IMG/VR virus record: IMGVR_UViG_3300044621_001281
Coordinates: 1-41,368 of that record
Strand: one strand, 5' to 3'
Origin: a virus
Length of the DNA stretch: 41,368 bases
The position numbers were made by a program, and so were the translations under genes. Below are positions 1 to 41,368 of this stretch, piece after piece. Each line of letters begins with the position of its first letter. The first letter of the stretch is position 1. The notes below the pieces were generated by a model. That model had not been told where the DNA came from. It searched no databases and worked only from the letters and a program-made list of their open reading frames with translations.

Positions 1-2667
1 AGTAAAGAAGTCGTTAGTTGTAACGTCTCCTGCTTTAAGTTCTGTTGTCTTAGCTTTTAGCTTTGCTGGTCCTGTTGGTTCTCCGACATTAACTCCGTCA
101 ACGGCTTCGGGTCCCTTTTCATCCGACGGAGCTTGTTCCGTGGTTTCGGTAGGCGCTTGCTCAGCTTCTGGGGCTTCTGGTTGGGCTTCAGGTGCTTCTC
201 CTTCTAGAGCGTCATTGATTTGCTCAGGAGTCAGTGCGTCTTCTTCTTGACCAGCGAAACCTTCATCGTAGATTTCCTTGGTCAAAGCATTTGTATCTTC
301 ACCTTGTAACTGCAGTGCGTCACGGATTGCTTCGCCTGGGACGTAAGCAACGTACTCTTCGCCTTCATCTGTTTCAGTTGAAAGCATTCCATAACCAGGC
401 ATCTCATTTCCTGGCTCAAGAGCGCGACGAAGTTCGCCCTTCAAATCTTCTGTGTTGTAGAAGCTAGCAATATCTACTGGGTCGTAGTTAAATCCTTCAG
501 GAGCATCCTCTGGCAGTACATACTGGTCCTTATCAAAAGCATCAGTAGAAAGTTCTGAATAGTCTGTTGGAACATCAAAAGAATCATTCTTTGGAAGATA
601 CTGTGCGTACTCGCCAGTTTTAGCGTAGTTATCTTTCTCTTCATCAGAAAGACCATCAAGTAGAGCTGGGAGTGTAGTTACATCTCCGCTTGTAGCATCA
701 GGAGCAGCTTCTAAATCTTTACCAAGCTCTGCTTTAACATCTTCTGAAACCTCTGGAGTTGCATCTCCTGAAGGCTTTCCATAAATTTCATCAAGCATTG
801 CATCTGCATCTTCACCCTGCTCTTTAAGAGCGTTGTAGATTGCTTCTGCTGGAACAATTTCATCGCCATCTTCAAATGTAAGAGTTCCATAACCAGTTGC
901 AGGGAATTTCTTTGTCCCCTTAACACCATCTTCTAAAGCTTTCTTTAGGTCTGGTGTTTCAAACTTCTGTGCAAGTTCTGCTGGGTCATCAGTAAAGTCA
1001 GATGCTTCCTGCCCATCAACAGGACCTTCTGGTGTGTAATCGTCACGGTCTACGTTGTAGTAGCCCTCTGGAATCTCAGAAGTTGCAGCTGGTGCTTTTG
1101 GTGCAACATCTTTTGCTGATGTTCCATCTGCATTGCGAACTACTTCACCAGTCTCAGCGTCAACAACTGTGCCATCTGGAAGCACCATGTGGTCTTTAGC
1201 TGGGTCAAGCGGATACTTTCCGCCCTTGGCTTCGTAATCTTTAAGAGCCTTCTGATACTTCTTCTGGTCCTTCTTAAGATTCTTACCTGAAGACTTAGGA
1301 ATGAGTTCGCCTTCAAGACCCTCTGCTGGGGTTGCAGTAGGTGTTCCAGTCTCTTCCTCTTGATCATCATCGGCCATCTTCTCTGGATTTGGAAGTTCAT
1401 TCTTCTCAAACTTTGGCTCGTCCTGTGCAATGTAGTCCTGAATATCAGACCAACGCTGTGCAACAGCAAATGGACGATTCTCATCCTCGCCACGGCGAGA
1501 TACAAAGTAGACAGGAAGATTTGGATCTAGTGAGCCATTCTTTCCTGCTCCTTCAGTAACAACGTTCTGTCCTTCACCTTCACGTTGCTGAGCTGCTTCG
1601 AACTTATCTTTTGCAGCAGCATTAGGTGTAGAAATTTTGATGACATCGTATGCATCATCGGTGTACTTAGTTCCAAGGTCAATCTTGGTTCCGTAATAAT
1701 TTGTGTCAGTCTCACTTGGAGACCAGTTCTCATCTTTTGTAAAACCAGATGGTGCATCAATCTTTACAAGGTCAGACTCTTCAACAACTGGGTCGCCAGT
1801 CTTTGCTTTTGCAGGAGTCTTGCTGTATCCATCTGGACCCTGAGCAGACTTAAGAATTGCTTTAACACCCTCTGCTGACTTTGCAGGAATGCGAACAAGA
1901 GTGCCATCTGGCAATTCCATGTCAAAGGTATCGCTGGCACTATCTGTTGCAACAGCACGACCAGTTAGAGATTGAATTGCTCCAGTAGCACGACGGATAA
2001 GTGCACGGAGACCGCCACCCATCTCAGCAAAGCGACCCTTACGGTCACGACGCTGGCGCATAGCACGAGCAGAACGAGCAGCAGATGAGTTTCCATCACC
2101 TAGAGCTGCTAGAAGTGCATAAGAAGGAACAGAGCCTTGAGGCAAAGACTGTAAGCGAGCAATTGAATACTCATACTCAGCAGATGCTGGGTGACAAGTT
2201 AGAGCAGAGGAAAGAACTGCACGAATTGAATCATCTTGAATTCGAGGGTCATCAATAATCCAACGAGCACGGTGCTTCATTACCTCAGCGGTTGTGAAGT
2301 TGTGCTTACGAGTTGAACGTGGGTGAGAGATTGGTAGAAGGTCTGTGTTGTCTGGAGTAGAAGAAAATACTTTATTGTTCTGAGCAAGCTGAATGTAGTT
2401 GTTAAGTTCACGAAGAGTACGCATACGGCGCATTGAATAAGTTTGGTCTTCGTTCTTTGACAAACAACGACTCATCACAGACTTAGCTGCTCGACGAGTG
2501 ATTGTGCGGGAACCAGAGAACTTATCGTTAGCGCTACGAACTAAATCAAAACCTGCTTCAAAGATGCGTTCGTTCTGCTCTGCAACAGATAGAGCTTTAA
2601 CTTTTGTCTTCTTCTTGGCAATAGCAATAGCAGCTTGCTGCTTAGGTGTCTTTGAATACTTGGCCAT
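1..2667 (-). CDS. Large head-region protein, 3' end beyond the window (partial)
   Basis: An open frame of at least 889 codons runs from ATG at 2667 to the left edge with no stop, so the gene is incomplete here. It starts 3 bases after the stop of the 2670-4004 gene, with a GGAAGAG ribosome-binding site. The N-terminal ~200 residues are basic (KYSKTPKQQ, RRMRTLRELNNYI, MRQRRDRKGRF). The rest is acidic and rich in Asp, Glu, Pro and Thr. A segment of about 60 residues occurs twice (about 963-775 and 453-258), each ending in EAIxxALxxQGEDxxAxxxEIY. VLPDGTVV and ELPDGTLVRIP also echo each other. Position after the portal and a head protein suggests a head or decoration role, but I do not recognise the family. 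Confidence 0.8.
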   Translation of the reverse strand, partial: MAKYSKTPKQQAAIAIAKKKTKVKALSVAEQNERIFEAGFDLVRSANDKFSGSRTITRRAAKSVMSRCLSKNEDQTYSMRRMRTLRELNNYIQLAQNNKVFSSTPDNTDLLPISHPRSTRKHNFTTAEVMKHRARWIIDDPRIQDDSIRAVLSSALTCHPASAEYEYSIARLQSLPQGSVPSYALLAALGDGNSSAARSARAMRQRRDRKGRFAEMGGGLRALIRRATGAIQSLTGRAVATDSASDTFDMELPDGTLVRIPAKSAEGVKAILKSAQGPDGYSKTPAKAKTGDPVVEESDLVKIDAPSGFTKDENWSPSETDTNYYGTKIDLGTKYTDDAYDVIKISTPNAAAKDKFEAAQQREGEGQNVVTEGAGKNGSLDPNLPVYFVSRRGEDENRPFAVAQRWSDIQDYIAQDEPKFEKNELPNPEKMADDDQEEETGTPTATPAEGLEGELIPKSSGKNLKKDQKKYQKALKDYEAKGGKYPLDPAKDHMVLPDGTVVDAETGEVVRNADGTSAKDVAPKAPAATSEIPEGYYNVDRDDYTPEGPVDGQEASDFTDDPAELAQKFETPDLKKALEDGVKGTKKFPATGYGTLTFEDGDEIVPAEAIYNALKEQGEDADAMLDEIYGKPSGDATPEVSEDVKAELGKDLEAAPDATSGDVTTLPALLDGLSDEEKDNYAKTGEYAQYLPKNDSFDVPTDYSELSTDAFDKDQYVLPEDAPEGFNYDPVDIASFYNTEDLKGELRRALEPGNEMPGYGMLSTETDEGEEYVAYVPGEAIRDALQLQGEDTNALTKEIYDEGFAGQEEDALTPEQINDALEGEAPEAQPEAPEAEQAPTETTEQAPSDEKGPEAVDGVNVGEPTGPAKLKAKTTELKAGDVTTNDFFT

Positions 2668-2669
2668 TG

Positions 2670-4004
2670 CTAGCTCTTCCTTTTCGGCAGAAGGTCGGAA
2701 TCCATGCTGTCGTATGTCATTGTTGCAAGAACAGCTGCTCGCTTAAATGGGTTCTCATTGTTGCGAACTGCACGAAGCCAAGCAGCACGGAAAGCTGACT
2801 CTGCGTCGTAACCTAGACCTGCAAATTCTGTCATAGCAAAAATTGCTCGTTCTGGAGTTTCATAATCTGATTCAGACTTCAACTCCACAATAAGTTCTGC
2901 ATCTGCCTCAGCGGATGCAAGTAGTAGCTCAAGGTCTTCCTCGTCACGAACTGGGACGTCATAACCTGAAACTGCACCCTCTGGTAGAACAGCAAAACGG
3001 CACTTGCCATCTGCTTCAACTTCAAGAGAAATAATCTGACACTTGTTTGGTCCTTGGAAGAATACGCAGTTGGAACATTTAACTCCAATGTCCTTAACTT
3101 CGTTTTCATAAGCAGGTGTGTAACCAGCCCACACTCCGTCGCCATCTTGGTCAAATGGCCCATGCTTGCGAGTAATTGCAATAAGTGCATCTGCTAAATC
3201 TTGTTCTTCTGGAATTAAACCTGAAGCAATAATTGAAGAAGCGTTCTTCTTTGAAGAGCGTGGGTGTGCTGCTGGTAGTAAATCATTATCTGCTTTGTAT
3301 GCAGAGTTTGTTGGCTTTCCAGACTTAAGTAGACGGAGGAAGGCATTAACGCGACCCATTGCCCACTGATTACGAGTCATCCCAGGTCGATGAGATACTG
3401 AATAGGCTCCTGCACCACGGCGGTAGACCGCTTTGAGCGTTGATACCGAAGTCTTTCTACCCTTAGGCGCTTTTTCGTTGTGCTCTTGTACTTTCTTCTG
3501 AAGAGAAGATTCAATCGCAGGAGTAAAAGTGATTTTCTTACCGCCTGAAGCTGAGCCCTTTGAATTCTTGTCAGAGCCTTTGACGCGATCTTTTTTAGGG
3601 GCAGGGGTTTGTGCAATCTTCTTTTTAGCAGCAGCTGTCACAGGACCACCTGCAACCCAAGCACGACATGTACGTGCAGATGCACACTTAAAGTCAAATG
3701 CTTCGCAGTAGCCAAGGTCGCCAGCCTCATTGATTGAATCAAATTCATCAGCGTTATCTGTCAAACCGTTTTCAATACAAGAAAGCATTTCTGGAGTTTG
3801 AATAAACACAGCGCAGTTACCACAGCGTTGCTGCTTTGCAGTTTCTGTGTCTACTTGCCACTCATCAGCAAGTGCTTGCCAATACTCATCGTTTGGTTCT
3901 GCAGGATTAAGCGGTCCATACATTGCTGTATCAATCGCCTTCTTGCGATTGTCTAAATTAAGAGCGATGTCCTGTGTTGCAGGAGGGCATACTTCTTCAG
4001 CCAT
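2670..4004 (-). CDS. Cysteine-rich phage head-associated protein with DUF5824-like segment
   Basis: 444 residues. An N-terminal cluster (CGNCAVF, then further Cys to about residue 115) and a second cluster near residue 310 (CSNCVFF ... C ... C) look like zinc or iron-sulfur binding sites. Between them, VYRRGAGAYSVSHRPGMTR followed by QWAMGRVNAFLR matches my memory of DUF5824, seen in large phages and often near portal genes. The C-terminal ~100 residues are acidic then helical. The start lies directly after the portal stop (TAA 4007-4005, ATG 4004), so the two are co-translated. It probably takes part in head assembly or maturation; the biochemical role is unknown. Confidence 0.75.
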   Translation of the reverse strand: MAEEVCPPATQDIALNLDNRKKAIDTAMYGPLNPAEPNDEYWQALADEWQVDTETAKQQRCGNCAVFIQTPEMLSCIENGLTDNADEFDSINEAGDLGYCEAFDFKCASARTCRAWVAGGPVTAAAKKKIAQTPAPKKDRVKGSDKNSKGSASGGKKITFTPAIESSLQKKVQEHNEKAPKGRKTSVSTLKAVYRRGAGAYSVSHRPGMTRNQWAMGRVNAFLRLLKSGKPTNSAYKADNDLLPAAHPRSSKKNASSIIASGLIPEEQDLADALIAITRKHGPFDQDGDGVWAGYTPAYENEVKDIGVKCSNCVFFQGPNKCQIISLEVEADGKCRFAVLPEGAVSGYDVPVRDEEDLELLLASAEADAELIVELKSESDYETPERAIFAMTEFAGLGYDAESAFRAAWLRAVRNNENPFKRAAVLATMTYDSMDSDLLPKRKS

Positions 4005-5768
4005 TTACTGCTGAACCTCCTCTGTTGCAGGGGCTGTCTCTGTAGGGGCTGTCTCTGTAGGAGCTTCTCCAACTGCACCATCAAGAAGAGTTTGCAACTC
4101 TGGTGACATTGGAGCAACGGAATTTTCTTGACTTACTTGCTGAACTGCTTCCATAACTTCAGGAGCAACTGCCTTAAGCATTGCTTCTGTCAGCTCTGGA
4201 GTGATTGCTCCACGCTCTTGTAGAAGTCGAAGTGCAACTTCTGTAGGAGTTGGTGCATCTTGGTCTGAGAAGCCATGAGCACGACGCCATGTGTCTCCTG
4301 AGATTGCCATGCGGTCAAAGCCAGCATCTGCATCTGCAGCACGGTCATTGCGTGTAGAAACTGCTGATGGGTCGTACCAAACTGTAACGCGGTTTACTTC
4401 AGACTCTGTAAATCCATTTGCAAGAAGATATGGACGAAGGTAAACAACTGTTAGAGAGTCACAGATAAGGAGCATTAGAGGCTCGATGTGTGCCTTGTAA
4501 AGTGCTTCATCAATCTGTAGAGCGTTTGAGTACTTAACGTTTGCAAGTCCTGTTACAACATCCTTTGGAACATCTAGTCCCTGAAGGATGCGCTCGAGTA
4601 CACGGTCTGAACGCTCAGCAAGTGCTGGGTCGAATGAACGCTCGAACTTAAACTGCTTAATCTTGTCGCCAAGTTCTGCAGGTCCACGAATGATAAGAGG
4701 AACAACCGCGCTCGCTGATTCTTCATCGCGAATTGGAGTTGTCATCGCATCGATGAGTTGCTCTTCGAATTCATCTTCTGCTTCTTCAGCAGTAAAGCCA
4801 GCACCTAAACCATCTTCTGAATCGTATGGATAGTCTGGGTCTGCTTGTGCAGCAACAGAAAGTCCATCTGGAAGATAAAGTGCTCCTGCATTGAGACGAG
4901 AACGTGCAGTTGCACGGAATGTTCTATTAAGAAGAAGTAGTTCAGCGCAAAGATCTAGAAGACCACGGAGTGATGAATCTGCTTCATCAGAGAAACGTGG
5001 GTGTGAACGCCAGATGCGACCAATGAATGCATTCTTGTTGAGTTTGTTGACTCCCATTGATGCACCGCCACCTTGACCTGCACCCTGCTCACGTCGGCCA
5101 ATAACATTGAATCCACCACGTGCATCTGTTACAACTTCGTCAACGGAACGGACGTCCCAAGATTCAGGAATTCCTGAACCTGGACGTGCTGGCATCTGTA
5201 CTAAGTAACACTCACCAGCGACAGAAAGATTAAGAGCTGCATCCTTAAGAAGACCTGCTTGTCCTCCGTATGCAGAGTTAAGACGGTCTAGTGCACGTTC
5301 TGCTGCAGATGAAAGACGCTCTTCAACAACTCGAGATTCTTTTACTGAAACTGGAGCTTGCGATGCATCATCAATTGCTGCTGCGTAAATACGAATGCGT
5401 GAAACAACAGATGCAACAAGATTAAATGCGTATTTGATTTCACCAATTGCGTCGTAGTATTCCCAAGCTTCTGCTTGCCATGCACTAGAAGATGCACTTC
5501 TACGATTTTTAAATTGCTCAAACTCGCCTTTGTCATTTACTTTGACTTGAACTGCTGCTGCAGTAAGAGAGCGAGGAACGTTGTATGCAACTGACGAAGC
5601 AGGTGTAGTGGAAGTGAAAACTGAAAGAATGCCTGAAGGAGTTTGCTGCTGAGGCTTTGCAATAACTTGAGGGGAGCGAGTGGTACGAGTACGTCTAGAA
5701 GAGCGAGGCTTCGGCGTAACTACAGCCTTTGCTGGCTCTTGTGGTTCTTCTTTTTTGAATACAGCCAC
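4005..5768 (-). CDS. Portal protein
   Basis: 587 residues with a GTG start at 5768. A basic Pro/Thr/Ser-rich N-terminus is followed by the segment AWEYYDAIGEIKYAFNLVASVVSRIR, typical of actinophage portals, and NLSVAGECYLVQ, which matches the strand-rich portal core. The C-terminus is Pro/Thr/Glu-rich (PTETAPTETAP). The portal forms the dodecameric ring at the capsid vertex through which DNA is packaged. Family length is usually 450-600 residues, so it looks complete. It sits between a DUF1360 membrane protein and the cysteine-rich head gene, all transcribed leftwards. Confidence 0.9.
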   Translation of the reverse strand: MAVFKKEEPQEPAKAVVTPKPRSSRRTRTTRSPQVIAKPQQQTPSGILSVFTSTTPASSVAYNVPRSLTAAAVQVKVNDKGEFEQFKNRRSASSSAWQAEAWEYYDAIGEIKYAFNLVASVVSRIRIYAAAIDDASQAPVSVKESRVVEERLSSAAERALDRLNSAYGGQAGLLKDAALNLSVAGECYLVQMPARPGSGIPESWDVRSVDEVVTDARGGFNVIGRREQGAGQGGGASMGVNKLNKNAFIGRIWRSHPRFSDEADSSLRGLLDLCAELLLLNRTFRATARSRLNAGALYLPDGLSVAAQADPDYPYDSEDGLGAGFTAEEAEDEFEEQLIDAMTTPIRDEESASAVVPLIIRGPAELGDKIKQFKFERSFDPALAERSDRVLERILQGLDVPKDVVTGLANVKYSNALQIDEALYKAHIEPLMLLICDSLTVVYLRPYLLANGFTESEVNRVTVWYDPSAVSTRNDRAADADAGFDRMAISGDTWRRAHGFSDQDAPTPTEVALRLLQERGAITPELTEAMLKAVAPEVMEAVQQVSQENSVAPMSPELQTLLDGAVGEAPTETAPTETAPATEEVQQ

Positions 5769-5801
5769 TGTCTAACCCTTCACTTTGTTACGGAGCACGA
5801 G

Positions 5802-6086
5802 TTATTTGTCCTCATACGCAGTCAACAGTCCCGCTATGGCTGATAGTGCGAATGGCACTAAAAGAATAGCAGTTACTGATGTAATCATAAAGCATCCGTA
5901 GATAAGTGATGCTGTCCAAATCGACATACACCACTCGCAGGTGAATAGATAACCTACCTTTGAGGACTCTGGAGGACGCTTTTTCCAGACTCTAGTTCTA
6001 ATAGGCTCGGTAATAACGTCTCGCGTTATTAGTCTGGTTATGCGAAACGTTGCAAGGCCAAGAATTGCAAATTCAAGGAGTGTCAT
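5802..6086 (-). CDS. DUF1360 family small membrane protein
   Basis: 94 residues. The family signature GYLFTCEWCMSIW is at about 45-57, after FRITRLITRD. Two hydrophobic segments, at about 2-16 and 56-85, suggest an inner-membrane protein. DUF1360 is found in Gram-positive bacteria and their phages with no known function. Its ATG overlaps the upstream stop by 4 bases (ATGA), so it is the last gene of a four-gene operon starting at 7274. Confidence 0.8.
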   Translation of the reverse strand: MTLLEFAILGLATFRITRLITRDVITEPIRTRVWKKRPPESSKVGYLFTCEWCMSIWTASLIYGCFMITSVTAILLVPFALSAIAGLLTAYEDK

Positions 6087-6448
6087 TTACTTGGGTCCTC
6101 TGAAGAGGAGACAATGCTGCCAAAAGGGTTCCAACTGCGAAGTCTTGAGCCACAACCGCAATTAGTGTCTTTAATGAAGGCCAACATTTTGCCTGATTCG
6201 GTTTTTACGCGGTCTAAGCCCTTCTCATTAATCATCTCTTCGACCTTCTCGCGGAAGACCAACTGGGGACCTTCAGGAGAATCCACAGCAATCAAAATCT
6301 GGTTATTGAGAACCACAACCCGACACCTATCCACTTTCCTTGTCCCTTGGGGCAAATCCCCTGTGACATTGGCTTGGCTGAGATCGGAAAGGGAGCCCGG
6401 AGAAATGACTTTTACAATGGCTGGAAATACGTCTAGTTGTTTTCTCAT
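6083..6448 (-). CDS. Hypothetical phage protein
   Basis: 121 residues, starting MRKQLDVFPAIVKV. The ATG at 6448 overlaps the upstream stop (TAATG). A longer frame reaching 6604 exists but would overlap the upstream gene by about 150 bases, so the short start is preferred. A conserved-looking C-terminal NCGCGSRL might bind metal. It is not recognised. Confidence 0.65.
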   Translation of the reverse strand: MRKQLDVFPAIVKVISPGSLSDLSQANVTGDLPQGTRKVDRCRVVVLNNQILIAVDSPEGPQLVFREKVEEMINEKGLDRVKTESGKMLAFIKDTNCGCGSRLRSWNPFGSIVSSSEDPSK

Positions 6449-6783
6449 TATTCCTCTGTGTATTCGGTTGGGATGTAGAAATCGTTCCAACCCAAAGCTT
6501 GTTTGGCTATAGGCATTGGAACTATCAGAGGAAAAGCTCTTCCACTGGAGGGTAGTAGGTCTAGGACTTCGGAAGAAGAGTAGACAAATTTGGCATTTCG
6601 CCACTCTCGCTTTTTCTTAAGAAGGGTAATTGGGAAAACCATAGGCAGAGTTGAGTCGGTGGTAGTCATAGTCTCAAGGGCTCGAACTTGTTTACCTGTC
6701 TTAGTTTTAGGGTTAGACCACACAACGATGGCTAACTCTTCAGGGGCATAAGAACCTGTCTTGTTTTTAAAGGTCGTATTCAT
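6448..6783 (-). CDS. Hypothetical phage protein
   Basis: 111 residues (MNTTFKNKTGSYAPEEL). It is translationally coupled on both sides: ATGA overlap with the HTH gene upstream and TAATG with the gene downstream. Sequence such as ELAIVVWSNPKTKTGKQV and FPLIVPMPIAKQ suggests a beta-rich fold. I do not recognise the family. Confidence 0.65.
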   Translation of the reverse strand: MNTTFKNKTGSYAPEELAIVVWSNPKTKTGKQVRALETMTTTDSTLPMVFPITLLKKKREWRNAKFVYSSSEVLDLLPSSGRAFPLIVPMPIAKQALGWNDFYIPTEYTEE

Positions 6784-7274
6784 TTGGCAATTCTTCTTGC
6801 CATAGCTCGATACGAAACACCAGCCGCCTCAGCAATAGCCTGAGTAGGCACACCCATTGTGTAGAGAGTCTTAACCATCGTAGTCAACTGGTCATTGGCA
6901 ATAGCCACAGGATGACCCGCAGGGGTCTTTGCTCGGAATCTCCTAGCCTGATTTGAAAGGTCTCGAAGTTGGTCTTTTACATGGGAAGGGACGCCCGGAG
7001 AAACGGTCCTCAAACGGGGCGCTGTCTTAACAGGAGTCGAAACCGTAAAAGAGCGTGGAGGTGGAGTTGGCACAGAGCGGTGCTGTTCAACAGAGGCTGC
7101 CCTACGCACCCAGAAGTGGACGGTGGTTTTAGGTTTTGGGGGATTAAGAGATGACCCAATGGACTGTAGAGACCAACCAGCCTCCCACAAAGCTCGCATG
7201 CGCGACTCAGAGGTGGACTTATCCAAAGACTGGATAAAGGCCACTTCATCTGTAGGGAGGTGGGGAATCTTCAC
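6780..7274 (-). CDS. Helix-turn-helix DNA-binding protein
   Basis: 164 residues. Two HTH-like segments are visible: about 28-56 (RALWEAGWSLQSIGSSL) and the C-terminus (MGVPTQAIAEAAGVSYRAMARRI), joined by a basic Pro-rich linker. First gene of a leftward operon with three downstream genes. Upstream, GTACAGCAT-like words recur at 7284, 7305 and 7324, about two helical turns apart, so autoregulation is plausible. It could be a regulator of head genes or a small terminase-like protein; the sequence does not decide. Confidence 0.7.
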   Translation of the reverse strand: MKIPHLPTDEVAFIQSLDKSTSESRMRALWEAGWSLQSIGSSLNPPKPKTTVHFWVRRAASVEQHRSVPTPPPRSFTVSTPVKTAPRLRTVSPGVPSHVKDQLRDLSNQARRFRAKTPAGHPVAIANDQLTTMVKTLYTMGVPTQAIAEAAGVSYRAMARRIAK

Positions 7275-7283
7275 TTATTTAGA

Positions 7284-7335
7284 GTACAGCATTTTAAAAG
7301 TGGCGTACAGCATCTTTTTCATTGTACGGCAGCAT
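7284..7335. repeat. Spaced operator-like repeats upstream of the HTH gene
   Basis: GTACAGCAT occurs at 7284-7292 and 7305-7313, with a diverged copy GTACGGCAGCAT at 7324-7335. The 21- and 19-base start spacing places them on one face of the helix. They lie 10-60 bases upstream of the ATG at 7274, fitting an operator for that gene. The binding protein is unknown. Confidence 0.5.
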
Positions 7336-7937
7336 CGATTTACTGAACCTTTACGTTTTTTGACTTTGGGGTGCGAGACGGCAGTGCTTATATTTCAGCC
7401 TTTTGCAAATCGTTCCGGGCTTTTTTTGCTTTGCGTCTGGCTTTCTCCTCTAGGATTTTTTGTTACCAGGTTCAAACAATGCTTCATGTTTTTTATTTTT
7501 CTCTGGCTATTGGGCTAGTTATGTATAACAAAAAAACTCTTTAGAAAGACTTGTGCAAAAAGGTTAGGTGCTTATACAAACAGGTGCTTGTCATCTTGTG
7601 CTTGCTTTGTCTTGTCAAGGTGGGCTTGACTTGTCAAGGCTAGAAAGTTATTAGGTTGTTGGCTTTGGCCTGGCTACTAGCAATCTTGGTTGGCTAGGTT
7701 ATTGAGTTGTTGCTAAGTGGGCTGGTCAATGTCTGGTCAAGCTACTGGCGAGTAGGAAATAATCTGGCTATAGATACAAACAACTTACAAATGTCTGGCC
7801 TGGTACATGTGTGCCTGGCTAAGTCTGGCTAGGCTACTGGCTGGGGGCTAAGTTATTGTGATGTTGGGATTAGCACTCTGAGCCTAGAGTGCTAAAAACT
7901 TGTTACCAAACTGTTATCTAATTCACTGGCTTTGGGC
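7336..7937. other. Long non-coding region between opposed gene blocks, with CTGGCTA repeats
   Basis: About 600 bases without a credible gene separate leftward head genes from rightward genes. CTGGCTA occurs at 7670, 7764, 7815 and 7825, CTACTGGC at 7742 and 7834, plus near variants, giving a G/T-rich plus strand from 7580 to 7860. CTTGACttGTCAAG at about 7625 is an inverted repeat and also offers a plus-strand promoter (TTGACT, 17 bases, TATTAG). It could be an origin, an untranslated RNA or a regulator array; no tRNA cloverleaf fits. Confidence 0.5.
7870..7895. promoter_or_regulatory. CIRCE-like inverted repeat
   Basis: TTAGCACTC and GAGTGCTAA are separated by 8 bases. Both 9-base arms equal the CIRCE consensus bound by the heat-shock repressor HrcA, whose canonical spacer is 9 bases. 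The site lies 43 bases upstream of the promoter at 7938. The short spacer is the main doubt. Confidence 0.5.
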
Positions 7938-7965
7938 TTGACATTATGCAGGAAGGTGTTAGATT
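7938..7965 (+). promoter_or_regulatory. Promoter with TGCAGGAAGG spacer element
   Basis: TTGACA (7938-7943), a 16-base spacer containing TGCAGGAAGG, and TAGATT. A leader hairpin GGTGAG-AGG-CTCACC (about 7974-7989) and then ATGACGAAAGAGG, the repeated ribosome-binding leader, follow. It drives 8013-8551. Confidence 0.75.
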
Positions 7966-8012
7966 AAGCATGTGGTGAGAGGCTCACCGCATAAATGACG
8001 AAAGAGGCAAAG

Positions 8013-8222
8013 ATGAAAACTTATGGAGTATCAATCACCGCAGGTGGAGTTTCATACAACTTCCATGTGGATTCAATCAAGAAGGTTCGTGAGTTATTTA
8101 CAGGCTCTCGATACATTACAAAGTTCGCCGTAACTGAGCAGACACACGAGTTCACGACATTCACTTCCCGTGAGATGGACGATGTTGAAGTGCAGGACAT
8201 TATCTGGGGAAGGGCTGCCTAA
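8013..8222 (+). CDS. Small hypothetical phage protein
   Basis: 69 residues (MKTYGVSITAGGVSYNFHVD). An in-frame ATG at 7995 is part of the conserved AATGACGAAAGAGG leader, so the ATG at 8013, 5 bases after AAAGAGG, is chosen. The stop overlaps the next start (TAATG). The fold looks alpha/beta and the function is unknown. Confidence 0.7.
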   Translation: MKTYGVSITAGGVSYNFHVDSIKKVRELFTGSRYITKFAVTEQTHEFTTFTSREMDDVEVQDIIWGRAA

Positions 8223-8551
8223 TGAAGACCGCACTAGTTCTCAAGGCAGACGGCACAATCGAGACCCTAGACAACACAGGGCTTCAAGCTTTACAAACTG
8301 CAGTAGGTGGCTGGGTGCAAGCCGTAGACCTAGCAGATGACTTGACAATGTGGCTCAACGAAGAAGGCAAACTTGTAGGGCTACCGCACAACACAACCGC
8401 ACAGAAACTCTGGGATAAGACTTTCTGGGTTGGTTCAGACTTCGTCGTTGGTGATGTCGTTCTCACTGGTGGCACAGATAACGAGGGGGAGACCCTCGCT
8501 CTGGGCGACGACACCGCACAACGAGTACGAGAGATACTGGTTGCCTCCTAG
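8222..8551 (+). CDS. DUF3846 family protein
   Basis: 109 residues. The pattern fits DUF3846, a small domain found in many phages and plasmids: MKTALVLKADGTIE at the start, then GGWVQAVDL, the NEEGKLVGLPHN segment and a C-terminal GDVVLTGG. Function unknown. It is coupled to 8013-8222 and followed 12 bases later by a strong terminator. Confidence 0.75.
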   Translation: MKTALVLKADGTIETLDNTGLQALQTAVGGWVQAVDLADDLTMWLNEEGKLVGLPHNTTAQKLWDKTFWVGSDFVVGDVVLTGGTDNEGETLALGDDTAQRVREILVAS

Positions 8552-8562
8552 TATCCGCAGGA

Positions 8563-8598
8563 AACCCTCCCCTCCCCCATTCAAGGGGAGGGTTTTTT
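8563..8598 (+). terminator. Rho-independent terminator
   Basis: AACCCTCCCCT pairs with AGGGGAGGGTT across a 10-base loop, followed by a T run. It ends the 8013-8551 operon. Confidence 0.9.
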
Positions 8599-8634
8599 GT
8601 TATCAAAATGTGATGTAATAAACAGCGATTCGAC

Positions 8635-8662
8635 TTGCAATAGTGCAGGAAGGTGCTAGAGT
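8635..8662 (+). promoter_or_regulatory. Promoter with TGCAGGAAGG spacer element
   Basis: TTGCAA, a 16-base spacer containing GTGCAGGAAGGTG, and TAGAGT. AACGACGAAAGG then precedes the ATG at 8698. Confidence 0.7.
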
Positions 8663-8697
8663 TATCCGTATAGAGGCAAACGACGAAAGGAAAACAA

Positions 8698-8928
8698 ATG
8701 TCAGGCTACTACCCAGCAGGTGTTACAGGAAACGAATACCAAATCGCAGGTGGACATAACTTCGATTCAGTTCGTGCAGAGGCTTGCTACAACGAAGAGT
8801 GCAAGATGTTCGAGGTTGAAGATGTAGAGGCAGAGGTTGAAATCGAGTTGTATCACGACATGGAGTATTACGAGTGGAAGTGTCCAACTTGCCAAGCAAC
8901 TAGAGACATTGAAAGAAATGTCGAATAA
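8698..8928 (+). CDS. Small zinc-ribbon-like protein
   Basis: 76 residues. CYNEEC near 30 and CPTC near 62 could bind one zinc, with an acidic stretch (EVEDVEAEVEIEL) between. Translation starts after AACGACGAAAGGAAAACAA. Monocistronic, with its own promoter and terminator. It could be a transcription or nucleic-acid-binding accessory; the family is not recognised. Confidence 0.75.
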   Translation: MSGYYPAGVTGNEYQIAGGHNFDSVRAEACYNEECKMFEVEDVEAEVEIELYHDMEYYEWKCPTCQATRDIERNVE

Positions 8929-8942
8929 GGATTAAAAAAAGA

Positions 8943-8975
8943 AACCCCGCCCAAAAGGCGGGGTTCTTTATTTTG
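8943..8975. terminator. Bidirectional terminator between convergent genes
   Basis: AACCCCGCC and GGCGGGGTT form a 9-bp stem with T-rich flanks on both strands. It separates convergent genes ending at 8928 and 8981. Confidence 0.85.
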
Positions 8976-8980
8976 TAAGA

Positions 8981-9469
8981 CTACGGCAATACTTCGACTG
9001 AGGTTCCAGCAAATACAGCCTTGATAAGTTCCTCTGAGTAGAGTCCAGCCTTAACCGCACTGTCGCTCTTGAAGTCTTCAAGGGCTTGTGCAGTTCCGAC
9101 ACTAATCCAGCCACGCTTGTCATCTCCAGCAGTCACATGACCTAGTTCAATGAGGCGTTCCTGAAGCACCGCAACAGAGTTACTGTTCTTTGAATACAGA
9201 GATTCAAACACAATCTTAGAAAGATAAACAGAAGTTCCATCGGCGATCTGCGATCCGACCACAGATTTTTTACCCCTGTTCTTCTTCTCAGCTGCTGCAC
9301 CTGGTTCTTCAACCGCAACAACTTCAGGCTCAACTACGATGGCAACTGGTTCTTCAACCTTGACCATCTCAGGTGCTGGCTCAGCCATCACAACAGGGAG
9401 AGTCTCAGGCTCAACTGCGAGCGCCTTAGGCTCTTCCATCTGATACAAACGCTCTGGTTCTTGACTCAT
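8981..9469 (-). CDS. Putative peptidoglycan-binding domain protein
   Basis: 162 residues. The N-terminal ~65 are a repetitive Glu/Pro/Val linker (VEEPVAIVVEPEVVAVEEP). The C-terminal ~75 (VAVLQERLIELGHV ... GWISVGTAQALEDFK) resemble the PG_binding_1 three-helix fold. It sits 2 bases downstream of the SLT lysozyme gene, so a joint role in wall binding during lysis is likely. No signal peptide is seen. The linker-domain boundary (RGKK) carries a copy of the GGGGTAAAAA motif. Confidence 0.65.
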   Translation of the reverse strand: MSQEPERLYQMEEPKALAVEPETLPVVMAEPAPEMVKVEEPVAIVVEPEVVAVEEPGAAAEKKNRGKKSVVGSQIADGTSVYLSKIVFESLYSKNSNSVAVLQERLIELGHVTAGDDKRGWISVGTAQALEDFKSDSAVKAGLYSEELIKAVFAGTSVEVLP

Positions 9470-9471
9470 AA

Positions 9472-10119
9472 CTATCCTTTGGTTGGGTATTCAGCAAGGA
9501 AAGATTCAAACCTTTCACTGCCTTTATTATAACCGCTAACCTTCCAAGCCGAGAAGTTAGTTCCTTTAGCACTCATGTGAAAGGCAATCTCTGCATTGGT
9601 CACAGGGTCAAGCAAGTCTGAGTTCTTTGCTAGTTCATACTTCTCGATGCGTGCATCTCCAAGTGCTCCTATCATGTTGATTTGGAACAGCCCGTATGAA
9701 TTATCACCTGTTCGGGTATTTGAGTTATGCGCTTTAGGACGACCATTAGACTCAGTCATCACCACAGCCCACGCTGTCTTCAGCCCTTGACCCTCAAACC
9801 CAACGAGTTTGAGCAAGTTCTTCAATTCAACTGGGGCTAGAGGTATAGACCTGTCTTCAAACAGCTCTAACTGCATCTGAATTTTCAGATTTTTTACCTC
9901 TTCGAGCTTCTCCTCCTGGGATTTAGCTCCAGCTATCCGTGCTGCTGCCAGATTGACGAGCCGCACTTCTTCCAATACAACAGCGGGTGCTGCTGCTCCT
10001 GCATTCGTTTCATTAGTTTCTGCACTTGCTGCCGCACTCCATACGACTGCTCCTGCTAGCACTGCTGCTATCACACCAAACGTAGTAGTTTCGGCATGGC
10101 GAAATAAAGGACTTCGCAT
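9472..10119 (-). CDS. SLT-type lytic transglycosylase / lysozyme, exported
   Basis: 215 residues. An N-terminal hydrophobic segment (about 13-33) after a positively charged start looks like a signal peptide or anchor. The SLT core is clear: WAVVMTESNGRPKAHN with the probable catalytic Glu, then NSYGLFQINM and the later FSAWKVSGYNKG. It would cleave glycan strands of host peptidoglycan. It is first in a two-gene unit with the PG-binding protein. AAAGGAG precedes ATG 10119, and a promoter lies at 10222-10252. Confidence 0.85.
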   Translation of the reverse strand: MRSPLFRHAETTTFGVIAAVLAGAVVWSAAASAETNETNAGAAAPAVVLEEVRLVNLAAARIAGAKSQEEKLEEVKNLKIQMQLELFEDRSIPLAPVELKNLLKLVGFEGQGLKTAWAVVMTESNGRPKAHNSNTRTGDNSYGLFQINMIGALGDARIEKYELAKNSDLLDPVTNAEIAFHMSAKGTNFSAWKVSGYNKGSERFESFLAEYPTKG

Positions 10120-10221
10120 TTGCTTCTCCTTTGTTAGGGGACATGGGCAGGTTGCTAGTTACTCGCAACCAATGGGCTAGGACGCCCTTCGTTCTGTCTA
10201 ATGTGTCGTTTCATCATGAAA

Positions 10222-10252
10222 ACCATAGCACACATGCAGGAAAGTCTGTCAA
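10222..10252 (-). promoter_or_regulatory. Promoter with inverted TTTCCTGCA element in the spacer
   Basis: Reading leftwards: TTGACA (10252-10247), then GACTTTCCTGCATGTG and a -10 near GCTATG. The spacer word is the reverse complement of that in most other promoters. The leader to 10119 has two hairpins: GGGC/GCCC and GGTTGC/GCAACC. Confidence 0.6.
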
Positions 10253-10267
10253 ACACAGACACTCCGC

Positions 10268-10663
10268 CTATGCGTAAGGGAGACTGTGTTCTTCTTCATA
10301 CCAGCGTGAGCCTAAACTGCTCCCCTTTTTGGTCTTTTTACGCTTGTCAGAGACTTCGAGCATCTCATACCAGACTCCGTGCAGAGGTTCCGCGAAATCA
10401 TAACCACGGGTCTTTGTCACCTGCGTCTTGAAATTGTCGTAGTTCATCTCCTCAATGCGTTCGGAAACCCAGAGATTCAACTGCTCCTTCGTAATGTAGA
10501 CGCGATACTCATAGTCGCGTCCCTGGAGTTCCACAATTTTTACCCCGAACTTCTTCACAAATCCTTCGAGGGACTTCTTATCGCGAGCGCGAACTGAAAT
10601 CTTTGTTCGGTCTTCCTTTGAAACAACCGCACTTACATAACCTGTATCAGTAAATAGCCACAT
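10268..10663 (-). CDS. Conserved actinophage hypothetical protein (MWLFTDTGYVSAV type)
   Basis: 131 residues. The start at 10663 (MWLFTDTGYVSAVVSKED) matches a protein type I recall from many actinobacteria and their phages, all beginning MW-F-T--G--S. A longer upstream frame overlaps the next gene and lacks a good ribosome-binding site; GGAAGAGAG precedes this ATG. Function unknown. The GGGGTAAAAAT motif is embedded in frame as GVKIV. Confidence 0.75.
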   Translation of the reverse strand: MWLFTDTGYVSAVVSKEDRTKISVRARDKKSLEGFVKKFGVKIVELQGRDYEYRVYITKEQLNLWVSERIEEMNYDNFKTQVTKTRGYDFAEPLHGVWYEMLEVSDKRKKTKKGSSLGSRWYEEEHSLPYA

Positions 10664-10665
10664 AA

Positions 10666-10812
10666 TTACTCTCTTCCACTTAGGACGGCGGACGAAATTG
10701 CTACTGCACCAAATGCCACCACGAAATCTGATGCTCCTACAAATGCAGATACAACCGCACTTGCTCCTGCGAGCGCCGAAATCAGCGCTGTCCAAACAAT
10801 GTTCTTAGGCAT
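10666..10812 (-). CDS. 48-residue hydrophobic membrane protein
   Basis: The frame from ATG 10812 to TAA 10666 encodes MPKNIVWTALISALAGASAV..., nearly all hydrophobic or small residues and ending SGRE. One or two membrane spans are likely. It overlaps the upstream stop by 8 bases and ends 3 bases before the next ATG. A holin or antiholin-like role is possible but unproven. Confidence 0.6.
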   Translation of the reverse strand: MPKNIVWTALISALAGASAVVSAFVGASDFVVAFGAVAISSAVLSGRE

Positions 10813-11005
10813 TAGTCACTATCTTTCTGTCTGGGCGGGTTCTACCCACCAATCTCTGGGACGGGTCTCTGAACTCAATCCCACCTGCTTTAATGGCTTT
10901 GCGTGCTGTCCTGTAGGCAACGCCCAACTTCTGGGCTACTGCCTCAACTGCCAAACCATCTGAATACATCTTCGCTGCTTCTTCAGCAAGGCGCTGACTC
11001 TTCAT
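10805..11005 (-). CDS. Small helix-turn-helix protein
   Basis: 66 residues. AAKMYSDGLAVEAVAQKLGVAYRTARKAIK is a typical resolvase/MerR-like HTH at about 10-40, with a basic C-terminus. It may regulate phage promoters; it is one of few candidates in the window for a DNA-binding factor acting on the repeated operators. Ribosome-binding site GAGGAGT. Confidence 0.65.
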   Translation of the reverse strand: MKSQRLAEEAAKMYSDGLAVEAVAQKLGVAYRTARKAIKAGGIEFRDPSQRLVGRTRPDRKIVTNA

Positions 11006-11007
11006 TT

Positions 11008-11499
11008 TTACTCCTCGTCTCTTGGTCTTTGAACTGTCTGCTTCGGGTCGAAACCCATGTCACGCATTTTGCGTTCCAACTCCTGCCCACCTTCTTCACC
11101 TGAAACGGCGCGACCGCTCTTCCAAGTAAAGGGTGTCGTATCTCCCATCGGCAAAACCCATAGGTGATACTGATTCGCACCATCAACCAACATGGCTTCA
11201 GGTGGGAAAATCTCTATTGCTTCTCGCTGTGGACCCGCAAGTTCGTTCTTGATGCGTTGGAAATGACGCCAATCCCTAATCGCCTTGCGCTGTTGATGTC
11301 TGATGCTTAGGTGCATAGGACCATCATGTCCCTGATGCGGTATCAAGTAGGTTCTGAATACAACATAGAACCTGTTCTGCCACATGGTTTCGCCTTCTTG
11401 CAACAAATCTTTTCGAGGCTTGCCATCAACCATCGGCATCGCTTCTACGAACTCGTCCCAAGTCGGCGCTGTTGTGCCAGCTTTTTTACCCTTTGCCAT
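11008..11499 (-). CDS. DUF7694-like protein
   Basis: 163 residues. MHLSIRHQQRKAIRDWRHF then QRIKNELAGPQREAIEIFP and VDGANQYHLWV match the domain I know as DUF7694, common in phages of many hosts. Function unknown. The basic start MAKGKK contains a GGGTAAAAAA site. It is 2 bases from both neighbours in the operon started at 11890. Confidence 0.75.
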   Translation of the reverse strand: MAKGKKAGTTAPTWDEFVEAMPMVDGKPRKDLLQEGETMWQNRFYVVFRTYLIPHQGHDGPMHLSIRHQQRKAIRDWRHFQRIKNELAGPQREAIEIFPPEAMLVDGANQYHLWVLPMGDTTPFTWKSGRAVSGEEGGQELERKMRDMGFDPKQTVQRPRDEE

Positions 11500-11501
11500 C
11501 T

Positions 11502-11681
11502 TCAGCCCCCAATCTTTGGAAGAGGAAGGTTCTTCATGTAAGCCTTCCGCGCTTCTCTTGTTGGTAGAGCGTCTCTTTCTTCCATCTGCTCTGGAGTCAT
11601 GTAGGCAAACTTCAATAGGAAGTCCGCGAAATCGCTATCTGAAGTCTGAGATAAGTCTTGACCAAATTTTCCTTTACGCAT
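11502..11681 (-). CDS. Small hypothetical protein (59 aa)
   Basis: ATG 11681 to TGA 11502: MRKGKFGQDLSQTSDSD..., then LLKFAYMTPEQMEERDALPT and a basic LP-rich end. It is coupled to the upstream membrane gene (TAATG) and ends just before the DUF7694-like gene. It resembles short phage proteins that accompany DUF7694, but no function is known. Confidence 0.6.
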   Translation of the reverse strand: MRKGKFGQDLSQTSDSDFADFLLKFAYMTPEQMEERDALPTREARKAYMKNLPLPKIGG

Positions 11682-11890
11682 TATTTACCCCCAAAGTAGC
11701 ACTCAACCATGTCGCCCCAGCAATACCCGTTCTCTGTCCACCAAAGGTTCTTGGCAACTGTCCAGATAACTACGAACGCGATTACTGCGATTAGACCGAA
11801 TACAACATTACGGCGCACTACATACTTGCGCTCTTGCTTCCACTTGGAAGTGTCGAACATAAATACTGCCTCTAGCACTTTGTCGAACAT
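11681..11890 (-). CDS. Small single-span membrane protein
   Basis: 69 residues from ATG 11890 (MFDKVLEAVFMFD). Charged N-terminus, then a span at about 28-47 (VVFGLIAVIAFVVIWTVA), then a Cys-containing tail. An in-frame ATG at 11908 belongs to the AATGACGAAAGG leader and is rejected. First gene of a leftward operon reaching 10268. Confidence 0.7.
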   Translation of the reverse strand: MFDKVLEAVFMFDTSKWKQERKYVVRRNVVFGLIAVIAFVVIWTVAKNLWWTENGYCWGDMVECYFGGK

Positions 11891-11927
11891 TTTGTTTCCT
11901 TTCGTCATTTTGTCTTACTGGATAAGT

Positions 11928-11954
11928 TTATTACATCTTCCTGCACTTTGTCAA
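11928..11954 (-). promoter_or_regulatory. Promoter with TGCAGGAAGA spacer element
   Basis: Leftward TTGACA (11954-11949), AAGTGCAGGAAGATG, TAATAA. The spacer is 15-17 depending on the -10 chosen. It precedes the 11890 gene. Confidence 0.65.
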
Positions 11955-11957
11955 GTC

Positions 11958-12131
11958 TTAGTAGCCTCTAATTTCTTTTATTCTTTGCTCTTCCTTTATG
12001 CGCTCCTCATAGCCTTCTAGCCACTCGGTGATTACATCAAGAATACTCACCTGAGACTTTGCTCTACGGCGCACCCCACCTGATAGGCGTCGGTATGAGC
12101 CATAAACTGCGCTGTCTGGTAGTCCTCGCAT
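11958..12131 (-). CDS. Small basic/acidic hypothetical protein (57 aa)
   Basis: ATG 12131 follows AACGACGAAAGGAAAGACA, the standard leader. The product has a basic half (YRRLSGGVRRRAKS) and a charged helix (YEERIKEEQRIKEIRGY). Its stop abuts the promoter at 11928-11954. Unknown family, possibly nucleic-acid-binding. Confidence 0.65.
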   Translation of the reverse strand: MRGLPDSAVYGSYRRLSGGVRRRAKSQVSILDVITEWLEGYEERIKEEQRIKEIRGY

Positions 12132-12169
12132 TGTCTTTCCTTTCGTCGTTTCTTCCTTACATAGATAAC

Positions 12170-12213
12170 TTTATACGAAAGTGCAGGAAAGTCAAGTCCA
12201 AATGCAGGAAAAT
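12170..12213 (-). promoter_or_regulatory. Promoter region with two TTTCCTGCA elements
   Basis: Leftward TTGACT (12195-12190) followed by TTCCTGCACTTTCG and TATAAA; a second TTTCCTGCA lies 20 bases upstream. The inverted orientation of the element matches the 10222 promoter. Spacing to TATAAA is short (about 14), so the exact -10 is uncertain. Confidence 0.5.
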
Positions 12214-12314
12214 AAAATAAATTTTTTGTGATTAAAACCACATCAAAAATGTCCGAATTGTCTTAACACTTTTGAGGCTAAGGCTGAGGGGGGCTTTTTA
12301 ACTTCCCAATAACT

Positions 12315-12899
12315 TTATCTAGTTGGCTGATGGCACTCGTCTTGCTGAACGAAAATCAAAAACTGCCCGCCTGTGTTGGGGTCAAGTTTCGCCGCGACCT
12401 CTAGCGAGCGCCGCACAGCAGCACGCACTGAAGAAACCGTGAATTTTTTACCCTCTAGCTCGTTGTGCAGCGATCCCAGCGCATACGATCCGCCTGATCC
12501 AAAAGCGTAGATCCCAGAAACATCTCTTGCCCAGTCATAGCCTGATCCAATTTCGTATGTAGCACCGTGCACTACGCAGAGAATTGTTGAGTCCTGACTA
12601 CCTTTTTCGCCATACTGCACATCATCAAACAATGATTTAAGTTCAGGGATAAATTTAGTTGCTACAAATCTGTCAAGTTTATTGCCAGAGCAATTGATAG
12701 GCGGCGCAGGTGGCTTGAATTGATAAGCCAATAAGTTGATAGCCCGCATGTCACCCGCTGCGCCCAGCAAAAAGGGCCCATTTTTTACTATCTTTGGATT
12801 ATCTTTTGGAAGATGGAAAACCCTGTCATCTTCAGTTACTTGGCTGTCACAACCAACCACAGACCAATGAGGTCCTTGCACAGCCACCATCGTTGTCAT
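12315..12899 (-). CDS. HslV / proteasome beta-type Ntn-hydrolase
   Basis: 194 residues. MTTMVAV at the start matches HslV, whose Thr after the initiator Met is the nucleophile. VVGCDSQ (Asp18) and NPKIVKN (Lys36) fit the catalytic Asp17/Lys33, LLGAAGD the AGxxGD strand, and AFGSGGSYALGSL the GSGG loop. Length is close to HslV (about 175). HslV forms a double-ring peptidase fed by the ATPase HslU; no HslU is seen here, though a MoxR-type AAA+ gene lies 6 kb away. It may degrade host proteins or process phage ones. An upstream 82-residue acidic gene overlaps its start. Confidence 0.8.
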   Translation of the reverse strand: MTTMVAVQGPHWSVVGCDSQVTEDDRVFHLPKDNPKIVKNGPFLLGAAGDMRAINLLAYQFKPPAPPINCSGNKLDRFVATKFIPELKSLFDDVQYGEKGSQDSTILCVVHGATYEIGSGYDWARDVSGIYAFGSGGSYALGSLHNELEGKKFTVSSVRAAVRRSLEVAAKLDPNTGGQFLIFVQQDECHQPTR

Positions 12900-13147
12900 T
12901 AGTTGTCCCAGAGAGCCTCTCGAAGTAATTCGTCATACTCCGCACCACAATGGGTGTGCTTCTTTGCAGAAATGTCTTCTTCTTCAATAATTGTGTCTAA
13001 ATCAAGAACAGCCGTATAGCCTTCTTCATCAAACATAACTACAAGTTTTACCCTGCCATCATTCGTATCATCAACTATGGCAACAACAAACTGCTGTCCA
13101 TCGGAATTCGTATGAACAGAGGAATCAAGAATTTCTATTTCAGACAT
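12899..13147 (-). CDS. Acidic hypothetical protein upstream of the HslV-like gene
   Basis: 82 residues, strongly acidic (DLDTIIEEEDIS), with a late KKHTHCG. GAGGT precedes the ATG. Its stop overlaps the HslV start (TAATG), so the two are made together and may act together, for example as adaptor or inhibitor; that is inference only. Confidence 0.6.
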   Translation of the reverse strand: MSEIEILDSSVHTNSDGQQFVVAIVDDTNDGRVKLVVMFDEEGYTAVLDLDTIIEEEDISAKKHTHCGAEYDELLREALWDN

Positions 13148-13204
13148 ACCTCAATCGTAGACCTGCTTTAGCAAGGTGATACGGCGGCACGCGAAACACC
13201 TCTT

Positions 13205-13235
13205 CCCCGCATAGGGTGTGCAGGAAAGGGTGCGG
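13205..13235 (-). promoter_or_regulatory. Weak promoter candidate with TTTCCTGCA element
   Basis: The leftward strand reads CACCCTTTCCTGCACACCC then TATGCG. The conserved element is present but no good -35 is seen. It lies about 70 bases upstream of 13147. Confidence 0.35.
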
Positions 13236-13257
13236 CAGGGGTAGCAATCCCGCCTCA

Positions 13258-13344
13258 TCAGCTCAGCGAGCGCGAAGCTCCAGCCAGAGCTGGAACTCTA
13301 GAATAAAACAAATTTTTACCCCTGATTTGCTGCTGCGAGCGCTG
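13258..13344. repeat. Palindrome island with GGGGTAAAAAT motif
   Basis: It holds GCGAGCGCG, the hairpin TCCAGC-CAGA-GCTGGA, TTTTTACCCC at 13313-13322 and GCGAGCGC, in the gap after the 13345-13563 gene. Similar composition recurs in other gaps of this block. Confidence 0.45.
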
Positions 13345-13563
13345 TTACTCCTCGACGATGCCAATTTCGTTGGAAACTGACTCCAAATCCCACCCGTAGT
13401 GACCCAACATAAATTGCTTTGCCAATCTAATGGCAAACTCATCGTCGTCTTCACCTTCGGCACGCAACTCCTCGTTTAGAACAACTGTCGTCATCATTGA
13501 GAAGTAATCACCAACAAACAAAACTGTTCGAGAAAGGTTTATCTCATCTATAGACTCGCTCAT
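13345..13563 (-). CDS. Acidic hypothetical protein
   Basis: 72 residues from ATG 13563, which overlaps the upstream stop (TAATG). MSESIDEINLSRTVLFVGDYF then AEGEDDDEFAIRLAKQFML and GWDLESVSNEIG. It resembles small phage proteins without known function. A palindrome-rich gap follows. Confidence 0.6.
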   Translation of the reverse strand: MSESIDEINLSRTVLFVGDYFSMMTTVVLNEELRAEGEDDDEFAIRLAKQFMLGHYGWDLESVSNEIGIVEE

Positions 13564-13922
13564 TATTTCCAACCCCCTAACCCATCAGCAAAATAAGTTC
13601 TTCCTGTCATAGCATCTCCTTCGTGCTTCCACGCCCAATCACAGCAAGGCTTGGCTTTGTCATCAGTTGGGTGAAGACCTCTTGGTAGTTTAGCCGCAAG
13701 CATCGGGAAAGTCTTCAGCATCTTCAGTATGCACTCGTGGCATAAATTCCACTCCAAATTTTTATCCCCCAACGCTGGAGCATTGTCTATGAAACCCCCG
13801 TAGTAACCCAACTCTTGAAAGTTAAACGCGATGCCATTATCAACAACTTCTTCTTGACTGTGACACTCTTTAGGAACACCGCACGCATCGCAAGTTTGGT
13901 AACCATAAAAAGGTTCAGTCAT
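13563..13922 (-). CDS. Zinc-binding hypothetical phage protein
   Basis: 119 residues. CDACG near 11, CHEC near 61 and CCDWAWKH near 92 give two or more potential zinc ligand pairs. NLCHECILKMLKTFP followed later by GLHPTDD is a layout I recall from actinophage hypothetical proteins. Coupled to both neighbours. Role unknown. Confidence 0.65.
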   Translation of the reverse strand: MTEPFYGYQTCDACGVPKECHSQEEVVDNGIAFNFQELGYYGGFIDNAPALGDKNLEWNLCHECILKMLKTFPMLAAKLPRGLHPTDDKAKPCCDWAWKHEGDAMTGRTYFADGLGGWK

Positions 13923-14079
13923 CGTAACAACCGCAACAATCTACGCAGAGTCTGTCATCATCTTTAGAACAATTAGGACAGAGATACTGGTCTAGTGTCT
14001 TCTCAGGTTCTTTGCAATCTTCGCAAACAATCTTTTCTAACTCTTGAATAGACATGTCCCGCAAGTGTTTTCTTGCCAT
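13915..14079 (-). CDS. Small cysteine-rich zinc protein (54 aa)
   Basis: Start at ATG 14079 (MARKHLRDMSIQELEK) with GAAGGTAAG upstream; a longer in-frame start would overlap the upstream gene by about 100 bases. Ligand-like pairs CEDC, CPNC and CVDCCGC suggest one or two zinc sites. It overlaps the next gene by 8 bases. Confidence 0.65.
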   Translation of the reverse strand: MARKHLRDMSIQELEKIVCEDCKEPEKTLDQYLCPNCSKDDDRLCVDCCGCYDD

Positions 14080-14086
14080 CAGATTT

Positions 14087-14332
14087 TTACTTACCTTCCT
14101 GCTCTTGTAAGTATTGAGCAATCTCTTCTCTTGTTGCTCCTGTTGCCTCTTGAAACCGCACCCACAAGTCTCCTGTTGTTGCATACATTTCCATCATCGC
14201 AAACAACTTATCCATTGAATAATCTTTGTGGTTCTTGTGCTTGTTAATTCTTTCTTGAAAGAAAGTTAGTAACATCGCCATGCCCATCGCAGAAAGTTCT
14301 GCTTCTTTTTCATTGAGTTCTAGTGTTGCCAT
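14087..14332 (-). CDS. Helical hypothetical protein
   Basis: 81 residues, predominantly helical (ELNEKEAELSAMGMAMLLTFFQERINK). AATGACGAGAGGACAAC precedes the ATG. First gene of a leftward operon preceded by a structured leader and promoter. Unknown function. Confidence 0.65.
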   Translation of the reverse strand: MATLELNEKEAELSAMGMAMLLTFFQERINKHKNHKDYSMDKLFAMMEMYATTGDLWVRFQEATGATREEIAQYLQEQEGK

Positions 14333-14360
14333 TTGAGTTGTCCTCTCGTCATTTTTAGGT

Positions 14361-14436
14361 ATACACGGAGCAACATCTTGTTTCCGACCCTCTAGAGTTC
14401 AAGTCGTTCAGGTGACCACTGCTGGACTCCGTGTAT
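14361..14436 (-). ncRNA. Structured 5' leader closed by a 10-bp helix
   Basis: ATACACGGAG and CTCCGTGTAT pair across 56 bases. The helix begins about where transcription from the 14444-14472 promoter should start, so the leader RNA would fold on itself before the 14332 start codon. It is not a tRNA (no T arm against the acceptor helix) and matches no riboswitch I know. It may be an mRNA-stabilising or regulatory leader. Confidence 0.55.
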
Positions 14437-14443
14437 GAAAGTA

Positions 14444-14472
14444 ATCATTTCACTTTCCTGCAACTTTGTCAA
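14444..14472 (-). promoter_or_regulatory. Promoter with TGCAGGAAAG spacer element
   Basis: Leftward TTGACA, 17-base spacer AAGTTGCAGGAAAGTGA, AATGAT. Close to the consensus of the set. Confidence 0.75.
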
Positions 14473-14536
14473 GTTTATTTTGCTGGCGTGTCGGCGAGCG
14501 CCACCACCACCATACCCACCACCACCGACATCTTTG

Positions 14537-14633
14537 CATCATTGAAAAGTTATCTGCATCTTGCAGGACCTGGAGGAACTGAACGATCAAGAATTTTTAC
14601 CCCCTGATTACGATCCGCGGCCGCAGCTTCCCA
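14537..14633. repeat. Intergenic repeat island (box A, palindromes, GGGGTAAAAAT)
   Basis: AAAAGTTATCTGCATCTTGCAGG, a diverged box A, is followed by CCTGG, GATC, TTTTTACCCCC (14594-14604), GATC and GCGGCCGC. The same order is seen at 14999-15066 and 23077-23139. Confidence 0.5.
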
Positions 14634-14671
14634 ACAAAAGAAAAACTCCCGCATCTTTCGACACGGGAGTT
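14634..14671 (-). terminator. Rho-independent terminator
   Basis: Leftward ACTCCCG and CGGGAGT flank a 12-base loop, followed by TTTTTCTTTT. It ends the 14687-14905 gene. Confidence 0.85.
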
Positions 14672-14686
14672 CTTGTTCTTCGACGC

Positions 14687-14905
14687 TTAGTTATTACTCC
14701 ACGCTCCGAAGTCAATGTCACTTGCTTCACGACGGGAGTCTGCCCAAGCCATCTCTCCGTAGTAATACTTCTTCTTCTTTGTTTCCTTGTTTGTAACTGC
14801 CCAGTAGTCCTGATAAAACTCTGCTGTCCCTACTGAAACTGATACTAAGTCGCTGTCATAGACAACTTCCCAGTTCTTTACCTTAGTAACACTTGGCTTT
14901 GCCAT
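14687..14905 (-). CDS. Small hypothetical protein
   Basis: 72 residues: MAKPSVTKVKNWEVVYDSD then EFYQDYWAVTNKETKKKKYYYG. Beta-rich with a Lys/Tyr patch. It has its own promoter (14933-14961), leader AACGACGAAAGG and terminator, so it is an independent unit. Not recognised. Confidence 0.65.
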   Translation of the reverse strand: MAKPSVTKVKNWEVVYDSDLVSVSVGTAEFYQDYWAVTNKETKKKKYYYGEMAWADSRREASDIDFGAWSNN

Positions 14906-14932
14906 AACAATCCTTTCGTCGTTGTTAAAAGT

Positions 14933-14961
14933 AATCTAACACTTTCCTGCATCTTTGTCAA
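14933..14961 (-). promoter_or_regulatory. Promoter with TGCAGGAAAG spacer element
   Basis: Leftward TTGACA, AAGATGCAGGAAAGTGT (17), TAGATT. The cleanest example of the consensus. Confidence 0.8.
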
Positions 14962-14995
14962 GCATCTTCGTTCATGTCACCAAATAGCGGCGCAT

Positions 14996-15070
14996 CATTA
15001 AAAAGTTGTTTGCACCTGGTGCAGGTTTTTTGCTGACGCAGCCTCAGCTCCTGGAATTTTTACCCCGCAT
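14996..15070. repeat. Intergenic repeat island
   Basis: AAAAAGTTGTTTG (box A), the palindrome GCACCTGGTGC, then CTCAGCTCCTGG and TTTTTACCCC (15057-15066). It lies between the promoter at 14933 and the terminator at 15091. Confidence 0.5.
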
Positions 15071-15090
15071 CTCCGCACGCATCTGGGCAA

Positions 15091-15119
15091 AAGAAAAACC
15101 CCCGCATCTCTGCGGGGGC
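15091..15119 (-). terminator. Rho-independent terminator
   Basis: Leftward CCCCCGCA-GAGA-TGCGGGGG followed by TTTTTC. It ends the 15146-15505 gene. Confidence 0.9.
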
Positions 15120-15145
15120 TTCACTCCTAATTGGGGGGTTAGGTT

Positions 15146-15505
15146 TTACTTGGCGACTAGCACCACATACTTGCTAAGGGTCTGTGTTGCTTCGTATGCC
15201 TCTGGGAAGGCGGTCTTTAGGGCTTCGGTGTCAATACCGCGTCGTTCGCGGTGTGAAACCTCTAGGCGGAGAGTTCCGTCTGGGAGAAGTCCCTGTGTAG
15301 CCTCACCAAGATAAGACTTGATTTGTGCCTCTAGTTCTTTCTTTTCTTTTTCCATCTTTGTGATGAGGTCACGCTTTTCAATGAACTGCTCAATCACAAT
15401 CTGGGTTGTCTTGTCGAGATAAACCGCATTTGCCTTTGTCTCAACTGTGGTTGTTACTTCTACTACTGGTGTTGCTATTGTCTTTGTAACTGTTGCCTTA
15501 GACAT
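15146..15505 (-). CDS. Coiled-coil protein, possible recombination accessory
   Basis: 119 residues. A Thr/Val-rich start, a coiled coil at about 40-70 (IEKRDLITKMEKEKKELEAQIK), then LLPDGTLRLEVSHRERRGIDTEALKTAFPEAYE. The last part resembles the small domain found C-terminal to YqaJ-type phage exonucleases (R--ID---LK---P--Y). If so, it may support a recombinase encoded elsewhere. Confidence in that role is low. Confidence 0.65.
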   Translation of the reverse strand: MSKATVTKTIATPVVEVTTTVETKANAVYLDKTTQIVIEQFIEKRDLITKMEKEKKELEAQIKSYLGEATQGLLPDGTLRLEVSHRERRGIDTEALKTAFPEAYEATQTLSKYVVLVAK

Positions 15506-15532
15506 AACTAAGACTCCTTTTCATTTTGTCAT

Positions 15533-15575
15533 TTCTCTCGGAGACTTCCTCAGAGAGGTTCTCAGGTTTCCCTGA
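15533..15575 (-). ncRNA. Leader with two stem-loops
   Basis: The leader between the promoter at 15584-15613 and the gene at 15505 holds TCAGG-GAAA-CCTGA, a GNRA-type tetraloop hairpin, then a second hairpin built on TCTCT/AGAGA and GAG/CTC. Unlike the other leaders its ribosome-binding site is AAAAGGAG. It could control translation or mRNA stability. Confidence 0.5.
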
Positions 15576-15583
15576 TAGATAAA

Positions 15584-15613
15584 ACATTACACGACCTTCC
15601 TGACATCTGTCAA
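15584..15613 (-). promoter_or_regulatory. Promoter with GTCAGGAAGG spacer element
   Basis: Leftward TTGACA, 18-base spacer with the variant GTCAGGAAGG, TAATGT. The -35 region overlaps the stop codon of the upstream gene. Confidence 0.7.
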
Positions 15614-15619
15614 GTCAAG

Positions 15620-15772
15620 TCAAGCACTTTTTTGTAACGAATTGGTAACAACTTTTGATGCTTTTGATGGTTGATGGGCTACACCATCTGAACAAGTGAG
15701 TTCACCAAAGGTATCTACCCACCCAAAGTCTTGATGGAGTTCCCAACCGCATCTAACGCAAACGCTTAGCAT
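15620..15772 (-). CDS. Small zinc-ribbon protein (50 aa)
   Basis: MLSVCVRCGWELHQD then WVDTFGELTCSDG and a His. The pattern CxRCG ... WVD--G---C resembles a very common actinophage small protein. It overlaps the upstream zinc gene (ATGCTAA). Function unknown, presumably metal-binding. Confidence 0.7.
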   Translation of the reverse strand: MLSVCVRCGWELHQDFGWVDTFGELTCSDGVAHQPSKASKVVTNSLQKSA

Positions 15773-15876
15773 TTACCGCACCCTGCGTGATGGGTGTAAT
15801 CACTTTCCTTGATGGAGAACGGGCTTCCGCATCTCCAACAATGTATGTAAATAATGACGGGCTTTCTTTTCGCCAT
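15766..15876 (-). CDS. Tiny zinc-finger-like protein (36 aa)
   Basis: ATG 15876 follows AACGACGAAAGGAGTATGAA. The product carries CWRCG and AGCGKC, two CxxC pairs with a His pair between (YTHHAGC), giving a compact zinc fold. An alternative frame from 15881 lacks these pairs and is rejected. Coupled to the next gene by ATGCTAA. Confidence 0.65.
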   Translation of the reverse strand: MAKRKPVIIYIHCWRCGSPFSIKESDYTHHAGCGKC

Positions 15877-15902
15877 TTCATACTCCTTTCGTCGTTGGAA
15901 GT

Positions 15903-15931
15903 ATTCTTGCACTTCCCTGCACTCTTGTCAA
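15903..15931 (-). promoter_or_regulatory. Promoter with TGCAGGGAAG spacer element
   Basis: Leftward TTGACA, AGAGTGCAGGGAAGTGC (17), AAGAAT. AACGACGAAAGG follows. Confidence 0.7.
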
Positions 15932-15954
15932 ACACATTTTGCTGGGCGTGTCGC

Positions 15955-16437
15955 TTAGTGGTGGAAACTCACCGCAACTAGGAACTGCATCTCAGGTGCG
16001 AGTTCGCAACGCTCTCTGAAGGCTTTGAGGTTTGCTGACCAAGTTTCCAAGTCATAGATACCTGTGTCCATAGTCCAACTGTCTTCCAAGATGCTGGCAA
16101 TCTTTCTAACCTCGTAGGTTCGGAAGTCGTTATCTGTGTAGCCACCTGACCGAAACGGATCGTATCTATCAACAGCATTTGCAAGATCGAAATTTTTTAC
16201 CCTGTCGTAAAGTCTCTTCAGCTCTTCCTCGCGGTAGCCAAGAAACTCCTTGAACTTCATCTGGCCAACGGTTTCTGAATACGCGACCGCACTCTTACCA
16301 TCAAACTCATCAACAAGGTCGTGGTAGTCCGACCAATGAGGTGTAGGGGTTTCATTATCAAGAAGACCTGACACATGGTTCGCCGCGTCTTCTGCTGTCT
16401 CTGCTTCAACCAACATCAACTGAATAACTCTCGCCAT
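15955..16437 (-). CDS. Hypothetical protein
   Basis: 160 residues: MARVIQLMLVEAETAEDAAN, a middle segment YREEELKRLYDRVKNF, and VRKIASILEDSW, ending VAVSFHH. Mixed alpha/beta and acidic. GGGGAG precedes the ATG. A GGGTAAAAAA site is read in frame as RVKNF with GATC beside it. No family recognised. Confidence 0.65.
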   Translation of the reverse strand: MARVIQLMLVEAETAEDAANHVSGLLDNETPTPHWSDYHDLVDEFDGKSAVAYSETVGQMKFKEFLGYREEELKRLYDRVKNFDLANAVDRYDPFRSGGYTDNDFRTYEVRKIASILEDSWTMDTGIYDLETWSANLKAFRERCELAPEMQFLVAVSFHH

Positions 16438-16449
16438 TTTTTTACTCCC

Positions 16450-16899
16450 CTAGAAATCTACGCCGACGTTTTCAATCGCCTGAGCGTTCTGCTTCTCCGT
16501 CTGGAGAAAAGTAATTGCATCTCGTATTGCGTCCCACACATCGTGGCTTACCGTATCAAGGTGTTCGCCTTCGCAATACAAATCAAACCAACTGTTATTG
16601 ACTACTTCAAGGTCGCCGCTTTCTGTTGCCTGATTTAGCAACTCGTCTGTTGTGTAGTCGTTCATTATGAAGTCTCCGCCGTATCTGTAGCGCTCGCCAT
16701 TTGTTCTATCACGCACATCGGTAATGCCGTCACAATAAACATCAACCGCGAACTCAGCTATTTTTACCCTCGCCACAAATCGTGACGAACCGCCATCACA
16801 ATAAAACATCGCATCGCGTTTATCTTCGTGCATCGGCAATCCGCTATCCCACTCGACGCTCGCACCAACGTGGTCGAGTAGTGGTTGTATGCCGTCCAT
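16450..16899 (-). CDS. Hypothetical protein
   Basis: 149 residues: MDGIQPLLDHVGASVEWDSG, then a beta-rich core (FVARVKIAEFAVDVYCDG) and a helical C-terminus (VWDAIRDAITFLQTEKQ). It starts after AACGACGAAAGGAAAAATA. No promoter is seen just upstream, so it is probably read from the VWA gene past the hairpin at 16931. Unknown function. Confidence 0.65.
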   Translation of the reverse strand: MDGIQPLLDHVGASVEWDSGLPMHEDKRDAMFYCDGGSSRFVARVKIAEFAVDVYCDGITDVRDRTNGERYRYGGDFIMNDYTTDELLNQATESGDLEVVNNSWFDLYCEGEHLDTVSHDVWDAIRDAITFLQTEKQNAQAIENVGVDF

Positions 16900-16930
16900 T
16901 ATTTTTCCTTTCGTCGTTTTGTTTTAGGTT

Positions 16931-16972
16931 GGAAGCCCCGCCTCTTGGTTTCAGACGGGGCTTCCGTTTTTA
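16931..16972 (+). terminator. Hairpin with rightward terminator polarity, against gene direction
   Basis: GGAAGCCCCG and CGGGGCTTCC form a 10-bp stem followed on the plus strand by GTTTTTA. Flanking genes are leftward, and on that strand no T run follows. It may stop antisense transcription or act as an mRNA-processing hairpin. The T run is part of a TTTTTACCC site. Confidence 0.6.
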
Positions 16973-17042
16973 CCCTATCCCTGTTTGGACAATGCGTTGG
17001 AAGGACGCTAACAAGGTTTCGGGTTGAGAGTTCGCCGTATTG

Positions 17043-18812
17043 CTACCGCGTCCCCACATTTGTTAGAACTCGTTCTGCCGCTTTTCCAATCTCGACGGAC
17101 GCCGATACTGGGTCAAGCACTCCTGACATTACTACGCCATTTCGCTCTTCAAGGATACGACTCGCATAATGCCCGCCATCGAAAGGAAGCCATAGAACCG
17201 CAACGCCTGACTCAGCGCAACGCTTTGTCCATCTGCGAGCGTTTTGCTTCTCTTCACCTGTGTATTGCCCATCTGAAACAATCACAAGCAATCGAGCGCC
17301 ACTTCCATTGAGAAGGTTGAGTGCGCCATCAAGTGCGCGAAATGCTTTGTCAAACTTTTCAGTTCCATCACTTGCAGAATAAACACGAACCTCTTCAAGG
17401 TGTTGTCCTGCTTTGAGAGTTGGAAATACATCTGAGCCGTAATAAACCATCGCACATTTACCTTGCACTCTGCGAGTTGCTTCAGACATAACCCACGCAG
17501 TTGTCGCCATTGGCTTCATAGCACTTCCCATTGAACCTGAAATGTCCACCATAACTCCAACTGTAAGTGTTGGGTCGTCTGTCTGCTTACGAACTGTGCG
17601 ACGCCACGCTTCTGTTTGTTGCACAATTCCGCGTGACTTCATCGCGGCATTTTGGACAAGTGCGCGAGAGCGCAATCTTCCGGGTGGAGTAATTGAAGTA
17701 ATCTCAGTTGCATCTCTGTCGCGATACTTTGCTTTCTCAAACATCTTAGAAATCGTAACTGCCGCGACTCGCTCTGCGCTAGTTGGTTTTCTAGTTTCTA
17801 CTAATCGAGAAGAAGTGTCGCCACCAATCTCAGTTGTAGATTTGTTGAAAACTTTTTTAGCAACATCTTTGTTTTCATTTTGCTCTTTTGCATCTTTGGC
17901 TTTTGCTTGCGCTTCTGCCTCTGACTCTTCTTGTTCTTGCTGGTCTGCGAGCGCCATACCAACTGAAATAGAGTTTTCTTCTGAAGCCTCTTCTAAAGCC
18001 TCTGCAAGTGCCTGAGCGAAAGCCTGAGCCATCTGCTCATCTTTCTCGCCCTTCTCTTCTTTCACATCGCGAACAATCTTCGCCCACTCTTTTGCTAGTG
18101 GGTAGAGAAGAGTTTCTGCCTGAGTTGGGAAGTCAATAATAGTTTCGCGGAAAGTTTTAGAAATCTCTCGCAACTTAGAAACAACTTCTTCACCTAAAAA
18201 GCTGACAACTTGTTTTTCAATTCCTGCTACATCTGCCAAATCCAAAATACCCGCATCAACGCGAGCCAACACTAAACCAATCGCACTCGCGCAAGTTTGA
18301 GTTGTTGAAGCACTTGCTTCCATCTCTTTAGCATCTGTAATAACAATTTCAATCGCGCAACTGCGTAGAAAGTTTTTTGACTCAGGTTTGTGCCATACGC
18401 CCTGAGTTTCAATGCGACCCTCTTCAAGTAGCATCAACGCTGAAGCCTCATCTTGCGCTAAATCTTTGTGAGCCTTTTCTATGTCGAAGATAGAAAACTT
18501 TGCGTGAAACGCTTCGTGCAGAATTGCACCTGTCGCTTTTGGAAACTCAAATTGTTGCTTGCGCTCGCGTAGGTCGCCAACCATCGCTGGAGTTGTCGCG
18601 CCACCAAAAGCAATCTGTGTATTTACTTCAACCTCTGCAAGTGCTGGGTTGTAACACGCTGGTGCAATACCACCTGCGCCCTCACCAACATAAGCGATTA
18701 GGTCTGACCTTTCAGACCAAGTATTTACAAGTTCGCCAATCTGTGCGCCTGTTACTAGCCACTCCTTCGGAGTGTTTTCTGCTCTGGTCGCAGAAACCTT
18801 TATGTGTGCCAT
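17043..18812 (-). CDS. CobT-like / DUF2201-like VWA protein with HExxH motif
   Basis: 589 residues. The N-terminal domain has ILHEAFHAKF (His99, Glu100, His103) and LLEEGRIE about 30 residues later, resembling a zinc metallopeptidase site as in DUF2201 proteins. A charged Glu/Ala/Gln-rich middle (about 255-320) follows. The C-terminal VWA domain starts with VGVMVDISGSM; Asp423, Ser425 and Ser427 form the MIDAS, and VSDG near 514 completes it. This order matches cobaltochelatase CobT and other VWA partners of MoxR ATPases. The partner ATPase gene is directly upstream. Role: chelatase-like metal insertion or protein remodelling. Confidence 0.8.
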   Translation of the reverse strand: MAHIKVSATRAENTPKEWLVTGAQIGELVNTWSERSDLIAYVGEGAGGIAPACYNPALAEVEVNTQIAFGGATTPAMVGDLRERKQQFEFPKATGAILHEAFHAKFSIFDIEKAHKDLAQDEASALMLLEEGRIETQGVWHKPESKNFLRSCAIEIVITDAKEMEASASTTQTCASAIGLVLARVDAGILDLADVAGIEKQVVSFLGEEVVSKLREISKTFRETIIDFPTQAETLLYPLAKEWAKIVRDVKEEKGEKDEQMAQAFAQALAEALEEASEENSISVGMALADQQEQEESEAEAQAKAKDAKEQNENKDVAKKVFNKSTTEIGGDTSSRLVETRKPTSAERVAAVTISKMFEKAKYRDRDATEITSITPPGRLRSRALVQNAAMKSRGIVQQTEAWRRTVRKQTDDPTLTVGVMVDISGSMGSAMKPMATTAWVMSEATRRVQGKCAMVYYGSDVFPTLKAGQHLEEVRVYSASDGTEKFDKAFRALDGALNLLNGSGARLLVIVSDGQYTGEEKQNARRWTKRCAESGVAVLWLPFDGGHYASRILEERNGVVMSGVLDPVSASVEIGKAAERVLTNVGTR

Positions 18813-18856
18813 TTCGTCGTTCCTTCCATTTATGTCTTTGTCCGAGACAGGTAAAT

Positions 18857-18884
18857 CCTATAATGAAACATCTTTGGGTGTCAA
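18857..18884 (-). promoter_or_regulatory. Promoter without the TGCAGG element
   Basis: Leftward TTGACA, 16 bases, TATAGG. The spacer lacks the TGCAGGAAAG word of neighbouring promoters, suggesting separate control of the VWA gene. Confidence 0.65.
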
Positions 18885-18954
18885 GTAGGGGAAGTAGGGG
18901 GCGCGACACCCATGAAGCGCCCCCCACCCTTTTCAGCAAAAATCCGACATAGGG

Positions 18955-19998
18955 TTAGATTTTCGCTGGCTTGACCTCTTCCCCATAAGCCCTTGTTAGC
19001 ACATCGGCAACAACAGGTCTGTCTATTTCGGGGGCTGAGGCAAGTAGGTTCGAGATAGCGAAACTATTGCCAAAAGTTTTCGCCACATCTCGGAAAGCGA
19101 TAAGTTCTCGCATTTGTGGAGACCATGAAACTTCATTTGATGCTTGCTTCTTAGCAAGATTTTGAGACGCAGTAACCATCGCAGTTGGAACTCCCAACTT
19201 CTTAGCGAGCGCCCAATCAGTTGTCATTTCAACTTGAATAGTGAAACGCGATAGCAACGCTTCAGACAAACGAACTCCCGGAGCATTTGGGTTAGTCGCG
19301 GCAACTACATAAAAGTTTGGGTGAGCCTTGATAGTGCCACGCTCTGGATTTGCGGTGACAACTAACTCGCGTCGTCCGTCCATCAAACCATAAGCAAGTG
19401 ACAAAACCTTTGGGTCAATCAAACCAATTTCGTCAATGAAATAAACTTTGCCATTGACGGCGGCATCTATCAAACCACCATCAACCCAATCGAAACCACC
19501 TGAAGGTGTCTGCACATAACCACCAACCATGTCTGCAACTTCGGTATCGCCAGTTCCCATCAAGGTGACAACATCTGAGCCAAACGCTGCTTCAACCATC
19601 GCAGTTTTTCCGCAACCCGGTGCGCCATAAATCATGGCGAACATTGGAGAGCCACCCTCACCTGAGAAAGACTTAGAAGTCATTTCGCGTGATTTGCGTA
19701 GCGCCATTACATCTGAGTGTTCGCCCCACTTGCGACCAAAATACAAATCACCATTTGGTCGAACATAAGACTCTTCACCTTCCATGCCATCTACGATAAC
19801 TGTCTGCTTATCTTTGCGTGGCGCTCTTTCCGCACCACTCGCTCTTGCAACATAACGCCCCGCAGGTGCGACACTTGCAGACAGACTTGTAGTTGAAGTT
19901 TCTGATACTGCCTGAGCAATTACATTTTCAGCTAAATCCCATAGTGTGGAACTTCCACCTAGAGACTTGTATCTTTCACGAAGATTTGTATTTTCCAT
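18955..19998 (-). CDS. MoxR/CobS-like AAA+ ATPase
   Basis: 347 residues. Walker A is GAPGCGKT (125-132), Walker B VYFIDE (to Glu190), sensor 1 AATNP (Asn236), and LLSRF supplies the arginine finger near 251. VVGGYV-like GTGDTEVADMVGG and the insert around 170-185 fit the MoxR/CobS (AAA_5) clade. Length equals CobS (about 330). Such ATPases form hexamers working with a VWA protein, here 17043-18812. CobS with CobT powers cobalt insertion in B12 synthesis; MoxR pairs otherwise activate proteins. CobS-like genes are known in cyanophages. Confidence 0.85.
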   Translation of the reverse strand: MENTNLRERYKSLGGSSTLWDLAENVIAQAVSETSTTSLSASVAPAGRYVARASGAERAPRKDKQTVIVDGMEGEESYVRPNGDLYFGRKWGEHSDVMALRKSREMTSKSFSGEGGSPMFAMIYGAPGCGKTAMVEAAFGSDVVTLMGTGDTEVADMVGGYVQTPSGGFDWVDGGLIDAAVNGKVYFIDEIGLIDPKVLSLAYGLMDGRRELVVTANPERGTIKAHPNFYVVAATNPNAPGVRLSEALLSRFTIQVEMTTDWALAKKLGVPTAMVTASQNLAKKQASNEVSWSPQMRELIAFRDVAKTFGNSFAISNLLASAPEIDRPVVADVLTRAYGEEVKPAKI

Positions 19999-20018
19999 TT
20001 CCCTATGTCCTTTTCTCT

Positions 20019-20474
20019 TTACGCAATCAGTTCTGTTGGGAACTCTGTTGCTTCACGAACTAAACCAATTCGGTAAAGCAACTTGTTGGGTGTCTTGCTT
20101 GTTCGTATGTCCTCTAAATCTTTTTTCGAGACTTCGATAACAAACGCATCTTTTACAATCTGCCAACCACCATTATTTATCGCATCGAATAAGTCAATCG
20201 CGAAAAACATACGCTGGTTTGCAAACGCTTCTCTCTTCTCATCTGAGAGTGGAACTCCACCTAATTCTGTAATCGCGTGATTAGGAATTGGAGAGTTGCG
20301 CCATTGTTTCTTAGGTGACGCTGGTGTTACTACTCGACGGAACAAATTGGCAGGAACTTCTTTCCCATCAGTTGTGTATCCATCAGGTGTGATGATGATT
20401 TGCATTGTTGCTCCGGGCTTACGGAACTCGGCATAAACGCCTACGCCCTGAACATCTTTCGTGTTATCTAGCAT
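20019..20474 (-). CDS. Hypothetical protein upstream of the AAA+ gene
   Basis: 151 residues (MLDNTKDVQGVGVYAEFRKPG). Alpha/beta, with ANQRMFFAIDLFDAINNGGWQIV near the middle. It starts after AACGACGAAAGGACACCCA and lies in the same leftward run as the ATPase with a 20-base gap. It could contribute a substrate or adaptor to the AAA+/VWA pair, but no motif shows this. Confidence 0.65.
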   Translation of the reverse strand: MLDNTKDVQGVGVYAEFRKPGATMQIIITPDGYTTDGKEVPANLFRRVVTPASPKKQWRNSPIPNHAITELGGVPLSDEKREAFANQRMFFAIDLFDAINNGGWQIVKDAFVIEVSKKDLEDIRTSKTPNKLLYRIGLVREATEFPTELIA

Positions 20475-20512
20475 TGGGTGTCCTTTCGTCGTTGTTGCTA
20501 GTGAAAACTAAT

Positions 20513-21004
20513 CTACCATCTCTCTGCTAAATGTGCAAACTCTTCAGCAAAAAGATTTTCAGGTGTCGTGGTCTTTCCGAAAACTGAGGTGTAAAGGGCT
20601 AGACCCTCAGACCACTCTTCCCACCCACCATCTGAGGAAACTTCAACTTGCTTCCCAAAAACATCTTTGATGAGTATTAGGGTTGCACAAACTAAAGTGT
20701 CATAAGGGTGCATTTGTGTTTTGCAAAAGTTGAAAGAAGTTTTTGCATCTTTATCCCAATCAGGTGCAGGTGGCACTATCTGAGAGAAATGAAAAGTTTC
20801 ACACGCTTGTGGTTCAATGCCATTGAAAGCGATGCGCTCGCCATCTGCTTGCCACGCACCTGCTTTTTCTCCAAAAGCATCTGCAACTGTTATGCCATTG
20901 AGTTCAGCTTTTTTTACCAACTCGATAAAACCTTTACGAACCTTGTCATAAAGTTCAGGCTCATTACTATCGAGACTTCTTTTTAGATAATGGGTGTATC
21001 CCAT
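20513..21004 (-). CDS. Conserved MGYTHYW-type phage protein
   Basis: 163 residues beginning MGYTHYLKR, with CKTQMHPYDTLVCATLILIK and VEVSSDGGWEEW. This is a family I recall from phages and bacterial genomes (usually MGYTHYW), of unknown function. The standard AACGACGAAAGG leader and a promoter at 21044-21072 precede it, making it the first gene of an operon that continues to the AAA+ ATPase. Confidence 0.75.
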   Translation of the reverse strand: MGYTHYLKRSLDSNEPELYDKVRKGFIELVKKAELNGITVADAFGEKAGAWQADGERIAFNGIEPQACETFHFSQIVPPAPDWDKDAKTSFNFCKTQMHPYDTLVCATLILIKDVFGKQVEVSSDGGWEEWSEGLALYTSVFGKTTTPENLFAEEFAHLAERW

Positions 21005-21043
21005 GATTTATCCTTTCGTCGTTTCTGCTTTCGCATTGAGATG

Positions 21044-21072
21044 ATTATTGCATCTCCCTGCAATCGTGTCAA
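21044..21072 (-). promoter_or_regulatory. Promoter with TGCAGGGAGA spacer element
   Basis: Leftward TTGACA, CGATTGCAGGGAGATGC (17), AATAAT. Strong match to the set. Confidence 0.75.
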
Positions 21073-21120
21073 GTAGAACGCAATAACTTTTTGATTTATT
21101 TCCTGTCCCCTCTTTGGGGG

Positions 21121-21139
21121 ATAAAAACCGCGAGCGCGG
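21121..21139 (-). terminator. Short rho-independent terminator
   Basis: Leftward CCGC-GCTC-GCGG followed by TTTTTAT, about 100 bases after the 21239-21583 gene. The CGCGGG/CCCGCG pair at about 21184-21209 is a second hairpin without a T run. Confidence 0.55.
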
Positions 21140-21238
21140 AAAAAAGATGGTGAGCAGTTTCAACACATGCTCAGGTGTGGCACGCGGGATAACGACGAAG
21201 AAACCCGCGGCAGTTCTTATTTTTACCCTACGTGTGGC

Positions 21239-21583
21239 CTAGCTGTCAAGCTGGTCACGTGGCATGAAGTCATCAAGGTCTACACCGTACTGCTCAAACT
21301 TGTCGTACAACACCGACATGTCCTCGGGCTTCTCGTATGACTCCGTAATCAGACGTGCAACGTTTGCACGCTGGTCATCACTAGCGGATTCCAGAATCTC
21401 CCAGTCGATTTCTCTCCAGTATGTGGTCTCCAATACGAGCATGCCACTCGCGTCACCGTAGTTCCCGTCAAGCGCAAAGTAGTGTAGCGAGCGCTCGATT
21501 GGCTGCGGATCGATTATTTTTACCTCTAGCGAGCCGTCTTCTACGACGAGCTCCGCATCAACAATGTCTTCTTCTTTAGCCAT
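21239..21583 (-). CDS. Acidic hypothetical protein
   Basis: 114 residues (MAKEEDIVDAELVVEDGSLE). Acidic throughout, with YGVDLDDFMPRDQL at the end. GGGTAAAAACGGC precedes its ATG, so one GGGTAAAAA copy sits at the ribosome-binding site, and another is read in frame as EVKII next to a GATC. Not recognised. Confidence 0.65.
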   Translation of the reverse strand: MAKEEDIVDAELVVEDGSLEVKIIDPQPIERSLHYFALDGNYGDASGMLVLETTYWREIDWEILESASDDQRANVARLITESYEKPEDMSVLYDKFEQYGVDLDDFMPRDQLDS

Positions 21584-21635
21584 GCCGTTTTTACCCTTCC
21601 GTTTGTAAATCTAATCTTACCTTGCCGTTGGCATT

Positions 21636-21658
21636 GGGTGGGGCTTTTTACCCCACCC
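21636..21658. repeat. Perfect 8-bp hairpin with TTTTTA loop
   Basis: GGGTGGGG and CCCCACCC enclose CTTTTTA, making the TTTTTACCCC motif part of a hairpin. It lies between the stop at 21673 and the start at 21583 of two leftward genes. Without a following T run it is not a classical terminator. Confidence 0.6.
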
Positions 21659-21672
21659 ACGCCGTGCCGTTC

Positions 21673-22392
21673 TTAGACAATCATCTCGCTGATGTCCTCG
21701 AACTTCTCAACAACTTGCTCTGTCTGCTCGACCAACTCGCCGACCTTCTCCGCCTTGTTCGGGCAGTCGTCAAACCAATCTTCAGCATCATCATCCCAAG
21801 AGCAACGGCATCCGTCCTCGTTATCCCGAGCCTTGTAGTCAGCGTGGCTGTCTGGGATGTCCCACTCCTCGGCAACAATCAACTCGCCGTCTTCGCTGAC
21901 ATACCGCACGCCCCAGCCTTGCTCCTCTTCGCAATCAAACTCGAAGGTAAGTTCTGGGTGCTGTTCAACCATTGCTCGGTAAGCACCTTCGGCAGGAGAC
22001 CAAGCCGTAGAGAACTGATAACGAATGTTGCCTTTAGAACTGTTGTCCTCGAAGTAGAGGTCGCTACAGTCCCACTTAGTTCCCCAGTTGCGGATGTTCC
22101 AGTCATACCAACCATCTGACTTGAACTGCATAGAGACAGCCATCTTCTCTTCAACACTTAGTTCGTCATAGCCCTCTGGCTTGTAATCGCTTGCCCCAAA
22201 GTAAAGTTGCTTGTTCTCTGGTTCTATGAAGTTCCAAAATGAAAGTTCTTTTTCTGAAACTTCTTCTTTTGTTTCATTTGTTTTCCAGTCCATCCAGTAA
22301 GTCGTGTGAGGCTTGGTCGCCTTCTCAACAAACTTCTTGAGGTCTTCTTCTTTTCCTGAAACAGTCATACTATTGAATACCCAGTTTGGCAT
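21673..22392 (-). CDS. Api92/YubB ferredoxin-like domain protein
   Basis: 239 residues starting MPNWVFNSMTVSG, with the typical WYDWNIRNWGTKWD segment near 95-108 and SPAEGAYRAMVEQHPELTFEF later. This matches the YubB/Api92 ferredoxin-like family common on phages and plasmids (no metal cluster expected). Function unknown. The C-terminus carries a Cys/Asp-rich stretch (DGCRCSWDDDAEDWFDDCP) and a helix. Standard leader precedes the ATG. Confidence 0.8.
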   Translation of the reverse strand: MPNWVFNSMTVSGKEEDLKKFVEKATKPHTTYWMDWKTNETKEEVSEKELSFWNFIEPENKQLYFGASDYKPEGYDELSVEEKMAVSMQFKSDGWYDWNIRNWGTKWDCSDLYFEDNSSKGNIRYQFSTAWSPAEGAYRAMVEQHPELTFEFDCEEEQGWGVRYVSEDGELIVAEEWDIPDSHADYKARDNEDGCRCSWDDDAEDWFDDCPNKAEKVGELVEQTEQVVEKFEDISEMIV

Positions 22393-22440
22393 TGTTTATC
22401 CTTTCGTCGTTTTTGGATAGTTCCCTTCGGAACAGTTTTA

Positions 22441-22686
22441 TTATTTCACATCTTTGCATTTATCGCAAGTGCTCATACAACAATCGCAATAGTTTTCGTG
22501 AGAGTCGTGGGAACAGCAATCTGTATTGACAGCAACAAAATCCCACTTGGCTGTGATTTCATAATCCTCGAAGTCATCTGAAATCCAGTCATCAAGTTTG
22601 TTGATGGCGTCGTCTTCACTCTCTGCCTCGCCCACCTCAACCACATACTCTCTGGTGAGGGTCGCATAGATTTTATAGGTCGCCAT
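22441..22686 (-). CDS. Small protein with a C-terminal cysteine cluster
   Basis: 81 residues from ATG 22686 (MATYKIYATLTREYVVEV). An N-terminal domain of about 55 residues is followed by CCSHDSHENYCDCCMSTCDKC, a dense Cys/His cluster that may bind zinc. It overlaps the upstream gene by 14 bases. An in-frame GTG at 22695 is less likely. A GTTCC-GAAG-GGAAC hairpin lies in the gap after it. Confidence 0.65.
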   Translation of the reverse strand: MATYKIYATLTREYVVEVGEAESEDDAINKLDDWISDDFEDYEITAKWDFVAVNTDCCSHDSHENYCDCCMSTCDKCKDVK

Positions 22687-22870
22687 CAAAGACACCTACG
22701 CCTTCTTTGAAATCCTCAATGAGGTCTGACAACAACCCATCAAGAAAGTTTTCGGCACGACCTTCTAGTTCGTCAGCAACTTTTTCCCACTGCTCATCTG
22801 TGATGAACGCAGAAATCATTCCCTCGAAATCATCTTTCGAGATGGTGCTTATGTTCACTACCTTTGCCAT
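22673..22870 (-). CDS. Acidic helical hypothetical protein
   Basis: 65 residues (MAKVVNISTISKDDFEGMIS), mostly helical and acidic with GLLSDLIEDFKEGVGVFDGDL at the end. AACGACGAAGGGATACAA precedes it. First gene after the promoter at 22905-22933. Unknown. Confidence 0.65.
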   Translation of the reverse strand: MAKVVNISTISKDDFEGMISAFITDEQWEKVADELEGRAENFLDGLLSDLIEDFKEGVGVFDGDL

Positions 22871-22904
22871 TTGTATCCCTTCGTCGTTTTACTTGGCATA
22901 ACAA

Positions 22905-22933
22905 ACATTACATCATCTCTCTGACAAAAGCAA
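22905..22933 (-). promoter_or_regulatory. Promoter with GTCAGAGAGATG spacer variant
   Basis: Leftward TTGCTT, TTGTCAGAGAGATGATG (17), TAATGT. Same position in the spacer as TGCAGGAAAG, but a different sequence shared with the 24204 promoter. Confidence 0.65.
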
Positions 22934-22974
22934 GTCAGGGCGTTTCGTTGATGTCAGCAAATGCGAGGTCGAGA

Positions 22975-23140
22975 AGAAGAAGTTGTTTGGAAGTTTGGAC
23001 TGGCCTGGGGCCCTGGCGATTTTGAGCGTGAGTAAAAATCTGAGTTGTTAGGTTTTTGCTGTGGTTCTGTGGTTTTGAGTTATTTGGAAGTTGAATCCTG
23101 ATCGGCCGATTCACTGATCGCTTCAAGATTTTTTACCCCA
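22975..23140. repeat. Intergenic repeat island, two copies
   Basis: AGTTGTTTGGAAGTTTGG (22982) leads to CTGGCCTGGGGCCCTGG and GAGTAAAAATCTG; AGTTATTTGGAAGTTGAA (23078) leads to CCTGATCGGCCGATTC, GATC and TTTTTTACCCC (23129-23139). The second copy covers the end of the 23080-23259 gene. Confidence 0.55.
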
Positions 23141-23259
23141 CGGGTACGACGACGCTTCGTGCGGCGGTCTTCAAAGACCTGCGCTTTCTGGTTCTGCACG
23201 TAGTTTCCAGGCACGCCTTTGATGCGACGCTTGAGTTCATCCCGTTCTTTTTTACCCAT
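23080..23259 (-). CDS. Small basic hypothetical protein (59 aa)
   Basis: MGKKERDELKRRIKGVPGN and EDRRTKRRRTRGVKNLEAIS make a basic, probably nucleic-acid-binding protein. ATG 23259 lies directly after a terminator without an obvious ribosome-binding site; an upstream GTG at 23298 inside the terminator is the alternative. Its 3' end is built from a repeat island (GVKN and the stop region), so it may be a decaying or newly formed gene. Confidence 0.45.
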   Translation of the reverse strand: MGKKERDELKRRIKGVPGNYVQNQKAQVFEDRRTKRRRTRGVKNLEAISESADQDSTSK

Positions 23260-23261
23260 GC

Positions 23262-23303
23262 ATAAATAATAAACCCGTGGGCTCGCAGTGAGCTCCACGG
23301 GCT
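23262..23303 (-). terminator. Rho-independent terminator
   Basis: Leftward CCCGTGG ... CCACGGG with inner GAGC/GCTC, followed by TTTATTATTT. It ends the 23323-23736 gene. Confidence 0.8.
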
Positions 23304-23322
23304 TACCGTAGTTATTTGAATG

Positions 23323-23736
23323 TCAGATGCTCGCCGCAGCGGATCTGGCTTCCTCCACCATCTCACGGGTGAAGTACGTGACATCGCTTATGGCACGCCG
23401 TTCCATATTTTTACCTCCGTACACCCAACTACCCGCGCCGCCAAAGAACGCTGAGCTGTGATCCGTTCCAACTTCCCAATAATCTTTTTGTGTGCGGTTA
23501 GTTGAAATTTCAAATACGTAGATGCGGTCATGCCGCTCTAAGTCCATGCCGACTATCTTGCCGCTCTCTAACTTGTAGTGCGGGTGGTCAAGAAGTCTGA
23601 ACCACATAAAGTTCATTGCATCGGCTGGACTACTCGCCGCATATATCTCACCGAAGTTAGACTTCAATCCCTCGCCGTTAATATTTTCAAACACGCATTC
23701 AGGTGCGGCGTGGTACAACTTACTGGGTACTTTCAT
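23323..23736 (-). CDS. Hypothetical protein, possible ADP-ribosyltransferase-like fold
   Basis: 137 residues from ATG 23736 (MKVPSKLYHAAPECVFENI). LYHAAP, then GEGLKSNFGEIYAASSPADAMNF follows the layout of ART/Tpt1-like proteins (H near the start, GL, then I/VYxSxSPxxA). Later VFEISTN would be the next strand. Catalytic residues cannot be confirmed by eye. Overlaps the upstream gene by 17 bases. Confidence 0.55.
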   Translation of the reverse strand: MKVPSKLYHAAPECVFENINGEGLKSNFGEIYAASSPADAMNFMWFRLLDHPHYKLESGKIVGMDLERHDRIYVFEISTNRTQKDYWEVGTDHSSAFFGGAGSWVYGGKNMERRAISDVTYFTREMVEEARSAAASI

Positions 23737-23854
23737 CCGTCTCCTCGTCCCGTGCCGCATCAGCCTTTTCTAGATGCGACTCAATCCAATCCTCGTGGCT
23801 AGTTCCTAGCCCGTCCCGTTCTTGGCTCTCAAGCCACTCAACATATCCACGCAT
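23720..23854 (-). CDS. Small acidic hypothetical protein (44 aa)
   Basis: ATG 23854 overlaps the upstream stop (TAATG). The product MRGYVEWLESQERDGLGT... is charged and helical, ending in DEETDESTQ. Supported by tight coupling on both sides, not by a known family. Confidence 0.5.
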   Translation of the reverse strand: MRGYVEWLESQERDGLGTSHEDWIESHLEKADAARDEETDESTQ

Positions 23855-24159
23855 TACGCACGCCCGCAATCTTCGTACGGGTACTCATGCGGTTCTAGGT
23901 CTTCGCAGGAACAGAACCCAAACAGTTCTACTTGCGTGCCGTGCGTCAGATCCGCTAGCTCGCTGTATGACATCACAACATCTTCTCCTTCTTCGACCAG
24001 CCGCTGCCCCTTGCCTGTTCCCAAGCCGACGCCGTATGTATCAAAGTGTGGTTCACACATATTGCCCCACGGGCCGTATGTTGTCATGCCGTCGAATCTT
24101 GCCTTCTCAGTGCAGAAGTCGCATTGAGGTAAAGCCGCTACTTTTGTAATTGTTGACAC
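23854..24159 (-). CDS. Zinc-binding conserved actinophage protein
   Basis: 101 residues, GTG start at 24159 after AATGACGGAAGGACACCC. CDFCTEKARFDG followed by YGPWGNMCEPHFDTYGVGLGTGKGQ is a pattern I recall from many actinophages, with CxxC...CxxH as a zinc site. The Cys-containing acidic C-terminus (FCSCEDLEPHEYP) may bind a second metal. Function unknown. Promoter at 24204-24232 and an AGAGC-AACC-GCTCT leader hairpin precede it. Confidence 0.75.
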   Translation of the reverse strand: MSTITKVAALPQCDFCTEKARFDGMTTYGPWGNMCEPHFDTYGVGLGTGKGQRLVEEGEDVVMSYSELADLTHGTQVELFGFCSCEDLEPHEYPYEDCGRA

Positions 24160-24203
24160 GGGTGTCCTTCCGTCATTTTGTTAGAGCGGTTGCTCTGATA
24201 ATT

Positions 24204-24232
24204 ATTGTAGTACCTCTCTGACAAACATGCAA
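24204..24232 (-). promoter_or_regulatory. Promoter with GTCAGAGAGGTA spacer variant
   Basis: Leftward TTGCAT, GTTTGTCAGAGAGGTAC (17), TACAAT. Shares GTCAGAGAG with the 22905 promoter. Confidence 0.65.
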
Positions 24233-24827
24233 CTCTTAAATATAAAAAGTTATTTCCGTGTCGCGCCGCTCTGCAGCTCTAGGCCGCACGCCAAAGTTAT
24301 TTGAAAGTTCGACAGCTTCGGGCCCGATCCGATCAGATTTTTTTACCCCCCGTAAAAGCCTGGCACCTGGTGCTGCACCTGGGATGGGAAAAAGTTATTT
24401 GGAAGTTGCAAGCTGAAGGGCCCTTTTTAGTTTCGCGGCCGCTAGGTTGCGAAACCTAATCCTACTCGGTCTGTCAAGTTTTGTCAATGCTGCGGCTGAA
24501 GTTGTTCGTAAGTTGTTTAGCGATCTGGAGCTGGCCAGCTTCTGGGGGGTAAAAATTATTGATCTGGCGGCGGGCCGTCATCCCAAGTTGTTTGGATGTT
24601 GGCGGCGATCTGCAGCTACGTGCTGGTGACCTTCCTGCTTTTTCGTGCGAACGTGCGAATTAAGCTGGCCGCTGTAGCTTGGCAAAGTTATTTGGATGTT
24701 GAGATCTGGACTTAAGCTGCAGCTAAACCTCCCTGCATTAATACCGTTGTAATTTAGGTGTAAGTTACTACGTGACATGCCGTTGTATTTATACGCACGC
24801 ACAGGCGCATGCCGTTAGTATTTAAGA
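24233..24827. repeat. Large non-coding palindrome-rich repeat island
   Basis: About 600 bases with no credible gene. Box A (AAGTTATTTGGAAGTTG and variants) occurs at about 24245, 24293, 24391, 24508, 24586 and 24683. Between copies are CTGCAG, GGGCCC, CCGATCCGATC, GCGGCCGC, AGCTGGCCAGCT, AGATCT and GATC, plus T7ACCCCCC at 24338-24351 and, reversed, GGGGGGTAAAAA at 24544-24555. The end (24778-24820) carries CATGCCGTT twice. It may be a protein-binding or replication region. Confidence 0.6.
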
Positions 24828-25013
24828 ATGATTTCGATTCTTGCGCATGCCGACCCGTCAGGTGACTGGGGTCTACACCACGTCTTACCGTTCCTCGCCG
24901 CTTTCGCTGGAACCGTTGGGACATACCTCGTTCTAGGGCGAGCCGTTATTCGGAAGTGGTGGAAGCGTGCCGTTGGGTTGCTGCGCAGCTTTTACACACG
25001 CCGTCCGCATTAA
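24828..25013 (+). CDS. Possible small membrane protein
   Basis: 61 residues: a span VLPFLAAFAGTVGTYLVLG then a basic tail (RKWWKRAVGLLRSFYTRRPH), a believable inside-positive membrane protein. Against it: no ribosome-binding site, plus-strand orientation inside a minus-strand block, and a 68-base overlap with a zinc-ribbon gene on the other strand. Confidence 0.35.
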   Translation: MISILAHADPSGDWGLHHVLPFLAAFAGTVGTYLVLGRAVIRKWWKRAVGLLRSFYTRRPH

Positions 25014-25047
25014 GTTCCTCGCCGCACCAGAAACAATCCGTTGTCAT
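24946..25047 (-). CDS. Tiny zinc-ribbon protein (33 aa)
   Basis: MTTDCFWCGEELNADGVCKSC: two CxxC pairs spaced as in a zinc ribbon, then a short tail. ATGA overlap with the gene upstream supports translation. One of several tiny CxxC proteins in the block. Confidence 0.55.
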   Translation of the reverse strand: MTTDCFWCGEELNADGVCKSCAATQRHASTTSE

Positions 25048-25121
25048 AGCAGGTCGTCCATCTCACTCACGCCGTCTTTTGGCACAGGTTCTTTAGTGCA
25101 GTCGCCCTCTTGCCGTCCCAT
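25044..25121 (-). CDS. Very short ORF (25 aa) coupled to the zinc-ribbon gene
   Basis: AGAGGAGAACGGC precedes ATG 25121; the product MGRQEGDCTKEPVPKDGVSE... ends in the ATGA overlap. It may be a leader peptide for the next gene rather than a functional protein. Confidence 0.35.
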   Translation of the reverse strand: MGRQEGDCTKEPVPKDGVSEMDDLL

Positions 25122-25142
25122 GCCGTTCTCCTCTTGACAAAC

Positions 25143-25187
25143 CGTTAATTACTAACTATGCTAGCACCTAGCATAGTTTAGTAATTA
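25143..25187. repeat. Large imperfect inverted repeat with promoter-like overlap
   Basis: TTAATTACTAACTATGCTAG and its complement flank CAC, differing by a single inserted base. On the plus strand TTGACA (25135-25140), 17 bases and TATGCT overlap the left arm. The leftward gene 25185-25391 stops inside the right end. It may be an operator on an antisense promoter or a terminator-like hairpin. Confidence 0.5.
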
Positions 25188-25391
25188 ATCTATAAATCCC
25201 ATGCCGCTAATGTTGCGAACAGGCTGCGGCTCATTTGATTCAAGTTTTAACAATCCGTTAACCATCTCCGCTGCTTCATTGGCGCGAGCCGTTACCCGAA
25301 TGTGTTCATCTCTTGTGCGGGCCAGCTTGATGTCGTTCTCGAGCCGCTCTGCATGCAGCTGTGCTAATTCCAAAAGTTGTTGGTTTGTCAT
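25185..25391 (-). CDS. Coiled-coil hypothetical protein
   Basis: 68 residues, helical (MTNQQLLELAQLHAERLEND), ending VRNISGMGFID. Overlaps the upstream gene by ATGA. May assist the small-terminase candidate to which it is coupled, but no motif shows it. Confidence 0.6.
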   Translation of the reverse strand: MTNQQLLELAQLHAERLENDIKLARTRDEHIRVTARANEAAEMVNGLLKLESNEPQPVRNISGMGFID

Positions 25392-26389
25392 CGTAGCTCG
25401 TCGAGCTCCTCGTCTGAGATGGTTGGTTGGTCAAGTTGTTCCGTTGTTGGTACTGCAGCTCCAGCTGTTGTTGGGGGGGTAAAAATTTTAGGCGGATCCT
25501 GATCCAGCTCCAGAACAACTTCCGCATCTTGTACGGAAGTGTCCGCAGCTGCGAGCTCGCCTTGAATAATGTTGGCTCCTGCTTTCAGGCGGGCAAGCCG
25601 TTCAGCAATAATTTCAGCGGGCGTACGGGAATCCTTTAACTCCACGCCGATGTCAATCTCCATACCTGCTCGCACGCCAGCACGGTCAAGTATCTCCGTT
25701 GCCGCTTTGAGGCGGACGGGTTCAGAGACAGCGGTCTCCATAAGTTCTTCAAGTTTGTCCACAGCGTATGGGGCAGACTGTAGAAGTTTTGCGCGAGCCC
25801 GTTCGATGTCCACGCCTGTCTTTTTTACCCCGCCGAGGTGGAGGCGACACAAGCCGTCATCTTTAATCCGTCCCGATGACCACAGCATGCAGCGCATACC
25901 CTCTGGGGTCTGGGCTCGACAGCGGGTAGGTAATGTTCTCGGCGCTCGCCGATCAGTAGGCGGGCCGCCAGCTTCCTGCTCTTTTATCCAAGCGCGGGTT
26001 GCCGCTAGTACCCAAGGGGGTACAAGTTTGCAAGCCTCTTGGTCAACAACCAGATCGAGGCCCGTCAAGTAGTCGGAGTTATTCTGAAGTGGTTCTGACA
26101 GCAGAGCTCGTTTTGCTGAGATGCTGATGAGACGCCGTTCCTTCATCTGCTCAAGCGAGCGAGCCTCGATGAGGTTGGTGGCGTGTCCGTTAGATGTGTA
26201 GACGGGAACCCATTGGTAGTTGTTGCCACGTAGGATGGCACGGTTCTCGTAGGTATCCTCAACGATGCCGCGGTCATGCTCGATGAGTCCGAGTTCGGAC
26301 AAATCGGGCCGCATATCGGAGGCCGTTTGAATTAAAGGTTCGTCTGGTTCTTTGTCAGACGGTTCATCAAAAAGTTCGAGGTCACTCAT
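25388..26389 (-). CDS. Probable small terminase / DNA-binding protein with zinc motif
   Basis: 333 residues. A central CRAQTPEGMRCMLW ... GLCRLHLGG resembles the zinc knuckle at the start of many phage small terminases. It is followed by ERARAKLLQSAPYAVDKLEEL and VRLKAATEILDRAGVRAG, an arrangement typical of terminase-like DNA-binding proteins that recruit the large subunit. GGGGGTAAAAAA before ATG 26389 serves as ribosome-binding site and is also a copy of the repeat motif. The acidic C-terminus contains another reversed copy (PPKIFTPP) with GGATCC and CAGCTG around it. A large terminase gene is not in the window. Confidence 0.6.
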   Translation of the reverse strand: MSDLELFDEPSDKEPDEPLIQTASDMRPDLSELGLIEHDRGIVEDTYENRAILRGNNYQWVPVYTSNGHATNLIEARSLEQMKERRLISISAKRALLSEPLQNNSDYLTGLDLVVDQEACKLVPPWVLAATRAWIKEQEAGGPPTDRRAPRTLPTRCRAQTPEGMRCMLWSSGRIKDDGLCRLHLGGVKKTGVDIERARAKLLQSAPYAVDKLEELMETAVSEPVRLKAATEILDRAGVRAGMEIDIGVELKDSRTPAEIIAERLARLKAGANIIQGELAAADTSVQDAEVVLELDQDPPKIFTPPTTAGAAVPTTEQLDQPTISDEELDELR

Positions 26390-26404
26390 TTTTTTACCCC
26401 CGAA

Positions 26405-26590
26405 CTAGTCCAAGCCGAGGTGCGCTCTCAGTTCCTGACGCTTGTCGGCAAGTTGGGCTGCGTAGTACGCTTTTTCCGTTTTGGTACGGTACTCCGAGTT
26501 ACGCAGCCTCTCCACCAAAGCCTCAATCTCGGCTTTAAGTTCAAGCTCTTTTTCGACGTGAGCTTCTAGTTGCTCTGGTGTCATTGCCAT
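26405..26590 (-). CDS. Small coiled-coil protein
   Basis: 61 residues (MAMTPEQLEAHVEKELELKAE), a charged helix through most of its length. Two bases after the holin stop. Possibly part of lysis control; unproven. Confidence 0.6.
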   Translation of the reverse strand: MAMTPEQLEAHVEKELELKAEIEALVERLRNSEYRTKTEKAYYAAQLADKRQELRAHLGLD

Positions 26591-26592
26591 AC

Positions 26593-26904
26593 TTAGGACT
26601 TCTTCTTTGCAGGAGCCTTCTTCGCTGGAGCCTTCTTAGGCTTTGCGATTTCAGCTTCAATCTTCTTGGACACTTCGGCAGCCGCTACGGTTGCGATACG
26701 TCCAAAGGCAGGATCCTTCTTGTTAACCCAGCGGAGTGCCGTTGGGATGATAGATGCCCATAGGGCGTTGGCTACAAGTAGCCATTCGCCAGAACCGAAG
26801 TCAAGTGGGGAGCCCACTCCGCTGGTCTGGCTGACAATCATTACTGCGCCGATGACCTGACCTGCAAGGTTACGGAGGTAGGACTCGAGTGCTGCTTTGT
26901 TCAT
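26593..26904 (-). CDS. Holin
   Basis: 103 residues from ATG 26904. Spans at about 12-27 (LAGQVIGAVMIVSQTSG) and 38-57, with ANALWASIIPTALRWVNKKDPAFGR, typical of actinophage holins. A Lys/Ala/Pro-rich basic tail (KAPAKKAPAKKKS) follows. It should form membrane lesions that release or activate endolysins, candidates for which are at 9472, 34519 and 35089. AGAGAG ribosome-binding site; promoter at 26956-26984. Confidence 0.8.
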   Translation of the reverse strand: MNKAALESYLRNLAGQVIGAVMIVSQTSGVGSPLDFGSGEWLLVANALWASIIPTALRWVNKKDPAFGRIATVAAAEVSKKIEAEIAKPKKAPAKKAPAKKKS

Positions 26905-26955
26905 CACGTTATCTCTCTAAGTAGGGTTTTCTAGTTTCTACTTGAAATATAAAAT

Positions 26956-26984
26956 AACATACATAGTTGAAAAGTTTTTTTCAA
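26956..26984 (-). promoter_or_regulatory. Promoter for the holin operon
   Basis: Leftward TTGAAA, AAAACTTTTCAACTATG (17), TATGTT. It lacks the TGCAGG element. The palindrome AACCCAACTGGGTT lies at 27024-27037. Confidence 0.55.
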
Positions 26985-27073
26985 AAATGCTGTGATAAAC
27001 ACACTCTCTATAAAGGAAGTTACAACCCAACTGGGTTGAAATGAGCGTGATTTAATACCTTTTTTGGTCTTGT

Positions 27074-27123
27074 ACGACACATAAAAAATGCTGAATAAAA
27101 AGTGTTTTTATATGGCGTGTCGT
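27074..27123 (-). terminator. Long hairpin after a stop codon
   Basis: ACGACACATAAAAA pairs with TTTTTATATGGCGTGTCGT around a 20-base loop, starting at the stop of the 27124-27309 gene. It resembles in style the AT-rich hairpins at 28819-29052. Confidence 0.55.
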
Positions 27124-27309
27124 TCACACATCGAGGAATTCTTCAAGCTTTTTTATAAGACGGCTTGAGTCATCTACAAATTGGTTTTTGCCTTTGGGCC
27201 AAGCACTCTCATTGAGTTCTCGGTGTCGGTGCCACCCACCTGCTCGAGCAATTCGAAGAGCGGTTATGGCTTCCTCTTTGGTCAGAGTGACTTTTTCCTT
27301 ATCGCTCAT
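27124..27309 (-). CDS. Small hypothetical protein
   Basis: 61 residues (MSDKEKVTLTKEEAITALRIARAGG), with a helical N-terminal half and SRLIKKLEEFLDV at the end. Overlaps the upstream gene by 11 bases. VTLTKEEAI echoes VVLTKEELAI in that neighbour, suggesting a small paralogous or convergent motif. Confidence 0.6.
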   Translation of the reverse strand: MSDKEKVTLTKEEAITALRIARAGGWHRHRELNESAWPKGKNQFVDDSSRLIKKLEEFLDV

Positions 27310-27433
27310 TGGACTTAACCCTTTGCTGCTTGGCTTCCTGAAATTTCTTTTTGCGCTCTATGATTGATTTTTGTCTGACCTTTTGGATAGCCAACTCTTC
27401 CTTTGTCAGGACAACTACGGTCCGACTACTCAT
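27299..27433 (-). CDS. Small basic hypothetical protein (44 aa)
   Basis: ATG 27433 to TAA 27299: MSSRTVVVLTKEELAIQKVR then a Lys/Gln/Arg-rich helix. Overlaps genes on both sides. Coupling and composition support translation; role unknown. Confidence 0.5.
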   Translation of the reverse strand: MSSRTVVVLTKEELAIQKVRQKSIIERKKKFQEAKQQRVKSNER

Positions 27434-27722
27434 CGGGGGTGTCTGGCTTTTCGAGGATAGGCAACCGTTTCAAGATATCGGGATCATCACCTGCAAGGAC
27501 ATCGATGGCTCGACGAAGACCAAGGGTGTAGAAAGTTTTATCGTCGTCACCCATGGTCGCTTCCCACTCTTGGACCATCTCTTCGAGCTTTTTGATTTTC
27601 TCCAAGATGACCTCATTGTCAATCTGCTTATCCAATAGAGAGATTTTTGAATAGGCTTCAGGTGTTATCTCGTTGTTTTTGACCATCTCGGTAAGGGCTT
27701 TATTTAGGTCTTGAAATTCCAT
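27426..27722 (-). CDS. Coiled-coil hypothetical protein
   Basis: 98 residues (MEFQDLNKALTEMVKNNEIT) with a coiled coil at about 35-55 (EVILEKIKKLEEMVQEWE). Its ATG overlaps the upstream stop. Unknown. Confidence 0.65.
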   Translation of the reverse strand: MEFQDLNKALTEMVKNNEITPEAYSKISLLDKQIDNEVILEKIKKLEEMVQEWEATMGDDDKTFYTLGLRRAIDVLAGDDPDILKRLPILEKPDTPDE

Positions 27723-28201
27723 TAGCGTATCTCCTCAAGGCAGGTGTCACAGAGTAGGGCATCGAATCCTGTTGCTTCATAGGAGACTGTCTTGTACTCG
27801 GTAACTGCTACAGGTGAGATTCTGACATCCCCTGCTGGAGTTGCTTGAATCCCACATTTGTCACATTTTACTTCGGTAATCCACTCAACGTTTTTGTCTG
27901 CGCTGAAGGATGCAGCGATGGCTCGAGTCAGAGCGTGCTCTGCTCCTGGGCCACTGGTCTTTCGTAGGAACAGTCGGGTGTCCTCAACGAGGACGACTGG
28001 TCTGATGTTTTTGCATGGGCAGAAGTATCGAGTTGGTTGGCACTGGATTACCCCTGCTTCTGTCGAATGTTTGTTGACTGCGTGACCACAGAGGCAGACT
28101 CTTTTGTCACGACTTGGTTTACGAGTCAGAGCTTCATCTGTCTCAACTGCTTCTTCTGGGTTTATGCCTAGAAGTACTAATGCGTCTCTAGCGTTCGTCA
28201 T
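27722..28201 (-). CDS. Multi-zinc-ribbon actinophage protein
   Basis: 159 residues. CLCGHAVNKHS with a later CQP...FCPC gives a first metal site. CDKCG near 115 with CDTC at the C-terminus gives a second. The CLCGHxxxxH start is seen in actinophage hypothetical proteins. Function unknown. Overlaps the membrane gene upstream by 14 bases. Confidence 0.7.
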   Translation of the reverse strand: MTNARDALVLLGINPEEAVETDEALTRKPSRDKRVCLCGHAVNKHSTEAGVIQCQPTRYFCPCKNIRPVVLVEDTRLFLRKTSGPGAEHALTRAIAASFSADKNVEWITEVKCDKCGIQATPAGDVRISPVAVTEYKTVSYEATGFDALLCDTCLEEIR

Positions 28202-28418
28202 TGTTGTCTCTTCCGTCTCTCATGAAGTTCCAGCCCATGATGTTTCTGAACTGGACATCCGTTTCAGCTTTTTCAATGAGTTGACCAAACATCTTCTCAA
28301 GGAACTCGCTTTTTCTTTTAGCTTCTTTGTACTCTCGAACGGCACTGATGATGAACACTGCAAACAGAACAGATAGAAAATTCACTGTCCCAAGGATTAA
28401 AATATCTACCCAGTTCAT
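28188..28418 (-). CDS. Single-span membrane protein
   Basis: 76 residues. A span at about 4-27 (VDILILGTVNFLSVLFAVFIISAV) precedes a charged helix (YKEAKRKSEFLEKMFGQLIEKAE). Type consistent with a small phage accessory membrane protein. Overlaps the upstream gene by ATGA. Confidence 0.65.
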   Translation of the reverse strand: MNWVDILILGTVNFLSVLFAVFIISAVREYKEAKRKSEFLEKMFGQLIEKAETDVQFRNIMGWNFMRDGRDNNDER

Positions 28419-28603
28419 CGCTCATCCACCTTCAAAAGTCCATGAGCCATCAATTCACTAACCACAGATTCGGCATCTCTGGTTGCGATTTTTAACCACT
28501 CGTCTGCATCAAGTGGAACCCTTGTAGGGAACCACTCTTTCATCAAACGACCAGCAACTATGTACTTAACTCTCTCAGGAGTTATCGTCATTCCGTCTAT
28601 CAT
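28415..28603 (-). CDS. Small hypothetical protein, probably leaderless mRNA
   Basis: 62 residues from ATG 28603 (MIDGMTITPERVKYIVAGRLM). The frame extends to a TTG at 28639, but that start lies inside the promoter (28611-28639) and cannot be transcribed. The predicted start site is 1-2 bases before ATG 28603, so the mRNA would be leaderless; ATG 28591 is an alternative. Short alpha-helical protein, first gene of the 28603-27124 operon. Confidence 0.6.
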   Translation of the reverse strand: MIDGMTITPERVKYIVAGRLMKEWFPTRVPLDADEWLKIATRDAESVVSELMAHGLLKVDER

Positions 28604-28610
28604 AGATTTA

Positions 28611-28639
28611 TTATTACCTACCGACTTAGTACTTGTCAA
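28611..28639 (-). promoter_or_regulatory. Promoter for the 28603-27124 operon
   Basis: Leftward TTGACA (28639-28634), 17-base spacer, TAATAA (28616-28611). No TGCAGG element. Confidence 0.8.
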
Positions 28640-28674
28640 CCCTAAATCCCCTTCTTTTTTGACTCTTCAGTGTA

Positions 28675-28698
28675 CTATACACTATATCTTAAGTCAAC
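28675..28698 (-). repeat. Left copy of a 24-base direct repeat, promoter-like
   Basis: 21 of 24 bases match the copy at 29064-29087. On the leftward strand it supplies TTGACT, 17 bases, then TACACT. A shortened third copy (CTATACACTAG) follows at about 28699. Confidence 0.6.
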
Positions 28699-28739
28699 TA
28701 TACACTAGTCTTGAAGTTTTTAAGTTTCAACTCATTTCT

Positions 28740-29052
28740 CTGGGGGGGTAAATTTTTTTTTCATACGCGTCTAGGGATTTAGTTAAAACTTATAAACTAT
28801 AACATAGTTTTTAGTTGTACTATCGTCAAAAATTCAAAAACTTTTTAATTTTTCTTGATAGTAGCGACCTTCCTGCAAAAATCACTACTATCGCCAAAAA
28901 TTAAAAAACTTTTAAATTTCAACGATAGTGATAAAAAATAACTATCGCCTAAATCAAAAAACTTTTTAGCTTTTCTTGTTAGTTATTTTTGCCCTAAAAA
29001 TGGCAGAAAAAAAGATACTATCAAGAATCTCCTAAGAAAAATTCTTGATAGT
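28740..29052. repeat. AT-rich array of four related hairpins
   Basis: Four inverted repeats share ACTATC at one end and GATAGT (or TTAGTT) at the other: 28819-28862, 28887-28929, 28940-28984 and 29017-29052. Units 1-3 have AAAAACTTTTT-like centres. Only the last has a classical terminator tail on the leftward strand. A GGGGGGGTAAATTTTT sequence lies at 28742. No gene is visible in 28640-29088. Candidate origin, centromere-like or multi-site operator region. Confidence 0.6.
29007..29052 (-). terminator. Terminator of the glycosyltransferase gene
   Basis: Leftward ACTATCAAGAAT and ATTCTTGATAGT (12-bp stem), then ATCTTTTTTT. It is the fourth hairpin of the array. Confidence 0.75.
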
Positions 29053-29063
29053 ACAACTTAGAA

Positions 29064-29087
29064 CTATACACTATGTCTAGAGTCAAC
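29064..29087 (-). repeat. Right copy of the 24-base direct repeat
   Basis: Pairs with 28675-28698 (3 mismatches) and abuts the stop of the 29089-29748 gene. TTGACT is present but the -10 (TTCTAA) is weak. Confidence 0.6.
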
Positions 29088-29088
29088 C

Positions 29089-29748
29089 CTAAACAGTGAA
29101 GATGACCCCTTTATGGTGCTCGACCCTCACTAGGGGGTGTAGCCATATCTTGTAGCCAGCTTCTTTAGCCCCAACACACCAAGAGTAATCCTCACCCAAC
29201 ATGACAGGGAAGTTTGCTCCCTCAATCTCAATCTCTCGAATCTTGAACCATGGCCTAGCCATCTTCTCAAAGACCCCATGCTTCACAGCCAAAAATCCAA
29301 AGCCAACTCCATCAACCTCGATAGGGTCGCCTTCTACTAGAAAGTTCACAGCGTTCAGTGAAACAGGATGCCCAGCCTCATTCAACTTCATAGCTGCTAT
29401 CCGTCCGTCTCGTCCAACAGCCACCATCCCAGAGATAATCTCCCTGTCAGATTTCAAAAGGGTCTCAAAAGCCTCCACCGACCAAGAGATGTCGGAATCT
29501 ATCCAAAAGAGCTTCTCGTAGGTGAAAGCACCCCCACCCACCTCTACGGCTTCCCAGTCTGCCCCAGAACTATCGGTTGCAGTGTTCTCCCTAGCACTTG
29601 GCACAAAGGAGGAGTACTGGTTAATGAAGTGATAACTCAACCCACGCTTGTTTAGCCACTTAGTTGTCTCAATCAAACTCTTGACGTAATCAGCCTTTAA
29701 ATCACTACCCGGCGTTGCAATCACTACGTTGTAATGTTTCATATCCAC
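29089..29748 (-). CDS. GT-A type glycosyltransferase
   Basis: 219 residues, GTG start at 29748 with GGAG 6 bases upstream. YNVVIATPGSDLKADYVKSL is the nucleotide-binding start, KLFWIDSDISW supplies the DxD metal site near 83, and GEDYSWCVGAKEAGY matches the late acidic catalytic segment of phage GT-A proteins. It probably modifies phage DNA, a phage structure or host glycans; the target cannot be read. Isolated leftward gene facing the plus-strand block, ended by the terminator at 29007-29052. Confidence 0.8.
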   Translation of the reverse strand: MDMKHYNVVIATPGSDLKADYVKSLIETTKWLNKRGLSYHFINQYSSFVPSARENTATDSSGADWEAVEVGGGAFTYEKLFWIDSDISWSVEAFETLLKSDREIISGMVAVGRDGRIAAMKLNEAGHPVSLNAVNFLVEGDPIEVDGVGFGFLAVKHGVFEKMARPWFKIREIEIEGANFPVMLGEDYSWCVGAKEAGYKIWLHPLVRVEHHKGVIFTV

Positions 29749-29780
29749 AATCTACTCCATAACACCTATAAGATGAATCC

Positions 29781-30119
29781 ATGAAACGGAAAAAACTTAA
29801 CGACGCTCTCCCTGAAAATGCAGCAGTTCTAGAACACACAGACACCCTTATCTATGACGTTCATTCACCGCAGGAGTGCGCCAAGGAGTTTTGTACCGTC
29901 CATAACCGCTCGAACCACCACATGCGCTCGTACCCTCAATACTTCAGGGAAGATATTGGAGTTATGGAGAGGACTTGCTCGCATGGCGTAGGACATCCCG
30001 ACCCAGATGAATTTGCCATCAGCAAGGACATCTACCTAGCAATCCACGGATGCGACGGATGTTGTAGCGCACCACAATCTCTTGTAGTACGAAAAGACTT
30101 AAGGAACTTAGGCAAATGA
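29781..30119 (+). CDS. Conserved actinophage hypothetical protein with Cys/His motif
   Basis: 112 residues. DVHSPQECAKEFCTVHNRSNHHMRS and ERTCSHGVGHPDPD form a pattern I recall from many actinophages; the Cys and His residues suggest metal binding. CDGCC near the end adds ligands. Function unknown. First gene of the plus-strand block, with a 32-base gap to the divergent glycosyltransferase gene. Confidence 0.75.
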   Translation: MKRKKLNDALPENAAVLEHTDTLIYDVHSPQECAKEFCTVHNRSNHHMRSYPQYFREDIGVMERTCSHGVGHPDPDEFAISKDIYLAIHGCDGCCSAPQSLVVRKDLRNLGK

Positions 30120-30622
30120 ACATTGAAGAAATCAAGCAGTCCATGGCTTTGGAGTTAATGCGCCAAGGAGGATGGGACCCAGAGCACCCAGAGGAATTCC
30201 CTATTGAATGGGATTTATCTCGACCAGATAGCCAGTACTCGCTTTGTCTTGAACAAGCATCTCATATGACGGAATTTCTTCTACAGCAGTTAATGCAAAT
30301 CCAAGACCCAGAGTTTGAAGAAGAAGAAGAAGAAGAAGAAGAGCAGGAATCTTTTCTAGATCAATACGGCAACATCCGTAGAGAAAAGACCAATACAACA
30401 TCTGCATGTCTTTTTATTTTTATGGACGCAGGTACTGGAAATCCTCGATATGTCTCAGATGTTAGAGAGTGGCTTGCAAATGTTGATAGAGCAGGTATCC
30501 CTGATGATACTGAAATTGAAGGTCAACTATATTTAGATTACGACCTAAAAGGTCCAATAGAAACTATTGAATGCGGAGAGTGTGGGAAGAAAGACGTTAT
30601 CGTTTCTAACCACCATCATTGA
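30116..30622 (+). CDS. Hypothetical protein with poly-Glu tract
   Basis: 168 residues. An N-terminal helix (LELMRQGGWDPEHPEEF), then a run of nine Glu near 70-80 encoded by a GAA/GAG repeat (30319-30342), then an alpha/beta C-terminus with CGECGKKD. Overlaps its neighbours by ATGA and TGATG. The triplet tract may vary in length between relatives. Unknown function. Confidence 0.65.
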   Translation: MNIEEIKQSMALELMRQGGWDPEHPEEFPIEWDLSRPDSQYSLCLEQASHMTEFLLQQLMQIQDPEFEEEEEEEEEQESFLDQYGNIRREKTNTTSACLFIFMDAGTGNPRYVSDVREWLANVDRAGIPDDTEIEGQLYLDYDLKGPIETIECGECGKKDVIVSNHHH

Positions 30623-30999
30623 TGCTCAATCCTAAGGTAATGGCTGCTATGGCTAAAAAAGAGCAGGAGCAATTACCTACAAGCATTTATTATCTGTCAG
30701 GTCCTATGACAGGACTTGTTGATTACAACCGTCCTGCATTTAATGAGGCTGCAAAATATTTACGTTCTCAAGGTTTTACTGTTTGGAATCCTGCAGAGGA
30801 ATTTGACCCCTCATACATCTACCCACGCAAGGTCTATATGCGTCGAGATATTGAAGCACTTTTAAAGTGTGAATCTATAGTAATGCTTCATGGTTGGCAG
30901 AATTCCGCTGGCGCTCGTTTAGAGCTGGAAATTGCTCGAGAATTGGAAATGAACATCTTCTTCTTAGGGGATAATAAACTAACTAAGGAGAACACATGA
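30622..30999 (+). CDS. DUF4406 / nucleoside 2-deoxyribosyltransferase-like protein
   Basis: 125 residues. YYLSGPMTGLVDYNRPAFN then AAKYLRSQGFTVWNPAEEF is the DUF4406 signature, and ML-HGWQNSAGARLELEIA the nucleotide-binding helix. It is related to nucleoside 2-deoxyribosyltransferases, so a role in nucleotide salvage or base exchange next to the ribonucleotide reductase is plausible. The TTG at 30619 is not needed; ATG 30622 overlaps the upstream stop. Confidence 0.75.
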   Translation: MLNPKVMAAMAKKEQEQLPTSIYYLSGPMTGLVDYNRPAFNEAAKYLRSQGFTVWNPAEEFDPSYIYPRKVYMRRDIEALLKCESIVMLHGWQNSAGARLELEIARELEMNIFFLGDNKLTKENT

Positions 31000-31151
31000 G
31001 ACCCACACCAGAGAAGCTTCCAGAAGACATGCGTGACAAGTGTCCATATTGTGGACGCCTTCGTGAATATGATGATGGTCATGGTCGTCCACGTTGTCCA
31101 AAGCAGGGTTGTGCAGGACAGCACTCAGGTTGGAATAAGCCAACTAAGTAG
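30996..31151 (+). CDS. Small zinc-ribbon protein (51 aa)
   Basis: ATG 30996 after AAGGAG, ATGA overlap with the DUF4406 gene. CPYCGRLREYDDGHGRPRC then CAGQH gives a CxxC...C...C zinc ribbon. Between nucleotide-metabolism genes; role unknown. Confidence 0.7.
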   Translation: MRPTPEKLPEDMRDKCPYCGRLREYDDGHGRPRCPKQGCAGQHSGWNKPTK

Positions 31152-31216
31152 CTTGCGCTACACTAACAACTCGTCTATTTTTTAACCCCATTACCTTTAA
31201 CTTTTAGGAGTTTACT

Positions 31217-33265
31217 GTGAGTATCGCTTTCTCTTTTTCCTTGTCAAAAGACTATGTTGCAACATATAAGGATAAGAAAGCGCCATTTGGTTATACAGAT
31301 TCAGCAGGTAACTCCGTAGGTGAGATTACTTTTCTTCGTACTTACTCTCGTAAGAAAGAAGATGGAACTAAAGAGACTTGGGCAGATGTCTGCGAGCGCG
31401 TAACCAATGGTACATACTCACTTCAAAAAGATTACGCAAAGTCACAACGTCTTCCATGGAATGATTCAAAAGCACAGTCAAGTGCAAAAGAATTTTTTGA
31501 TCGTCTATTTAACTTGAAGTGGACTCCACCAGGACGTGGACTTTGGGTTATGGGAACTCCAATTGTTAATGAGCAGAAAAACTCTGCTGCACTTCAAAAC
31601 TGCGCATTTGTTTCAACTGCAGAGATGACAAAGAACAATCCAGCAAAACCTTTTGCTTTCTTGATGGAAGCATCAATGCTTGGTGTTGGTGTTGGTTTTG
31701 ACCAACTTGGTGCAGATAAAGATTTTACTATTTATGAGCCACAGGGTGAAGAGACTTACGTTATTCCTGATACTCGTGAAGGATGGCAAGAGTCAACCGT
31801 TGCACTCATCAACTCTTTCCTTAAGGAAGGTCAGAAGTCTTTGGCTTTTGATTACTCAGAGATTCGTCCTTATGGTGCACCTATTGCAACCTTTGGTGGG
31901 ACAGCTTCTGGTCCAGACCCACTTATTCTTCTTCATGACATTATTCGCAAGATGTTCACTGGACGTGCAGGTGACAAGCTAACTCGCACAGATATTGCAG
32001 ATATTGGTAATTTGATTGGCCGTTGTGTAGTCTCTGGGAATGTTCGTCGAAGCGCAGAAATCCTCATTGGTGACATCAATGACGAAGAGTTCCTCAACCT
32101 CAAGAATGCAGAGCGTTTCCCTGAACGCAACTCATACGATGCAGAAAACCCAGGTTGGGCGTGGATGTCAAACAACTCAGTCGCAGTTGAAGTTGGAACT
32201 GACTTCAACCCAATCATTGATGGAATTGTCCGCAATGGTGAGCCTGGCGTTATCTGGATGGATACGTCTCGTAAGTACGGAAGACTGGCAGACCCAATCA
32301 ATAACAAAGACTGGCGAATCGCAGGTTACAACCCTTGTGCAGAACAGTCTCTCGAATCATATGAAATGTGTACGCTCGTTGAAACTTACCTCAACCGTCA
32401 CGACTCACTCGAAGATTACAAGCGCACACTAAAGTTCGCATACCTTTACGCCAAGACTGTAACTCTTCTCCCAACCCACTGGGAAGAGACAAACGCAATC
32501 ATGCAGCGTAACCGTCGCATTGGAACATCTATGTCAGGTGTTGCAAACTTTGCAGACAGAGTTGGTCTACCTACTCTTCGCGAGTGGATGGATGAAGGCT
32601 ACGCAGTTATTAAAAAGTACGACACTGTTTATTCAGAGTGGCTTGGTGTTCGTGAGTCAATCAAGACTACAACCGTAAAGCCATCAGGAACCGTTTCAAT
32701 TCTTGCAGGTGAATCACCAGGAGTTCACTGGACTCCAGGCGGTAAGTTCTTCAAGCGAGCAATTCGTTTTGGAAATAATGACCCAATGCTTCCACTTTTC
32801 AAGATGGCTAACTACACAGTAGAACCAGCATCTGAATCTCCTGAGACAACTAGCGTTGTGTACTTCCCAATCAAATCTAATGCAGAGCGTGCAGAACGTG
32901 ACGTTACAATTTTTGAGAAGATGTCATTGGCTGCAATGGCTCAGCACTATTGGTCAGACAACTCTGTATCTGTCACAGTTTCATTTGATCCTGAAACAGA
33001 AGGTCAGCATGTAGGCACAGTCCTTCACATGTATGACGGACAGCTAAAGACTGTCTCATTCCTACCTTCAGGAAACTTTACATACCCACAGATGCCATAC
33101 ACCCAAATTACTGAAGAAGAGTATGAAGCTTCATTGATGAAACTTTTCCCAATTGATTTCAGTGGTGTCTACGCAGGTCTTGCATCTGATGCGATTGGTG
33201 ATGCTTACTGCACCACTGACGCTTGTGAGATTAAGTTGATTGTCGAGAACCAGAAAGACAAGTAA
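31217..33265 (+). CDS. nrdJ: Adenosylcobalamin-dependent (class II) ribonucleotide reductase
   Basis: 682 residues, GTG start after TAGGAG. The active-site loop NPCAEQ (Cys374, Glu376) carries the thiyl cysteine, Cys129 (LQNCAF) and Cys385 form the reducible pair, and the C-terminal CTTDAC (665-670) is the shuttle pair re-reduced by thioredoxin or NrdH. It converts ribonucleotides to deoxyribonucleotides using vitamin B12, giving DNA precursors without oxygen or an iron partner subunit. Length and layout match the monomeric RTPR/NrdJ type. A NrdH-like redoxin follows at 35893. The TAATG overlap couples it to a FmdB-type gene. Confidence 0.9.
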   Translation: MSIAFSFSLSKDYVATYKDKKAPFGYTDSAGNSVGEITFLRTYSRKKEDGTKETWADVCERVTNGTYSLQKDYAKSQRLPWNDSKAQSSAKEFFDRLFNLKWTPPGRGLWVMGTPIVNEQKNSAALQNCAFVSTAEMTKNNPAKPFAFLMEASMLGVGVGFDQLGADKDFTIYEPQGEETYVIPDTREGWQESTVALINSFLKEGQKSLAFDYSEIRPYGAPIATFGGTASGPDPLILLHDIIRKMFTGRAGDKLTRTDIADIGNLIGRCVVSGNVRRSAEILIGDINDEEFLNLKNAERFPERNSYDAENPGWAWMSNNSVAVEVGTDFNPIIDGIVRNGEPGVIWMDTSRKYGRLADPINNKDWRIAGYNPCAEQSLESYEMCTLVETYLNRHDSLEDYKRTLKFAYLYAKTVTLLPTHWEETNAIMQRNRRIGTSMSGVANFADRVGLPTLREWMDEGYAVIKKYDTVYSEWLGVRESIKTTTVKPSGTVSILAGESPGVHWTPGGKFFKRAIRFGNNDPMLPLFKMANYTVEPASESPETTSVVYFPIKSNAERAERDVTIFEKMSLAAMAQHYWSDNSVSVTVSFDPETEGQHVGTVLHMYDGQLKTVSFLPSGNFTYPQMPYTQITEEEYEASLMKLFPIDFSGVYAGLASDAIGDAYCTTDACEIKLIVENQKDK

Positions 33266-33438
33266 TGGCAACCTACGAGTACAAGTGCAAGAATGACCAT
33301 CTTCAGGAGGTTCGTCGTCCAATGACTGCCCCTGAAGAGAGTGTCGTTTGCGAGAAGTGCTCGGAGCCTATGTCTAAGATTTACCATGCAGCACCAGCAA
33401 TATTTAAAGGCTCAGGCTTCTACTCGACCAGAAAATAG
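33265..33438 (+). CDS. FmdB-type zinc ribbon protein (57 aa)
   Basis: MATYEYKCKNDHLQEVRRP with a second CEKC and a FKGSGFYSTRK ending is the FmdB/CxxC_CxxC_SSSS family, a small zinc ribbon of unknown regulatory role. Starts at the reductase stop (TAATG). Confidence 0.85.
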   Translation: MATYEYKCKNDHLQEVRRPMTAPEESVVCEKCSEPMSKIYHAAPAIFKGSGFYSTRK

Positions 33439-33508
33439 GGATTAATGATGGGCGAGCCTATTGACGTGCCAGTAGGCTCCCCTTCATACTTACCCTAAGG
33501 AGGTAGAA

Positions 33509-33673
33509 ATGATTCTAGAGACAACAGACATTATCGCCATTATTATTGCTTTGTTAGGTTGTATCACAATGATGGGCCTTTTCTGGAGACAGAATATGGC
33601 GCTTCAAAAACAAAATATTAGACTTAGAAAACGTATAGTTGAGATAGAAATGAAAAACATTCTTCATAAGTAG
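33509..33673 (+). CDS. Small membrane protein with coiled coil (54 aa)
   Basis: ATG 33509 after AAGGAGG. A span near 8-26 (IIAIIIALLGCITMMGLFW) leads to a basic coiled coil (LQKQNIRLRKRIVEIEMK). Looks like a spanin- or holin-accessory-sized protein, although spanins are not expected in actinophages. Preceded by a GAGCCTA/TAGGCTC hairpin in the 70-base gap. Confidence 0.6.
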   Translation: MILETTDIIAIIIALLGCITMMGLFWRQNMALQKQNIRLRKRIVEIEMKNILHK

Positions 33674-33714
33674 GAATGCTATGATTGAAGACCGAAGTAC
33701 TAGGAAGGACAAAA

Positions 33715-33972
33715 ATGGCAATTCAGGTACCGCACTTTGATGACCCTAAAGAGAAGGTTGCATGGATTCGTGCAAAGACACTCGAGCTAACTGCAGACCA
33801 TGACAATCCTGCTATTGAAGCAGATCGCGCATCTCTTGATGCTGTCTATCGAGCAGCACTTGAAGACGCTGGGCTTGCTGATTGGGAACCCGCTGAAAAT
33901 ATGAAGCGCCCAACAGAAGTAGACCCATTTATTGAAGAGCATCTTGCTTCACCCGCTGAACCAACTGAGTAG
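33715..33972 (+). CDS. Acidic hypothetical protein
   Basis: 85 residues from ATG 33715 after AAGGACAAAA; an in-frame start at 33685 has no ribosome-binding site. MAIQVPHFDDPKEKVAWIRA, then a charged helix and an acidic Pro/Glu tail. Unknown. Confidence 0.6.
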   Translation: MAIQVPHFDDPKEKVAWIRAKTLELTADHDNPAIEADRASLDAVYRAALEDAGLADWEPAENMKRPTEVDPFIEEHLASPAEPTE

Positions 33973-34464
33973 TTGGAACGCGTAAAAGAATTTACAGAAA
34001 CAGACCTTGTGAGTCTCTCACAGGGTCTTGTTTCTATTTCTAGCGCAATAACCTCTGACTCCGAAAAACTCAAAGAAGTTTACGATAGAAACTCTGACAA
34101 AATTGAACTGTACAGAATTCCTCCGTTAGAAAATGCCATAACTAAAGTTTTTAATATATTTTGGCAATCTCACATTTGTGGACAAATTGTTCTACAAATA
34201 AGAAATCAAACAGGAGTTGTTAGTTACTGGGTTGATGAGCAATTGTCTAATAGAAACATTGCTACAAACTCAGTAATTCTTTTAAAAGAGTATGCTTTTG
34301 ATGTTTTAAATTTAGAGCTTTTAGAGGCTTATGTTCAGCCAGAAAATGTTAAAAGCCAACGTGTCTTAGAGAAGTCAGATTTTGCAAAACTAGAATCATT
34401 TTACAAACCTAACTCCCCAGCAAATGGCTCAGTTTTACATCTAATCTACAGAACTTACCCATAA
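33973..34464 (+). CDS. GNAT-family N-acetyltransferase
   Basis: 163 residues. VVSYWVDEQLSNRNIATNSV contains the acetyl-CoA loop, followed by AFDVLNLELLEAYVQPENVKSQRVLEKSDF, the RimJ/RimL-type pattern ending in N--S--V-EK. The start is a TTG directly after the previous stop and lacks a strong ribosome-binding site. Substrate unknown; could acetylate a host or phage protein, or a small molecule. Confidence 0.7.
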   Translation: MERVKEFTETDLVSLSQGLVSISSAITSDSEKLKEVYDRNSDKIELYRIPPLENAITKVFNIFWQSHICGQIVLQIRNQTGVVSYWVDEQLSNRNIATNSVILLKEYAFDVLNLELLEAYVQPENVKSQRVLEKSDFAKLESFYKPNSPANGSVLHLIYRTYP

Positions 34465-34482
34465 GCCTTGTCATAATGAAAT

Positions 34483-34504
34483 AGGGATATTCCCTGTTTT
34501 GTTA
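34483..34504 (+). terminator. Rho-independent terminator
   Basis: AGGGA-TAT-TCCCT followed by GTTTTGTT, after the acetyltransferase gene. Confidence 0.75.
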
Positions 34505-34518
34505 GTGTAAGGAACAAA

Positions 34519-35028
34519 TTGGCTAAGACTCAAATGCCTATTGATGGCAAACTAGGAAAAGAATACAAAATTACTTCTCCATTCGGTTGGAGAATTCATC
34601 CTATTGAAAAGTACCGCAAGCACCACAATGGCGTAGACCTATGGGGAGCAGCAAAGAAAATCTATTGCGAAGCTTGGCATGATGGAACAGTTGTTGCTGC
34701 TGGTACATCAAAGCTAAAGAACCCAGATGGCTCTCTTGGTGGTGTTGGATGGTATGTCGATGTTCGATCAAAAATAAATGGCAATTGGTATGTAAGTAGA
34801 TATGCACACCTAAGAGAAAACTCTTTAAATGTTATTAAAGGTCAAAAAGTTGAAGCTGGAACTGTTCTCGGAATTATGGGAAACACAGGAGCTTCTACTG
34901 GAAAGCATCTTCATTTTGAAATCTGCAGAGGTAAAACTCACAGATGGACTAGTGACGGAAGCAATTTTGTTGACCCATTAGCGTTCATAAAGCAGGTAAT
35001 TACAGAAGAGTCTGAATCAATGGCTTAA
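34519..35028 (+). CDS. M23 (LytM) metallopeptidase endolysin
   Basis: 169 residues, TTG start with AAGGAA. Zinc ligands: His36 and Asp40 (HHNGVD), and His132 in KHLHFE; His97 (YAHL) and His130 complete the site. It would cut peptide bridges of peptidoglycan. No signal peptide, so holin-dependent release is expected. About 60% of residues are visibly shared with the next gene, indicating tandem duplication. It lacks the LysM domain of its neighbour. Confidence 0.85.
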   Translation: MAKTQMPIDGKLGKEYKITSPFGWRIHPIEKYRKHHNGVDLWGAAKKIYCEAWHDGTVVAAGTSKLKNPDGSLGGVGWYVDVRSKINGNWYVSRYAHLRENSLNVIKGQKVEAGTVLGIMGNTGASTGKHLHFEICRGKTHRWTSDGSNFVDPLAFIKQVITEESESMA

Positions 35029-35088
35029 ATCAACTTTTTAAACATACATAAAATGGATTTACTTATTTTTATATGTTAAGGAAAGATT

Positions 35089-35871
35089 ATGGCAAAAGCT
35101 CAGTTCCCTGTTGACGGCGTCCCAGGAAAAAGTTGGAAAGTTACATCTGCTTTCGGGTGGAGAATTCACCCTGTAAAGAAGACTAAGAAGCATCACAATG
35201 GCACAGATATTTGGGCTGGCGTAGAGCCTTGCTACATTGAGTCTGCTTATGATGGCAAAGTTATTACTTCTGGTCCATCAAACAAGAAGAAGGCAGATGG
35301 AGAGCCAGACGGCTTTGGCTACTACGTAACTGTGCTCTCTCAAGTAGATGGTGTCTGGGTTACCAATCTTTACGCACACATGGCGAAAGACTCGCTGAAG
35401 GTAAAAGTTGGTCAGAAGATTGAAGCTGGCACAGTTTTGGGTAAGATGGGCGCTACTGGCATGGTGACTGGAAAGCACCTGCACTGGGAGACATGGAAAG
35501 GAAAGACACACGGATGGTCAGCAGATGGCTCAGGATTTTTGGACCCAATCGAGTTCTGCAAAGCTGTAATTGCGAAAGAGAAGGCAGTTGCAAATGCACC
35601 GTCAGCAACACCAGAGACTGTACTTGCAAATCCAGAGAAGACAACCGCGAAAGCTCCCGTCACGAATCCATCAGCCTCTGCTCCTGCGAAAGCAAAACCG
35701 TCTACCACTCCTGCGGCTGCGGCAACTGCTAACGTATACAAAGTTGTATCTGGAGATACTCTTACTAAAATTGCGGGGCGTCACAACACAACTGTTGCAG
35801 TGTTGGTAAAGCTGAACGGTATTAAAGACCCGAACAAGATTAATGTCGGTCAAGTAATTAAATTGCCATAA
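35089..35871 (+). CDS. M23 metallopeptidase endolysin with LysM domain
   Basis: 260 residues. The M23 domain (1-160) repeats the upstream paralog: His36/Asp40 in HHNGTD, YAHM, and GKHLHWE. A linker rich in Ala, Pro and Thr (165-215) leads to a C-terminal LysM (about 217-260, [19 protein letters not shown]), which binds N-acetylglucosamine chains. Complete by length. AAGGAAAG precedes the ATG. Confidence 0.88.
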
Positions 35872-35892
35872 ACGTAAGATAAAATTCGTTTT

Positions 35893-36144
35893 ATGAAAAC
35901 AATCGTTTATACCTTACCTAACTGTTCCCAGTGTGACGCTACAAAGCGTTTGATGACAGCAAATAACATCGAGTTTGATGAGCTTGCTTTACAAGACTAT
36001 CCAGACAAGGCTCAGGAATTTATTGAGCAGGGGCATAAGTCTGCCCCCATCGTAGACACTGGCTCACAGGTCTGGTCAGGCTTTAAGTATGAAGAAATAA
36101 AGGCTTTGGCCCAATATCTTGACACCCAGCGAGGCACGTCATAG
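35893..36144 (+). CDS. nrdH: NrdH-like redoxin / glutaredoxin
   Basis: 83 residues. The active site CSQC is at 11-14 in YTLPNCSQC. APIVDTG is the cis-Pro strand and VWSGFKYEEIKAL the C-terminal segment typical of NrdH (WSGF). It supplies electrons to ribonucleotide reductase, probably the NrdJ enzyme 2.6 kb upstream, although NrdH usually serves class Ib enzymes. No ribosome-binding site is clear. Confidence 0.85.
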   Translation: MKTIVYTLPNCSQCDATKRLMTANNIEFDELALQDYPDKAQEFIEQGHKSAPIVDTGSQVWSGFKYEEIKALAQYLDTQRGTS

Positions 36145-36187
36145 ACTGCAGGTAGAAGCAACAATAACGACAGGAAGACGAAACGAC

Positions 36188-36370
36188 ATGTCACTTGCAC
36201 TCACCTGCGACGGACCTAGCTGTACAGCCAGCGTTGCAAACACTTATGCCAATAAAGCCGCTTGGGTATTAATGTCTCACAAAAATGAGGATAAGCATTT
36301 TTGCTCATGGAACTGCGTAATTACTTTTGTCAATGAGGTAGATGTCTTAGATGGTTTTGGGACAACGTAA
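36188..36370 (+). CDS. Small zinc-binding protein (60 aa)
   Basis: ATG 36188 after ACAGGAAGACGAA; a longer frame from 36119 would overlap NrdH. CDGPSC near 8-13 and CSWNC near 40-44 give two Cys pairs (CxxxxC and CxxxC). Unknown role. Confidence 0.65.
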   Translation: MSLALTCDGPSCTASVANTYANKAAWVLMSHKNEDKHFCSWNCVITFVNEVDVLDGFGTT

Positions 36371-36384
36371 GGTAGGCTTTCAAT

Positions 36385-37089
36385 ATGGGAAAAAAGATAA
36401 TCAAGTTTGGTAAAAGCCATCCATATCCACCTTTACCTGTTCCAATAAGAAATGTCGTACCCGAGTGGTATAAAAAATCTCCTCGCTTTATTGATGGCAA
36501 GGAAGCAAGCATTATCTATACCGAACGAGGAGCACGTTCTAACATCGGAATGAAGATGTGTGTTCCATTCTTTGACCCTATGATTTCTGGATACACGGCG
36601 ACCCTCTGGCAGGATGTACAAGTTACAAGACGTCCTGATGGATTAAAACTTGATTGGCTTGTCGATCCAACTCCAATTAATGATAGAAGTAATCATGGAA
36701 TGGAGTTGTTGCCAATCCCAGCAGGGCACGTTCCTCAACAGTATGCATGGGTAACCCCATTCTCAGTTGAAACCCCACCTGGTTATAGTGTTTTGATTAC
36801 CCATCCTTTTAATCGATACGACTTACCTTTTACAACTTTAAATGGCATCCACGACTCCGATTCAATTATGCCTCACGGTCATCTTCCTTTTTACATCAAA
36901 GATAACTTTGAAGGTGTAATTCCAGCAGGAACTCCTATCTATCAAATTTTCCCATTTAAAAGAGACTCTTGGGAATCAGAGTATGACGAAACTCTAGGAG
37001 AAAAAGCAGAGAAACGAATGTGGGACGGTATGACGAAAATGTTTGGTCATTACCGAAATAACATATGGCATAAGAAAGAGTACAACTAA
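36385..37089 (+). CDS. DUF6065-like protein next to the halogenase
   Basis: 234 residues. IRNVVPEWYKKSPRF, then MKMCVPFFDPMISGYTATL and later SVETPPGYSVLITHP and DLPFTTLNG match the DUF6065 pattern, which I recall beside tryptophan halogenase genes in phages and bacteria. Function unknown; possibly supports or uses the halogenated product. Coupled to the halogenase by TAATG, strong evidence for joint action. Confidence 0.75.
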   Translation: MGKKIIKFGKSHPYPPLPVPIRNVVPEWYKKSPRFIDGKEASIIYTERGARSNIGMKMCVPFFDPMISGYTATLWQDVQVTRRPDGLKLDWLVDPTPINDRSNHGMELLPIPAGHVPQQYAWVTPFSVETPPGYSVLITHPFNRYDLPFTTLNGIHDSDSIMPHGHLPFYIKDNFEGVIPAGTPIYQIFPFKRDSWESEYDETLGEKAEKRMWDGMTKMFGHYRNNIWHKKEYN

Positions 37090-38672
37090 TGGACCTTCGG
37101 GATATAAAAAATGTAACCATCTTAGGCGGGGGCACTGCTGGATGGCTTGTTGCACTATATGCCAAAACAGTTTTGCCAACAAAAAAAGTAACTCTTATTG
37201 AATCTGACAAAATTGGCATTCTTGGTGCTGGAGAAGGTTCAACTCCCCAACTAATTTCTTTTCTTGACGTACTTGGAATACCAATATCGAAGCTTATTCG
37301 TGAAGCATCTGTAACTATTAAACAAGGAATTAAATTTACAAATTGGCATAACGGTGGAGACAGTGATTGGTTCTATCATCCATTTGTTGGCTTTGGCAAT
37401 TGCGCAGCGGTTGAGATGAGTCTTGAGCGTTATGTTGCTGGAACTCCTGCAATTTTTTCCCAAGCAGTAAAAACACAAGACCCTCAAGAAGAGTGGTGTT
37501 TTGTCACAAGACTATGTGAACAAAATAAAGTTTCTTTTAAACCACTAAAGAATCAGATGTATTCAGGTGAAGACCCGATTTTTCAGTTTGACAAGATGGG
37601 AGCTTTTTCTCTTCATTTTGATGCCCGTAAATTGGCTGCTGTTTTATCTGAGATTGGGCAAGAAAGAGGTATTGTTCGAGTTGAAGGTATGGTCGAAGAC
37701 TATAAAACAGATGAAGAAGGATACGTTACAGAGCTGACATTAGAAGATGGAAGTTCTGTAAAAACAGATTTTGTTTTTGATTGCTCAGGGTTTAATTCCT
37801 TCTTTTCTAAAAAGTTTAATAGCGAGTGGATTTCTGCTGAAGACCATTTGACTGTAAATGCTGCAATGCCATTCTTCCTTGAAATGGACGAATCTATCCC
37901 TTCTTACACTGAATCTATTGCTATGAAGTATGGATGGGCTTGGAAGATTCCTCTACAACACAGATACGGCTGCGGATATGTATTTAACAGTCGAATGATT
38001 AATGATGAAGAAGCGAAAGCAGAAATTGTAGAGTGGCTTGGTTATGAGCCCGAATGGCCTCGAGAAAAATCATTTGCATGGACTCCAGGTTATTTAAAAG
38101 AACCTTGGAAAAAGAATGTATATACAGTAGGTCTATCTGCAGGATTCGTTGAGCCACTTGAAGCAACTTCAATTTGGACAACAATTATTGACTGGACTAG
38201 TAACGTACTCGGTAACACCGAGCTTATGTATCTTAAAGACCAAAGCATTCAAGACCACTTCAACTCTCATTGGCGTAGTAGTCAAGATGAAGTTATTGCT
38301 TTTGTTTATGCTCACTATATGGGAGAGCGAACTGACACAGAGTTTTGGAAGCATTACACATACGATAATGCACCAGAACTTGCAAAAAAGTATTTAGACA
38401 TTAATAATAAACGTTCCTTTATTATTACTGATTTTATCGGGCATAACTTCTTTGAAATAGATTCATGGTCTTATATTCTTATAGGACACAAGAATAAAAA
38501 TTTCTATGAAAATCATAAGTTGTTTGATTTTTACAACTTTACAAGAACTTTTATGGATCATAGGTATGGTTCATTTAAAACATTAATACAACAAGTAGCA
38601 GATTTTGAAGCAGTCTCCCACAACGAATTTTTAGATGCTATGAGAGAGGAGGGGATCAATGAAAACCAATAA
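37089..38672 (+). CDS. Flavin-dependent tryptophan-type halogenase
   Basis: 527 residues. GGGTAGW (13-19) is the FAD motif, GEGSTP follows near 48, Lys78 in SVTIKQGIKF is the essential lysine that guides HOCl, and WAWKIP (283-288) is the halogenase signature. GFVEPLEATSI (352-362) carries the conserved Glu/Ser pair. Length equals PrnA/RebH. It needs reduced flavin from a reductase, not seen here. A cyanophage homolog (VirX1) has been reported to iodinate aromatic substrates; whether this one uses tryptophan, another aromatic or protein residues is open. It is followed by a coupled membrane protein. Confidence 0.9.
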   Translation: MDLRDIKNVTILGGGTAGWLVALYAKTVLPTKKVTLIESDKIGILGAGEGSTPQLISFLDVLGIPISKLIREASVTIKQGIKFTNWHNGGDSDWFYHPFVGFGNCAAVEMSLERYVAGTPAIFSQAVKTQDPQEEWCFVTRLCEQNKVSFKPLKNQMYSGEDPIFQFDKMGAFSLHFDARKLAAVLSEIGQERGIVRVEGMVEDYKTDEEGYVTELTLEDGSSVKTDFVFDCSGFNSFFSKKFNSEWISAEDHLTVNAAMPFFLEMDESIPSYTESIAMKYGWAWKIPLQHRYGCGYVFNSRMINDEEAKAEIVEWLGYEPEWPREKSFAWTPGYLKEPWKKNVYTVGLSAGFVEPLEATSIWTTIIDWTSNVLGNTELMYLKDQSIQDHFNSHWRSSQDEVIAFVYAHYMGERTDTEFWKHYTYDNAPELAKKYLDINNKRSFIITDFIGHNFFEIDSWSYILIGHKNKNFYENHKLFDFYNFTRTFMDHRYGSFKTLIQQVADFEAVSHNEFLDAMREEGINENQ

Positions 38673-39030
38673 AACACCCAAGAATTACCAATACAAAGAC
38701 CCAAACTTTTACACAAACCAAGAAGTCTTTGACGGAAATGTGAAGAAACATTTCCAGTGGGTCAAAGCACTAAAGACGATGGGTCAACGCAGTTATTGGA
38801 ATATCCCCAATACAGTCGAGTTCTTAGCATTTACTACTAAAGCTCTTATTATTATTCCAGGTTTACTCTTTGGAGTTTCAATTTGGTGGCTCTACATCTT
38901 TGCGCTTATCACAAGTGTTCTATTGATTTGGTCAGCAACTATTAAAACACTGCCAACTCTTATCTGGTTTAACATTCTTTGGGCCACTCTTGCAACAACA
39001 TTTTTGGTAAAGCACTTTATGGGACTGTAA
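38659..39030 (+). CDS. Membrane protein in the halogenase cassette
   Basis: 123 residues. After a hydrophilic start, spans at about 55-72, 73-92 and 98-118 are hydrophobic (ALIIIPGLLFGVSIWWLYIFALITS...). Its ATG overlaps the halogenase end by 14 bases, with GAGGAGGGG as ribosome-binding site. It may anchor the cassette at the membrane or transport a product. Confidence 0.7.
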   Translation: MKTNKTPKNYQYKDPNFYTNQEVFDGNVKKHFQWVKALKTMGQRSYWNIPNTVEFLAFTTKALIIIPGLLFGVSIWWLYIFALITSVLLIWSATIKTLPTLIWFNILWATLATTFLVKHFMGL

Positions 39031-39972
39031 ATGGATTTTTCAAAGTTTCCTTACATTAGAGACTTAGGCGGACATGTAATTGATGTTCGTCGATTAATTG
39101 ACCCCAACAATAAAAATTGGGGCGCAACTAATCTTTCTATTGGAAACTATAAAAATAAGTACGTTGGCGCTTTGCGCTCTAGTAATTATGTGATTATGCC
39201 TAATGGAAGCTATACAGTTACCGAGGGAAATCTGATTACTTCAAAATTATACTGGGGCGAGTTTAATAAAGATTGGAAACTAGAAAAGCTCAGGCAAATT
39301 GATACTTCTATTGCAGGAGATTTAAAGCGAGGCTTAGAAGACCCAAAAGTTTTTTATCGAGATGGCGCATGGCATATGACATGTGTAATTTTAGATAAAG
39401 AACAAATTCCATATGCACGTATGGCAGTTGCTCGTCTTGACCCAAAATGCACCAAGTTTGTAAGTTTTAAAGTTTTAGCTGGTATGGATACCCAGCGTCC
39501 AGAAAAGAATTGGATGACTACCTACGAAGAAAATCCATACTTTGATTTTATCTATGGTCCTAATGCCACAGTTCAAAACAACATGATGACAATGCTTTTC
39601 TCTGACGTCAGACAACTCTCTCAACTACGAGGAAACACTAATCTTCTGTCCCTTGAAGATAACACTTATCTTGGGGTTATGCATAGAACATTCATCAAAA
39701 ACGAAGCAAAGTGGGCACCAGAAAGATTTAGTACCCAGAATGCTTCTCAAAGAAACTACATTCATTACTTCGTTAGGTTTGATCTTGAAGGCAGTATTTT
39801 GGAAGTTTCAAAAGGTTTTCAATTCTTTAAATCTGGGGTTGAGTTTGCAGCTGGTTTGGTCGCCCACAAAGATAATTTCTTAATTAGCTTTGGTAGAGAA
39901 GATGTTTCCAGTCATATCGCTGTAATGCCAAAGGACTTAGTTCTCAAATCACTATCCCCAGTAGGGTACTAA
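39031..39972 (+). CDS. GH43/GH130-like beta-propeller protein
   Basis: 313 residues. GLEDPKVFYRDGAWHMTCVI and VEFAAGLVAHKDNFLISFGRED look like blades of a five-bladed beta-propeller as in GH130 phosphorylases and related proteins. The ATG is directly after the previous stop. It could modify or bind a glycan, which together with the halogenase suggests decoration of a surface sugar or small molecule. Catalytic acids cannot be fixed by eye. Confidence 0.6.
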   Translation: MDFSKFPYIRDLGGHVIDVRRLIDPNNKNWGATNLSIGNYKNKYVGALRSSNYVIMPNGSYTVTEGNLITSKLYWGEFNKDWKLEKLRQIDTSIAGDLKRGLEDPKVFYRDGAWHMTCVILDKEQIPYARMAVARLDPKCTKFVSFKVLAGMDTQRPEKNWMTTYEENPYFDFIYGPNATVQNNMMTMLFSDVRQLSQLRGNTNLLSLEDNTYLGVMHRTFIKNEAKWAPERFSTQNASQRNYIHYFVRFDLEGSILEVSKGFQFFKSGVEFAAGLVAHKDNFLISFGREDVSSHIAVMPKDLVLKSLSPVGY

Positions 39973-39981
39973 ACTCTTGGT

Positions 39982-40218
39982 ATGACCCTGCTAGGTTCTG
40001 GCACACAAAGCCAAGAAGACACTCGTACCCTTTATGAAGAAGGCGACCACGAGCGATACGCCCACTACGCTCCTAAAGAAGAGATTATGGAAGCGCTAGT
40101 TAACGGCACTCCAATTATGGCTTTATGCGGAAAGATTTGGGTACCATCTAGAGACCCTAAAAAATTTCCTGTCTGCCCAATGTGTAAAGAAATATACGAG
40201 CAGATAAATCATGACTGA
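39982..40218 (+). CDS. DUF3039 protein
   Basis: 78 residues. GDHERYAHYAPKEEIMEAL, NGTPIMALCGKIWVPSRDP and KFPVCPMCKEIYE fit DUF3039, a family I know from actinobacterial chromosomes. Two Cys pairs (CGK, CPMC) suggest zinc. It supports an actinobacterial host. Confidence 0.85.
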   Translation: MTLLGSGTQSQEDTRTLYEEGDHERYAHYAPKEEIMEALVNGTPIMALCGKIWVPSRDPKKFPVCPMCKEIYEQINHD

Positions 40219-40423
40219 AACTACTCAGATAGTAAAAATAGACAACGCCCCCTTAGAGTATATAACTCTTAGAGAGCGTTGCGATGCTTGTGGGCATCAA
40301 GCTTACTATCGTGTTACTTTTGAAGCAGGACATCTATTCTTTTGTAGACATCACTACATGAAACAAGAAGAAGCCTTTTTTGAGAAAGCTTTAGATATCG
40401 TTGATGAGTCTGAATTACTTTGA
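40211..40423 (+). CDS. DUF7455-like zinc protein
   Basis: 70 residues. RERCDACGHQAYYRVTF and LFFCRHHYMK match an actinobacterial small-protein pattern (DUF7455), often near sigma factor genes in the host. CxxC...CxHH binds zinc. Overlaps the gene before and the convergent SpeD-like gene by 9 bases. Confidence 0.75.
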   Translation: MTETTQIVKIDNAPLEYITLRERCDACGHQAYYRVTFEAGHLFFCRHHYMKQEEAFFEKALDIVDESELL

Positions 40424-40801
40424 AGGCTTTGTAAAGTCTTCGATAGTAAATCCATCAGTTCTTTCAAGAACTACATAGGTGTAGTCAATAAGACCAAGGT
40501 TGCTTTCAAGATTATCTAGAACTTGTTTTACAGGAAGCTCTCCACATGTATACAAATCAAACTGCACTTTAGAGGGTTTATTCTCATCCCAGATGTGCAT
40601 AGCAATGTGAGAGGTTTCGATCATAACTACTGCAGTTAGACCGCGGTTACCTTCTGCTGTTACGTAGGAGGCATAAGGTCCTTGAATGACCTTCATATCG
40701 ATGGATTCAACTAATGAGCGCATCCAGTCGATAACGACTTTTTCTTCTGTCGGAGGATTTAGTGTCCACCCGTTTACTAGTAAATGGTTGTGTAGAGGCA
40801 T
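40415..40801 (-). CDS. speD: SpeD-like S-adenosylmethionine decarboxylase homolog
   Basis: 128 residues. GNRGLTAVVMIETSHIAMH and FDLYTCGE follow the class 1b SpeD proenzyme. In the family the chain is cut before a Ser (Glu-Ser) to form pyruvoyl; here the order is Glu62-Thr63-Ser64-His65, so Ser64 is kept but the preceding residue is Thr. Cys86 fits the conserved Cys. Phage SpeD homologs with altered specificity (arginine or ornithine) have been reported, so the substrate is uncertain. Role in polyamine synthesis for DNA packing or host physiology is likely. Confidence 0.8.
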   Translation of the reverse strand: MPLHNHLLVNGWTLNPPTEEKVVIDWMRSLVESIDMKVIQGPYASYVTAEGNRGLTAVVMIETSHIAMHIWDENKPSKVQFDLYTCGELPVKQVLDNLESNLGLIDYTYVVLERTDGFTIEDFTKPSK

Positions 40802-40826
40802 AACTAAAGCCTACAACACACACTGA

Positions 40827-41099
40827 CTATTCTTCGGTAGGCTCTTCTTCTGAAGCAGGTGTTTCTTCTACAATAACTGCTTCTTCTTCAACTTTAGGCT
40901 CATAGCGGACTAGACCAATCTCGTAGGTCTGCTCACCCTCTTCAGTCTCACGGACAACGGTAAAACCGCCATCACGCCACACAACGGTAGGTACAGGGTG
41001 TAAATCCTTGCAAGGACCGTCAACCATACAGTCTTGGACGTGGTTGGCAAAAACACGAGCATTATTAGGGAAGCTCTGGTAGCCACAGATACATTTCAT
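40827..41099 (-). CDS. Small Cys-containing protein with acidic tail
   Basis: 90 residues. MKCICGYQSF and HVQDCMVDG give Cys/His positions reminiscent of a C2HC finger, and the C-terminal 25 residues are almost all Glu, Val and Pro. It follows the partial gene at 41104 by 4 bases. Unknown. Confidence 0.65.
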   Translation of the reverse strand: MKCICGYQSFPNNARVFANHVQDCMVDGPCKDLHPVPTVVWRDGGFTVVRETEEGEQTYEIGLVRYEPKVEEEAVIVEETPASEEEPTEE

Positions 41100-41103
41100 A
41101 GTT

Positions 41104-41368
41104 TTATTCTACATCCAATCCTTTAGCCCGACGGCCTTCTTTGGTCTTGACTTTATTATGCACCCTACGGACCTTATCAAGACTGAAGGACCTCATTGTT
41201 TTATATCCAACTGGTCCCCCAACTACATCTAACCATTCAGAGTCAATTTTTGGGTTGTAGACGTGTCTGACAAAATTGAATCTACCTCTCTCCCCTTTGA
41301 TAGATATCTCGGTCCCTTTGACAAGTTTGCGGCCATGGATAGTTGTTTCATGAGAGATGACCCAATGG
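41104..41368 (-). CDS. DUF7246-like protein, 5' end beyond the window (partial)
   Basis: The frame is open to the right edge. HETTIHGRKLVKGTEIS, GERGRFNFVRHVYN and a basic C-terminus (DKVRRVHNKVKTKEGRRAK) resemble DUF7246, a small actinophage family. Function unknown. Confidence 0.65.
   Translation of the reverse strand, partial: HWVISHETTIHGRKLVKGTEISIKGERGRFNFVRHVYNPKIDSEWLDVVGGPVGYKTMRSFSLDKVRRVHNKVKTKEGRRAKGLDVE

Follow-up and report, generated by a model that had tools for sequence, protein, structure and literature searches.

Viral halogenases have so far been treated as stray auxiliary metabolic genes whose natural substrates are unknown. VirX1 of cyanophage Syn10 (PDB 6qgm), a flavin-dependent halogenase (FDH), is guided by Lys79 (PMC8407142), and the chemistry summarised for it provides the basis for expecting a viral FDH to need reduced flavin (PMC8407142). 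Here we describe a cassette of four genes, A to D, in a 41-kb virus record from an uncultured freshwater phage (the window, i.e. the whole stretch of 41,368 nucleotides that was analysed; positions are counted on this full stretch unless another contig or locus is named). The second gene encodes protein B, which, like VirX1, is phage-encoded and belongs to PF04820; B residues 6–468 can be aligned with VirX1, and Lys79 of the latter is the equivalent of Lys78 in B. We found a pair comprising B and the small membrane protein C in many uncultured phages, and this recurrence suggests that viruses possess a system, so far little known, that halogenates something at or near the cell membrane.

Table 1. 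Genes of the cassette and of two kinds of related locus, with the evidence for each assignment
Feature	Position	Strand	Evidence
A: DUF6065-like protein, predicted beta-clip (dUTPase/dCTP-deaminase-like) fold, 234 aa	36385..37089	+	phrog_7084; PF19541 in relatives; AF2 model
B: putative flavin-dependent halogenase (PF04820), 527 aa	37089..38672	+	Pfam; solved FDHs; Lys78 and Glu358
C: virus-only, predicted three-span membrane protein, 123 aa	38659..39030	+	hydropathy; viral-contig loci; halogenase pairing
D: GH130-like, predicted five-bladed beta-propeller (glycoside phosphorylase/mannosyltransferase type), 313 aa	39031..39972	+	GH130 profile matches
L357, L359, L360: collagen-like genes, S8-protease-like gene, methyltransferase, TPR glycosyltransferase, second halogenase	G001:99000-118000 (L357)		
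L227: sulfotransferase, Asp/Asn hydroxylase, APS kinase with adenylyltransferase-like domain, DUF2061; directly upstream of a halogenase–C pair	L227:1140-3523		

The four ORFs are present as first described, all on the plus strand, and the genes do overlap or touch at every junction: A and B have 1 nt in common, B and C overlap by 14 nt, and C and D abut. All four are under purifying selection, with dN/dS values of about 0.03–0.15 for pairs with unsaturated dS. Three related long contigs, G001–G003, carry most of the tested genes that flank the cassette. Since G001 contains a Pfam-confirmed WhiB gene and WhiB is regarded as an actinophage marker (PMC10202952), the host is probably a freshwater actinobacterium. 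A tandem of M23 peptidase genes lies upstream of the cassette (34519–35871); the second of the two includes LysM. On the minus strand, at 40415–40801, there is an S-adenosylmethionine decarboxylase gene; its protein is 100% identical to that of L027, and the neighbouring genes differ.

B matches the Pfam Trp_halogenase profile with an E value of 8.6e-99 (profile positions 1–443 of 458), and the solved FDHs that it matches include PrnA, RebH, Thal and VirX1. The catalytic Lys of PrnA (Lys79) is matched by Lys78 in the alignment, and Glu358 is the equivalent of PrnA Glu346, by position count on the B–PrnA alignment. Among 77 non-redundant viral relatives of B, the catalytic Lys is kept in all and the active-site Glu in 76. 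The WxWxIP motif, which reads GWAWKIP at 282–288 in B, retains its first Trp in 77/77 relatives and its second in 73/77, and the GxGxxG flavin motif is present (G13, G15 and G18). The earlier statement that the halogenase keeps Lys78 and the signature motifs thus holds, and comparison of the active site with VirX1 and PrnA reveals no loss of the catalytic Lys. For B, dN/dS is 0.08–0.15. A single-sequence structure model was unusable (pLDDT 35). The best reading of B is as an active flavin-dependent halogenase, one that would add chlorine or bromine, with halogenation predicted from the family to which it belongs.

The preliminary description called B a tryptophan-type halogenase, which is apt as a family name but not as a statement of substrate. 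The position of PrnA W455, which stacks on Trp in the C-terminal lid, is occupied by Y, I, I and V in close relatives of B, in a weakly aligned region (that of PrnA F454/W455, which includes the Trp-binding lid residues). Given this variation among close relatives, 'tryptophan halogenase' is better not taken as naming the substrate, and free tryptophan would not be expected to fill that role. No flavin reductase gene (PF01613, Flavin_Reduct) was found in the window, as had been noted, or in eight related records; given the chemistry of the family, reduced flavin would need to come from the host.

The best cellular relatives of B are gammaproteobacterial chromosomal halogenases (37–44% identity), and the nearest named full-length relative is that of Actinomycetia phage DSL-LC01 (28.9%). 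Neither C nor D was found in 80 cellular loci encoding relatives of B, and A gave a single match there. The DSL-LC01 halogenase (L019:8001-9572) has no GAGEG motif, and Asp replaces the active-site Glu. Another halogenase, at L004:6001-7350, shows an in-frame loss of about 65 residues (173–237), which is either a deletion or an assembly artefact.

C was initially described as a three-span membrane protein, and hydropathy supports the membrane segments. Two features of its family are invariant: a Lys in the first hydrophobic segment and a T-x-K-T-x-P-T loop. We found no match to C in Pfam, PHROG, NCBIfam or PADLOC, and none in 50,697 isolated phage records, among them Syn10 and the complete DSL-LC01 genome. 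A scan of 84,980 cellular genomes, based on two 9-residue patterns that distant relatives could escape, gave 55 pattern matches, none of them related to C, and a cellular source was rejected on this basis. Among viral contigs, 412 loci of C passed in one scan, and 540 of the first 600 pattern matches in a second scan were C loci. Within the limits of the pattern scan, C is a virus-only protein with hundreds of loci in viral contigs. At L406:5353-7737 and L430:5382-8027, large proteins with signal-peptide-like starts are encoded directly after C; these are possible substrates.

A halogenase lies within 5 kb of C in 40/48 and 39/46 non-redundant loci from two samples, which comprise the best-scoring 80 loci per scan rather than random ones and which, although chosen with different C alignments, have some contigs in common and are not fully independent. 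For control loci, defined by D, the corresponding number is 2/65 non-redundant loci (Fisher P about 7e-27 versus C loci). When we considered distinct adjacent pairs, allowing gaps of up to 250 bases, 63 of 73 were in B-to-C order, and all 63 of these overlap or abut, as judged with an ORF caller that takes the longest start and is thus biased toward overlap. The coupling described for the B–C junction is therefore recurrent. Since tight packing is common among phage genes, overlap by itself says little, and the strength of the B–C case lies in recurrence. Evolutionary distances among B and among C proteins covary (Mantel rho 0.34; null maximum 0.15 in 999 permutations). B and C also occur apart in the same record, 38 kb from each other in G007 and 10 kb in G010, and seven short C contigs (4.6–27 kb) contain no halogenase. 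These data are best read as indicating a conserved core of B and C, with A as a frequent third partner and D outside the core. Another family, K6, of about 235–250 aa, is often found beside A, the halogenase and C (17/46 C loci in the second sample; e.g. L052:1658-2362 and L358:4125-5619, with a duplication in L358). A relationship of K6 to A or to dUTPases was unsupported (P 0.014 and 0.47).

When other phages were searched for the four-gene order, A-B-C-D was found to recur in three distinct relatives: it is conserved in L003/L004 and L027, and appears as A-B-B-C-D in L212. The preliminary description went further and took all four genes to form one functional unit. This claim fails, as C is missing from L001/L002, where the order is A-B-D (C is also absent from that 111-kb record), D recurs without A-B-C, and 2/65 D loci come with a halogenase; hence, the four-gene unit was rejected as the core. 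At the equivalent site in DSL-LC01 and G007, a methyltransferase gene is followed by D, again without A-B-C. D is a resident of the site, not a member of the core unit. The description of D as a beta-propeller protein agrees with its GH130-type matches, one from a relative of D against GH130 (E 1.3e-4) and one from the D family profile against beta-1,2-mannobiose phosphorylase (7fip; E 8e-5). The GxEDP motif of GH130 is kept in D as GLEDP, and the DSL-LC01 homologue is annotated as a beta-mannosyltransferase. Assignment of D as a predicted GH130-type propeller is well founded, albeit from a weak match, and its role is likely sugar-related.

A matches phrog_7084 with an E value of 1e-36. PF19541 (DUF6065) is matched by 25/76 relatives of A at E values up to 0.5 (best 3e-6) but not by the window protein itself, so the original label, DUF6065-like, is valid at the level of the family only. 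The family is large in viruses (577 of the first 600 pattern matches). An AlphaFold2 model built from 76 sequences has a pLDDT of 95, and its best 50 PDB matches are all dUTPases or dCTP deaminases, with VIA Z scores up to 10.1. Profile comparison of A with dUTPases by hhalign gave an E value of 9e-5 in one comparison, with motifs 2, 3 and 4 in register; among relatives of A, D157 is kept in 75/76 and Q187 in 76/76. Two dUTPase features, the Tyr of motif 3 and motif 5 (C-terminal and glycine-rich), were not found in the A family, and for this reason an orthodox dUTPase was rejected. A is modelled as a dUTPase-fold protein that is probably not a dUTPase. Given the confident fold model, A is not obviously a surface-modification protein; we found no evidence for a glycan link, and the earlier notion of a glycan-type partner does not suit it.

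Homologues of A adjoin RNR in HF2, thymidylate synthase in HRTV-7 and NrdAB in S-RIM4 (haloviruses and a cyanophage), and in L274 one lies between helicase and primase. A often occurs in two or more copies. At L030:3151-6249, a NodU/TobZ-type carbamoyltransferase gene has an A paralogue on each side, and the opposite strand carries a third A close by. We found no literature on DUF6065; the predicted dUTPase-like fold comes from the present analysis.

Other halogenase loci were compared with respect to neighbouring genes. In each of G001–G003, a second halogenase gene immediately follows genes for collagen-like fibres, a methyltransferase and a TPR glycosyltransferase, and the subtilase in the G001 run is Pfam-confirmed. 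The one halogenase that was found in G007, and likewise in DSL-LC01, belongs to the tail-fibre locus. In six loci (L198, L201, L202, L225, L260 and L273), C, halogenase, glycosyltransferase and fibre genes occur together. Elsewhere, B-C lies near genes for sulfotransferase, APS kinase, Asp/Asn hydroxylase or 2OG oxygenases. These neighbours point to modified proteins, glycans or exported compounds. Surface modification is still a plausible role, since genes for tail fibres, glycosyltransferase, methyltransferase, sulfotransferase and hydroxylase lie beside other copies of the halogenase. PADLOC defence models gave no match for A, B, C or D, which argues against the cassette being a known defence system.

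Our main reading, to which we assign a probability of roughly 0.55 with its mechanism included, is that B and C make up a viral halogenation unit of two components, which A frequently joins as a third member. B would be cytosolic, with FADH2 provided by host flavin reductases. Following the chemistry of the family, O2 and halide would yield hypohalous acid at B, and the observed residues Lys78 and Glu358 would direct electrophilic halogenation of an aromatic group. C, predicted to be a three-span inner-membrane protein whose translation may be coupled with that of B, would either tether its observed partner to the membrane or present a membrane-associated substrate. A may serve as a ligand-binding or hydrolase-like protein with the predicted dUTPase fold, and D may be an accessory glycan enzyme of the site. 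Judging from neighbouring genes, the product would most likely be a modified envelope, exported or virion-fibre component, not free tryptophan. More tentatively, at somewhat below even odds, A-B-C could be a dedicated virus-only machine, present in hundreds of uncultivated phages, in which the halogenase works only when complexed with C and acts on a membrane, envelope or virion target during infection.

Several other explanations can be weighed against this one. A-B-C might be a cassette for fibre or surface decoration, which halogenates an aromatic residue or a glycan carrier on tail fibres and thereby alters adsorption or masks the virion. The second halogenases of G001–G003 and the sole halogenases found in G007 and DSL-LC01, all in fibre loci, are in line with this, as are the six loci that join C, halogenase, glycosyltransferase and fibre genes. 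However, fibre genes are absent from the neighbourhood of many B-C loci; a membrane-bound step, as implied by C, sits poorly with virion fibres, which are cytosolic; and fibre regions are insertion hot spots. We regard this explanation as unlikely, if a serious one. We see a smaller chance that B, as a member of the halogenase superfamily, acts as a flavin monooxygenase and hydroxylates rather than halogenates, with C still coupling it to a membrane substrate. Many PF04820 proteins remain uncharacterised, and oxidative tailoring enzymes are encoded at several loci; on the other hand, 77 sequences show very little variation at the two halogenase catalytic residues or in WxWxIP, and halogenase activity is proven for VirX1, a viral relative (PMC8407142).

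It is improbable that the role of C, instead of tethering, is to bring in halide for the enzyme, as a small channel or carrier would, or to export the halogenated product. The invariant Lys of the first segment and the T-x-K-T-x-P-T loop would fit transport, and fresh water is low in halide, which also counts in its favour; yet C has only three spans and no similarity to known transporter or channel families. Chance packing of unrelated cargo genes would accord with the variability of the region, where D and C come and go among relatives, but it is hard to square with the conserved order and overlap that recur in distant phages and at unrelated sites. We consider it very improbable overall: strongly disfavoured for B-C, and possible for D. 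The boldest and least supported rival, in which we place hardly any belief, is a nucleotide system, with B halogenating a pyrimidine and A managing the nucleotide pool to yield halogenated phage DNA or a nucleotide signal. It draws on the predicted dUTPase-like fold of A with motifs 2–4 in register, on the A homologues beside RNR, thymidylate synthase, NrdAB or helicase/primase (L274), and on the finding of no ordinary dUTPase (PF00692) in G000–G003. Against it, C is a membrane protein, the neighbours are mostly protein or glycan modifiers, A has neither the motif-3 Tyr nor motif 5 and is often multi-copy, and pyrimidines are poor FDH substrates.

Under the reading of B and C as a halogenation unit, the fixed virus-only membrane partner means that the search for a substrate should turn to lipids, envelope components, exported compounds and fibres. 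A further outcome of our analysis is a definition of two viral families that are widespread and otherwise without an assigned role: C and the DUF6065-like A.

How, then, does the cassette relate to known systems? A is related to DUF6065 (PF19541)/phrog_7084 through 25/76 relatives, with the window protein falling below the model. It resembles dUTPases and dCTP deaminases in its predicted beta-clip fold and in motifs 2–4, but differs in lacking motif 5 and the motif-3 Tyr. D is like GH130 phosphorylases and beta-mannosyltransferases in its profile match and GxEDP motif; it is distant from them, and its activity is not readable from sequence. With PrnA and the tryptophan halogenases, B has in common the fold family, the catalytic Lys and Glu, GxGxxG, WxWxIP and the pocket His/Phe/Trp, whereas the position of the stacking Trp (W455) varies among close relatives. 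Its identity to the Syn10 halogenase locus, which is not necessarily the VirX1 gene, is low (tblastn, 28.9%), and Syn10, the phage of VirX1, has no match to C. We found no report of a halogenase–membrane-protein pair in phages in a literature search that lay largely outside subscription papers. Thus, while viral FDHs are already known from VirX1, the pairing of such an enzyme with C is apparently new.
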